IMG/VR virus record: IMGVR_UViG_3300036846_000537
Coordinates: 1-41,411 of that record
DNA length: 41,411 nucleotides
Source: a virus
Reading direction: 5' to 3' (one strand)
In this document: positions 1-41,411 of the stretch, piece after piece
Layout of the letters: each line of letters begins with the position of its first letter
Position numbering within the stretch: the first letter of the stretch is position 1
Position numbers and translations under genes: made by a program
Notes under the pieces: generated by a model
What the model saw: only the letters and a program-made list of their open reading frames with translations
Told to the model about the DNA's origin: nothing
The model's database searches: none

Positions 1-198
1 CGGTGCCCCGGATCAGATGGACCAGGAGACGCTGGCTCCGCTGGAGCACCAGGCCTTTGCGCGCGAGCAGGTGGCTGACAATCCCACTTCTTACCCTGGG
101 ATGTTGATGGCCCCCATGACCTACTACGCTGGTAAGAAGCTGGGTATGACGGATTCGCGTACGCCGGCGTCGTCCGACCAGGTCTGGGCCGGCATTTA
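1..198. repeat. terminal direct repeat, left copy
   Basis: These 198 bases recur at 41214-41411 with one difference: A at 119 here, G at 41332 there (codon ACC, Thr, versus GCC, Ala). A gene reads in frame through the junction, so the repeat shows a circularly permuted, terminally redundant or circularised genome. A biological short direct terminal repeat and an assembly overlap across a polymorphic population are both possible. Confidence 0.95.
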
Positions 199-250
199 TG
201 GCGCCAATGAGGGGCTTTCCCAGGCCTTGCGTCGGAGAATGGCGCGATGA
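2..250 (+). CDS. Gln/Pro-rich protein after the portal, C-terminal part
   Basis: This is the 3' part of the gene that begins at 40903; joined across the repeat, the protein is about 186 residues. This part carries the folded-looking C-terminus, with a segment around PTSYPGMLMAP and a conserved-looking YYAGKKLGM stretch; the N-terminal part is low-complexity Gln/Pro/Met. The stop (TGA 248-250) overlaps the next start as ATGA, so the two genes are translationally coupled. Its place between portal and scaffold suggests a virion or head-assembly role. I do not recognise a characterised family. Confidence 0.8.
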   Translation, partial: GAPDQMDQETLAPLEHQAFAREQVADNPTSYPGMLMAPMTYYAGKKLGMTDSRTPASSDQVWAGIYGANEGLSQALRRRMAR

Positions 251-570
251 CCAGGCACAGCTACGTCCAGATCGGAGGGGTGCTCTATGAACGAGGGGTT
301 GACACCATCCCAGGAGACATCGACCTCAAGTACGAAGGCCCAACGATTCTTCCGGACTTGCCGGACTTTGTGTCTCCGATTGATGGCTCTGTGGTACGTG
401 GCCGTCGTGGTATCCGCGATCATTGCGCTCGTCATAATGTGGTACCTACAGCTGAGCTGAAGGGGTTACCCCCTGCCCAGGCGGTGACCCCGTACAGACC
501 TGATCGGGAGGCCATTCGAGGTAAGATCATCGAGACCATTGAACGGAAGGGGTACAAGGATGACCACTAA
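247..570 (+). CDS. conserved small phage protein with SPIDG/RRG motif
   Basis: A 107-residue protein whose middle reads FVSPIDGSVVRGRRGIRDHC, a motif I associate with small conserved proteins encoded near the portal and scaffold genes of podoviruses. The C-terminus, with PYRPDREAIRGKIIETIERK, is basic and probably helical. The start ATG overlaps the previous stop by ATGA. No catalytic signature is visible; a minor structural or assembly role is inferred only from position. Confidence 0.85.
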   Translation: MTRHSYVQIGGVLYERGVDTIPGDIDLKYEGPTILPDLPDFVSPIDGSVVRGRRGIRDHCARHNVVPTAELKGLPPAQAVTPYRPDREAIRGKIIETIERKGYKDDH

Positions 571-793
571 AGACCTGTGCGTCGTGTCCTCGTCGCCCGC
601 CTTCAACGCGGACGTCATTGACTATGTGATTGATGGCCCCCATGGCCAACGATCTATCTCTGTCTCTGGGTTGGAGTTCATGCTCTCCGGCCAAGCCACT
701 TCACAAGGGGTTGCGTATGCCAAGTACATCGCCGAAACAAGCCAAGTTCATGGCGGCAGTGGCTCACAATCCAAAGTTTGCCAAGAAGGTTGA
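560..793 (+). CDS. small hypothetical protein overlapping two neighbours
   Basis: A possible 77-residue protein starting at the ATG of GGATGACC, overlapping the stop of the preceding gene by 11 bases. The N-terminal two thirds (AFNADVIDYVIDGPHGQRS) look like normal protein. The last 25 residues overlap, in another frame, the start of the better supported gene at 717. It could be a real overlapping gene, or the frame may have been broken by an indel. I do not recognise a family. Confidence 0.45.
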   Translation: MTTKDLCVVSSSPAFNADVIDYVIDGPHGQRSISVSGLEFMLSGQATSQGVAYAKYIAETSQVHGGSGSQSKVCQEG

Positions 794-884
794 CGTCCCG
801 CAATCCGTGGGGCAGGACTTCAACGACGCTGACCAGGCGAAGAAGGCCAGCAATCTATCCCACGCTCTCCGAAACAAGAAGTGA
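717..884 (+). CDS. small conserved phage protein, KQAKFM/PQSVG motif
   Basis: A 55-residue basic protein beginning MPSTSPKQAKFMAAVAH. The pattern of S-P-K-Q-A-K-F-M, then NPKFAKKVDVPQSVGQDF and a DADQAKK tail, is shared by a small conserved phage protein often found near head genes; its function is unknown. The internal ATG at 717 is preferred because the conserved motif begins there and a GGGG tract sits 6 bases upstream. An upstream extension in the same frame (from 630) has unconvincing sequence. Confidence 0.75.
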   Translation: MPSTSPKQAKFMAAVAHNPKFAKKVDVPQSVGQDFNDADQAKKASNLSHALRNKK

Positions 885-1228
885 GCACCACCATGCTACA
901 CACCGAATCCCCGCGCAACGATGACCAGGGTCTGGAAAGCCTGATCGTGTCCAAGGGCCTGACGGCCCCGCGTGTTACGCTGTCCAAGATCGAGGATGAG
1001 ATTCTCAAGGACCAATATCACGTGTTCGACGGCACGACGCTGACAGTCTGTGTCCTGACCATGAAGAACGGCTTCCACGTGGTCGGCGAGAGTGCCTGCG
1101 CCAGTCCGGAGAACTTTGACGCCGAAGTTGGGCGCAAGGCGGCGCGTGAGAATGCCCGCCAAAAGTGTTGGGCCTTGCTGGGCTATGAGCTCCGTACGAA
1201 GCTGTTCGAGCAGAAGAAAGGGGGTTGA
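881..1228 (+). CDS. N4 gp49 / Sf6 gp66 family protein
   Basis: A 115-residue protein matching the phage gp49/gp66 family (Pfam Phage_gp49_66). Diagnostic stretches are MKNGFHVVGESACASP, then NFDAEVGRKAARENARQK and a W-x-L-x-G-Y-E-L end. The family is widespread in tailed phages and its role is not established; here it lies just before the scaffold and capsid genes. GTG at 881 overlaps the previous stop. ATG at 893, four codons in, is an equally possible start. Confidence 0.9.
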   Translation: MSTTMLHTESPRNDDQGLESLIVSKGLTAPRVTLSKIEDEILKDQYHVFDGTTLTVCVLTMKNGFHVVGESACASPENFDAEVGRKAARENARQKCWALLGYELRTKLFEQKKGG

Positions 1229-1230
1229 CT

Positions 1231-2322
1231 ATGGCCGGACTTCGTGAATCCATCGAAGCGGCGGTGTTGGAGCAGGAAACGGGCGACTCGCCTTTGACAC
1301 CGCCTCCTCCCCCGTCTGCGTCCCCCGCGTCCGCGCCTGCACAAGATTCTGCAGGCGATGAACCGGGCGGGGAGGAACTACCCCACGAGGAGGTCGGCGA
1401 GGGCGCTGCAGAGCCCCCTCCACCGCCGACGCAGGCAAAAGCCCCTGCACCCTCTGTTGCTGTGACCGCGCCGGCCCCCGGGCCGAAAGATGAGGCGCCC
1501 AAGTCTTGGAAGCCGGCCACCAAGGCTAAGTGGGCCGGCTTGGACCCGGAGATTAAGGCCGAGGTGCACCGGCGCGAGGCGGAAATGGTGCGCTCGTTTG
1601 GGGAGAATGCTCAGGCCCGTGAGCTCCACAAGAACTTCTCAGAAGTGATACGCCCCTATGAGGGGCGCATCCGCGCCACGGGCCACACGCCTCTGCAGGC
1701 CATCAATGAATTGTTCCGTTGCGACCATGTTCTGTCCTTCGCTCCGATGGCCCAGCGAGCGAAGCTCATGGCGGTGCTGATTAAGGACTACGGCATCGAC
1801 ATTCGAGCGCTGGATTCCGCCATCGCGGGTGAGCCGGATCAAGATCCGGTGACGACCCGGGTTGAGCAGATGGTTCAGCAACAGTTGGCCCCCCTCCGTG
1901 AATTCTTGGGCCAACAGCAGCAGACGGCGAAGTTCAGGGAGCAGGCGCTCCATCAGGAGGCTGAGAAGAAGGTCACCGACATGGCGTCGGATTCCAAGTA
2001 TCCTCACTTTGAGACGGTGCGGGAAGACATGGCTGACTTGGTAGACCTATTCTCCGCGAGGGGGGTTTACTTAACCCCCGACCAGGCGTATACTCGCGCC
2101 GTAGCCATGAACCCTGAGTTGGCGGCCCAAGCAGCAGCTCAACAGCAGTCGAGGCAACAGCGTCAGAATGCCAACCGAGCCAACGGTAGGGCACATCAGG
2201 CACTGAGAGCTTCTTCCTCTGTTTCGAGTTCGCCGTCTGGCACACCCGGACCCGGCAGTTCAAGCCCGCCTTCCTTGCGGGACACCATCGAAGCAGCGTT
2301 TGACGAAACCTTGGGGAGATAG
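1231..2322 (+). CDS. putative head scaffolding protein
   Basis: A 363-residue acidic protein directly upstream of the major capsid gene, the usual place for a scaffold. Residues 1-85 are a Pro/Ala/Glu-rich disordered region. Then comes SWKPATKAKWAGLDPEIKAE, followed by a helical body rich in Gln and Glu; this matches a conserved podovirus scaffold-like family (pattern WKPATREKWxGLPxEVxxEI). The C-terminus is low-complexity Ala/Gln then Ser/Pro, ending in a short helix similar to the N-terminal one (LRESIEAAVLEQ and LRDTIEAAFDET). ATG at 1231 is preferred to TTG at 1225 because AAAGGGGG is well spaced before it. Assignment rests on position and family memory. Confidence 0.75.
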   Translation: MAGLRESIEAAVLEQETGDSPLTPPPPPSASPASAPAQDSAGDEPGGEELPHEEVGEGAAEPPPPPTQAKAPAPSVAVTAPAPGPKDEAPKSWKPATKAKWAGLDPEIKAEVHRREAEMVRSFGENAQARELHKNFSEVIRPYEGRIRATGHTPLQAINELFRCDHVLSFAPMAQRAKLMAVLIKDYGIDIRALDSAIAGEPDQDPVTTRVEQMVQQQLAPLREFLGQQQQTAKFREQALHQEAEKKVTDMASDSKYPHFETVREDMADLVDLFSARGVYLTPDQAYTRAVAMNPELAAQAAAQQQSRQQRQNANRANGRAHQALRASSSVSSSPSGTPGPGSSSPPSLRDTIEAAFDETLGR

Positions 2323-2324
2323 CC

Positions 2325-2477
2325 ATGCTAGCCTTCCTGAGATGGCGACTCGGACTCACGTTCCGGATTCGCAAGACGCCAAACCTCCCTCCGTTGCCGG
2401 TGACTCGCAATGATCCAGGAATGCCGAGTCTGCCCCAACCGGAGTTCACGCCTGTGAGCGTGCCTCCTCCTGAATAG
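2325..2477 (+). CDS. 50-residue basic/proline-rich peptide
   Basis: A short gene filling the gap between scaffold and capsid. It starts at ATG 2325, two bases after the scaffold stop, behind a good GGGGAG site, and ends at TAG 2475-2477, nine bases before the capsid start. The peptide begins MLAFLRWRLGLTFRIRK, amphipathic and basic, and continues as a Pro-rich tail. The spacing and ribosome site support translation; the function is unknown. It may be a minor capsid or assembly peptide, or simply a coupling ORF. Confidence 0.6.
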   Translation: MLAFLRWRLGLTFRIRKTPNLPPLPVTRNDPGMPSLPQPEFTPVSVPPPE

Positions 2478-2486
2478 GAGTCCCTC

Positions 2487-3467
2487 ATGGCCTTCGCCAA
2501 TGCTGCGATCAGCGATATCATCGCGACTACGATCCAGTCCCGTACCGGCGAGATTGACGACAACGTCACCAAGAACAACGCATTGCTGTCTCGGCTCAAT
2601 AGTCGGGGCAACATCAAGAAGTTCAGCGGCGGCAATGTCATTCTGCAAGAACTGAGCTTCCAAGCCAACGGCAACGCTGGTTGGTACTCTGGCTACGATC
2701 TGCTGCCGATCGCGGCGCAGGACGTCATCAGCGCCGCTCAGTATGATATCAAGCAGGCCGCGTGTCCGATCACGATTTCGGGCCTTGATCAGCTGCAGAA
2801 CTCCGGCAAGGAACAGATCATCGATCTCATGGAGGCGCGCGTCAACGTTGGCGAAGCGTCCATGTCGAACTTGGTTGCTCAGGGCATCTACTCCGACGGC
2901 ACCGCTGCTGGCGGTAAGCAGATCGATGGTCTCCTGAAGCAGGTGTCGCAAGCGCCGGCCACCGGCATCGTCGGCGGCATCGATCGCGGTACTTGGACAT
3001 TCTGGCGCAACCAGGTCTTCCAGGCGACCACCACCGGCGGTGGGGCCACCACGGTTACCAATGTCCAGGCTTACTTCAACGCTCTTTGGGCCAAGCTGGT
3101 TCGCGGCAACGATCGCCCCGACCTCATTATCGTCGACAACGCTTACTGGGCGTTCTACATGGCTTCCCTGCAGGCCATCCAGCGCTTCTCCGATGCGAAC
3201 ACCGCCAAGCTGGGCTTCGTGTCGATCAAGTACATGGACGCCGACGTGATTCTCGACGGTGGCATCGGCGGCTTCATGCCGACGAAGGTGGCGTACTTCC
3301 TCAACACGAAGCACATCTTCTACCGTCCTCACTCGGACCGCAACATGGTTCCGCTGTCGCCGGGCCAGCGTTATTCCGTGAACCAGGACGCCGCCGTCCA
3401 GATCCTGGCCTGGGCCGGAAATCTGACGATGTCCGGCGCGCAGTTCCAGGGCGTGATGTTCGAGTGA
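2487..3467 (+). CDS. major capsid protein
   Basis: A 326-residue protein, the main shell subunit by content and position. It resembles a podovirus capsid family of HK97-like type: an N-terminal helix with TTIQSRTGEIDDNVTKNNAL, then GGNVILQELSFQANGNAGWY, an E-loop-like YSGYDLLPI, and a C-terminal P-domain/A-domain with RPDLIIVDNAYWAFY and SLQAIQRF. The start has a strong AGGAG six bases upstream. It follows scaffold and is followed by decoration-like genes. No protease gene was seen, so cleavage of a scaffold domain is not indicated. Confidence 0.92.
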   Translation: MAFANAAISDIIATTIQSRTGEIDDNVTKNNALLSRLNSRGNIKKFSGGNVILQELSFQANGNAGWYSGYDLLPIAAQDVISAAQYDIKQAACPITISGLDQLQNSGKEQIIDLMEARVNVGEASMSNLVAQGIYSDGTAAGGKQIDGLLKQVSQAPATGIVGGIDRGTWTFWRNQVFQATTTGGGATTVTNVQAYFNALWAKLVRGNDRPDLIIVDNAYWAFYMASLQAIQRFSDANTAKLGFVSIKYMDADVILDGGIGGFMPTKVAYFLNTKHIFYRPHSDRNMVPLSPGQRYSVNQDAAVQILAWAGNLTMSGAQFQGVMFE

Positions 3468-3491
3468 TCGGCCGCGTGGTAGGGGGTGACC

Positions 3492-3830
3492 ATGGTCACA
3501 GGTGTAGTTGGTTCCGTTTTTGATCCCAATCCCGATGCGCCGGTGAACGGTGCGTTGTGTACGGGTATCGCTATCGGAACCAACAATGTCTATGGTCCCC
3601 CTCCCAATGGGGCCAATACCCCCACTCTCACAGGTATTTCGCCTTCGGTTCACACGATTGGGTTGGGGCCAAAGACAACTCGTATGAAGTCGGTGGATTT
3701 TCCGGCTTTGACGATGGCTTTCATTTTGGCTTCTGCAGATGTGGCCCCTGACGGGATTGTGAATAATGGTTACATCAACAAGACGGGAAAGCTGATTCCC
3801 GCCGGTGGTTGTTGTTACGGTGTGAAGTAG
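3492..3830 (+). CDS. decoration-like protein, tandem paralogue 1
   Basis: A 112-residue protein right after the capsid gene. It shares TGVxGxVxDPNPxAPVNGAL at its N-terminus and a C-terminal GYINKTGKLIPAGG...YGVK block with the next gene, so the two are paralogues. The composition is Gly/Pro/Asn-rich with few charges, as expected for a beta-rich surface protein. Location next to the capsid gene suggests a head decoration or stabilising protein, which is inference. ATG 3492 is preferred to GTG 3486 because AGGGGGTG serves it. Confidence 0.8.
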   Translation: MVTGVVGSVFDPNPDAPVNGALCTGIAIGTNNVYGPPPNGANTPTLTGISPSVHTIGLGPKTTRMKSVDFPALTMAFILASADVAPDGIVNNGYINKTGKLIPAGGCCYGVK

Positions 3831-3839
3831 GGATCAGCC

Positions 3840-4232
3840 ATGTCTACAGGTGTACCTGGGGCAGTCTATGATCCCAACCCTACGGCTCCTGTAAATGGGG
3901 CGCTTAGTTCTGGTATTGGAGTGAGTTATCGCGCTGTCTATGGTCCTCCGCTTCCTCACGGGCCAAATACACCGGGTACTTACCCCAATGCTCAGACGGT
4001 TGCTGTGCCCATGATTGGCGGCCCGGGTCGCGGCGAGGTGGGTGGTCCGATTGCGCCTCAAAATATGCGTATGATGGCCATTGAATACCCGGGGCAGAAT
4101 GTCGGGTACGTGACCAATGACACGGGTGCTCCGGTTCCTCCGAATGGTGAAATGTTCAGCACGGCCACAGGTTGGCTCAACAAAACTGGTCAGACTGTCC
4201 CTCCGGGGGGCACAATTTACGCAGTGAAGTGA
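3840..4232 (+). CDS. decoration-like protein, tandem paralogue 2
   Basis: A 130-residue paralogue of the preceding gene: both begin with TGV, G-x-V, DPNP and APVNGAL, and both end in a G-[WY]-[LI]-N-K-T-G block followed by P-x-G-G and a Y-x-V-K end. It differs by a Gly-rich insertion near residues 58-75. It is probably a head decoration or capsid-stabilising protein; no known family is recognised with certainty. Confidence 0.8.
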   Translation: MSTGVPGAVYDPNPTAPVNGALSSGIGVSYRAVYGPPLPHGPNTPGTYPNAQTVAVPMIGGPGRGEVGGPIAPQNMRMMAIEYPGQNVGYVTNDTGAPVPPNGEMFSTATGWLNKTGQTVPPGGTIYAVK

Positions 4233-4245
4233 CAAGGAGATTCAT

Positions 4246-4998
4246 ATGCCCGCAGGACTTCCTGGCGAAACCCTCGCCAACAATCTCGCCAATCCCAATG
4301 CTGGCCCGCTGGTGCTCTACGACCTTCTGAGCGGCCCCAAGGGCTCGCCGTTTGACAACGACAAGGATGTCTCCTCTGGCGGGCCGCGCGGTGGCTTGCA
4401 GCCGTGCTCGACGGGGGCGCTGTCCAACTGCATCGGCTTCGGCTCTCCCCCGCTTTTCCAGCCTTCGGAAATTGTCACTGGCGGCATGGGCAACTTCTTC
4501 GATGACTACACGCCTGGCTCCACCAAGCCGGATGGAACGGCGTCGGCCGATTCCACCATCATGTACATCGGGGGTGGCCGATCCAGCGCCAATGTCGGTG
4601 GCAAGGCTCCTGAGGTGCCCTACACGAACGGTGTCGGCGCTGGTGCGGCGGGCAATGGGGGCTCGCGCGACGCGGGCGCGGGGCCGGCGTTCACTGGCTT
4701 CCGCACGAAGATCGTGACGGCTGTCGGAGCCGTTGCCAACGGTGCGGTGGTCGAGACGGGGTGGGTCAATCGTTCTGGTGTTGCGCTCGTGGCTGGTCAG
4801 TCCGTGTTTGGCACCGCCTCTGCGGCGAGCCAGGTTCCGGCTCTGGCTGATGGAGAACCGCTGGACGAGCCCATTCCCGCTGAACTGAACGCCAATGCTC
4901 CGGCAGCGGGCTTGGGCCCCGTTCCTGTGGAGGAAGCCGTGGAAGGCACGACGCCTCCCCCTGGATGGGATGGGGAACCCCCACCCGAAGAAGTTTGA
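4246..4998 (+). CDS. larger decoration-like protein, third tandem relative
   Basis: A 250-residue Gly/Ala/Pro-rich protein with AAGGAG upstream. Residues 1-190 form the main domain. Its end, ETGWVNRSGVALVAGQSVFG, matches the C-terminal block of the two smaller upstream proteins (G-W-[LV]-N-[KR]-[ST]-G, then G and [YF]). After residue 190 comes a disordered acidic Pro-rich tail. The shared module and position suggest a third, extended member of the same head-surface family. The tail could be exposed on the virion surface. Function is inferred. Confidence 0.75.
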   Translation: MPAGLPGETLANNLANPNAGPLVLYDLLSGPKGSPFDNDKDVSSGGPRGGLQPCSTGALSNCIGFGSPPLFQPSEIVTGGMGNFFDDYTPGSTKPDGTASADSTIMYIGGGRSSANVGGKAPEVPYTNGVGAGAAGNGGSRDAGAGPAFTGFRTKIVTAVGAVANGAVVETGWVNRSGVALVAGQSVFGTASAASQVPALADGEPLDEPIPAELNANAPAAGLGPVPVEEAVEGTTPPPGWDGEPPPEEV

Positions 4999-5024
4999 CC
5001 ACCACCAACTGAAAGGGCACCACC

Positions 5025-5624
5025 ATGCCTACCGCGACCTATGACGGCCCCAGCTTCGAGGAAGAACAGATGTACGAGGGCGACAAACGCCTGGGCGTGC
5101 AGTTCTTTTACGATGCTGTTCAGAACGAGTTCAAGTCCAATGAAGAGGGCCGTCCCATCTTTGACCAGGTGGCGTTCATTCGCATCTTCACGCCGGGGTC
5201 GCGGGACGTGTTTGTGAGTCGCGCCAGCGAAGTGTACCAGCGCCGCTTTGAGCGCCAATGGGATCGCTTCCAGCGCGCCAATACCGAGGCTGTTGACGGC
5301 ACCCCACTGGAGCAGGCGACGTGGGTAACGGTGGCCCAGATCGCAGAGCTCAAGTCGGTTAACTGCTACACTATCGAGAATCTGGCGGACATGTCGGATG
5401 TTCTCATTGGCAAGATGATGGGGGCACTCGGTCTTCGCGAGCGCGCGCGCAAGTTCCTTGCAGCCGCCAAGGAGGCGGCCCCGCTCTTGAAGCTCACCAG
5501 TGAACTAGAGAAGCGGGATGCGGAGATCAATCTCTTGAAGCAACAGATGCAGGACATTCTCGCGGCTCAGTCGGCGGACAAGTCCACGCGGGTTCCCGTT
5601 CCGATGAACCCGCCACGGAAGTAA
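5025..5624 (+). CDS. conserved virion-module protein with coiled-coil tail
   Basis: A 199-residue protein of a family I recognise from podovirus head modules. It has an N-terminal GVQFFYDAVQNEFKSNEEGR segment, a middle with FIRIFTPGSRDVFVSRAS, then GTPLEQATWVTVAQIAELKS and the helical TIENLADMSD, which read like a helix-hairpin-helix element, and a heptad-patterned helix at about residues 150-178. No enzymatic motif is seen. It is translated just before the head-tail adaptor, so a head-completion or internal structural role is likely but unproven. Confidence 0.8.
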   Translation: MPTATYDGPSFEEEQMYEGDKRLGVQFFYDAVQNEFKSNEEGRPIFDQVAFIRIFTPGSRDVFVSRASEVYQRRFERQWDRFQRANTEAVDGTPLEQATWVTVAQIAELKSVNCYTIENLADMSDVLIGKMMGALGLRERARKFLAAAKEAAPLLKLTSELEKRDAEINLLKQQMQDILAAQSADKSTRVPVPMNPPRK

Positions 5625-5627
5625 GCC

Positions 5628-6365
5628 ATGAATTACTGGTCGGCCATTGACATCGTCAAGCAAATTGCGGGCGAGCTTGGCCTTGTCCAGCCTGATTCCT
5701 TGTTTGGCTCCGACGATGTTCAGGTGGGCCAATTGTTGGCCTATCTGAATTCCGCAGGGAACGAGCTTTCCCTGTACTACCCCTGGGAGCAGTTTGTCCA
5801 AGTTTGGACGCTCCCCACCGTGTCTGGTATAGACAATTACGATTTGCCGGCGGATTGGTCCTACTTCGTGGACCAAACTCAATGGGATCAGACCAACCAT
5901 TGGCCTCTGTTGGGCCCGAAGTCGGCTCAGGAATGGGCGTGGTTGAAGGGGGGTGTCCTCCAAGCCGCGCCAAGAATGCGTTATCGGGTGTACAAAGACA
6001 AGTTCTGGGTACACCCTGTTCCTGGGTCTACCGTGTTCACGTTCCGCATGGAGTACATCCGGCGAACATGGTGTACCAATGTGAAACAGGGGAATGTTGA
6101 TGGAGCCCTGGTTCTCAGCGATGGGGACGTTGTACAGTACGAACCCTGGCTTCTTGTCAAGTATATCAAGCTCAAGTTCTACGAGCTCAAGGGCTTTGAC
6201 AGTACAGGTGTTCGATCGGACTTCATGCGGATCTTCCAGAGTCTGACGGGCAAGGATCGTGGGGCGCCAGTGCTGTCTCTGGCTTCTCGTGCGGCGCCCA
6301 TATTTATTGGCCCGTGGTCAATTCCTGATGGTTCTTGGGATACTACGGGTGGGGCCTCCCCATGA
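5628..6365 (+). CDS. putative head-tail adaptor (tail accessory factor-like)
   Basis: A 245-residue protein whose N-terminal helix (IVKQIAGELGLVQP) and core LPADWSYFVDQTQWDQTNHW, then GPKSAQEWAWLKGG and PRMRYRVYKDKFWVHP, match a podovirus family thought to bind the portal, comparable in position to P22 gp4 or a tail-tube-A-like adaptor. It would sit below the portal and join head to tail. The stop overlaps the next start as ATGA, implying coupled synthesis with the stabilisation protein. Assignment is by family memory and gene order. Confidence 0.75.
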   Translation: MNYWSAIDIVKQIAGELGLVQPDSLFGSDDVQVGQLLAYLNSAGNELSLYYPWEQFVQVWTLPTVSGIDNYDLPADWSYFVDQTQWDQTNHWPLLGPKSAQEWAWLKGGVLQAAPRMRYRVYKDKFWVHPVPGSTVFTFRMEYIRRTWCTNVKQGNVDGALVLSDGDVVQYEPWLLVKYIKLKFYELKGFDSTGVRSDFMRIFQSLTGKDRGAPVLSLASRAAPIFIGPWSIPDGSWDTTGGASP

Positions 6366-7957
6366 CCTGGGTAGACGTCACGAAGACCACTTCTGAGTTA
6401 GACACTGTCCCCTCCCCGGTGGGCGGGTTCAATGCGTTCGATAGTCTGGCTAACATGCCGACGACCGACGCGATTCTGTTGAACAATCTCGTCCCCCAGC
6501 CTTACGGCTGTACCATTCGCAAGGGTTACCAAGAGCGCAATACAGGCTTTGTCCAGCCTGTAAACAGCCTCGCTACCTTGGCTCTACGGGGTGGTGGCTT
6601 GTCGGGCTATGCCTGGGCTGGAGACAAGTTGTTTGATGTGACCAGTCCAGGGGTCATAGGCACTCCTCTGCTCTCTGGTCTCGGTTCCTCTTGGTGGCAA
6701 ACTCTCAATTTCGCCACCTCTGGTGGAACTCACATGCTGGCCTTCGATGGGGTGGACAATCCTATCTGGTTCAGCGAAACCTCCGGGCTCCAGCGCTTGG
6801 TGGCAGGGAATGGGACGGATGTTGGGACCATCTCAGGGACCGATCCCAAGAATTGGATCCAGGGTACGGTCCACCAACGTCGGATTTGGGCAGTTCCCAT
6901 CGACTCGACGCTGGCGTGGTACCTCCCCACGGACTCTGTCTATGGGGTTGCCAACTTCTTTGATTTTGGTCCCCTGTTCAAGTTGGGTGGCTACCTCGTT
7001 CTCTTGGCGACATGGACCGTGGATTCCGGTGGGGGTTCTAATGACAAACTTGTCGCCGTCTCGTCTATGGGGGAGGCGGCTGTCTTCTCTGGTACCGATG
7101 TCAACGTCTCAACTTCCTGGTCATTGGACGGTGTCTACACCGTTGGTGCTCCGGTTCGGGGTCGCCGTTTCTATGCTAACGTGGGGGGTGATCTCTTTCT
7201 TCTGACGACCACCGGCCTCATCTCCATGGCGACGTTGGTGACTTCGACGCAGGTGAATGCCTCCTCAGCGGCAACGGCTTACTCGCAGAAGGTTCAGTTT
7301 TTCCTGTCTGAAGTCACGAGTGATCTCGGGCAGCTTGATGGGTGGGAATTGGTGTTTGTCCCCGCTCTGAATTTCCTCATGGTCAACATGCCGTCGATCT
7401 ACGCAGATGGCAGTGGTCAATTGGTGTCGAATTACATCACTACAAGCTGGTGTACATTCAGCGGATACGATGCCAATACGTTTTCTGTGGTGCAGGGGGC
7501 GTTGTTCTTCGGGGCTTCCGATGGTGCTGTGTACCAAGCCTATGTGGGCAATCGGGACGCTATCAAGCTGGACGGGTCGGGGGGCAAAGACATCATTGCG
7601 AGGTGTCAGCAGGCCTACTCGTACCTGAATGCCCCCGGCGCGCAGAAGCAAGTTGGCATGTATCGGCCCAACTTCTTGCTGACGCGGAACGTTGGCTTCC
7701 GTTCCAAGATTTCATACGATTTCAAGCAGGACGATCCTGGGGTTCCAACAGGTGTCAGTGACAAATCTCGCCTTGCTTTGTGGAACTCCGCTGTTTGGGG
7801 TCAAGATAAGTGGTCTGGTGGGCCGTTTCCAAAACTGGAATGGCGAGGCGCCGAGGGACTGGGGGTTGCAGCCTCGATCAACATCGCCATTTCAGCTTCT
7901 TCTGAGGTTATCTGGGTCAGCACGGATTACACCTTCAAGAAGGGTGGTCCTTTGTGA
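6362..7957 (+). CDS. packaged-DNA stabilisation / tail hub protein
   Basis: A 531-residue beta-rich protein. It opens with SPVGGFNAFDSLANMPTTDA and NNLVPQPYGCTIRKG, followed by repeated Trp/Gly-rich blades (SSWWQTLNFATSGGTHML, RRIWAVPIDSTLAWYLPTD, LVLLATWTVDSGGGS), a pattern I associate with podovirus tail proteins likened to P22 gp10, which plug the portal after packaging. ATG 6362 is chosen because it overlaps the upstream stop and follows GGTGGGG; an earlier TTG at 6335 lies inside the adaptor gene. Function by family analogy. Confidence 0.78.
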   Translation: MTWVDVTKTTSELDTVPSPVGGFNAFDSLANMPTTDAILLNNLVPQPYGCTIRKGYQERNTGFVQPVNSLATLALRGGGLSGYAWAGDKLFDVTSPGVIGTPLLSGLGSSWWQTLNFATSGGTHMLAFDGVDNPIWFSETSGLQRLVAGNGTDVGTISGTDPKNWIQGTVHQRRIWAVPIDSTLAWYLPTDSVYGVANFFDFGPLFKLGGYLVLLATWTVDSGGGSNDKLVAVSSMGEAAVFSGTDVNVSTSWSLDGVYTVGAPVRGRRFYANVGGDLFLLTTTGLISMATLVTSTQVNASSAATAYSQKVQFFLSEVTSDLGQLDGWELVFVPALNFLMVNMPSIYADGSGQLVSNYITTSWCTFSGYDANTFSVVQGALFFGASDGAVYQAYVGNRDAIKLDGSGGKDIIARCQQAYSYLNAPGAQKQVGMYRPNFLLTRNVGFRSKISYDFKQDDPGVPTGVSDKSRLALWNSAVWGQDKWSGGPFPKLEWRGAEGLGVAASINIAISASSEVIWVSTDYTFKKGGPL

Positions 7958-8412
7958 GTGTCCCGGACATCGAAAGAGAGCTCAAGCAACTCGTCTCCCA
8001 CGACAAAGATGCCTATGAATTTGTGAGCAATTTGTGGTCCTTCGTCGTGGTGTGGGACGACGCGGTTGACCAGGACAAAGCAGAGACTCCTGAAGAAATC
8101 AATCGGGCTATGATCTGGGGCCTGTTAGGGATTCAGGAGTCCCCATTCTACCAGAAACATGTTACGGCTCTCCGCCCGGCTCTGTACGGCATGATCGCTT
8201 CCTGGTTGGTTGCGAACAAGTTCGAGGAGACGAAGGTGACGCCCCTGTTGGAGCAAGCGTATTTTCTGCGGTGCTCGCCGTTTGAGGTGTTCTCTCTGGT
8301 CGCGTTCCTGACGGGCGGATTTGAGAAGATGCTGGAGGCGATTGAGTACTTCAGAGGGTCCTTCCGTGAGGACAGTCTTGCTTCCTATCTCAAGGAACAC
8401 CTGGAGAGATAA
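7954..8412 (+). CDS. conserved all-helical phage protein, DDxxD-like
   Basis: A 152-residue, mostly helical protein beginning at GTG 7954, which overlaps the previous stop and follows AAGAAGGGTGG. The segment VVVWDDAVDQDK, then EEINRAMIWGLLGIQ and SPFYQKH, matches a conserved phage family found among virion genes; the Asp-rich motif recalls metal-binding helices but no reaction is known. It lies between the stabilisation protein and ejection proteins. It may be an assembly factor or a small virion component. Confidence 0.75.
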   Translation: MSVPDIERELKQLVSHDKDAYEFVSNLWSFVVVWDDAVDQDKAETPEEINRAMIWGLLGIQESPFYQKHVTALRPALYGMIASWLVANKFEETKVTPLLEQAYFLRCSPFEVFSLVAFLTGGFEKMLEAIEYFRGSFREDSLASYLKEHLER

Positions 8413-8414
8413 TC

Positions 8415-9761
8415 ATGGGATGGATGGGTGGAAAATCTTCTGCGCCTCCCCCGCCTGACCTGACTGCGATTGCGAAGCAACAGGCGTCGGACCAGCAAGC
8501 GTTGCTCGACAAGCAGACCTTGGAGAATCGGGTCAATCAGGTCGGTGCGGATGGCTCCTCCCTGACGTGGTCCAAAGACCCGACGTCAGGAGTGTGGACG
8601 CAAACTACGAAGCTGTCCGATACGGCTCAGCAAGCTCAGGACGCTCAGACTCGAATCGATGCTGGGCTCTCCAGTACCGCAGAGGGCCTGATTGGCTCTG
8701 CCCAGAGCGCAGTATCCCAACCGTTCAACTACGATGGGATGACCGACGTTTCTGGCTACGACACGTCCAAAGTCCAGGATTGGGGGGCCGTGCCCGGTCA
8801 GGGCAATGTGGGGTGGGCTCAGACAGACACGGGCGGGATGACCGATTACGGCAGCTACGACCCTAGCAAGCTGTCGGACTACGGGAATCTGGATTACTCC
8901 AAGCTCGGCGCCATGCCAGACTCTGGTTTCGGTGCGGTGGACGAAGTTCAGAAGGCCATGATGGGTCGGCTCCAGGGTGGGCTCGACCAGGGTCGAAGTG
9001 CGGAAATACAGCGGCTGAAGTCCCAGGGCATCACGGAAGGCACCCCGGCTTGGCAAGCGGCGATGCAGTCCCTGAACCAGAAGGATGTTGATGCCAATCA
9101 GCAGTCCCTTCTCGGGGCCACTTCGGCCTACAATGACATTTTCAACCGGGGCATGCAGGCCCGGCAGGAAGGTGTATCCGAGGCAGATAAGCAAGCGGCC
9201 TACGCCAATTCTCTCCGGGCTCAGCAGTTTGGTGAGCAAGGGACGATGGCCAACTACGCGGATCAGCAACGCTCCCAACAGCTTGCGGAGCGGATGGGCC
9301 TGACGTCGGAGCAGAACAACCTTAACCAGAGCCAGTTTAACCAGCAAGCGGCCCAATCAGCCTATGCGAACAGTCTCCGTGGCATGCAGATGGGCGAGCA
9401 GGGCACTCTCCGGGATGCGTCTACGCAGGATCGCAACCGGCAGATCGAGGAGGCTATGCGTCTCCGTCAGAACCCGCTCAACGAGCTCAATGCGTTCCGG
9501 AGCGGCAGCCAGATTGCCAACCCGACGTTCTCCAGTTACAATACAGCGGGCCAAGGGCAGGCGGCTGATGTCTATGGGGCCGCCAAGGACGATTACACGA
9601 ACGCAATGAATGCCTACAATGCCCAGCAAGCTCAGTCGGGGGGCATGATGAGCGGTCTCCTTGGTGCGGCGGGCGGTATTGCCGGTGCGTATTTTGGCGG
9701 GCCGTTGGGCGCCAAGCTCGGTTCCTCGTTGGGTGGCAGTCTCGGCGGAGCAATGGGGTGA
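8415..9761 (+). CDS. virion protein, probable DNA-ejection protein 1
   Basis: A 448-residue Gln/Ala/Ser-rich protein. The N-terminus (SAPPPPDLTAIAKQQA, then NRVNQVGADGSSLTWSKD) belongs to a common podovirus structural family. The centre is a long helical region with two near-repeats, AYANSLRAQQFGEQGTMA and AYANSLRGMQMGEQGTLR. The C-terminal 40 residues are Gly/Ala-rich and hydrophobic (LLGAAGGIAGAYFGGPLGAK), as in internal proteins that enter the host membrane during genome ejection. An ejection role is inferred from composition, repeats and position before two further large helical virion proteins. Confidence 0.75.
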   Translation: MGWMGGKSSAPPPPDLTAIAKQQASDQQALLDKQTLENRVNQVGADGSSLTWSKDPTSGVWTQTTKLSDTAQQAQDAQTRIDAGLSSTAEGLIGSAQSAVSQPFNYDGMTDVSGYDTSKVQDWGAVPGQGNVGWAQTDTGGMTDYGSYDPSKLSDYGNLDYSKLGAMPDSGFGAVDEVQKAMMGRLQGGLDQGRSAEIQRLKSQGITEGTPAWQAAMQSLNQKDVDANQQSLLGATSAYNDIFNRGMQARQEGVSEADKQAAYANSLRAQQFGEQGTMANYADQQRSQQLAERMGLTSEQNNLNQSQFNQQAAQSAYANSLRGMQMGEQGTLRDASTQDRNRQIEEAMRLRQNPLNELNAFRSGSQIANPTFSSYNTAGQGQAADVYGAAKDDYTNAMNAYNAQQAQSGGMMSGLLGAAGGIAGAYFGGPLGAKLGSSLGGSLGGAMG

Positions 9762-9764
9762 TCT

Positions 9765-11030
9765 ATGGCTACCAATGACTACATGCCCAGTGAGTATGAT
9801 CCCGACTATGAGATGCGGAAGCAGCAGGCTATGATGGATGCTCTTCGCAGCGCCCCTCAGGCTCCTCAAGGTCGCATGGTGGGCGGGCGCTATATCAAGC
9901 CACATTGGTCCCAACAGCTGGCGGCGGCCATTGGGCAAATTGGCGCCTACAAGGGTGCTCAGGATGCGGCGACGGCCGGTGATGCGGCTCACCAGCGTGC
10001 AGAGGCGGACAATCAGCAGTGGATACAGAATCGGCCTCAAGCTCAGCAAGTGAACTTGCCGGGGCCGCAGCCCGAGGAGCTTCAGGGCGTGCCTTTGACG
10101 GGGACCAAAGAGCCTACGACAGATGAAAAACTCAATTGGGCTATGCAGGGGACCAAGAATCCTCTGTCCAAAGCATTGGCGTCTCAATACGCCTCTGACC
10201 TTCTCATCAAGGAGCCGGAACGCGAAGAGGCGCGCCAGTTTAGGCGAGATGAAGCGAGCACGACTCGCGCTGCTGCTGTTGAGGCGGCGCGACAGAAAGC
10301 TCAGGATCGACTGGATGAGCTCAAGGTCCGAATGGAAGATCATGGGCTAGATCGTGCATCTCGGGAGCAGATGGCTGCCGAGTCACGGGCGCTGCAGGGC
10401 CAACTTGCGGGTATGGTAGACGCCACGCGGCGGGCCGGCATTCAGCAGACTGCGGATACGGCGGCAGCGGCCCAGCAGAACCAGAAGGACATCGCGGCGA
10501 TGAAGTACGACGCCACGAAGGACAAGCCACCGAAACCCTTGCCGGCCGCTCAGGCTCAGGCTTGGATCAATAACCAGGTGTCTATGCGGAAGGTCGATGC
10601 AGCCCTGGGTGACCTCCAAGACGAAACGGGCAATATCAAGGATTCCGCTCACCAGCACATGGGATTGAAGTATGCCGTCCCGGGCATGGAGCGGGTGGGG
10701 CAATCGACTGATCCTGAGGGTGTCCCTATGCGGGCTCGGATCGCGGACATTGGTTCCTTGAAGATCCATGATCGCTCCGGGGCAGCTGTGACTGCGTCAG
10801 AGTCCCCCCGTCTGCGCCCGTTCATTCCGACAGCCTATGACTCCCCCCAGGCGGCGAGAGATAAGCTGGTGAACTTCCGCAAGGAATATGGGCTGATGCA
10901 GCAAGAGATTGAAGACTTTGCGGATAACCAGGGGTACATCAATCCAAGCGCGGGGCCCAAGGCCAAGGCGCTCCCCAAGGCGGTGAATGCCACTCGGCCC
11001 CCGATCGACAGCTTCAACACTCCGGGGTGA
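9765..11030 (+). CDS. probable internal virion / ejection protein 2
   Basis: A 421-residue highly helical, charged protein rich in Ala, Gln, Arg and Glu. Residues about 145-250 form a long coiled coil. The N-terminus has SQQLAAAIGQIGAYKGAQDA. It starts three bases after the previous stop with GGGGTG upstream and ends three bases before the next gene. Such Gln/Ala-rich helical proteins occupy the ejection-protein position of podoviruses. No enzymatic motif is visible. Confidence 0.7.
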   Translation: MATNDYMPSEYDPDYEMRKQQAMMDALRSAPQAPQGRMVGGRYIKPHWSQQLAAAIGQIGAYKGAQDAATAGDAAHQRAEADNQQWIQNRPQAQQVNLPGPQPEELQGVPLTGTKEPTTDEKLNWAMQGTKNPLSKALASQYASDLLIKEPEREEARQFRRDEASTTRAAAVEAARQKAQDRLDELKVRMEDHGLDRASREQMAAESRALQGQLAGMVDATRRAGIQQTADTAAAAQQNQKDIAAMKYDATKDKPPKPLPAAQAQAWINNQVSMRKVDAALGDLQDETGNIKDSAHQHMGLKYAVPGMERVGQSTDPEGVPMRARIADIGSLKIHDRSGAAVTASESPRLRPFIPTAYDSPQAARDKLVNFRKEYGLMQQEIEDFADNQGYINPSAGPKAKALPKAVNATRPPIDSFNTPG

Positions 11031-11033
11031 GCC

Positions 11034-12851
11034 ATGCCCTTCAATGCAGAAGCCGCCAAGGCCGCTGGCTACTCGGATGAGGAAATCCAGGCTTACCTCG
11101 CCAAGTCTGGCGGGATGGCCCCTGCCGCTTCTCCGCCTGCGCCGGCCAAGTCAAAATATGTCCTGCCAGAAGCGCTGGCGGCCCAGGAGCGGGAACAAAC
11201 TGACCCCGCTAGTGGCATGTCTACGTATGACAAGTTCATGACGGGGGCCGGCGGCGCCACCCGAGATATGATGTTGGGCATCAAGGGCTTAATCCCCGGT
11301 GCTGACACCTCTGGTGATGAGGCTGAACGGAAAGAGTGGGAAGCCAAGAAGCACAATCTTGGTTTGGCTGGCACTGCTGGCGGTGTCGCAGCGGATATCG
11401 CCATGACCGCCATCCCCGGGGCCAAACTTTCCAGCGCTGTTGGGAAGGGTGTAGTTAAGGTCCTCCCCAAAGCGGCGGAATGGGCTGCGCGTGGTGGCAA
11501 AGTGGCCAATCTCGGTACTGCGGGGAGGGCCGCCGTTGAAGGAGCTACCACTGCTGGTCTTCAGGGTGATGCGGACGACAAGACGTTGATGGATCGAGTT
11601 GACAATGTTCTTGAAGGCGGTGCGGCGGGTGGTGCGCTTCCGCTTGCTGTGTCCGGCATCTCGTCGAGCATCCGCAAGGCGTGGAAGGAGTTCGCTCCCA
11701 CCGTCAAGGCGGCGACAGCGCGGGCGGCGGATGCTCTGGAGAAGACCCTGGGCATGGATCGCGTCGAGGCTATGAAGACGGCCATCGAGAACGCCACTCC
11801 GTCTCGCTTGCCCCGGACCACGGCGGCAGTTACACAAGACGCGAGGGCTGGCGCCCTTGAAAGGGGCGCCAGAGGACGTGGAAATGTGGATTTTGCCCCC
11901 CACGACGAGCAGGCTGCAGAAGTGGCATGGGACACCGTCAAGAAGGCCACCCCCGAGGCGGACATCAAGGGTGGGAATCCGCAGGAAATCTTCACCGAGG
12001 GTGTCGACAAGATCAAGGACTTGCCTCTCAGTCAGGCCAAGCGTAAGGACTTGGGTACCAGCATCGACGCGCTCCGAACTCACTCAAACGTCATTGCCAA
12101 CCCGGAACTCGGCAGGGAATTGGACAACGTTGCGTCTGTGTTGGCAAATCCGGATTCCAAGATTGGTGCTCTCACCGAGGTGTGGGATCGCTTGGGCGCT
12201 CACGCTGGACAGAGCCCGGCCATGGCCGAGGCTCGGGAGGCCGTCAAGCGGGTCATTGACGACAAGACAAAGGGTCAGTTCTCCAACATCATTCAGGGCT
12301 ATGGGGCTGCCAAGGACGCGGCCAAGGTGGAGGAAGCTGCTACCGGCATTCGTCGGAAGTTCTCCAGTGAGTCTGGCGTCCCCACTACTGAGAAGTACCA
12401 CAAGACGGATACTGGTGAGGTGGTCCCCCATATTCAATCTCGTCCTCTGCGTATGGCGCTGGCCAAGGTGGAGAAGGGAGAGGCGGGCGCTGATATGGAT
12501 CCTGCTCGCATGGCAGATCTGAAGGCTCTGTCGGACGAGTTGTCCGCCCACGAGATTTACAAGCCCAGCCAGTCCATGGGTTCTCCTGGTCTGGCCGGTG
12601 GCGAGGGGACGGCAACGGAACTGTCCTCTGGCCTCGGGTGGAAGACGCGGGCTATGCTCAAGCCGATCTTGGGGAGCCTCAATGCGGATTCTCAGAAGGT
12701 GGCGGATGAGGCGATGCATGACCCTCAGAAGTTCCTCTCCGTGATGGATTCCAAGCGGGCAAGGAATGCTCCCTTGACCAAGACAGAACAGATGCTCGAT
12801 CAGGCGTTGCGTGGGTTGTCCCGCGAAGCGGCCATCAACACAGGGGATTGA
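11034..12851 (+). CDS. large virion protein, probable ejection protein 3
   Basis: A 605-residue protein starting MPFNAEAAKAAGYSDEEIQA, a short helical motif common at the N-terminus of phage structural proteins. Around residues 110-145 is a hydrophobic Gly/Ala segment (LGLAGTAGGVAADIAMTAIP) that could insert in membrane; the rest is helical. It is the last of three consecutive helical virion proteins and is followed by the fibre gene, so an ejection or internal role is likely. I see no lysozyme or transglycosylase motif. Confidence 0.7.
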   Translation: MPFNAEAAKAAGYSDEEIQAYLAKSGGMAPAASPPAPAKSKYVLPEALAAQEREQTDPASGMSTYDKFMTGAGGATRDMMLGIKGLIPGADTSGDEAERKEWEAKKHNLGLAGTAGGVAADIAMTAIPGAKLSSAVGKGVVKVLPKAAEWAARGGKVANLGTAGRAAVEGATTAGLQGDADDKTLMDRVDNVLEGGAAGGALPLAVSGISSSIRKAWKEFAPTVKAATARAADALEKTLGMDRVEAMKTAIENATPSRLPRTTAAVTQDARAGALERGARGRGNVDFAPHDEQAAEVAWDTVKKATPEADIKGGNPQEIFTEGVDKIKDLPLSQAKRKDLGTSIDALRTHSNVIANPELGRELDNVASVLANPDSKIGALTEVWDRLGAHAGQSPAMAEAREAVKRVIDDKTKGQFSNIIQGYGAAKDAAKVEEAATGIRRKFSSESGVPTTEKYHKTDTGEVVPHIQSRPLRMALAKVEKGEAGADMDPARMADLKALSDELSAHEIYKPSQSMGSPGLAGGEGTATELSSGLGWKTRAMLKPILGSLNADSQKVADEAMHDPQKFLSVMDSKRARNAPLTKTEQMLDQALRGLSREAAINTGD

Positions 12852-12852
12852 T

Positions 12853-14937
12853 ATGCCTCGTGATTCCAGCGGCCTCTACTCGTTGCCGCCGTCAAACCCG
12901 GTGGTGGATGGAACCGTCATCGAGACATCGTGGGCGAATCCCACAATGACGGATTTGGCTCTGCAGCTGAACAATGCCATCACTCGGGATGGTTTGTTGG
13001 GGCCAACGGGACCAATTGGATTCGCGGATGGCACTGCGGCCTCCCCCGGCATTGCTTTCGGAGCACAGCCGAACACTGGGTTTTTCCGCCCGGGGTCCAA
13101 CGTTATTGGCTTCTCTATTGGTGGCGTGCAGGTATTCTCTGTTACTGCTACGGGGATGACTTTCCCGTTGGCGGACGGCACCGCCGCTGCCCCCTCGCTC
13201 GCCTTCACTGCTGACCCCACCACGGGTCTGTACCGTTCGACGAGTGCTGGCTCAAAACTCGGGTTGTCCGTTGGCGGCGTGGGTGTTGCTACTTTCACTT
13301 CGACCGCTGCACTGACGCTATCCGCCGGTGGATCCATGGCCTCATCGGGGACAACCTCGGGATCGTGGTCAATCGGGCCGCAAGCAGCCTCTACAGGGTC
13401 GATGGAATTGCGTGCCACCGCAGCAGCGGCTATCGCTCCCACCATCGACATGAACGTGATTGCCAGTGATGGGGCAACTGCCGCCTCGGTGCGCCTATTC
13501 CGCACGACCAACACCACCGGCACGCGCGCCTTCATGATCTTCAGAGGCGACAACACTGCCACGATTGACCACCAACTGAATGCTGGCACAGCGGGGGTGA
13601 CAACCTCTCTCAGCAGGGGCGGCGGGCGCACGCTCATTGGCACCGCAACGGATGATGGCTCATCCACGCTGCAGATCGCTGGCACAACCCATATCGGCGG
13701 CATTCCTGCCGGCGCGGGCTATGGCACATTGGGTGTGCGCACGAGTGGCCCCTACGGTGGCACGGGTGGTTCGACGGGGTATCGCGACATCGTGGTGGAG
13801 TCCACTGCGAATTGCGGCATCTCACTGCTGACGGCATCGACTCAGCAAGCGGCAATCGCATTCGGCGATGAGGTGCTGGCGGCTTCGGGGCGCATGATCT
13901 ACGACCACACCACTGACCAGTTCACCTTCGCGTGCAATGGCTCGACGCGGCTCACCATCTCCCCGACGGCACTCATCAGTGCGTCCAGCTCGCAGATTCA
14001 GGGCGGTGCCGGGACGGCGGCTGCGCCGGGTTATGCATTCAACGGGCGATTGGATGAAGGCCTGTGGTCTCCCGGTTCCAACCAGCTCGAATTGGCGATT
14101 ACGGGTGCGGGTATGCTGCGATTGCAGAACGTGGCTGGAGATGCGCGCATCCTGGGGGGTGGGCTTGCTGCTGCATTGCAATCGGCGGCTGGTCGCGGGT
14201 TGCTCGAAGTCAATGGCAGCAGCGGCTCGTTGTTCGGCCTCGATGTGGCGGGCGCGGCAATTGGCTACCTCGCAGCATCGGCCAGTTCCATGGAGTTGCG
14301 CACCGTTGCCGCCGCCCCCTTGCTGTTCTCCACCATTGGCGTGGAACGGGCACGCATCAATGCAACCGCAGCCGGGACATCGGAATTGACCATTGGTATC
14401 AAAACAGCCTTGTTGAGCGCGGCCAATCGCGGCCTGCTGGAGGTCAATGGTGCCGATGCGGTAATCGGGCTGGATGTGGCGGGCGTCTCCACGGGCTACC
14501 TTTACGCCACGGCATCCGATGTCACGCTATCGACTGTTACCAATGTCCCGTTGAAATTCGGAGTGGCCGCTGGCATCAAAGCGCAAATCGATACGAACGG
14601 CGTGTTTTCGGTCGGCGGCATCGAGGTGGGCTTCCGAGGGGTGCCGCGCAACGTGCAGGGAGCTGGTTACACCGCCGTCTATGCCGACCGCGGGAAGATG
14701 ATCTATGTGACTGCTGCCGGTACTACCACTATACCGGTCGGGGTATTCAATGATGGTGATGTTGTGACGATTGGCAATGGCACGGGTGTCTCAATCACGA
14801 TTGGTCAGGGCGCGGGCACGACCCTCTATCTGTGCGGCAGCACGGTGGCCGGCAATCGGACGCTTGCGGTTCACGGCATCGCGGCGGTGACGTGTCTCGG
14901 CGGCAATGCGTTTTTCGTCAGTGGAAATGTGTCATGA
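12853..14937 (+). CDS. tail fibre protein
   Basis: A 694-residue fibre. The start, MPRDSSGLYSLPPSNPVVDG, then TVIETSWANPTMTDLALQLN, is a well known virion-attachment N-terminus of phage tail fibres. The shaft has repeated blocks of the form FADGTAASPGIAFGAQPNTG and FRPGSNVIGFSIGGVQVFSV, with at least four copies; the C-terminal end includes RGVPRNVQGAGYTAVYADRG, a head-domain-like segment. ATG 12853 is chosen over an upstream in-frame ATG at 12811 because AGGGGAT precedes it and homologous fibres start there. It should bind the host surface. The stop overlaps the next start as ATGA. Confidence 0.9.
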   Translation: MPRDSSGLYSLPPSNPVVDGTVIETSWANPTMTDLALQLNNAITRDGLLGPTGPIGFADGTAASPGIAFGAQPNTGFFRPGSNVIGFSIGGVQVFSVTATGMTFPLADGTAAAPSLAFTADPTTGLYRSTSAGSKLGLSVGGVGVATFTSTAALTLSAGGSMASSGTTSGSWSIGPQAASTGSMELRATAAAAIAPTIDMNVIASDGATAASVRLFRTTNTTGTRAFMIFRGDNTATIDHQLNAGTAGVTTSLSRGGGRTLIGTATDDGSSTLQIAGTTHIGGIPAGAGYGTLGVRTSGPYGGTGGSTGYRDIVVESTANCGISLLTASTQQAAIAFGDEVLAASGRMIYDHTTDQFTFACNGSTRLTISPTALISASSSQIQGGAGTAAAPGYAFNGRLDEGLWSPGSNQLELAITGAGMLRLQNVAGDARILGGGLAAALQSAAGRGLLEVNGSSGSLFGLDVAGAAIGYLAASASSMELRTVAAAPLLFSTIGVERARINATAAGTSELTIGIKTALLSAANRGLLEVNGADAVIGLDVAGVSTGYLYATASDVTLSTVTNVPLKFGVAAGIKAQIDTNGVFSVGGIEVGFRGVPRNVQGAGYTAVYADRGKMIYVTAAGTTTIPVGVFNDGDVVTIGNGTGVSITIGQGAGTTLYLCGSTVAGNRTLAVHGIAAVTCLGGNAFFVSGNVS

Positions 14938-15344
14938 CAGGCGTCATGCAATTGATGATGGCAGGCGGCGCCGGTGTGCAATCGCCATCGGTTGTGTTGT
15001 CGGATGTGAAGACCGGCGCGCAAGCGTTCTGCGAAATCGGACTTTTGCAGGATGGCACTATTTTCCTTCAAGGCAATGGCTCAACATGCGTCCCGCCCAA
15101 TTGGTACCTGCCAACCTCGTCAACCATTGGTAATGGCTATTGGTGCCAATGCATAGTCAATAGTGGCAACCCGCCGGGTAATCCGAATGTGATTGCCCCG
15201 TTGAGTTCATCGCAAGCCTTTTCATTAGTGCGTAATGCGGCGGGCACGGCAACCGGCAATTGGACAATCTTTATTTACTCCGATGCCGCCGGAACGCAGC
15301 TAGTCGCATCGTTCACATTCAATGCCACCGCAACGTGGAATTAA
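14934..15344 (+). CDS. fibre-associated small protein
   Basis: A 136-residue protein coupled to the fibre gene by ATGA. After a hydrophobic Met/Gly N-terminus it is beta-rich with alternating Trp, Asn and Gly (PPNWYLPTSSTIGNGYWCQC and NWTIFIYSDAAGTQL). Small beta proteins of this kind often follow fibre genes in phages and may cap or chaperone the fibre or contact the receptor. No family is recognised with certainty. Confidence 0.75.
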   Translation: MTGVMQLMMAGGAGVQSPSVVLSDVKTGAQAFCEIGLLQDGTIFLQGNGSTCVPPNWYLPTSSTIGNGYWCQCIVNSGNPPGNPNVIAPLSSSQAFSLVRNAAGTATGNWTIFIYSDAAGTQLVASFTFNATATWN

Positions 15345-15358
15345 AGGGGGAATACACC

Positions 15359-15532
15359 ATGCATCTCGACCTCACCGACAACGACCTGGACTACCTGCAC
15401 CGCGTGCTGCTGACGCGCCCGATGGGTGAGGTGGAGCAGCTCGTGCTGAAGATCCGCGCCCAGGTCAGCCAGCAGCAGAACATCGCGCCGCGCGCGGTGT
15501 CCGATGACGAACCCCTGGAGGCCACTCAATGA
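15359..15532 (+). CDS. small helical protein, LTDNDLDYL motif
   Basis: A 57-residue protein following AAAGGGGG. It begins MHLDLTDNDLDYLHRVLLTR and continues as one predicted helix with a Gln/Ala end. Aligned without gaps over the first 36 residues it has 10 identities with the leftward gene at 16970-17134 (M, LT, L, L, L, P, L, K, V in register). The family occurs in phages as tiny proteins of unknown role. The stop overlaps the next gene's ATG. Confidence 0.7.
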   Translation: MHLDLTDNDLDYLHRVLLTRPMGEVEQLVLKIRAQVSQQQNIAPRAVSDDEPLEATQ

Positions 15533-15666
15533 TCTCCACCGCGCTGCTCGTTGCTGCTCTCGTGCTCTTCATCCTGGCCTCGATTGGCATCCCCGTGGGA
15601 CGCTACGGGCTCGGATGGGCGGGTCTGGCATGTTGGGTGCTCTCGCTGCTCGTCGGGCGGCTGTAG
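15529..15666 (+). CDS. 45-residue membrane protein, possible holin
   Basis: A short hydrophobic protein starting at ATG 15529 (ATGA overlap with the previous stop) and ending at TAG 15664-15666. It has two hydrophobic segments, STALLVAALVLFILASIGI and LGWAGLACWVLSLLVG, joined by a short PVGRYG turn. Small size, two membrane helices and position between tail fibre and the gene for a lipoprotein fit a holin or pinholin-like protein. This is inference; no family match is claimed. Confidence 0.55.
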   Translation: MISTALLVAALVLFILASIGIPVGRYGLGWAGLACWVLSLLVGRL

Positions 15667-15854
15667 GGGCCTTCCTGGCCCTGCCAGGATGCGTCTCGAT
15701 GGAGGGGCCCTGCGTTGTGCATGCGCAGCCTGGGCAACTCGACGTGCAGTGTGAGGCTGGTGGCTCCTCGACTGTGCTTGCTCCCTCCCATGCCATCGAT
15801 GCCACGTCGGAGGTGATCCATGCCAGCCCGCCATCCTCAAGCCCCGCGCGATGA
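15630..15854 (+). CDS. small lipoprotein, possible outer-spanin-like
   Basis: A 74-residue protein overlapping the 3' end of the small membrane-protein gene in another frame and the start of the next gene. The N-terminus (MLGALAARRAAVGAFLALPG then Cys21) looks like a lipoprotein signal: Arg8-Arg9, a hydrophobic stretch, and LPGC as an imperfect lipobox. The mature part is Ser/Pro/Ala-rich. A tiny lipoprotein nested with a holin-like gene recalls Rz1-type outer spanins, but no inner-membrane partner is apparent. Start chosen because the signal begins there. Confidence 0.5.
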   Translation: MLGALAARRAAVGAFLALPGCVSMEGPCVVHAQPGQLDVQCEAGGSSTVLAPSHAIDATSEVIHASPPSSSPAR

Positions 15855-16902
15855 CCCGCCCAGCGAACTACCGGCCCGCCTCAAGTGCGTCGATGGTCAG
15901 CTCGTCAAGCCCAACGGGGACCCGATCTTCCTGCACGGTCTGAACTTCGGCAACTTCGACGAGGATGATGAGAACGATTGCCCCTTCATCCGGGACATGG
16001 GGGCCAATGCCCTCCGGGAATGCCTGCGTTACTGGGGTAAGTGGAATGCCCCCGGCAAGCCCAATCCGGACTGTCGCGATATCGACTCGTTCGCTACCCT
16101 GAAGCGTGAGAAATTGTCACTCTGGCACGGGCGGATCGCCTCCGCCGGCCAGAACAAGCTGTGGTCTGTCCCCTTCATAGATTCCAATTGTGGTCAGTCG
16201 GGGAACAACACCGAGGAGGACATCGCTTATTGCGATCCGTATGGCGCCTGGGGAGCCCCCGGCCACAACTTCTACACTGACCCGGCGGCGCGGCGGCTGT
16301 TCGCCACCATTGTCTGGCCGGCCGTGGCGGCTCGCCTCCGCACCATGGCCCGGATCGGCATGCTGGAGCCCCATCCGGAGCCGGCGCATGGGCGTGATGA
16401 AAGTTGGGCTCCGCTCGTGGCGCAAGTCCAGTGGGACTGCATCCAAGGCATTCGCTCCGTTGATCCGGACACACCAATTCTGGTTGGCCCCCGACAGGGG
16501 TACGACAGTCGCTATCTTGAGGAGTGCTACCAGGCGCTGAAGGCCCTGGGGCCGCTCGACCCGAACCTTGTGTTCACCGGGAATTTGCTGAACCAATGGG
16601 TGACAGATCCGCCCCGATTTGACAAGGCGGTTCAGCGCATGAAGAACCTGCGAGACGAGCACGGTGTCTGTGTCTTCGTCCAGCAACTGGGCCGGAACTC
16701 CAGTGAAGACCCAGATGGATCCTTGCTGAAGCGGGCCATCGAGAAGCTGCGGGAAGCCAACATCGGCTACACACTGTGGCAATGGAAGCAGAACACCTCC
16801 AATCCGGGGAACATGGGCTTGAACTACAAGACCCCGGACGGGGTGGGGTGGATTCTCAAGCAGAACGAGGTGGATATTCTGAAGGCGGATTGGATCACTT
16901 AG
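15820..16902 (+). CDS. GH5-like TIM-barrel glycosidase homologue
   Basis: A 360-residue protein with an excellent ribosome site (GGAGGTGAT). The N-terminus (VDGQLVKPNGDPIFLHGLNF, about 24-43) is the classic opening of GH5-type cellulase-like barrels. RDMGANALRECLRYWGKW follows as strand 2; MLEPHPEP at 181-188 fits strand 4 with the acid/base Glu; DPDTPILVGPRQGYDS is strand 5, NLVFTGNLLNQWVTDP strand 6, and GYTLWQWKQ at 316-324 strand 8. In strand 7 (VCVFVQQLGRN, 283-293) the position expected for the nucleophile Glu is Gln289, so it may be inactive or a binder. No signal peptide. It may degrade or bind host surface glycans or, by position, serve in lysis. Confidence 0.7.
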   Translation: MPARHPQAPRDDPPSELPARLKCVDGQLVKPNGDPIFLHGLNFGNFDEDDENDCPFIRDMGANALRECLRYWGKWNAPGKPNPDCRDIDSFATLKREKLSLWHGRIASAGQNKLWSVPFIDSNCGQSGNNTEEDIAYCDPYGAWGAPGHNFYTDPAARRLFATIVWPAVAARLRTMARIGMLEPHPEPAHGRDESWAPLVAQVQWDCIQGIRSVDPDTPILVGPRQGYDSRYLEECYQALKALGPLDPNLVFTGNLLNQWVTDPPRFDKAVQRMKNLRDEHGVCVFVQQLGRNSSEDPDGSLLKRAIEKLREANIGYTLWQWKQNTSNPGNMGLNYKTPDGVGWILKQNEVDILKADWIT

Positions 16903-16916
16903 CTCGTCCTGCAGCC

Positions 16917-16956
16917 GGGAAGGCGCGGGCGACCCCCCGCGAGCTTCCCGACTTTT
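16917..16956. terminator. strong hairpin between converging operons
   Basis: GGGAAG (16917-16922) pairs with CTTCCC (16944-16949), and CGCGGG (16924-16929) with CCCGCG (16936-16941), around a short loop; TTTT follows at 16953-16956. It lies between the stop of the last rightward late gene (16902) and the stop of the last leftward gene (16970), so it can end rightward transcription and probably blocks collision with leftward transcripts. Confidence 0.8.
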
Positions 16957-16969
16957 GCTGCAATCGCGC

Positions 16970-17134
16970 CTAAAGTGGGTCGTCAGGCGGGGACGGCGGA
17001 GCAGGGGACGGAGCCTCGGGCTGGTTTACCAACTGAGCCAGCTTGTTGAAGAGATTGTAGCTCCGGACGAGGGGCAGCGCGGCGAGGCCGTCGCAGAGAA
17101 GCGCCAGTTCGTCCTTGGTGAGTTCAACATTCAT
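16970..17134 (-). CDS. small helical protein, LTKDELALL motif
   Basis: A 54-residue protein, last gene of the leftward operon. It starts MNVELTKDELALLCDGLAAL, one amphipathic helix followed by a Pro-rich tail. It is similar to the rightward 15359-15532 product in length, in the LT-x(3)-L register and in the central L-x(3)-P. ATG 17134 is preferred to an in-frame start at 17161 because AAAGGGATCAG precedes it; it overlaps the upstream gene's end by 11 bases. Function unknown. Confidence 0.65.
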   Translation of the reverse strand: MNVELTKDELALLCDGLAALPLVRSYNLFNKLAQLVNQPEAPSPAPPSPPDDPL

Positions 17135-17435
17135 TCTGATCCCTTTCAGTTTCCAGTTCAATCAGTTTGTCTAGGTAGTGCCTGGCTTTGTGTAGATCCT
17201 CCAGTCCATTCTTGTCGGGATACCGCTCCAGATAAGCAGTAATGTTCCCAATGAAGTAGCTTGGCCCGTACAGGCGCCACTGTCGATCCCAGTGCTCCTC
17301 TCCTGGGATTTGTTCCCAGTTGTGGGCTTTCCCCTCCTTGCTCTTGTAATGGTCCCCGCCCACTTGCCGATCGTTGGCCTTAGTGGGTGTGGCCTGGGTC
17401 GGTACATGCTTCAGGGTTGACTTCGAAGCAGTCAT
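17124..17435 (-). CDS. DUF3310 family protein
   Basis: A 103-residue protein with the DUF3310 (SaV-like nucleotide kinase-type) signature: DRQVGGDHYKSKEGKAHNWE, then YFIGNITAYLERYPDKNGLE and DLHKARHYLDKLIELE. The family is very common in phages and is of uncertain function. ATG 17435 is chosen because AAAGGAG lies 7 bases upstream and the family starts close to this residue. The gene overlaps the end of the HD-domain gene by 56 bases. Its position next to nucleotide-metabolism genes fits a nucleotide-related role, but this is inference. Confidence 0.85.
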   Translation of the reverse strand: MTASKSTLKHVPTQATPTKANDRQVGGDHYKSKEGKAHNWEQIPGEEHWDRQWRLYGPSYFIGNITAYLERYPDKNGLEDLHKARHYLDKLIELETERDQNEC

Positions 17436-17925
17436 CAAACAACTCCTTTGCGAACGGGGTGGGGAACCCGAGTTGCTGTAGGATATGCGTGAGTCCCCGA
17501 TCACGTATTTCCATGGCGCCTCGATTGCCGTTGTAGGCCATCTGCTGGGCGCAGTAGAGACACATCTCGAACGTGTCAGACCATGCGAGAATCTTGCGTT
17601 CGTCATCCGTCAGGGCATCGAATATCCGTTGGATGTCAAACTTCTTCTGGAATTCCACTTCCAGTTTTCCCACGACATCGGCTAACCCTTTCTCTGCCCA
17701 CTTGGCAGGCGCAGGAATGTCGCCGGTAATGCTCTCTGCCAGGTCATGGCAAAGGCAAGCCATGAGCAGCCGAGGAGAAGCCCCCTCCGGGCCACTGATG
17801 AAATTGGCAATCATAGCGACACCCCATGAATGCCAGGCCAAATTCTGAGCGGGTACGGGGGTGGTATGGAATCTCTTGATGAGAGTACCTGCCTCATACA
17901 GGCTCAGGAATTGATTCGCAATCAT
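17380..17925 (-). CDS. HD-domain 5'-deoxynucleotidase (YfbR-like)
   Basis: A 181-residue metal-dependent phosphohydrolase of the YfbR-like HD superfamily. Metal ligands are visible: His32 (NLAWHSWG), His60-Asp61 (CLCHDLAESITGDIPAP) and Asp117 (WSDTFEM). The ESITGDIP motif is characteristic of 5'-deoxynucleotidases acting on dNMPs. In a phage that remodels thymidine it could trim host dNMP pools such as dTMP, as dTMPases do in hmdU phages; this is inference. ATG 17925 overlaps the stop of the ThyA-like gene (ATGA), and GGGAGAAGAAAG precedes it. Confidence 0.85.
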   Translation of the reverse strand: MIANQFLSLYEAGTLIKRFHTTPVPAQNLAWHSWGVAMIANFISGPEGASPRLLMACLCHDLAESITGDIPAPAKWAEKGLADVVGKLEVEFQKKFDIQRIFDALTDDERKILAWSDTFEMCLYCAQQMAYNGNRGAMEIRDRGLTHILQQLGFPTPFAKELFDDCFEVNPEACTDPGHTH

Positions 17926-18902
17926 GCTTTCTTCTCCCAACTGCGACGACCCAGCCATTGGCCGCACGCCATAGAGACAGCGTCATCCAGAATGGTTGCG
18001 GCGCTGAGTGTGGATCTGGACTTGTTATGGTTCTTGTAGTCCTCCCAGGATCTGTACATTGGCTGTAGCACCGACGTGATGAACGGGGCATCGTACAAGC
18101 CGTGGGGATCGTCACACCACTTCTCGAACTGCCTCAGATCGCCCTCCCAGTACTTGGAAGTGGTCACCGGAACATGGTGTTCTAGCTTGTAGCTTGCGTA
18201 GGGGTCAATGCTCGCAGGTGGGCTCTCCAGCAGAGGGAAATGCCATTGGTAAATGTGGAAGTCGTTGCTCATTTGGTAGTATCGACCCACCTGAACGTCC
18301 AATGCGTTCGCAACGAACTCTTGGAGAATCGACATGTGAACCGCGTTCGCGCCGTAGCAGCCCCAGATCATGTCGTTGGAGCGGCAACACACCGTCATGT
18401 TGAGCTTTTGATCTGCGACGTTGAAGTAGATCGTGGTGTTGCAGGGGATGTCCTTCGGCACTGTATGGCCCGTGTATTGGTCTGTGCGGGGGTCATACAT
18501 CATGACAACTGCCCTTCGGGACGAAGGATTGTCCATGAGGTGGTGGATCGCCCATTGGATTTGGTCTGTGCCGAAGCGTCGGCGCAGCCTGTGCCCGTAG
18601 GCCCCACCCAGGATACCGTTCTCTGCGAATTGGTGAACGTTGTGATTGAACTGCTCGACGAATGCCAGGTCGTCACGCCCCGACAACAGCCACACCGCCT
18701 CGAAGATGTGAAAGAACGGGTTGGCATCCCGGGCGTCGTTCAACAGCATCCTCTCCGTGGGATGCGAATAGACGGTCGTCACAGGGTAGGGGATTCGCTT
18801 CACCACCCCGTTGCGGCTGTGCGCCTCCTGCCCCAGCACCTTCATCTTCCACAGTGCTTCGGCGTACGCATCATTCACGTTTCTGGCTTGAATCACGAGC
18901 AT
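17922..18902 (-). CDS. ThyA-family enzyme, probable dUMP hydroxymethylase
   Basis: A 326-residue member of the thymidylate synthase / nucleotide hydroxymethylase family. DIPCNTTIYF carries catalytic Cys154; RSND at 174-177 is the nucleotide-phosphate/base loop; Gly181 and Asn186 (WGCYGANAVHMSIL) correspond to the G-x-x-x-N motif where Asn prefers uracil over cytosine; His216 and Tyr218 (SNDFHIY) contact the sugar. The residue after Cys is Asn, not the His of bacterial ThyA. With 5-hmdU kinase and transferase homologues nearby, the likely reaction is dUMP to 5-hydroxymethyl-dUMP with methylene-tetrahydrofolate; plain dTMP synthesis is the alternative. It overlaps both neighbours. Confidence 0.82.
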   Translation of the reverse strand: MLVIQARNVNDAYAEALWKMKVLGQEAHSRNGVVKRIPYPVTTVYSHPTERMLLNDARDANPFFHIFEAVWLLSGRDDLAFVEQFNHNVHQFAENGILGGAYGHRLRRRFGTDQIQWAIHHLMDNPSSRRAVVMMYDPRTDQYTGHTVPKDIPCNTTIYFNVADQKLNMTVCCRSNDMIWGCYGANAVHMSILQEFVANALDVQVGRYYQMSNDFHIYQWHFPLLESPPASIDPYASYKLEHHVPVTTSKYWEGDLRQFEKWCDDPHGLYDAPFITSVLQPMYRSWEDYKNHNKSRSTLSAATILDDAVSMACGQWLGRRSWEKKA

Positions 18903-19164
18903 TGTTGTGCTCCTTCAAGTGTGCGTTGAGTTCCGCCTTGATGCGGCGGGCATCCTCTCCCCTCCAGTGAGAGAGATTGTCTAGCGCAGTGGCGACCACC
19001 ATGTCGCCGTACTCCGCCCCATACATGTCTGCGCATGTATTGATGTGTAGCATAGCATGGACCCACGGAGAGGCGAAGCGGAACACGTTCGCGGAGGGCG
19101 GCTCAGTGGCCCAAATGGAGCAAATTTCCGCTGCGATCTGACACAAGTTACGCTTCTGATTCAT
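18871..19164 (-). CDS. small conserved phage protein upstream of ThyA homologue
   Basis: A 97-residue helical protein with FRFASPWVHAMLHINTCADM, then YGAEYGDMVVATALDNLSHW and RGEDARRIKAELNAHLKEH, a pattern I recall from small phage proteins with the same W-R-G-E-x-A-x-R-I-K-A-E-L ending. Function unknown. ATG 19164 is preferred because CGGAGAGAG precedes it and the more distal start would run through a promoter-like motif. It overlaps the ThyA-like gene by 32 bases, implying coupled translation. Confidence 0.75.
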   Translation of the reverse strand: MNQKRNLCQIAAEICSIWATEPPSANVFRFASPWVHAMLHINTCADMYGAEYGDMVVATALDNLSHWRGEDARRIKAELNAHLKEHNNARDSSQKRE

Positions 19165-19188
19165 CACTCTCTCCGGTGTGGAAACCTC

Positions 19189-19206
19189 GATTATACCCGG
19201 TCCAGG
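19189..19206 (-). promoter_or_regulatory. leftward promoter-like motif CCTG-N7-TATAAT, copy a
   Basis: On the minus strand this reads CCTGGACCGGGTATAATC. It ends about 25 bases before ATG 19164, and the TAA stop of the upstream gene is inside TATAAT. The same arrangement, CCTG then seven bases then TATA, occurs at 30523-30540, 32738-32754 and 32854-32870, with a looser copy at 22289-22306. The -10-like TATAAT suggests a promoter; no clear -35 box is seen. Confidence 0.5.
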
Positions 19207-20069
19207 CGCTTCGACGCGACGATCGCCTGGGGATGGTATTGGTTCTTCAGGCGTTCCCCGAAGTGCTTGGCACGGACATACTTGCTGAGCTCGCACAGAC
19301 AATTCTGTGTATTCTGCGCATCCAGGAAAATAGTAGTTTCATGGAGGATGAAGTTTTTGATGTCCCAGACTTCCTCTTGGAACTGTTCCAGGGGAATGGA
19401 ATGGGTGCGCTGGCGTTTGTGTATGAAATTGAGGCCCATGGTGGAGCCGGGGCCGGGGGCGCACCATGTATTCCAATCCACGGCGTCTTTCAGGAGGGGG
19501 GTCCACTTGAGGTCGGCAACGATCTGAGCAGACAGGAACAGGCCAATGCCGGGGCACATAATCTTGTCTGCGGCGATGTGCAAAGAATCGCCATGTTCAA
19601 CACGTACTCTCGCCTCAGCATGGTCTATCACACGTGCGATGATCGCTTCCTTGGTCTCCCCACCCTCAGAGTAGCCGCCCGTCACCATATAGGCCCCCGT
19701 CCAAGCCTTGCCCTTGCGAGCACGGATGGATTCGAACACCTCTAACCAATGCTTGCGATACTCAGAGGTCCAGCCAGCGAGGGGATATTTGAGTTGTTCC
19801 AGCGTGTCGGGCCAGTTCACCATGCGAGCAACGGTGAGGGCGGTCTGTACATGCTCCGGGAAATGCCGCTGCCCGACGCCAGCCCATTGCCAGATCCACT
19901 TCGTGACCTTGTCATCTTCCCTGCGGATGTTACACCACCTGTTATTGGCGATGATAGGGTCGTCCGTCCATGGGGGTGGCAATCGACTCAGTTCCTTGCG
20001 GACACGGATGAGCTCGCGCTGGCGAATCCAGTGGATGAGATCCCCTAGATATTGCGTGTTCTGAAGCAC
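19191..20069 (-). CDS. 5-hmdU DNA kinase helical-domain protein (HMUDK_hel)
   Basis: A 292-residue all-helical protein of the alpha-glutamyl/putrescinyl-thymine pyrophosphorylase superfamily, clade named HMUDK_hel (DNA-glycosylase-like fold). Family hallmarks are PPPWTDDPI (31-39), NIRREDDKVTKW (47-58), GIGLFLSAQIVADLKWTPLL (174-193), WCAPGPGSTMGLN (202-214) and CLCELSKYVRAKHFGERLKN (258-276). In known phages this domain works with a P-loop kinase on 5-hydroxymethyluracil in DNA, an early step in thymidine hypermodification. Here the kinase is a separate gene at 20461. The start is GTG 20069, supported by AAGGAG eight bases upstream. Confidence 0.85.
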   Translation of the reverse strand: MLQNTQYLGDLIHWIRQRELIRVRKELSRLPPPWTDDPIIANNRWCNIRREDDKVTKWIWQWAGVGQRHFPEHVQTALTVARMVNWPDTLEQLKYPLAGWTSEYRKHWLEVFESIRARKGKAWTGAYMVTGGYSEGGETKEAIIARVIDHAEARVRVEHGDSLHIAADKIMCPGIGLFLSAQIVADLKWTPLLKDAVDWNTWCAPGPGSTMGLNFIHKRQRTHSIPLEQFQEEVWDIKNFILHETTIFLDAQNTQNCLCELSKYVRAKHFGERLKNQYHPQAIVASKRLDRV

Positions 20070-20425
20070 GGGATGTCTCCTTGATAGTACCAGAGGAGGC
20101 CCACCATCCAGAACAAGCAGAGGGAAGCCGGTGCGTTGGCCTCCCTCATCATGTCGAGGGCGACGGGGTTGACGACGGCCCAGTATGCGGCGTAGCAGCC
20201 GTCAACGCCGAACCAGGTGAGGAGGAGCATGAGTGGGAAGGCCCGCCATCGCCGTTGGACGATGACGCGCATGCACCATGGAGCCGTGACGTAAGCCACG
20301 ACGGCCATGATAATGCTGACGGGGACATCCCAGTCGGAGGCCTTCTCAATGTAGGCCCCCACGATGAGCGCGCTCAGGCCGAGGCCGAGCGTCGCGAGTT
20401 TCCACGGGCGGAGGAGTTCGTTCAT
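20045..20425 (-). CDS. four-helix membrane protein
   Basis: A 126-residue hydrophobic protein with about four membrane segments: ATLGLGLSALIVGAYI, VSIIMAVVAYVTAPW, FPLMLLLTWFGVDGCYAAYW and LCLFWMVGLLWYYQ. It lies between two DNA-modification genes and overlaps the start of the next by 25 bases. ATG 20425 is the first Met before the hydrophobic part; the longer frame to 20620 would overlap the kinase gene and begins with unlikely sequence. The ribosome site is weak. Function unknown. Confidence 0.6.
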   Translation of the reverse strand: MNELLRPWKLATLGLGLSALIVGAYIEKASDWDVPVSIIMAVVAYVTAPWCMRVIVQRRWRAFPLMLLLTWFGVDGCYAAYWAVVNPVALDMMREANAPASLCLFWMVGLLWYYQGDIPCFRTRNI

Positions 20426-20460
20426 GGTCTGTGCAGAGGCGGAAAGCCCCCTGCATTCGG

Positions 20461-21072
20461 TTATTTCAGGGGGGTTGTGGGGGTAGTAGCCTCCTCGTCC
20501 TCCGTCGTCTGCATCCACTCGATGAGGAGCGGGTTGTTGGAATAGGCCACCCACTCCAGGTCCTTCACATTGTGGCCTTGGGCTATGAGTTTGTAGCGGA
20601 GCGTGTTGATGGTTTTCCATTTGTCTCGGGTCAGATCAGGGTTGAACTTGCGAGTATTGTTGGCCGCGGCCCGGCGCGCGATCACCCTCTCCAGGCAAAC
20701 GTCAATGGGGGTGTCGAGAAACGCATAAATGTAGTCGTCCCCGAACTGCTTTGAATGCTCCCCCATCTTGCCGTAGTAGGTCGAGGCCAGAAGGCCCTCC
20801 ATGAGGACATGCCCTTGGGGGTGGAGCTTGTCGATTAGGTCCATGACGGTCTGCGCGTCCGCAATGGTGTCGAGCCCCCCACAGATGGAGATGTATGAAC
20901 CCAGCACGAAGATCGGCTCAGTGATCGCGGGGTGGCTGTAGCGGTAGTACAGGATTTTGTTGGGCCCTGCTGCTTGCTCTCCGGTCAGGATGCAAGTGAT
21001 CATGAATTGCCGGATGACGGTGGTCTTGCCGGCGCCGGAGCAGCCGTGGAGTTTGATGATTTTATTGGCCAT
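20461..21072 (-). CDS. P-loop kinase, probable 5-hmdU DNA kinase
   Basis: A 203-residue P-loop NTPase starting MANKIIKLHGCSGAGKTTVI, with Walker A GCSGAGKT at 10-17, a central acidic segment (GHVLMEGLLASTYYGKM) and DTPIDVCLERVIARRAA, typical of small-molecule or nucleic-acid kinases with a DT-P-I/L-x(3)-L-x-R-V lid segment. Such kinases phosphorylate 5-hydroxymethyluracil in DNA in hypermodified phages, and the helical partner domain is encoded by the nearby 19191 gene. Substrate is inferred from context. ATG 21072 follows GAGAGAA and overlaps the methyltransferase-like gene by 11 bases. A nucleotide kinase for dNMPs is the alternative. Confidence 0.75.
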   Translation of the reverse strand: MANKIIKLHGCSGAGKTTVIRQFMITCILTGEQAAGPNKILYYRYSHPAITEPIFVLGSYISICGGLDTIADAQTVMDLIDKLHPQGHVLMEGLLASTYYGKMGEHSKQFGDDYIYAFLDTPIDVCLERVIARRAAANNTRKFNPDLTRDKWKTINTLRYKLIAQGHNVKDLEWVAYSNNPLLIEWMQTTEDEEATTPTTPLK

Positions 21073-21658
21073 GTTCTCTCGGTGTGGAAAAGAGGTAGTA
21101 AGTGGAGCCAAGCCCCTGATTGTGGTTGATTAGTCTGTACCCGTACACCTCCATGTATTTGGCGAACAACGCTGGGTAGGTTGTTCGAGTCGGGGTCATG
21201 CCGAACTTGGCATTGTAGAGACGTTGATGGTTCTGTAGATGGCACCAATAGGCCCCGTACTCCTGCATGAGCAGGAAACGCGCGTCGGAGTCCGCGATGT
21301 TGGTCAGTAGATAGATCCACTCCGGATCAGAGGCAATCGCGTTCAATGTGCCCTTGTGGGGGTCAATGATGACGAGGTCAGCATACTTAGACCAGTGGAA
21401 GGCGTTGGCCTCCACCGCCTCTGCGCGGGGTTCCTGGAAGTTCTCGATGCACCAGGGATCGACGTCAACGGAAACCCAGGACTTGGGCTCAAGCGCGCCC
21501 CACATCTTCATGGGGAGGAGCCCGATGCCGCCGAACAGATCGATCACCGACATCCCCTTGGGGAGGACAGTGCAGAGGTCGATGAAATATTGTGGATACT
21601 TCGCCACAGGACGCTCCATGTATTGGCTTGGATGCCCGAAGTTGCCTTTGACTTTCAT
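21062..21658 (-). CDS. SAM-dependent methyltransferase-like protein
   Basis: A 198-residue class I methyltransferase-like protein. VIDLFGGIG (38-46) is the SAM-binding loop, VDVDPWCIEN (64-73) the acidic strand-2 motif, and ADLVIIDPHKG (93-103) takes the place of the DPPY/DPPF motif IV of base N-methyltransferases. The altered motif IV suggests a different target or lost catalysis. It lies between two genes of the probable base-hypermodification set, so DNA or a modified thymidine is a plausible substrate; this is inference. The strong GGAGG site supports ATG 21658, which overlaps the upstream stop (ATGA). Confidence 0.65.
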   Translation of the reverse strand: MKVKGNFGHPSQYMERPVAKYPQYFIDLCTVLPKGMSVIDLFGGIGLLPMKMWGALEPKSWVSVDVDPWCIENFQEPRAEAVEANAFHWSKYADLVIIDPHKGTLNAIASDPEWIYLLTNIADSDARFLLMQEYGAYWCHLQNHQRLYNAKFGMTPTRTTYPALFAKYMEVYGYRLINHNQGLGSTYYLFSTPREHGQ

Positions 21659-21843
21659 TGCTTTCCTCCGGTGCTGCGATCGCGTTCGTCCGTCAGAGGT
21701 TGCGCGAGAGCAAGCATCGCTTCATAAGCTGCCTTCACGGGTTCTCTGTACCGGCGTTCGTTCAGAGGGGCTCTGTCGTCAAGCCACTCCGAAAGGATGT
21801 GAGCGCCCAAGGCAATTTGGGCCTCTGTTGCTTCATGGGTCAT
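21655..21843 (-). CDS. small hypothetical helical protein
   Basis: A 62-residue protein (MTHEATEAQIALGAHILSEW to a charged C-terminus) with an amphipathic helical pattern. ATG 21843 overlaps the upstream stop (ATGA) and is preceded by GGAG; the next gene is coupled in the same manner. Nothing in the sequence indicates a function. Confidence 0.65.
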   Translation of the reverse strand: MTHEATEAQIALGAHILSEWLDDRAPLNERRYREPVKAAYEAMLALAQPLTDERDRSTGGKQ

Positions 21844-22262
21844 TGCTTGAGCTCCACGTTGGCTGCGAAGGTTGGTTCTGTCCATTCCCCTTCCGGGATG
21901 GCATCAGGGATTTGTTCCAGAGTACACAACATCGTCAAAACCCCATGGCGTACCATGTGTGGAAGTCGGCGGATGTATTCATCGCACATGTCTCTCCCAT
22001 AAAAATACAGCCAGGAATAGTTGGCGTCGTTCTGGGCGGCCCAGGTGCTGAATAGATGCTCCGGTTCGTTGGGGCCGAAAATGCCCACCCCGTTCAGCCG
22101 GTACGCCGATCCATCAATGACTAGGTTCTTCCGTCCATGCGTGTACCAAACGTTGGCTAGGTGAAGGCAAACCCGAATCGGCCCCGACACCAACCATCCG
22201 ATGGGCAGTGTCTTGACCACTTCCTGGGTATTCCGCCCTGCGTAGAGCAGGTCAATGGTCAT
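21840..22262 (-). CDS. pyrimidine-dimer-glycosylase-like phage protein
   Basis: A 140-residue protein whose core STWAAQNDANYSWLYFYGRD, then MCDEYIRRLPHMVRHGVLTM, resembles a phage family with H-P-x-x-x-W-x-R-x-S-x-x-N-Y-x-W-L and later E-Y-x-x-R-Y, commonly labelled pyrimidine dimer DNA glycosylase-like. The first His-Pro of that motif is not present (FSTW instead), so activity is doubtful. It sits directly downstream of the SNF2 helicase within the DNA-modification region. ATG 22262 is preferred to GTG 22274 because GTGGAG lies just upstream. It could recognise modified pyrimidines; that is speculation. Confidence 0.5.
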   Translation of the reverse strand: MTIDLLYAGRNTQEVVKTLPIGWLVSGPIRVCLHLANVWYTHGRKNLVIDGSAYRLNGVGIFGPNEPEHLFSTWAAQNDANYSWLYFYGRDMCDEYIRRLPHMVRHGVLTMLCTLEQIPDAIPEGEWTEPTFAANVELKQ

Positions 22263-22288
22263 TGGTATCTCCACTAAAGGTGAACCCT

Positions 22289-22306
22289 ATTATAGCCGAT
22301 TCAATC
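22289..22306 (-). promoter_or_regulatory. leftward promoter-like motif, copy b
   Basis: On the minus strand GATTGAATCGGCTATAATAG lies about 27 bases before ATG 22262 and overlaps the stop region of the SNF2 gene. It shares CGG-x-TATAAT with the copies at 19189 and 30523 but lacks the CCTG block. Its downstream part (TATAAT, AGGG, TTCACC) resembles the rightward element at 35680. Probable promoter for the lower part of the leftward operon. Confidence 0.4.
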
Positions 22307-23672
22307 ACGACTCCGGGAGGGTTTTTAATGCGGCATTGAGCCGGCTTTGCACTGCGTCCTTCTCGGCTAGCGCCTTGCTCACATCTATGTCTTTGGTGCC
22401 CAGAGCCACGATGTGGTGGACCTCCACGACAGGGGACTTCTGTCCTTGCCTCCAGATCCGGGCGATGGCTTGCTGATACAACTCCAAGTCCCATGTAATG
22501 CCGTACCAGCAGATGTCCTTACACGTCTCTTGTAGGTTCAAGCCGTGCCCCATGGACCGGGGATGGCCTATCAGGAGGGGGATCAGTCCCTCGTTGAAGT
22601 CGTTGACGACGTTCAGCGTGTCATGCCGCTTGGAGATGTTGACCGCGTCAGGGAAGTTGTTCTCAATGAGGTTGGCGTCTTCAATGAACTCGTAGCAGAC
22701 AATAAGGGGCCGGCCCTGCATTTCTTCAACTAATTCGATCAAAGCCTTCAGCTTCTCATTGTGTACATAGTGGGAGACGTGGTCTTCATCATAGATGAAC
22801 CCATTGGCGACCTGGCGGAGCTTCGTGCCGAGCGCAGCCGTGTTGAACACGGGAATGGTGGCGTCCTGTAGGGCTAACAGGAAATTTCGCTCCAGTTCTT
22901 TGTACAGCTTCTGAATCCCGGGTGGAAGCGTGATGTCAATGTAGTTGTTAATCAACTCTGGCATCTCAAGGTAGTCCACCGCCATCATGCGGAGGAGGAT
23001 AGGCTTGACGGCCGCATAAATGCGCGCCTCCGCGCCCTCCGCCAGAATCCACGAGAATCCATCCCGTGATTGGTACATGTAACGTTGACGGAAATGGGTG
23101 ATAAAGCGGCCCAGCGCGGCGCCCAAATCGCATACGTACACCTGTCCAAAGAGGTCCGCAAGGCCATTAGGGGCGGGGGTGCCAGTAAGGACGATACGTC
23201 GTGTGAACTTGTGTAAATGCTTTTTAAGAGCTTTGAACCTCTGAGTCTGGGTGTCCTTGAATTTTGTGCTCTCATCAACGACGAGCATGTCAAGATTGAG
23301 GTATTGCCACGGGTCGAGCTCAAGAAGACGGACGAGCGACTCAGGATTGATGACATACACATCATGCTTCTCCTTCAGGAGTTCAATGCGTTCCTCTGAC
23401 GTCATCTCACAGAGGACGCATACATCCAACCGGTAGAAGTCAGACCACTTCTCCACCTCCACCGGCCAGACTGTCTTCGCTACACGAACGGGGGCCACCA
23501 CCAGCGCGTGCTGAGTATGCCCCTCATCAATCAGAAAGTCGATGGCGGCGAGCGTCGTTGAGGTCTTCCCCAGGCCTGGATCCAACAGCAGACCCGAGTG
23601 CGGATTCTCAATCAGCCACTGCAGTGCGGCCAGCTGATAGTTCCTTGGCGTCCAGGGTTGCGGGGCGTTCAT
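22305..23672 (-). CDS. SNF2-family DNA helicase/translocase
   Basis: A 455-residue superfamily 2 protein of the SNF2 type found in many phages. Motif I is DPGLGKTSTT (31-40), motif II VVDEST (131-136), motif III LTGTPAPNG (162-170), and motif VI QAIARIWRQGQ (401-411). It should be an ATP-driven duplex-DNA translocase in recombination, repair or replication. ATG 23672 is chosen because CGGAG lies upstream and the helicase core starts at residue 11; the longer frame to 23762 would run into the ADDT gene. It overlaps that gene's end by 65 bases. Confidence 0.9.
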   Translation of the reverse strand: MNAPQPWTPRNYQLAALQWLIENPHSGLLLDPGLGKTSTTLAAIDFLIDEGHTQHALVVAPVRVAKTVWPVEVEKWSDFYRLDVCVLCEMTSEERIELLKEKHDVYVINPESLVRLLELDPWQYLNLDMLVVDESTKFKDTQTQRFKALKKHLHKFTRRIVLTGTPAPNGLADLFGQVYVCDLGAALGRFITHFRQRYMYQSRDGFSWILAEGAEARIYAAVKPILLRMMAVDYLEMPELINNYIDITLPPGIQKLYKELERNFLLALQDATIPVFNTAALGTKLRQVANGFIYDEDHVSHYVHNEKLKALIELVEEMQGRPLIVCYEFIEDANLIENNFPDAVNISKRHDTLNVVNDFNEGLIPLLIGHPRSMGHGLNLQETCKDICWYGITWDLELYQQAIARIWRQGQKSPVVEVHHIVALGTKDIDVSKALAEKDAVQSRLNAALKTLPES

Positions 23673-24441
23673 ACAGTCTCCGATCGATGCGAAGAGGCAG
23701 GAACTGTTGAAAGACGGGCCACTTAGCAAGTTGCTCGTGCTTGGTGTCGATGTCGTCGCCAATCACGTGGGTCTTGGTGATGCCCCACCCCTTCAGCATA
23801 CAGAGGATGGTCTCTGCCTCGGCATAGGAGCATTGCGCTCCGGGCTTGCCGGGGGCTTCAAACTGGCTGATGTACTCTACGACCATGTCCATCACTTCGT
23901 GAAGAGTCAGACTTGGCCAGAGGATCGCGGCGCACTTGCGGGGATCATCCGGACAGTATTTGAGGGTCTCTACAAGACTCAATGAAATCGGGTTGCCGAA
24001 GCATCTGTCTTGGAAATCCATGACTTTCCACACGAAATAGGGGCCAAACCCGCATCGTTGGAACTTCTCCTTGAACACTTGTACTAGATCCGTGTAGCTT
24101 GAAGCCCACATTGATCTCCACATAGCGTACGGATGCCCCCGTGCGGACAGGTTCTGTACATAGGTCAGGCCGAGGACGCCTCGGGAGTGCCGCCGTTCTG
24201 TTCCCCTCTGGAAACTGACATAGTTATCCAGCATGTATTCCCAGAAGGTGGCTCCTGTTGTCTGCTCGGCGGCGGCCACTGCTCCGCCCATGTCGTAGAA
24301 GCAGAGATAGTTGAGGGCGAATCGGATGGCCCACTCTTCACCCAGGCGTGTCTTTGCCGCGTACAAGAAATCGTAGGTGGGGTCCAGATCGTGGGTTTCG
24401 ATCGTTGCTTTCGCGAATTGCTTCCAGTTCCTTATCAACAT
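23608..24441 (-). CDS. amino acid/polyamine:DNA transferase (ADDT) homologue
   Basis: A 277-residue all-helical protein resembling the alpha-glutamyl/putrescinyl-thymine pyrophosphorylase clade 2 (ADDT). Hallmarks are the N-terminal WKQFAKATIETHDLDPTYDF (about 6-25), FQRGTERRHSRGVLGLTYVQ (77-96) and GFGPYFVWKVMDFQDRCFGN (131-150), close to the F-G-P-W-x-x-F-K-V-x-D-M-x-E-R pattern of the family. Such enzymes displace pyrophosphate from 5-(pyrophosphoryloxymethyl)uracil in DNA and attach glycine, putrescine or another amine. Which amine this one uses is unknown. ATG 24441 lies within the VRR-NUC gene (104-base overlap), a long overlap for this genome. Confidence 0.78.
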   Translation of the reverse strand: MLIRNWKQFAKATIETHDLDPTYDFLYAAKTRLGEEWAIRFALNYLCFYDMGGAVAAAEQTTGATFWEYMLDNYVSFQRGTERRHSRGVLGLTYVQNLSARGHPYAMWRSMWASSYTDLVQVFKEKFQRCGFGPYFVWKVMDFQDRCFGNPISLSLVETLKYCPDDPRKCAAILWPSLTLHEVMDMVVEYISQFEAPGKPGAQCSYAEAETILCMLKGWGITKTHVIGDDIDTKHEQLAKWPVFQQFLPLRIDRRLYERPATLDAKELSAGRTAVAD

Positions 24442-24727
24442 ATTGTTTCCATGCCTCCAAAACAGCTTTCCCGTAGTCTGCGTTGTCTACAACAAACACG
24501 TAGAAGCCTTGCTCTCGCATTAATCTATGAACATGCTTTTGGAGGGGCTCAGGTGTCTCTCCTGGGCGCTTGAACTCCATATAGCATGCTCGTCCTTTGT
24601 AGCCGTACCCATGATCGGGCCAGCCTTTCCGCCCCACGATGTTCAATCGCATCGCGAGCATGTTCAGCTTGTCTACTGCATACTCAGTGACCTCCTCCTC
24701 AATATCACGCTCTAGCCGGCCAGACAT
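24338..24727 (-). CDS. VRR-NUC domain nuclease
   Basis: A 129-residue protein with the virus-type replication-repair nuclease fold (PD-(D/E)XK superfamily): an N-terminal Glu-rich helix, RKGWPDHGYGYKG (33-45) with the catalytic Asp38, YMEFKRPGETPEPLQ (49-63) with Glu51-x-Lys53 and Gln63, and VFVVDNADYGKAV. Such nucleases act on branched DNA in replication and repair. ATG 24727 has AGGGGGG upstream; a longer frame to 24760 runs into the nuclease gene before it. The unusually long tail after about residue 90 overlaps the next gene's 5' end. Confidence 0.88.
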   Translation of the reverse strand: MSGRLERDIEEEVTEYAVDKLNMLAMRLNIVGRKGWPDHGYGYKGRACYMEFKRPGETPEPLQKHVHRLMREQGFYVFVVDNADYGKAVLEAWKQYVDKELEAIRESNDRNPRSGPHLRFLVRGKDTPG

Positions 24728-25377
24728 GGTCCCCCCTTGTGGTGAGAGAACGCACACCAATCGCAGTGCTTGCCCGGCTTTGGCAGGTACCCCTGGTCTT
24801 CAAAGAGCTTCAGGGCGCGGTCGTTCCAATCCTTCATCTTCCGCTCCAGCATAGCCCCCCGAATGATGGACCCCTCATTGGACGTGTGGGCGGTGTCTAG
24901 GTAGATGGCGGCATACTCAGCGCGGGTCGCCTCGGGAAAGAGACAGAGGCCCATAATGGAGTATAGTTCCAGCTGAGCTCTGTGGTCTACATACTCTCTA
25001 CCTGACTTGAAATCCCTGACGTGGAGAACCTTTCCTTGGAGCCAGTGTACGTCGATGATAGCCTTGATCCAGGGAATCTCCCCCTCCGTCACTGGGCCCC
25101 AACCCTTGTTGAGCAGCCATGTAACTTCTGACTTGGCCCCCATCATCTTGAGGTCGTTCAAACGTAAGCTGACCTTCTTGAGCTCCCATGGCAAGACGGT
25201 GAGCCCCCCTTTTAGGAACTGCTCACAGTCGCCGTGTAAGCGCGTGCCTCTCGCCATGGCGGCCGAGGGCTGCTCTGGGAGCTTGAGCACATATGAGTAA
25301 TGCCACTGCGCGGGGCAGTTCTCGTAGGTGGAGATGGAGGAGTAGCTCCATCGAGTGGGAAGAGCAGAATCAGTCAT
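24712..25377 (-). CDS. Cas4/RecB-like PD-(D/E)XK exonuclease
   Basis: A 221-residue nuclease with the RecB/Cas4-type arrangement. Cys21 and Cys205/Cys208/Cys218 (GKHCDWCAFSHHKGGPC) are placed as ligands of an iron-sulfur cluster. The catalytic set is His48 (RGTRLHGDCEQF), Asp109 (AIIDVHW), Asp122-x-Lys124 (VRDFKSGRE) and Gln135 with Tyr139 (QLELYSIM). Such proteins process DNA ends in replication, recombination or host DNA degradation. It lies downstream of polymerase genes and is followed by the VRR nuclease with a 16-base overlap. The ribosome site is weak, but its start overlaps the end of a small upstream gene. Confidence 0.9.
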   Translation of the reverse strand: MTDSALPTRWSYSSISTYENCPAQWHYSYVLKLPEQPSAAMARGTRLHGDCEQFLKGGLTVLPWELKKVSLRLNDLKMMGAKSEVTWLLNKGWGPVTEGEIPWIKAIIDVHWLQGKVLHVRDFKSGREYVDHRAQLELYSIMGLCLFPEATRAEYAAIYLDTAHTSNEGSIIRGAMLERKMKDWNDRALKLFEDQGYLPKPGKHCDWCAFSHHKGGPCLAG

Positions 25378-25477
25378 AGGAGTGCTTCACAAGTATGATG
25401 AGTAACCAAATAATGAAGGCAATCAGACCAAGCAAGGCGATGACTTCACCAATGAATAACAACACGTCACTTAGCAT
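25370..25477 (-). CDS. 35-residue single-span membrane peptide
   Basis: A short ORF with ATG at 25477 and TGA at 25370-25372. The peptide is almost one hydrophobic helix (VLLFIGEVIALLGLIAFIIW followed by LLIILVKHSYD). Its start overlaps the end of the upstream 71-residue gene by 11 bases and its end overlaps the nuclease start by 8 bases, the spacing of a real operon member. Function unknown. Confidence 0.5.
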   Translation of the reverse strand: MLSDVLLFIGEVIALLGLIAFIIWLLIILVKHSYD

Positions 25478-25682
25478 TCTCTAGTTCCCTCAGGACAAAG
25501 TTGAGAAAATCGGCCAGCACCGCTGACCCGCAGAAATTGTACTCCGTCAGACCGTTCTCAATATCAGGGGGTACAGTGGATTCGATCTTGCCCGTGATAT
25601 TGTTCATCGTGTACCGAGCAGAGAGCTTCGCATACCGACGATACAAGTCATAGGCTTGTGGCTGTGTAAGGGGGGCAGTCAA
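25467..25682 (-). CDS. small conserved-type hypothetical protein
   Basis: A 71-residue protein (LTQPQAYDLYRRYAKLSARY, later NFCGSAVLADFLNFVLRELE) beginning at TTG 25682, which overlaps the polymerase stop and has GAGGAG six bases upstream; that site decides the start. It is probably helical. Position just after polymerase suggests a replication-linked role, but no family is recognised. Confidence 0.65.
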   Translation of the reverse strand: MTAPLTQPQAYDLYRRYAKLSARYTMNNITGKIESTVPPDIENGLTEYNFCGSAVLADFLNFVLRELENAK

Positions 25683-27451
25683 TGTAGACTCCTCATGTTG
25701 TGCCAGTCATGGCCGGTTTCCACCTCCACAAGGAAGGGAACGTCAAAGTTGGGAAGCTCCTCCATGGAGGCGCGGAGGGCTTCTGCATTGCGAACAACGT
25801 CGTCGATTGGAGACGATGTGACGTTCTCATCATGCACCGTCATCAGCATACGGGAGGTGGCCCCCGTATGTGAGAACTCGATCATGGACTGCTTCGTTTG
25901 GTCAGCGGCCGATCCTTGGATGAGATGGTTTGGTAGCTTGTAGCTGAAATCCCAATTGGTGCCCTCTGGTTTGTCCACAGGAATCCACCGCCCTCCCCAA
26001 GTACGAACCCCGGGCCGGGATGTGACGTCGTCAATGAAGTTCTTCAGTCCTGGAATGGCACGTAGATAATTGTCGCGGAGTGACTTGGCCGTGGCATAGT
26101 CGGATCCAAGTTGGTCGGCAAGGTTTGCGACACCAGCCCCATAAATGAGGCTGAATCCGACGATCTTGATCTTCTTGCGAGGGAAGTCCAGCCCTGCCTC
26201 ATCATGGAGGATGGCCTTGGCGATTTCGTGGAAATCGGCACGTGGATTATCTCTGTAGATCTCAGCCGCCCGTCCCTCTGCGAAGTGGGCCAGTAGCCGC
26301 ATTTCTTGCCCGTTGTAGTCCGCCCCAACAAGGACATGGCCCTCATCCGGCAGTATGTACCTCCGCATGAAGACCAGGGGAGGCATCCCCAGCCAATCCA
26401 TGTCCTCGAATTCTGTGACGACATTCTGGAGGTTCGGGTGTGAACAGGAGAGCCTACCCGTGCGAGTCCCATAATCGTCTCCTCTGACTTGGTTCCACGA
26501 TGGGTGGAGGTGGCCGTCGTACGCCGACAGGGCATACCACGGCTTCATGAAAGTGCCTAACAGCGTCTTCAGTGCCCCCCGATACCGGAGGGCGAGCAAA
26601 AGCTGCGGGTCTTGCACAGCTGCTTCTAGCGATGTCCTCGCTATGCTGATCTTCCCCGTCGGGGTCCGAGCAAGGCGATTCCTGTCTACGACACCGGATT
26701 CCAATAACGCTTGACCCAATTGAGTCGGCGAATCGATGTTGAACCCGTTTCCCAGGATTCCATAGATGAAGTCTGTAGCCTGTTGTTGCCAGACCTCGTA
26801 CTGTTGTATGTCCAACCAGAGCTTGACGCGATCAATGCGTACCCCCCGGCGCTCCATGTCCATGAGAATCGGCGCAAGCTGTATCTCCCGCTGGTATGCC
26901 GCCTCCCAGTTCTTCTCGATGATCTCTTCACGGAGGACATCATGTATGCCCCTTGTTCTGGTTACGTCCCCAATGGCATAGGGGGCGATGAGCGAGACGG
27001 GGCACTTACTGATGAAGGCCCCCGCCTTGTCCTTCTTGCGCGTCCAGCCCTTGGCGAGAACATAGTCCACCACGGCATCGCGCTCCTCCGGCGGGATGCC
27101 AAGAATGGTCTCTGCCGACGGCTTCAATGAGACTGTTCGGGCGAGCGGATTGTGGAGGTAGATCTGGTACATGGTGTCGTCCCAGAGCTTGGGGATGGGG
27201 AATTCCCAATGCTCTTTGGCGACTCCGATGTCGAACTTACCGTGGTGAAACAGAACACCTCTGTCCCACAGGCGGGCCACTTCCTGCTTGGCCTCGTACT
27301 CTTGACAGTTGTTCCCCTCTGGATGCCCCCAAGCCATGTACTTCGGCCCTTCTCCAGGCGCCCAGAGGGCAACACCCACAGGCTTGGGAGGAACCCCGCT
27401 GCCATCGACAATTTCTTCGGTCTCAAAGTCAATGGTGGCGGGGTCGTTCAT
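25679..27451 (-). CDS. family A DNA polymerase
   Basis: A 590-residue polymerase I-type enzyme, the replicative polymerase. The proofreading domain shows TIDFETEE (Asp8, Glu10), FHHGKFD (about 68-74) and PYAIGD (157-162). The polymerase domain has motif A LVGADYNGQEMR (374-385; Asp378, Glu383), motif B with KKIKIVGFSLIYG (426-438; Phe433, Tyr437) and motif C MTVHDE (537-542). The Gly-Gln in motif A replaces the more usual Ser-Gln-Ile. It lacks a 5'-3' exonuclease domain, as in phage family A enzymes. ATG 27451 follows the upstream stop by four bases; TTG 27499 lies inside that gene. Confidence 0.95.
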   Translation of the reverse strand: MNDPATIDFETEEIVDGSGVPPKPVGVALWAPGEGPKYMAWGHPEGNNCQEYEAKQEVARLWDRGVLFHHGKFDIGVAKEHWEFPIPKLWDDTMYQIYLHNPLARTVSLKPSAETILGIPPEERDAVVDYVLAKGWTRKKDKAGAFISKCPVSLIAPYAIGDVTRTRGIHDVLREEIIEKNWEAAYQREIQLAPILMDMERRGVRIDRVKLWLDIQQYEVWQQQATDFIYGILGNGFNIDSPTQLGQALLESGVVDRNRLARTPTGKISIARTSLEAAVQDPQLLLALRYRGALKTLLGTFMKPWYALSAYDGHLHPSWNQVRGDDYGTRTGRLSCSHPNLQNVVTEFEDMDWLGMPPLVFMRRYILPDEGHVLVGADYNGQEMRLLAHFAEGRAAEIYRDNPRADFHEIAKAILHDEAGLDFPRKKIKIVGFSLIYGAGVANLADQLGSDYATAKSLRDNYLRAIPGLKNFIDDVTSRPGVRTWGGRWIPVDKPEGTNWDFSYKLPNHLIQGSAADQTKQSMIEFSHTGATSRMLMTVHDENVTSSPIDDVVRNAEALRASMEELPNFDVPFLVEVETGHDWHNMRSLH

Positions 27452-27455
27452 GGCG

Positions 27456-27635
27456 TCACTTTTGGTTCTTGCCTGGAAGGAGGCACTGGTTTTCGCCAAA
27501 CAGATGGGTCACGGGAACGCCCATCTGTTCTACACAGTCAATGGAGTAGGTCTGATTATACACGGTTCCTACAAACAAGGTCAGAAGCAGGAATCCGAAT
27601 ATACAGAGGATAGATTTCACGTCAGTCTTTGTCAT
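27456..27635 (-). CDS. small membrane protein upstream of polymerase
   Basis: A 59-residue protein with one N-terminal membrane segment (ILCIFGFLLLTLFVGTVY, about 9-26) and a short outer part with two Cys (DCVEQ and QCLLPG) that could form a disulfide. Its 3' end abuts the polymerase start. ATG 27635 is preferred to TTG 27647 because neither has a good ribosome site and ATG is the stronger codon. Function unknown. Confidence 0.55.
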   Translation of the reverse strand: MTKTDVKSILCIFGFLLLTLFVGTVYNQTYSIDCVEQMGVPVTHLFGENQCLLPGKNQK

Positions 27636-27849
27636 TGGGTTCGTCAAACAGTTTGTCGAAGCACGCCTCGCAGTATCCCGTGATCTGCGTCTCGCGCCAA
27701 CCGGGTGGGGTCATGACGTTGGAGGGGCCAAAGGGTTCCTTACACTCAAAACAGTTCTTGAACGTCAGCCGTCCCTCCTGGTCCAGAACCTGGTATTCCT
27801 GAAGGGACTCAGGAAGGAGTTTGCTCCGAGACAGGATGGAGGTCTTCAT
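27622..27849 (-). CDS. small zinc-ribbon protein
   Basis: A 75-residue protein with two Cys pairs, NCFECKEPFG and GYCEACFDKLF, about 30 residues apart, as in a zinc ribbon. ATG 27849 has GGGGAG nine bases upstream. The stop overlaps the next small membrane-protein gene. Small zinc-ribbon proteins are common in phage early regions and may bind nucleic acid or host proteins; the target is unknown. Confidence 0.75.
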   Translation of the reverse strand: MKTSILSRSKLLPESLQEYQVLDQEGRLTFKNCFECKEPFGPSNVMTPPGWRETQITGYCEACFDKLFDEPNDKD

Positions 27850-28039
27850 GGCTGCTCCCCGGGTTGCCGGTTGCAAAGAATTGGTCGTATTTGTGGCTCA
27901 TTCCGTTGAGGAGAATATGCTGGAAATGGAAAAGCTCCTCCTGTCGGAGTGTGATCGTCCCTGCGAGAGCACCATTAACGAAGATGGCTACGTCGCAGTG
28001 GACTGGCGTTGGATTACGATAATCTATCGTGATTTTCAC
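27809..28039 (-). CDS. small hypothetical protein
   Basis: A 76-residue protein (MKITIDYRNPTPVHCDVAIF, then VNGALAGTITLRQEELFHFQ), beta-rich at the start and helical after residue 30. Start is GTG 28039 with GGAGAGAAG upstream, overlapping the preceding stop. It overlaps the zinc-ribbon gene's start by 41 bases. I do not recognise a family. Confidence 0.65.
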   Translation of the reverse strand: MKITIDYRNPTPVHCDVAIFVNGALAGTITLRQEELFHFQHILLNGMSHKYDQFFATGNPGSSHEDLHPVSEQTPS

Positions 28040-28353
28040 GGCTTCTCTCCAGGCTTGGTTGGGTCAACTGTCTCCGGATTTTCATGGGCTTTGATGTCGC
28101 CCATACCCTCTCGCCATCGGGCGATGAGGCTCTCCATGAGTTTGATGGCGTCCTCGCGGTCCACATTGCCTATGTATTGAGCAACGTGATCGGATTGGAA
28201 GACGAGCAGAAACGGGATGTGTTCTCCAGCGATGGAAGACAGAAGATTGTCGATCAGAGTAGCGACTTTGTTAGCTGTGAGGCTCAGAGCCGTCGTCGGG
28301 TTGGCCCCGAAGACGTGTTTGTGACCCGGGCCTCCATCATGATCATTGGCCAT
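28036..28353 (-). CDS. conserved-type small phage protein
   Basis: A 105-residue protein with a helical centre (TTALSLTANKVATLIDNLLS) and VAQYIGNVDREDAIKLMESL, a stretch I recall from phage proteins of unknown role with N-x-D-R-E and a following helix. AGAGGAAA precedes ATG 28353, and the terminator-like hairpin at 28378-28394 lies 24 bases upstream of this start. Confidence 0.65.
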   Translation of the reverse strand: MANDHDGGPGHKHVFGANPTTALSLTANKVATLIDNLLSSIAGEHIPFLLVFQSDHVAQYIGNVDREDAIKLMESLIARWREGMGDIKAHENPETVDPTKPGEKP

Positions 28354-28371
28354 TGGTTTCCTCTCATGAAT

Positions 28372-28394
28372 TAAAATGGCCCCTTACGGGGGCC
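28372..28394 (-). terminator. terminator-like hairpin inside leftward operon
   Basis: On the minus strand GGCCCC (28394-28389) pairs with GGGGCC (28383-28378) around a CGTAA loop, followed by ATTTTAATT. It lies between the 28528-29364 gene and the start at 28353, so it may reduce read-through to the polymerase and downstream genes. Confidence 0.65.
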
Positions 28395-28527
28395 AGTCGT
28401 CTGGATCACCTGTAGAGAGCGAGAGAGGGGGACAGGCTCCAAATGCTGGTGTTGTTACCGACACCTCCAGCTGGTCGGGGGCGGGTGAAAGAAGCAAGAC
28501 CCGCCCTGGCCGCGAAAGCCTGCTCTA
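28395..28527. other. gene-free stretch with a second hairpin
   Basis: No coding frame is convincing here. GGGCGGGT (28479-28486) and ACCCGCCC (28499-28506) form an 8-base-pair stem around a purine-rich 12-base loop. Neither strand has a T-run after it. It may be an RNA structure stabilising the 3' end of the upstream message, or a processing site. Confidence 0.5.
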
Positions 28528-29364
28528 CTAGAACTTGGAAGAAGGATTGGCGGGAGCACCGCCGGATCTCTGTTGCTCCATTTCCTCCTTGGTGGGATAC
28601 ACAGGGAACTCCTCTTGTTCATGCGCCCAGTTGCGCTTGGCGAGGGCCTCCAAGATGGCTTCGTCCTTGATCTGTTCAAGTGACTTAAAATGCACTTGGA
28701 AGAGAGATGTCGGGTGGGGCTTCACTGACATCTCCACGACGACGGCGAACGGCGGCAAGCCGGAACCCGTCAGGTCCATGACGAAGTTGGAGTAGTTCTT
28801 GATGGAGGTCGGGGGCAGATCACACTGAAGAAGCTCTGTCTTGATGACCTTGTCTGGGCTATTCATGACGTCCGCTGGGAGCAGCCAAATCCTCCGGCTG
28901 TTCGTACAGGCCTTGCCCCGAGAGCCGCCGCCTGCGGAGCCCCACTCGTTCTGGGGGCAGTTGAAGCATTCCTGAGACTGCTGGTCCTCCACGTCCTCCT
29001 TGGGGGCCAGGTTCTCCTCCTCGCGAGCGAACGCGTAGCAGGCGGGGGGCACCGGCCGGTTGGCGTTGTACGGGACATCGAAATACTTGTTGTGGAGAAG
29101 GGTGTCTACGACAATACACTCGATCTTGTCGCCGGGCATCAATTGTTCGCCAATCGATAGCCGGCCCGATTTGAAGCTGATGAAGCCCCCGCTGGGCTTC
29201 TCAACCTCTGCCGCTTTGACTGCGACTTGCTTCATACGTTCGCGCCAATCCATGGGCATAGCCACGGCGGTGCCCCTTGCTGGGGCTACAGCCGTGCTGG
29301 GAGCGGGCTCAGCGGGGGCCGGTGTGGATGTGGTAGGGGTCGGGGTCTTGGGGGTTGTCGCCAT
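28528..29364 (-). CDS. conserved phage protein, possible ssDNA-binding protein
   Basis: A 278-residue protein with a Pro/Thr/Ala-rich linker (residues 1-40), then a beta-rich body with SGGFISFKSGRLSIGEQLMP. A Cys-containing segment, QECFNCPQNEWGSAGGGSRG, followed by KACTNSRRIWLLPAD, resembles a widespread phage family (C-x-x-C-x-N-x-W/F-G-S-A, G-K-A-C-x-N-x-R-R) that often lies near replication genes; a zinc-binding site is likely. The C-terminus is charged and flexible. An ssDNA-binding or replication-accessory role is plausible but not shown. ATG 29364 follows GGAGG; the hairpins after its stop mark a transcript end. Confidence 0.7.
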   Translation of the reverse strand: MATTPKTPTPTTSTPAPAEPAPSTAVAPARGTAVAMPMDWRERMKQVAVKAAEVEKPSGGFISFKSGRLSIGEQLMPGDKIECIVVDTLLHNKYFDVPYNANRPVPPACYAFAREEENLAPKEDVEDQQSQECFNCPQNEWGSAGGGSRGKACTNSRRIWLLPADVMNSPDKVIKTELLQCDLPPTSIKNYSNFVMDLTGSGLPPFAVVVEMSVKPHPTSLFQVHFKSLEQIKDEAILEALAKRNWAHEQEEFPVYPTKEEMEQQRSGGAPANPSSKF

Positions 29365-29524
29365 GGTATCCTCCAGAAACGAGAAGGTTGAGTGTATCCA
29401 CGACTTCCTTGGCCTTCCCCTCATCACCTGAGATGATGATGAACCGCTTGTCCTCCTGTAGGATTTCCCACAGGGGGGAGCAAGCTGCGAAGAAGGGGAT
29501 GATCTCTCTGCCGACTTTGAACAT
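29309..29524 (-). CDS. small hypothetical protein
   Basis: A 71-residue protein (MFKVGREIIPFFAACSPLWE, later DEGKAKEVVDTLNLLVSGGY). ATG 29524 has AAAGAAG upstream and is preferred to TTG 29539. It overlaps the next gene's start by 56 bases. Looks like a compact alpha/beta domain; unknown function. Confidence 0.6.
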   Translation of the reverse strand: MFKVGREIIPFFAACSPLWEILQEDKRFIIISGDEGKAKEVVDTLNLLVSGGYHGDNPQDPDPYHIHTGPR

Positions 29525-29535
29525 GAGTGCTTCTT

Positions 29536-29886
29536 TCAATCAAATTTGAGTGTGTACTTGGTCTCGGGGTGGATCCCCGGAACCTCTTCACCATCGTTCC
29601 AGCGCGCCTTCACGGCCGTGGGCGTGATGCGCTTCTGGAGAATGTCTACGGCGTTGTTGTTGATGATGTACGTCAGCAGGGCCGGCCAGTCGTGGGCGAC
29701 CGGCTCTGAACTGGACTTGAGCGATACGGTGACGGCGCCGATGTCTTCCTCGGTGGTCCCGTTCGCAACCCACTCATTGACGACTCCCGTCGCCAGTTTC
29801 TTCTCCTCTTGCTCAAGGAGGTCGGCTTCTCGTTGGAGCGACAACCGCTTCTTGCGAAGCTGGTATAGGTCTTCCAATGTAGACAT
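29536..29886 (-). CDS. conserved-type phage protein with coiled-coil N-terminus
   Basis: A 116-residue protein. Residues 3-33 form a charged helix with heptad character (LRKKRLSLQREADLLEQEEK). HDWPALLTYIINNNAVDILQ, then KRITPTAVKARWNDGEEVPG, resembles a small conserved phage protein family near ssDNA-binding and helicase genes; function unknown. ATG 29886 has GAGGACACGAG upstream. Confidence 0.7.
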   Translation of the reverse strand: MSTLEDLYQLRKKRLSLQREADLLEQEEKKLATGVVNEWVANGTTEEDIGAVTVSLKSSSEPVAHDWPALLTYIINNNAVDILQKRITPTAVKARWNDGEEVPGIHPETKYTLKFD

Positions 29887-29944
29887 GCTCGTGTCCTCGT
29901 TACAGCGTTGCGGTTGGGGAGGAGTTGCCCCCTCCGGTTTCAGA

Positions 29945-30247
29945 TCAGTGTTCGTCGGCCTTGTTCCCGACTGCCAGCTCTAGCACCTTACCAGCTTGCC
30001 CCAGTTGGTACGGCATCCAACAGGCGTGGGATTCGTCGTCTCTGGCCTTCTCATCGCCCTGAAGGAGTCTCACCTCCAAGACAGAGTAGGAGTTGCCGTT
30101 CTGGTCGAAGGCCGCCAGGTTGACGTTGCGGTCGTCCCACACGTAGGCGACGAGGGCCGCATGGGGCTGCTCATTGCCGTATTCCTTGCCGTCTGGGTAG
30201 TACCAGACCACGCGGCCGATGGAGGGGGGAATGATAGGCTTGTCCAT
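29945..30247 (-). CDS. conserved-type small beta protein
   Basis: A 100-residue protein with VVWYYPDGKEYGNEQPHAAL and AYVWDDRNVNLAAFDQNGNS, a beta-rich pattern I associate with a small phage family that includes V-x-Y-x(3)-G and VNL-x-x-F. ATG 30247 is two bases after the preceding stop; GTG 30253 is the alternative. Function unknown. Confidence 0.65.
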   Translation of the reverse strand: MDKPIIPPSIGRVVWYYPDGKEYGNEQPHAALVAYVWDDRNVNLAAFDQNGNSYSVLEVRLLQGDEKARDDESHACWMPYQLGQAGKVLELAVGNKADEH

Positions 30248-30249
30248 GA

Positions 30250-30477
30250 TCACTCAACCCGAGCATTGGTTAGCGCCGTGATGGCGTCGTCCAGGGTGCT
30301 GTCGACTGTGTCCAACGCCTCGATGGTGGCGCCGAGGGCATCGCCCTCCTCCGTGGCGTCCTCCTTGATATTGTCGAGTTCCTCCTGCTGCTTGTTCCGG
30401 ATGTCGCTGGCTGCATCCTTGATAAGCTGGACTTGCTTCTCCAACTCTTCCAACTTCGTGCGGCTTTCGGTGTCCAT
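30250..30477 (-). CDS. small coiled-coil protein
   Basis: A 75-residue highly charged protein with continuous heptads from about residue 5 to 40 (LEELEKQVQLIKDAASDIRN) and an acidic end. GGAGAC sits just upstream of ATG 30477, and a terminator-like hairpin with a T5 run lies directly before that site. Probably an oligomeric accessory factor; function unknown. Confidence 0.7.
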   Translation of the reverse strand: MDTESRTKLEELEKQVQLIKDAASDIRNKQQEELDNIKEDATEEGDALGATIEALDTVDSTLDDAITALTNARVE

Positions 30478-30486
30478 GTGGTCTCC

Positions 30487-30522
30487 AAAAAGATTGGGGC
30501 TCCCCCGGGATGGGGGAACCCC
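30487..30522 (-). terminator. terminator hairpin just upstream of 30477 gene
   Basis: GGGG (30496-30499) and TCCCCC (30501-30506) pair with GGGGGA (30512-30517) and CCCC (30519-30522) around a five-base loop; on the minus strand TTTTT follows at 30491-30487. It should terminate leftward read-through from the 30555-31169 gene. The adjacent promoter-like TATAAT lies so close that its own transcripts would start inside the stem and could escape. Confidence 0.7.
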
Positions 30523-30540
30523 GATTATACCGCGCCCAGG
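30523..30540 (-). promoter_or_regulatory. leftward promoter-like motif CCTG-N7-TATAAT, copy d
   Basis: Minus strand CCTGGGCGCGGTATAATC, in the same register as the copies at 19189-19206 and the intergenic copies near 32738 and 32854. It abuts the terminator hairpin and precedes ATG 30477 by about 46 bases. No -35-like box is apparent 17 bases upstream. Confidence 0.5.
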
Positions 30541-30554
30541 GGATCTGGGAGCGA

Positions 30555-31169
30555 TTACCGCTTGGCTTTGCGCTTCGGCTCGGCCGGCGCTGCAGAGGCC
30601 GCTGCAGACGTTTCGACGGGCGCGGGGCTACGACCCCCTTCGCTCGCCGATTCGGAAGCTGCAGGGCCTGTGCCAGGGCCTTCTGCAGCGATTCCGGGGG
30701 CAGAAGTTTCGGCCGCCGCGCCGCCCTTCGCCTTTTTGGAAGCCGCAGCCGCCGCCGCTTGCTGCTTGCGGTCCAGCTTGGCCGGCGTGAACACATAGCC
30801 TTCGCTGAAGGTGAGCGTGTACTCCGGCTCGTCGCTGAGGTGGCCCGGGACGTAGAAGCTGGCACCTTCATACTCGAAGTACGTGTAGCGGATGTCGCGG
30901 AACGTGGTCTGGGCAGCGACGCGCGGGGAGCCATTGATCATGAGCTCGAACCGGGGCGCCTTGAGCGGCATCGGGTACTTGATGGGCTTCAGCGTGAGGC
31001 CGTCACCGGTGAGGGTCAGGCCGACGGGAGACTTGGGCTTGGCTTGAGCTTCGGCAGTGCCGTCCTCGGGAGCGTCATCTTCAGTGGCGCCGCCGTCGTC
31101 TTCGGTGACATCGGGCTCGGCCTCGGGCGTGGGGTCGGCATTGGGCTCGTAGGTGGTTTGTTCAGACAT
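30555..31169 (-). CDS. Ala/Pro/Glu-rich protein with central domain
   Basis: A 204-residue protein. Residues 1-48 are acidic and disordered (TPEAEPDVTEDDGGATEDDA). A central domain with GLTLTGDGLTLKPIKYPMPL and FELMINGSPRVAAQTTFRDI looks beta-rich; the C-terminal 75 residues are Ala/Pro/Gly-rich and end in EPKRKAKR. The rightward 35739-36185 protein has the same kind of Ala/Pro tail ending in KPARRAKR. Low-complexity acidic and basic ends suggest a nucleic-acid or protein-binding role, unknown. ATG 31169 with AAGGATT is preferred over the ORF extension to 31229. Confidence 0.65.
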   Translation of the reverse strand: MSEQTTYEPNADPTPEAEPDVTEDDGGATEDDAPEDGTAEAQAKPKSPVGLTLTGDGLTLKPIKYPMPLKAPRFELMINGSPRVAAQTTFRDIRYTYFEYEGASFYVPGHLSDEPEYTLTFSEGYVFTPAKLDRKQQAAAAAASKKAKGGAAAETSAPGIAAEGPGTGPAASESASEGGRSPAPVETSAAASAAPAEPKRKAKR

Positions 31170-31203
31170 GGTGAATCCTTCGGTGATGGGTGGAAGTAAC
31201 AAC

Positions 31204-31236
31204 TCGACTCTACCCCTGAATGGGGACAAAGTCGAG
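31204..31236. other. intergenic hairpin upstream of 31169 gene
   Basis: CTCGACT (31204-31210) and AGTCGAG (31230-31236) pair, with an inner CCCC/GGGG stem. T content on the leftward side is low (TTGTTACTT), so it is a weak terminator or an RNA stabilising element between the genes ending at 31265 and starting at 31169. A GGGTAGAGT sequence inside it weakly resembles the TATAAT motif found before other leftward genes. Confidence 0.5.
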
Positions 31237-31264
31237 TGTTTTCGCCTGCGACTCGGGTAAGTCC

Positions 31265-31498
31265 CTACAACTCAGAGTGTCGCTCGCGCTTCGAACGTTG
31301 ATGGATGGCGACGGCCCAGTCCCGCAGGGCCTCCGGGGGGAGCTCATTGCGAAGCTCGGGGTGGCTCGACAGAACGTTCAGGAGCATCACTTCGACGATC
31401 TTGAGACGCGTGTCTTGAGCCTCGACTTCATGTTCGAGCCGGCTCAGAATCTCCACCACGAGATTCATATGGACCAGGAATAGTTTGATCATGTCCAT
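31265..31498 (-). CDS. small helical protein
   Basis: A 77-residue helical protein (MDMIKLFLVHMNLVVEILSR, then LEHEVEAQDTRLKIVEVMLL). The heptad pattern suggests oligomerisation. ATG 31498 is two bases from the upstream stop with AAGGACTA before it; the longer frame to 31606 runs into the zinc-binding gene. Function unknown. Confidence 0.65.
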   Translation of the reverse strand: MDMIKLFLVHMNLVVEILSRLEHEVEAQDTRLKIVEVMLLNVLSSHPELRNELPPEALRDWAVAIHQRSKRERHSEL

Positions 31499-31500
31499 GG

Positions 31501-31722
31501 TTAGTCCTTGAGTTTCGGGAGCATGGGGAAGCACTCCTCGCAGAGGAACTTGCGCTCCTCGTAGGTGCGGGGATCGTCCCGATGCGGGCCGCAGTTCATG
31601 GTACACAGCTTGGTCGTCGGGTCGAAAGCTGCGAGCTTCTCAGGATCGGCCCGGGTCCACTCTAGCGGCTTCGCCCAGGCGATGGGGGTTTGGCGGCCCT
31701 TCTGTCGCTTCATCACCATCAT
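31501..31722 (-). CDS. small Cys-rich (zinc-binding) protein
   Basis: A 73-residue basic protein with LCTMNCGPHRDDPRTYEERK and FLCEECFPMLP: two Cys pairs (C-x3-C and C-x2-C) about 17 residues apart, likely a zinc site. GGGAGAAG precedes ATG 31722, whose codon overlaps the previous stop. Such small zinc-binding proteins are common among phage early genes; the partner is unknown. Confidence 0.7.
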   Translation of the reverse strand: MMVMKRQKGRQTPIAWAKPLEWTRADPEKLAAFDPTTKLCTMNCGPHRDDPRTYEERKFLCEECFPMLPKLKD

Positions 31723-31946
31723 TCTTCTCCCTTCATGGCCTTCGGACGATGGACGACGATCGTGATGTCGTTGTAGTACTTGTTGACCTCCGCGACCATC
31801 CTGTCGAATTCATCGTAGACCTGAGCTGTCTTGCTCAAGCCCATGATGACGTGGCGGGCGGCGCGATGGGCGGCTCGTTGCGCCGTCGAGGCGCGACCGA
31901 CGGTGCCGTCGCTGTAGTAGGTGACGAAAGGACGCTTCATTGCCAT
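31719..31946 (-). CDS. small basic hypothetical protein
   Basis: A 75-residue basic protein with RPFVTYYSDGTVGRASTAQR and AAHRAARHVIMGLSKTAQVY, ending in a beta hairpin (NKYYNDITIVVHRPK). The Arg/His-rich helix could bind nucleic acid, but this is only a composition argument. ATG 31946 is chosen; the alternative GTG 32000 has no ribosome site. Confidence 0.6.
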   Translation of the reverse strand: MAMKRPFVTYYSDGTVGRASTAQRAAHRAARHVIMGLSKTAQVYDEFDRMVAEVNKYYNDITIVVHRPKAMKGEE

Positions 31947-31984
31947 ACGATTGCTCTCTTGGTTGCTTGGTTGATCGGGGGCGG

Positions 31985-32215
31985 TTACTTGATCCGCCAC
32001 TTGTTAATGATGTCTGCGTATTCAGAGTCTTCATTGGCGGGGAGCGAATTCAGGATGGGCTTCCCCTTCTTGGCTTCTTGCTCTTCGTCAATGCGTCGTT
32101 CGATGTCCCGTTGAAGCCGCTTACAGGACGCCACGAAGCCGTCAACAATAGCATTGAAAATACCCACGGCGAGGAGAAGCAGAAACCCCCACGCCAGGAT
32201 TTCGAGGGCGATCAT
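31985..32215 (-). CDS. single-span membrane protein
   Basis: A 76-residue protein with an N-terminal membrane helix (ALEILAWGFLLLLAVGIFNA) followed by a charged cytoplasmic helix (SCKRLQRDIERRIDEEQEAK). The ATG overlaps the upstream stop and GAGGACCAAG precedes it. It could act on the host envelope early in infection; no family is recognised. Confidence 0.7.
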   Translation of the reverse strand: MIALEILAWGFLLLLAVGIFNAIVDGFVASCKRLQRDIERRIDEEQEAKKGKPILNSLPANEDSEYADIINKWRIK

Positions 32216-32694
32216 TGATCTTGGTCCTCGCAGCGGAGTTCGTAGATGGGCGTCGGCTCGGTGGAGGGGGCCTTGAAGCCCACCACGATGCGCCTACAAG
32301 TCTCAGAGTCCTCTTTGAAGTTCGCCGTGACTGTAACGCGGACCGTCGATTGGCTTCCCGGTGTCTTGTCGTTCCAGCTGAACGAGAACTCCCGCGTGAA
32401 GTTCAGCGGGTAGTCGTAGTTGGAGGTGCTCTCCGGCTCATGATGAATGATCGAGTTCAGGAGCGCGGCCAGCTTCTCGTCCTTCAGGCCCGTCAGGTTC
32501 CGAGCGACGAGCATGATGTTGAGGCTCCCAGCGTGGAGATAAATGTCACTGTATAGTTCGTGCTTCCCGGCCAGGTACTCCAAGCTGGTGACGAGCTTCT
32601 GGACGAACGGGGTGCGAATGAAGTTCTTGGTATCGCGCATCTGACGATCGACATTCTGAATCTCGTCAGTAAGTTTCACGGAAAGGGTTGTCAT
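32212..32694 (-). CDS. first gene of leftward operon, hypothetical
   Basis: A 160-residue protein starting MTTLSVKLTDEIQNVDRQMR. The N-terminal half is helical and charged; the C-terminal half is beta-rich (LNFTREFSFSWNDKTPGSQS and VRVTVTANFKEDSETCRRI). It is the promoter-proximal gene, transcribed from the divergent region, so it should be among the first made after infection. No family is recognised. Confidence 0.75.
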   Translation of the reverse strand: MTTLSVKLTDEIQNVDRQMRDTKNFIRTPFVQKLVTSLEYLAGKHELYSDIYLHAGSLNIMLVARNLTGLKDEKLAALLNSIIHHEPESTSNYDYPLNFTREFSFSWNDKTPGSQSTVRVTVTANFKEDSETCRRIVVGFKAPSTEPTPIYELRCEDQDQ

Positions 32695-32945
32695 GGTCTC
32701 GATCGCTCTCTGCTAGGTGGCCGCGCCACGGTACGCTAGTATACCTCGGGCAGGCACGGCCAGGGGAGGGTTCACAAGCGAAAGACGGTGAATCGAATGG
32801 GCCTGGAATATGATGAAAATGTTGGACTAGCTTACCACCGCGCGCCCGGGCGCGGTATACCCGATCCAGGCAAAGCAGTAAAGAGGATTAGCCTGGATGC
32901 GCTGAACGGCGTACGATAGACGCTCGACCGCGAAAGGAGACAACA
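32695..32945. promoter_or_regulatory. divergent control region with two GTATACC sites
   Basis: This gap separates the leftward operon from the rightward primase-helicase gene. It holds two similar elements, AGTATACCTCGGGCAGG at 32738-32754 and GGTATACCCGATCCAGG at 32854-32870. On the minus strand each reads CCTG, seven bases, TATA, like the elements at 19189 and 30523. The second is flanked by the GC palindrome CGCGCCCGGGCGCG. Promoters for both directions, and possibly operators of an unidentified regulator, are expected here. Confidence 0.5.
32797..32919 (+). CDS. possible 40-residue peptide in control region
   Basis: An ATG-to-TAG frame encoding about 40 residues (MGLEYDENVGLAYHRAPGRG, then a basic helix-like KAVKRISLDALNGVR). 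It spans the second GTATACC element. The ribosome site (AAAGACGG) is weak, and the frame could be chance in a regulatory stretch. Listed because the composition is protein-like and it precedes the primase-helicase by 26 bases. Confidence 0.25.
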   Translation: MGLEYDENVGLAYHRAPGRGIPDPGKAVKRISLDALNGVR

Positions 32946-35126
32946 GTGCCTGATTTTCCAAGACCGATCAATCCATTGGCGGAGGTACTGACGCAACGTC
33001 ATATCTCCGCAGACGAGGCCGTCTCATTGGAGATGGCGATGCACTCCGCAGAATACATTAGCGAGCTTGTAGGCTATCCGGTGTCGGCGTGGCTCCGAGG
33101 TGTCTTCTTGCCCTACCATGATTTGGACGGGGAACACCTCATTGGGGCGAACAACCAAGTGTTCTATCGTTGGCGAATGGAGATGGTGAAAGGGGGACAG
33201 ATTCCAGAGGGGCAGGCTAAATATGTACAGCCTCGCAAGAGCGGCGTGGCTGCGTATTTGCCCCGGTTACACGATATCAATTGGGTTGAAGTCGCCCATG
33301 ATATCAGCTTTGATATTTGGCTCACGGAGGGGGAATTCAAGTCCATACGAGCAGTACAAGAAACACTGCTTTGTGTAGGATTGGGAGGGGTAGATAATTG
33401 GAGAGACAAGAATGGGGCCTTGGCCCGCCCCCTCGACAAGTTCATGTGGAGGGGCAGAAACGTCATTATCTGCTTTGACGCCGATTCTGAGTCTACGCAA
33501 GAGCATCCCCTCAAGCCCTCCGTGGAGGGAGCATTCCAGCGTATCTCTGCTCGCTTCGGAGAATTGGGGGCCAAGGTTTATAGAGTGAGCTTGGCGAGGA
33601 CAGAGACGTTCCTGAAGGCGCGAACAGAGAATTTGAAGTGTAAGATGGGGCTTGACGATTTCTTTGTGGCGGGGGGAACAGGTACAGAGTTGACAGACGC
33701 GAAGATCATTGAGCCTGTCCCTCATAACGCAGTCTATGCTAGATTGCTCCGAGAGTACGCAATTTACATGGGTCGCCCCCCGCGCGTCGTTCGGCTGTCG
33801 GATGGGGCTGACTTCTCCTACACCGATTTCAAGCAAATCTTGGAAGCCCCTGCGATTACATACATCAAGACGCAGACTCCGGGTGGCAAGATGAAGATTG
33901 AAAAGGTCTTGGAGCACACCAGATGGCTCGAAGATGCGGATCGTCTGGAAATTGACAAGTATGAATTCATGCCTGGGGAGGAACCAGGTTACAGCTACGA
34001 GACACGGGCCTTCAATGTCTGGAAGGGGTGGAAGGTTCCAGTGGAATATCCCGGCATGACAGAGCGATACAATATGGTGGTTAAAGACTGGAAGACGTTC
34101 CTGAAGGGACTGTTTGGGGAGTGGGATTGGTATGTGGAGAAATGGCTCGCCCACATGGTCCAGTGCCCTGCTGAGAAGACCAATATTGCTATCCTGTTAA
34201 ATTCGAGCCTCCAAGGCATTGGTAAATCGTTGCTTGGCGAACTCATGGTGGGCATCATTGGTGGCCACCACGCGATTGCGATGCAGCTTGACAGGGTCGT
34301 GGGGACCAATTTTAATTCGCTTCTGGAAGGAAAGTTGTTCCTCCAGATCGACGAGGCAGAGGGGCAGTTTAAGGGCTATGAAGCTAAGCTGAGCGATCTG
34401 GTCACCTCGGAATATGTGAATATTGAATTGAAGGGACGCAATGCGTATCCGATTGAGAACTTCGTGCGATTGTACATGACCTCCAATGCCATCGTTCCGA
34501 TCAGGGTCAGAGAGAAAGACCGGCGCTTCTTTGTGGTTGTCCCACAGATCACATACAAGATGGCTGAGGAATGGTGCCCTTGGGTATCTGATAGGATAGC
34601 TAAGGGCATTAAGCGGAGCCCGGACGGCCTCAAGCTGCTTCATTGGTACCTGAACAAAGTGGACTTGACGGGGTGGAATCCGACCGAGCGGGTTCCTCAA
34701 ACCCAGGATATGAAGGAGCTGGCGGAGGCATCGTTTACACGGAAGTCTGGGATGGCAGATGAGATCCTTGAGGCTCTCCGCAATGACGATCGTATGTGGA
34801 TTTTGACCGGGGAGGTTCGTAAGATGGACTCCGTATTGTGGAAAGAGGTCTTGTCGGGGATCAAAACAGGCGGGGGGCATACGGTATCTCATCGCTGGAA
34901 GCATGCTGGAAAGACGTTCGCTGGGGTCGTCTTGGACCCTCGGGATGTCTACCCCAGAAAGCTCTCAGACGATCAATGGTTCCTCGATACCGCCGCATGG
35001 GAGGTTACTGGTCAGGAATGCTCCGATGCGTGTCAACGGGCTAGGTTGGTGTATGAAAAGATCTGTTCTGACCATGACCGTGACCGGGGACACTCGGGTG
35101 AACCCGGATACAGGGGCAAGTACTGA
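32946..35126 (+). CDS. primase-helicase (TOPRIM plus D5-like SF3 helicase)
   Basis: A 726-residue replication protein, start GTG 32946 with AAAGGAG six bases upstream. The N-terminal half has a TOPRIM-type domain (DUF3854-like): TEGEFKSIRA (Glu128) and IICFDADSE (Asp178, Asp180), with GLGGVDNW between them. The C-terminal half is a D5-like superfamily 3 helicase: Walker A SSLQGIGKS (420-428), Walker B FLQIDEAE (465-472), sensor MTSNA (511-515) and Arg526-Arg527. It should open DNA and synthesise primers with the family A polymerase. No zinc finger is seen at the N-terminus. Candidate origin iterons follow directly. Confidence 0.9.
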   Translation: MPDFPRPINPLAEVLTQRHISADEAVSLEMAMHSAEYISELVGYPVSAWLRGVFLPYHDLDGEHLIGANNQVFYRWRMEMVKGGQIPEGQAKYVQPRKSGVAAYLPRLHDINWVEVAHDISFDIWLTEGEFKSIRAVQETLLCVGLGGVDNWRDKNGALARPLDKFMWRGRNVIICFDADSESTQEHPLKPSVEGAFQRISARFGELGAKVYRVSLARTETFLKARTENLKCKMGLDDFFVAGGTGTELTDAKIIEPVPHNAVYARLLREYAIYMGRPPRVVRLSDGADFSYTDFKQILEAPAITYIKTQTPGGKMKIEKVLEHTRWLEDADRLEIDKYEFMPGEEPGYSYETRAFNVWKGWKVPVEYPGMTERYNMVVKDWKTFLKGLFGEWDWYVEKWLAHMVQCPAEKTNIAILLNSSLQGIGKSLLGELMVGIIGGHHAIAMQLDRVVGTNFNSLLEGKLFLQIDEAEGQFKGYEAKLSDLVTSEYVNIELKGRNAYPIENFVRLYMTSNAIVPIRVREKDRRFFVVVPQITYKMAEEWCPWVSDRIAKGIKRSPDGLKLLHWYLNKVDLTGWNPTERVPQTQDMKELAEASFTRKSGMADEILEALRNDDRMWILTGEVRKMDSVLWKEVLSGIKTGGGHTVSHRWKHAGKTFAGVVLDPRDVYPRKLSDDQWFLDTAAWEVTGQECSDACQRARLVYEKICSDHDRDRGHSGEPGYRGKY

Positions 35127-35177
35127 TGTTTGTGACCGTGTGCTGCGAGGTGGTGGTCCGGCTGGGCTGGGAGCGAA

Positions 35178-35362
35178 CCCAGTAATCCAGTAACCGTGAC
35201 CAGTAACTGGTGGGAGGCCCGAGAAGGCTAGCGAAAAGAGGTCAGGGTTACTGGGGTTACTGGGGTTACTGGGTAAAATCGAAGTCTTTTGTACGCTAAG
35301 AAACACGATTTTTTTGCATAAACCGCAACAAATTCACCCAGTAACCGGTAACCCGGTAACCC
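35178..35362. repeat. iteron cluster, candidate replication origin
   Basis: Three perfect tandem GGTTACTGG units lie at 35246-35254, 35255-35263 and 35264-35272. Reverse-oriented copies flank them: CCCAGTAAT (35178-35186), CCAGTAACC (35187-35195), the palindrome ACCAGTAACTGGT (35199-35211), CCAGTAACC (35338-35346) and two related GGTAACCC repeats up to 35362. Between the sets is an AT-rich segment with TTTTTTT (about 35274-35336). This arrangement resembles an iteron origin: arrays around an easily melted core, right after the primase-helicase. Confidence 0.6.
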
Positions 35363-35541
35363 TGCACTAGTACCAGTCCGCGTATGGATCTGCGATGTGC
35401 TGCCCTGGGCTCGTGCCTGTGCATGTGTGTGTTTCCCATGCCCTGCTGTTGTCAGGCACAGGCACAGGTACAGCACCAGGTATGGTACATCACCATGTAT
35501 ACATACCTCATACTGTGTACACATGTCACTGTGTTAAAGAC
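35363..35541. other. gene-free stretch with dyads
   Basis: No convincing gene. CCTGTGC near 35419 can pair with GCACAGG copies near 35456-35468, and two short palindromes, ATGTATACAT and TGTGTACACA, lie near 35495-35524. Such dyads may be binding sites associated with the iteron cluster. Confidence 0.4.
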
Positions 35542-35567
35542 CCTACGCTTTCGTAGGATTTCTGTTT
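35542..35567 (+). terminator. terminator after primase-helicase/origin
   Basis: CCTACG (35542-35547) pairs with CGTAGG (35552-35557) around a CTTT loop, followed by ATTTCTGTTT. It would stop rightward transcription before the 35739 gene, which has its own promoter-like element. Confidence 0.65.
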
Positions 35568-35665
35568 CGTAGTAGGCGCGCGAGCGGGCGCCACGCGCGC
35601 TCCTTCTCGTGTCGGCTTGCCTATCGCAGACATCCTGTCGATAGAAAATTACAATTAGACTGCCG

Positions 35666-35685
35666 TGTCTGATTTGACCGATAAT
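35666..35685 (+). promoter_or_regulatory. rightward promoter-like element, copy 1
   Basis: TGTCTGATTTGACCGATAAT: a GATAAT -10-like box with upstream TGATTTGA. A near-copy, TGTCTTGATTTGATTGATAAT minus one base, lies at 36316-36336 before the terminase genes. It lies 54 bases before ATG 35739. A standard -35 box is not obvious. Confidence 0.5.
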
Positions 35686-35738
35686 AGGTTCACCGGTCGG
35701 CGAGGTGCTTACCGGCAACCAACCACGAGAGCAGAATC

Positions 35739-36185
35739 ATGAAGAAGATCATCATCAACAACAACATCAACGCCGTCCGCATCCTGTCGCCTTTCGCCTA
35801 CAAGGACCCCATCAAGGCGCTCGAAAAGTCCACCGAAGCGCGCGTCACGGTCGATGGCGTGAAGGTCCACGTCAGCGCGGTGACCAGCGGCATCGACGTC
35901 AAGGCGCGCACCGGCCGCAAGTACCACCTCTACTTTTACGCCACGCCCGCAGCCGCAAAACTCGGCACCGTCGCGCGGGAATTCATCCCCATCACGGCCG
36001 AAGAGTTCACTGCGTACCGCAACGACCCGGCGTTCATTTTCGACATCAAGACGGTCGCGCAGCTCGAAGCAGCCGCAGCCACGCTCGCCGAGCCGGCCCA
36101 GGAGCAGCCCGCACCCGAGGTCCAGCCGGCCGCCGAGCAGGCGGCCGAGCAGGGTCAGAAGCCTGCGCGCCGCGCCAAGCGTTAA
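35739..36185 (+). CDS. small protein with basic Ala/Pro tail, own transcript
   Basis: A 148-residue protein with a promoter-like element upstream and a very strong terminator downstream, so it is probably a single-gene transcript made at high level. The N-terminal 100 residues look folded (NAVRILSPFAYKDPIKALEK and VTVDGVKVHVSAVTSGIDVK, then EFIPITAEEFTAYRNDPAFI). The last 45 are Ala/Gln/Pro-rich and end in KPARRAKR, similar to the 30555-31169 protein. Codon third positions are richer in G/C than in neighbouring genes. It may be an abundant DNA-binding or virion protein; unknown. Confidence 0.75.
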   Translation: MKKIIINNNINAVRILSPFAYKDPIKALEKSTEARVTVDGVKVHVSAVTSGIDVKARTGRKYHLYFYATPAAAKLGTVAREFIPITAEEFTAYRNDPAFIFDIKTVAQLEAAAATLAEPAQEQPAPEVQPAAEQAAEQGQKPARRAKR

Positions 36186-36191
36186 CCACCA

Positions 36192-36241
36192 GGGGCATCG
36201 CCCCTCTGCCCGCATACCCTCGCAGGTATGCGGGCTTTCTT
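36192..36241 (+). terminator. double hairpin terminator
   Basis: GGGGC/GCCCC forms a small stem at 36192-36204. A perfect longer stem follows: GCCCGCATACC (36208-36218) with GGTATGCGGGC (36225-36235), then TTTCTT. This is among the clearest rho-independent terminators in the window and ends the 35739-36185 transcript. Confidence 0.88.
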
Positions 36242-36315
36242 GCGCCCATACAGCACAGGGCATAGCAGCACATACACCACCAGGCATCCATGCTGGCATG
36301 CTGCCATGTCTTAAC

Positions 36316-36336
36316 TGTCTTGATTTGATTGATAAT
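36316..36336 (+). promoter_or_regulatory. rightward promoter-like element, copy 2
   Basis: TGTCTTGATTTGATTGATAA then T, matching the element at 35666-35685 apart from one inserted base and the two bases before GATAAT. It is the only such element after the strong terminator and before the terminase genes, so it may drive the late operon. Confidence 0.5.
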
Positions 36337-36371
36337 GAGGCGGGGCGGGAGGCGGAGAATGAGTCTCCTGG

Positions 36372-36430
36372 ACACCCCCCTAGGGCAAGTCAAAGTTCTG
36401 CATGCATGGGGGGGTATACACCCCCCTAGG
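36372..36430. repeat. 13-bp direct repeats and dyad before terminase genes
   Basis: ACACCCCCCTAGG occurs exactly twice, at 36372-36384 and 36418-36430, 46 bases apart. The second copy overlaps a near-palindrome of seven G, TATACA and six C (36408-36426). CATGCATG-type repeats surround it (36401-36408 and near 36453). Except for these elements and the promoter-like site, the stretch 36242-36535 has no gene. A terminase binding or packaging start site is a possible role. Confidence 0.5.
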
Positions 36431-36535
36431 TGATTTTGAAAATGCAACACACATGCATGTATATTCTGCACACGAAAATACACACCACCCTGTATTCTCT
36501 TCCCCTGCAAACCCGACCGGAGTAGACTCGCGACC

Positions 36536-36952
36536 ATGAGCGCGAATGAGGATGGCCCCCCGCCCCTGCCCCCAGCACTAACCGATGCTATGGAGGAGGC
36601 AGAGGCCGCCGCCTTGCTCTCCTCTTTGCTCCCTGCCGTCACCATTTCTCCGGAACTGCAGGCCCTGCTCGATAAGGGATTGTTGGGGCCCTCCCTGCCG
36701 CCGACGCTGAAGACCTCCCGCGCTGCCAGGGCGTTCCAACAAGCCTTTGAACTGATCGGGGGAGTTCCCCGCCTGGCGCTCTGGGCTGACCAGAACCCGT
36801 CCAAGTTCTACACCTTATTCTCCAAAATGATCCCCGCCACCGCGCTGATCGAGGAGAAGAAGGACATCACAATCCATATTAAGTACTCCAACCCGAACTT
36901 CAACCAGGGGCCGCCCGAGGCCGAGGACATAGACGTTGTCCGCCCTTCTTGA
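36536..36952 (+). CDS. putative terminase small subunit
   Basis: A 138-residue protein immediately before and overlapping the large-subunit gene. The N-terminus is Pro/Glu-rich and helical. AFQQAFELIGGVPRLALWAD, then QNPSKFYTLFSKMIP, matches a conserved podovirus protein at this position, normally labelled small terminase. It would recognise packaging DNA and stimulate the large subunit. ATG 36536 is chosen although the nearest GGAG is 13 bases upstream. Confidence 0.78.
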   Translation: MSANEDGPPPLPPALTDAMEEAEAAALLSSLLPAVTISPELQALLDKGLLGPSLPPTLKTSRAARAFQQAFELIGGVPRLALWADQNPSKFYTLFSKMIPATALIEEKKDITIHIKYSNPNFNQGPPEAEDIDVVRPS

Positions 36953-38360
36953 ATACACCGCAAGGGATCAATTCGTTCCCTTCCACGCGCGAACCCAGCG
37001 GTGGGCGGTCCTGTGTACGCACCGGCGAGCAGGCAAGACCGTCGCCCTCGTCAATGACATTGTCGAGAAGTCGATGATGTGTCCCCTGCGTAAGCCACAA
37101 TACGCCTATGTAGGACCGACCTTCACCCAGGCCAAAAGGATTGCCTGGACATACATGAAGGACTACACGGAGAGGTACTGGACCAAACAACCCTCTGAGT
37201 CCGAATTGAAAATATCCATGGTGGGCGACCGGACTCTGTACTGTCTGGGCTCGGATAATCCTGATTCCCTGCGTGGCATGTATCTCGACGGGGCGGTGAT
37301 GGACGAGTATGCATTGTTCCGCCCCTCCGTCTACACGACCATTATCAGGCCCGCCTTGTCGGATCGGCAAGGCTGGGGCGTGTTCGCCTCCACCCCGAGG
37401 GGAAAGAATGGATTCCACAAGATCTACAAGACAGCCACCCTCCAATCCAATCAATATTTCTCCCTCCTGCTCCCCGCCTCCTCCAGCGGCATTATCCCTC
37501 CCAGTGAGCTTGCTCTCCTCCGCAATGACATGGACGAGGATGAATATGCCCAGGAGTACGAGTGTTCTTTTGATGCCGCCCTGAAGGGCGCCATATACTC
37601 CAACGAGGTCAACGAACTCTTCCTCACCCACCGAATCCAGCCCTCCCTGTACGACCCCAATCTTCCAACCCATGTTGTATTTGACTTAGGATTTACAGAC
37701 GCGACCGTGGCGATCTTCTGGCAAGAACACCCCCAATCTCCTAAGATCCGCATTGTTGCTGTCGAGGCCACCCAGGGCAAGGACATATTCCACCATATCG
37801 ACATCCTGAACACCCGCAGCCAACAGATCCAGCTGGGAGAAGTGTACCTCCCCCACGACGCGAAGGCACGCAACCTACAGACCGGCCGTAGCATAGTCGA
37901 GCAGTTTCTGGAGAACGGCATTCGCCCCTCCATGGTCCCAGCACATAAGGTGCGGGACCGGATTGCGGCCGCCAGAAAACTATTCCCTGAGATCGCCATA
38001 GAGCAAAACGATCCCACAGAAGGGTGCGACGATCTGATTGAGGGCCTCAAAGCCTACCAGCGCGAGTGGGACGAGAACCTGTTGATGTTTGCGGATAAGC
38101 CGCTACACAACTGGGCTTCCGATTATGCGGATGCGTTCGGGTACCTTTGTGTTGTTGCCATGCCGAAGTTTGCCCGGAGCGAGACCAAGACAGCAGACAT
38201 GGCTAGTCTCCAGCACTTGTCTGATCGATCTGCCAAGGTCGTCCGCGCTCTTACAGGCAATACGGACCTTGTACATTACCTGGTCCCCCATATGACGCTT
38301 GACAATCTCCACCAAGATCGTGAAGCGGCCCTGCGTGGTTCTAGATTGAGAATCCACTAA
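36936..38360 (+). CDS. terminase large subunit
   Basis: A 474-residue DNA-packaging motor. The ATPase half has THRRAGKT (28-35, Walker A type), GAVMDEYA (119-126, Walker B with catalytic Glu124) and FASTPRGKNG (150-159, coupling motif). The nuclease half has VVFDLGFTDATVA (247-259; Asp250), VYLPHDAKAR, and a C-terminal DYADAFGYL with the third Asp, as in RNase H-like terminase nucleases. Start is TTG 36936, the only in-frame start before the conserved region, with GAGGAC about 8 bases upstream; it overlaps the small subunit by 17 bases. Confidence 0.92.
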   Translation: MSALLEYTARDQFVPFHARTQRWAVLCTHRRAGKTVALVNDIVEKSMMCPLRKPQYAYVGPTFTQAKRIAWTYMKDYTERYWTKQPSESELKISMVGDRTLYCLGSDNPDSLRGMYLDGAVMDEYALFRPSVYTTIIRPALSDRQGWGVFASTPRGKNGFHKIYKTATLQSNQYFSLLLPASSSGIIPPSELALLRNDMDEDEYAQEYECSFDAALKGAIYSNEVNELFLTHRIQPSLYDPNLPTHVVFDLGFTDATVAIFWQEHPQSPKIRIVAVEATQGKDIFHHIDILNTRSQQIQLGEVYLPHDAKARNLQTGRSIVEQFLENGIRPSMVPAHKVRDRIAAARKLFPEIAIEQNDPTEGCDDLIEGLKAYQREWDENLLMFADKPLHNWASDYADAFGYLCVVAMPKFARSETKTADMASLQHLSDRSAKVVRALTGNTDLVHYLVPHMTLDNLHQDREAALRGSRLRIH

Positions 38361-38374
38361 AGGACAACCCTATC

Positions 38375-40903
38375 ATGGCTGCCACTGTTTCCTATCTTGG
38401 TGGGGATAGCCCCCCCGCCACCTCCTCCGCCTCCAATCTCACCACCGGCCCCGAGGGGGACTCCACCAATAAGGTGACCCCGCATCAGAAGTGGCAATCT
38501 GAGATTGACTATGCCGAGAAGGAGCTGGACAAGTTCTATACGCGCGGGCGGAAAGTGGTCAAGCGGTGGCTGGACGAGCGGGATGCGGTTGATGCCCCCC
38601 AAAAGTGGTTCAACCTGTATTTCGCCAACACAAACATCCTGAAGGCGGCGTTGTACGCGCAAATGCCTCAGCCCGAGGTGGAGCGGAAGTGGTCGGATTA
38701 CCAGGACGACGTGGGGCGGACAGCTGCCATCATCTTGAAGCGGTCCATCACACCTGACCGGGATGATCCCCGGGATTTGTTTGACTGCACGATGCGCAAC
38801 GTCGTGTATGACCGTTTGGTCCCCGGCCTGGGCGCGGCTTGGCTGCGGCTGGAGACGGACACCGAGGATGTCGAACTGCAACTGGAGGCCAGCGTCGATC
38901 CGGGTGAGGAAACCCCTCTCGGCGAGGCCACGGGTATGGACCCGTACATGGGCTTCCAGACCGGCCCCAGCCCGGATGACCCTATGAAGTCCCTCCAAGC
39001 CCAACTTGCGCTTGACCAACCTCCCCAACCCGCTCAACAGCAACCTCCTCAACCCGGAGGCATGCCGCTCGGCGCGCAACCCCAACCGGGAATGCCTCCC
39101 CAAGGCCCCCCGCAGGTCCCGCCTCAGCCCCCGGTCCAGCCGCAACCTCAATTGCAGGCCCAGCCCCAAGCTATGGGGCCTGCTGCCAACGCAAAGACGT
39201 TCAAGCGGATCACAGACCAGCGGGTCGTGGTCGAGTACGTGTACTGGGAAGACTTCATTTGGTCCCCCTGCCGTGTCTGGGAAGAGCGTCGCTGGGTGGG
39301 CCGGTGGGTGTACATGACCCGCGACGCGCTGGTGAAGCGGTTCGGTGAGAAGATTGGCCGCCGCGTCCCGTTGAAGGGCAAGCCGAAGAGCAAGATCAAC
39401 CAGGTGACCCCTAAGAACATGGCCCAGGAGACGGCCCGGGTGTGTGAAATTTGGGACCGTGTCAACCGGAAAGTGGTCTGGTTCTGCCCTGATTGTGACT
39501 ACCTCCTTGACACCAAGGACGATTTCCTGAAGCTGGTCGGGTTTGAGCCCTGCCCGTCCCCCATGCTGGCCAATGTTTCCACTTCGAATACAGCCCCCCG
39601 TCCTGATTACTACATGATTCAGGACCAGTATTCGGAGTTGGACACCGTCAACAACCGCATTTCCCTCCTCACCCAGGCCTGCAAGGTGGTCGGGGTGTAC
39701 GATCGGGGCTCTGAGGGTGTCCAAAGGATGCTCCAAGAGGGGTTTGAGAATCAGTTGATCCCCGTGGACAACTGGGCCATGTTCGCAGAGAAGGGCGGGA
39801 TCAAGGGTCAGATCGATTGGCTGCCTCTGGACCAGGTTATTCTGACTCTCAAGCAGATGTATGAGAACCGGGAGGCCACAAAACAGCAGATTTACGAGTT
39901 GACAGGCATTTCCGACATTGTCAGGGGTGCTTCCAAGGCCTCAGAGACCCTCGGAGCGCAGGAAATCAAGGCCAAATTCGCCTCGGTGCGCATCAAGGAC
40001 ATCCAAGACGAGGTGGCCTCCTTCGCCTCGGAGATCCTGCGGCTCAAAGCCGAGATCATGGTGAAGCACTTTGATCCGGAGATCCTGCGGCGCAAATCGA
40101 ACATCATGCGGACGGATGATGCTTCCCTCGCGGATGATGCGCTCGGTTTGCTGCAGAGTGAAGAGGGCTTCGAGTGGCGAATTTCGGTGACCTCCGATCA
40201 AATGGCCCAGGCCGACTACGACATGGAGAAGCAAGACCGGATTGAGCTCCTCACGTCGGTCTCTGGATACATGGAGAAGGCCGGGGCGATGCTTATGCAG
40301 ATGCCTCAGGCCGGCCCCCTCATCGTGGGTATGCTGAAGTGGGTCGTCGCGGGCTTCAAGGGCGCGCGTGACATCGAGGGAATGCTGGATCGTGAGCTCG
40401 ACGCCATGATCCGACAGCCTCCCGAGGACAAACCTGATCCGGAGGCGCAAAAGGCTCAGCTGGAGCAGCAAGCAACTCAGCAACAGATGCAAGCGGACCA
40501 GCAGAAGAACCAGATGGACCTGCAGAAGAGCCAGCAGGACGCGGCTCTCAAGCAACAATTGGGCGAGATGGAGCTTCGGATGAAGCAAATGGAGCTTCAA
40601 TTCAAGGAGCGCGAGCTGGCTATGAAGGAGCGCGAGTCGCGGATGAATTTGCAGTTCGCCCAGGCCGAATCTGAGCAGAAGCAGCTCAATCAGGTGCGGC
40701 AACAGGAGCTTGATCTCCAGTCTTCTGCTCAATCCCACGCGCAAGAGCAGCAATTTGCCGCCCAGCAGCACGAGCAAGCGATGGAGCACCAAGATGCGGC
40801 TGCGTCGCAAGCGGCGAAGCAATCCGATGCTGCTGCGGCGGCCAAGGTGGACCAGGTCAAGGCGCTCGCCAAGGCCAAGCCTCAACCGAAGAGTAAGGGG
40901 TGA
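38375..40903 (+). CDS. portal protein with Gln/Pro-rich insert and long tail
   Basis: An 842-residue portal (head-tail connector). The body has KFYTRGRKVVKRWLDERDAV, then KWFNLYFANTNILKAALYAQ and MPQPEV, EDFIWSPCRVWEERRWVGRW, YSELDTVNNRISLLTQACKV and QQIYELTGISDIVRGASKAS, matching podovirus portal families. Residues about 208-270 are an almost pure Gln/Pro/Met/Gly insert, and from about 690 to the end is a long Gln/Lys/Glu helix that may form the barrel inside the head. The stop overlaps the next start as TGATGA. Confidence 0.92.
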   Translation: MAATVSYLGGDSPPATSSASNLTTGPEGDSTNKVTPHQKWQSEIDYAEKELDKFYTRGRKVVKRWLDERDAVDAPQKWFNLYFANTNILKAALYAQMPQPEVERKWSDYQDDVGRTAAIILKRSITPDRDDPRDLFDCTMRNVVYDRLVPGLGAAWLRLETDTEDVELQLEASVDPGEETPLGEATGMDPYMGFQTGPSPDDPMKSLQAQLALDQPPQPAQQQPPQPGGMPLGAQPQPGMPPQGPPQVPPQPPVQPQPQLQAQPQAMGPAANAKTFKRITDQRVVVEYVYWEDFIWSPCRVWEERRWVGRWVYMTRDALVKRFGEKIGRRVPLKGKPKSKINQVTPKNMAQETARVCEIWDRVNRKVVWFCPDCDYLLDTKDDFLKLVGFEPCPSPMLANVSTSNTAPRPDYYMIQDQYSELDTVNNRISLLTQACKVVGVYDRGSEGVQRMLQEGFENQLIPVDNWAMFAEKGGIKGQIDWLPLDQVILTLKQMYENREATKQQIYELTGISDIVRGASKASETLGAQEIKAKFASVRIKDIQDEVASFASEILRLKAEIMVKHFDPEILRRKSNIMRTDDASLADDALGLLQSEEGFEWRISVTSDQMAQADYDMEKQDRIELLTSVSGYMEKAGAMLMQMPQAGPLIVGMLKWVVAGFKGARDIEGMLDRELDAMIRQPPEDKPDPEAQKAQLEQQATQQQMQADQQKNQMDLQKSQQDAALKQQLGEMELRMKQMELQFKERELAMKERESRMNLQFAQAESEQKQLNQVRQQELDLQSSAQSHAQEQQFAAQQHEQAMEHQDAAASQAAKQSDAAAAAKVDQVKALAKAKPQPKSKG

Positions 40904-41411
40904 TGATCATGGACTTCTCTCAATTGGTTTCCTCCGCTGGCCCTGCCGTGGCCGACCAGCTTCAGCAACAGCAACAGATGCGCCGGCGAATTCCACCCCA
41001 GATGCCCATGCAGGGCGGTGGAATGCCTCCGCAAATGCCTCCGCAGCCCCAGCCTGGACAGCCTCCGATGCCTATGCCGGGTCGGCCCGGGGCCACCCCG
41101 CAGACTGCTCAACAAATGGCTCAACAACAATACGCGGGCGCGCTACGCGCGGGTATGCAAGCGCCGGGCGGGCTACAGGGTCAAGACCAGGGGGCGCTCC
41201 TGAATTTGCGGCGCGGTGCCCCGGATCAGATGGACCAGGAGACGCTGGCTCCGCTGGAGCACCAGGCCTTTGCGCGCGAGCAGGTGGCTGACAATCCCAC
41301 TTCTTACCCTGGGATGTTGATGGCCCCCATGGCCTACTACGCTGGTAAGAAGCTGGGTATGACGGATTCGCGTACGCCGGCGTCGTCCGACCAGGTCTGG
41401 GCCGGCATTTA
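40903..41411 (+). CDS. Gln/Pro/Met-rich protein after portal, N-terminal part
   Basis: The 5' part of the gene that continues at 2-250 across the repeat; full length is about 186 residues. ATG 40903 overlaps the portal stop; a second in-frame ATG at 40909 is an alternative. The N-terminus is low-complexity (MQGGGMPPQMPPQPQPGQPP), resembling the portal's insert. The C-terminal half is more ordinary sequence. Head-assembly or portal-associated role inferred from position only. Confidence 0.8.
   Translation, partial: MIMDFSQLVSSAGPAVADQLQQQQQMRRRIPPQMPMQGGGMPPQMPPQPQPGQPPMPMPGRPGATPQTAQQMAQQQYAGALRAGMQAPGGLQGQDQGALLNLRRGAPDQMDQETLAPLEHQAFAREQVADNPTSYPGMLMAPMAYYAGKKLGMTDSRTPASSDQVWAGI
41214..41411. 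repeat. terminal direct repeat, right copy
   Basis: Matches 1-198 except G at 41332 (A at 119). This copy encodes MAPMAYYAGKK where the left copy encodes MAPMTYYAGKK. The repeat lies inside a coding sequence with no visible special structure, which slightly favours an overlap in a circular or permuted assembly over a fixed terminal repeat. Confidence 0.95.

Follow-up and report, generated by a model that had tools for sequence, protein, structure and literature searches.

The minus strand of the virus DNA analysed here (the window, 41,411 nucleotides at its full length) carries an operon that is, as judged by sequence homology, the core of the thymidine hypermodification system of phage M6. 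It consists of a ThyA-family gene, a 5-hmdU DNA kinase, an HMUDK_hel protein, and an ADDT, all above the Pfam cut-offs, together with an HD 5'-nucleotidase (Table 1). A system of this kind is already known, and what the operon adds is a probable new tailoring branch, represented by a recurrent protein with a class I SAM-methyltransferase fold (MT). Modified bases help phage DNA resist host nucleases, and each added tailoring enzyme leads to a new nucleotide in phage DNA.

Core genes of the operon

The initial annotation had read a thymidine hypermodification system from four genes, which are present where it placed them, on the minus strand and with the motifs it quoted. Profile searches with the products of the genes at 19191, 20461, and 23608 matched the HMUDK_hel, kinase, and ADDT families over their cut-offs. 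That reading is supported, as each named gene falls in the family named for it and significant matches were found where their absence was to count against it. The HMUDK_hel, HMUDK_HMUD1, and ADDT profiles had no match in any of 14 control genomes.

Table 1. Features of the minus-strand operon and its neighbours in the window
Feature	Position	Strand	Evidence
DUF3310 protein, neighbour (context)	17124..17435	-	PF11753; position conserved
HD-domain 5'-deoxynucleotidase, YfbR-like	17380..17925	-	PF13023 and PF12917
ThyA-family pyrimidine hydroxymethylase (predicted)	17922..18902	-	PF00303 (Thymidylat_synt) 85 bits; phrog_5131 E 5e-92
p18871, small protein conserved in this phage group	18871..19164	-	phrog_13953 E 1e-13; 20 loci
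HMUDK_hel (aGPT-Pplase1) protein	19191..20069	-	PF18723 115.8 bits, cut-off 25, E 3e-33
Small hydrophobic protein, probably membrane	20045..20425	-	between kinase and HMUDK_hel
5-hmdU DNA kinase, P-loop GCSGAGKT	20461..21072	-	PF18748 (HMUDK_HMUD1) 28.5 bits, cut-off 27, barely over
MT, class I SAM-methyltransferase fold, candidate tailoring enzyme	21062..21658	-	AF2 pTM 0.84, Foldseek
Small ORF	21655..21885	-	its end overlaps MT start (ATGA); no PHROG match
p21840 ('PYR'), conserved small protein	21840..22262	-	AF2 pTM 0.85; weak PHROG 'DNA binding protein'
SNF2-type helicase	22305..23672	-	Pfam/PHROGs; position conserved among relatives
ADDT, amino acid:DNA transferase	23608..24441	-	Pfam PF18724 34.0 bits, cut-off 26.2

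The closest solved relative of the ADDT is PDB 8z2m (E 1e-12), named 'Glycinyltransferase', and the protein shares 25.8% identity with M6 gp51 (tblastn, E 1e-11). The kinase resembles M6 gp54 at 33.7% identity (tblastn, E 3e-16); its reading frame was listed as 20461-21111, and the likelier start is the ATG at 21072. HMUDK_hel matches were found in phages including Pam3 and phiW-14 and in nine of 11 reference records, being absent from P26218 and ctfPj964. The initial annotation had described the kinase and helical parts as separate genes in this phage, which holds; the arrangement is not peculiar to it, as M6 (gp54/gp55) and Pam3 (Pam3_49/Pam3_50) are split likewise.

The best solved relatives of the ThyA-family protein are CMP 5-hydroxymethylase, and the protein is probably a dUMP hydroxymethylase. 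The HD gene, with a likelier start at the ATG at 17925, comes after ThyA in M6, Pam3, and most loci. Neither this gene nor the one at 21062-21658 was named in the initial annotation.

All reading frames of the operon are intact with conserved residues retained, and the gene order is kept among relatives at about 31-74% protein identity. These features argue against an operon that is non-functional, or that makes 5-hmdU only with the later genes as decaying passengers; the kinase score, barely over the cut-off, speaks for such decay, which is considered very improbable.

Among the neighbours, the SNF2-type helicase probably serves replication, and the hydrophobic protein between kinase and HMUDK_hel has no Pfam/PHROG family match and is not conserved among the relatives compared. 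The small protein p21840 occurs in 19 loci, all 19 of which have MT, and is possibly a partner of MT. A guess from its sequence that it is a DNA-glycosylase relative was unsupported, with no PDB fold match to the AF2 model.

The methyltransferase-like gene and its linkage to hypermodification loci

The absence of a visible PLP or radical-SAM enzyme, mentioned in the initial annotation, holds across the whole 41.4 kb window, where the same searches that match M6 and Pam3 found neither; none was found in three relatives of 41-45 kb either. For the flavin branch, a profile seeded on the RHph_TM26 oxidoreductase had no match in the window. The initial annotation suggested that the final group might be either simple or out of the ordinary; the recurrent MT, a candidate tailoring enzyme, makes this more specific.

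The MT gene adjoins the kinase gene, and the model of its product (AF2, Foldseek) has a Rossmann-type methyltransferase fold with a GxG loop and an acidic residue after strand 2, the residues G44, G46, and D67 being 96% conserved. T104 and H140 are conserved too and may belong to the active site. Searches of Pfam, PHROGs, and NCBIfam gave only weak generic matches without family assignment, as did PDB sequence profiles, and PADLOC gave a weak mad2 match; membership in an already known family was rejected on these grounds. The catalytic region varies (IDPHKGT, CEFSDNT, MDMSVGT, LEFNSMT) and matches no known motif, so methyl transfer is inferred from the fold, and MT is described as a putative SAM-dependent methyltransferase. 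Assignment as a DNA amino-methyltransferase (N6A/N4C) was rejected, there being no DPPY/SPPY-type motif IV and IDPH, CEFS, MDMS, or LEFN in its place; a DNA C5-methyltransferase was likewise rejected, the catalytic PC dipeptide being absent from the window protein.

MT relatives were found in 29 of 87 records examined, and 28 of the 29 have a core gene no more than 400 nt away. They occupy at least four slots in the operons (PYR/kin, kin/hel, hel/ThyA, and PYR/ADDT) and form two divergent, homologous subtypes (hhalign E 4e-13) that swap slots among close sisters and never occur together in one operon. The 37 full-core loci comprise 19 with MT, three with a flavoenzyme, 15 with neither, and none with both; exclusion of the flavoenzyme from MT loci rests on these three flavoenzyme loci and is weak evidence. 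Two MT-seeded scans led to hypermodification genes in 22 of 24 loci. L107/L108, which have a PALP enzyme next to a distant MT and no detectable core genes, speak against the pathway proposed below. As single-sequence queries in the IMG/VR scan, the window kinase and the window MT each gave no relatives, though relatives of both are present in loci reached via HMUDK_hel. By tblastn, no MT members were found in annotated phages except Pam3, itself a hypermodification phage, and a search of bacterial and archaeal genomes, sampled at one per species, found none at the sensitivity used.

The recurrent association bears on the alternative that the pathway ends at ADDT, leaving a plain amino-acid-thymidine (with glycine, N-alpha-glycyl-thymidine), and that MT acts elsewhere, its target being for instance RNA, an unmodified base, or some molecule of the host. 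Such an ending would fit the name of the closest solved relative of ADDT and the 15 of 37 full-core loci in which MT and flavoenzyme are both missing, among them compact loci such as L030, L036, and L040 with little space for an extra gene. It is opposed by an MT embedded in the operon, shifting between slots, and retained singly although either of two interchangeable subtypes may fill the role, and by a protein without the DPPY of DNA amino-methyltransferases or the PC motif of C5-methyltransferases; this alternative is doubtful, yet the foremost of those weighed. The 15 core-only loci are the obvious candidates for carrying the pathway at its simplest. In MT-free loci, the neighbour-ORF clusters (most judged by sequence only) were mainly replication, structural, and unidentified genes, with no recognised tailoring enzyme.

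Depletion of palindromes was considered as a sign of T-specific restriction protection and rejected. Six-base palindromes with T number 703 against 930 expected and T-free ones 310 against 373, so that those containing T are depleted no less than the others and offer no contrast.

Proposed pathway and the nature of the adduct

The published biochemistry of M6 reportedly gives the order of reactions, and M6 is said to tailor its product further with radical-SAM and PLP enzymes. Following the M6 order, the ThyA-family enzyme would form 5-hydroxymethyl-dUMP, the HD nucleotidase probably holding dTMP low, and 5-hmdU would be incorporated into DNA during replication. The P-loop kinase and HMUDK_hel would phosphorylate 5-hmdU within the polymer, after which ADDT would replace the phosphate by a free amino acid, in the simplest case glycine, joined through its amine. 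MT, in place of the M6 radical-SAM/PLP enzymes, would probably methylate the amine or carboxylate of the appended amino acid, in the manner of MnmC/MnmM and CmoM. As an explanation of the whole operon, an M6-type pathway with MT methylating the appended amino acid is given about an even chance.

Radical-SAM, PLP, flavin, and acetyltransferase enzymes make up the other tailoring classes. Slightly more tentatively than the pathway as a whole, the unclassified SAM-methyltransferase family is proposed as a further class, with a methylated amino-acid-thymidine as its product (for glycine, C13H19N3O7, 329.122 Da), which is not known from any DNA. If the family tailors the adduct, a specific mass-detectable base is predicted and an enzyme for DNA modification is gained; the resemblance of phage DNA chemistry to the modification of tRNA wobble uridines would also be extended. 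MnmC, MnmM, and CmoM are described as SAM-dependent enzymes that methylate an amine or carboxylate in the uracil C5 side chain of the tRNA wobble uridine (PMC3648344, PMC9976899, PMC12783734).

Glycine would be the simplest amino acid for ADDT, its choice of substrate being unreadable from sequence at ~26% identity. The enzyme may add another amine or amino acid (serine, or an ornithine- or putrescine-like amine), which MT, if active, would methylate. This low identity to the M6 protein favours a non-glycine group, as does the occurrence of ADDT homologues in phages whose adducts differ, one of them phiW-14, the DNA of which bears putrescinyl-thymidine (PMC6449724); the name of the closest solved structure and M6 gp51 as the nearest characterised context point away from it, and it is rated unlikely.

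Comparison with known systems

Phage M6 (5-NedU pathway; gp51, gp52, gp53, gp54, gp55, gp58, gp59) has homologous ADDT, ThyA-family, and HD genes and a separate kinase and HMUDK_hel. Its PLP, radical-SAM, and Nmad5 genes are absent from the present phage of ~41 kb, whereas neither MT nor p21840 was detected in the region of M6. The gene order SNF2, ADDT, kinase, ThyA, and HD seen here recurs in Rhodoferax phage P26218 and podovirus ctfPj964, with no HMUDK_hel in the whole record and no MT in the stretch compared. Rhizobium phage RHph_TM26, of the flavoenzyme branch, shares ADDT, kinase, HMUDK_hel, and ThyA and has an FAD oxidoreductase in place of MT, the two never occurring together among full-core loci. 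The likeness of MT to the tRNA enzymes MnmC, MnmM, and CmoM is one of chemistry only, with no specific sequence relationship found. Pseudanabaena phage Pam3 has the same core and an MT relative (Pam3_39), which lies ~5 kb from its ADDT, and additionally possesses PLP and radical-SAM enzymes and Nmad5.

Core genes and gene order

The four genes on which the initial annotation had based a thymidine hypermodification system, together with the motifs quoted for them, were found where it had placed them on the minus strand, and hmmscan assigned each to a family above the curated cut-off, with a margin of just 1.5 bits for the kinase. The latter is matched by gp54 of Pseudomonas phage M6 with 33.7% identity (tblastn, E 3e-16), and the ADDT (amino acid:DNA transferase) protein resembles the solved structures 8z2m, named "Glycinyltransferase" (E 1e-12), and 25qc, named "Amino acid:DNA transferase" (E 1e-11). 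CMP hydroxymethylases are the closest solved relatives of the ThyA-family protein. Family-wide conserved residues are retained in the core and HD proteins, and the virus record (41,411 bases) also carries DNA polymerase A, primase and terminase genes. The core assignment of the operon can be held with high confidence. The 5-hmdU DNA kinases of M6 (gp54) and many Yua-like phages are widely labelled "terminase small subunit" (PHROG phrog_800), which looks like a propagated error.

Features of the hypermodification operon and of the adjoining region in the window
Feature	Coordinates	Strand	Assignment or position
GH5-domain protein	15820-16902		cellulase-like (GH5) domain; end of rightward module
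HD 5'-deoxynucleotidase	17380-17925		neighbour of ThyA-family gene
ThyA-family gene	17922-18902	-	Thymidylat_synt
p18871	18871-19164		small conserved protein
HMUDK_hel	19191-20069	-	HMUDK_hel
5-hmdU DNA kinase	20461-21111	-	HMUDK_HMUD1
MT	21062-21658		methyltransferase fold
p21840	21840-22262		small conserved protein
ADDT	23608-24441	-	ADDT

The operon genes abut or overlap, with plausible ribosome-binding sites at several. Scanning the HMUDK_hel alignment against IMG/VR yielded 80 loci. The nearest relatives share about 31-74% protein identity and the order PolA, PDDEXK, nuclease, ADDT, SNF2, p21840, (MT), kinase, HMUDK_hel, p18871, ThyA, HD and DUF3310. At L008:4506-5060, an insertion whose ORF resembles an HNH homing endonuclease splits the SNF2 helicase gene. 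Kinase-family ORFs are paired in tandem upstream of HMUDK_hel in L054, L059 (8807-9966), L061, L063 and L066, where the second may have another role. The GH5-domain protein is perhaps a tail or depolymerase protein.

A methyltransferase-fold protein beside the core

The reported lack of PLP and radical-SAM enzymes was confirmed, as profiles of the M6 and Pseudanabaena phage Pam3 proteins had zero matches in the window and compared relatives, as did Nmad5 and the flavoenzyme of Rhizobium phage RHph_TM26; Pfam Radical_SAM and PALP, both detected in M6 and Pam3, had none in the window or in three 41-45 kb relatives.

The MT protein received no assignment from Pfam, PHROG or NCBIfam, with weak generic methyltransferase matches at most. 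Its AlphaFold2 model is good (pLDDT 82, pTM 0.84) and has 990 Foldseek matches in the PDB at E<=0.001, the best being SAM-dependent methyltransferases (TM 0.5-0.6); two uncultured-phage "AdoMet_MTases" proteins also match (TM 0.78-0.79). The strongest-conserved residues include G44, G46, D67, D94, T104, H140, Y148 and Y161, and MT lacks the motif IV typical of DNA amino-methyltransferases, the corresponding region being variable among members.

A profile built from five members found MT relatives in 29 of the 87 records examined, some of them near-copies, and in 28 of the 29 MT lies no more than 400 nt from a core gene. Pam3_39 is among these relatives (E 2e-13, first profile round). MT occupies at least four slots: p21840/kinase, kinase/HMUDK_hel, HMUDK_hel/ThyA (or p18871) and p21840/ADDT. 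Its two subtypes are homologous (hhalign E 4e-13), stand in different slots and co-occur in 0 loci. On the HMUDK_hel tree, L002/L017, with the second subtype, are nested in the window's supported clade, whose other MT-bearing members have the first, and a swap is seen again between L025/L026 and L027/L028. The 37 full-core loci comprise 19 with MT, three with the flavoenzyme and 15 with neither; none has both. The p21840 protein occurs in 19 loci, exclusively ones with MT; its AF2 model is good (pTM 0.85), with no PDB fold match.

Two MT-seeded scans gave 24 loci, 22 with hypermodification genes, which does not prove exclusivity because the scans were pattern-based and biased to close relatives. 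The other two (L107:5342-7010 and L108:9743-11411) carry a distant MT, preceded by another methyltransferase-like gene and followed directly by a PALP (threonine-dehydratase-like) gene; ADDT, kinase and ThyA were not detected on these contigs. Scanning a single genome from each bacterial and archaeal species revealed no MT. A role for MT in the pathway seems fairly probable.

Proposed pathway and known systems

Lee et al. in 2021 are said to have described free amino acids being attached and then sculpted. 5-hmdU is thought to be put into DNA, where the 5-hmdU DNA kinase phosphorylates it ahead of its derivatisation (PMC6449724); this kinase is active on DNA (PMC7653180). The ThyA-family enzyme would convert dUMP to 5-hydroxymethyl-dUMP and the HD nucleotidase would lower dTMP; by homology, the kinase and HMUDK_hel would phosphorylate 5-hmdU within DNA, and ADDT would install an amino acid, most simply glycine. 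From its fold and association, MT may then methylate the adduct in a SAM-dependent step, for which we see an even chance. T-containing six-base palindromes are depleted in the window (703 observed, 930 expected), as are T-free ones (310 observed, 373 expected), and with both classes affected alike there is no hint in the genome of protection specific to T.

N-alpha-glycyl-thymidine corresponds in DNA to cmnm5U, a tRNA nucleoside. SAM-dependent methyltransferases complete related side chains in tRNA: MnmC and MnmM act on the amine (PMC3648344, PMC9976899) and CmoM on a carboxylate (PMC12783734). This precedent makes the MT step chemically reasonable, the likeness being one of chemistry, by analogy only.

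Rhodoferax phage P26218 (L006) and podovirus ctfPj964 (L011), of 36-38 kb, share ADDT, kinase, ThyA and HD with the window, but HMUDK_hel was not found anywhere in their records; it is therefore not always present, which suggests that phages of this group can do without it or use a replacement. The separation of kinase and helical genes, which had been singled out earlier, is present but ordinary, because M6 and Pam3 are arranged alike. M6, whose DNA has 5-(2-aminoethyl)deoxyuridine (PMC6449724), shares the window's core, its genes running ADDT, PLP, radical SAM, kinase, HMUDK_hel, Nmad5, ThyA and HD.
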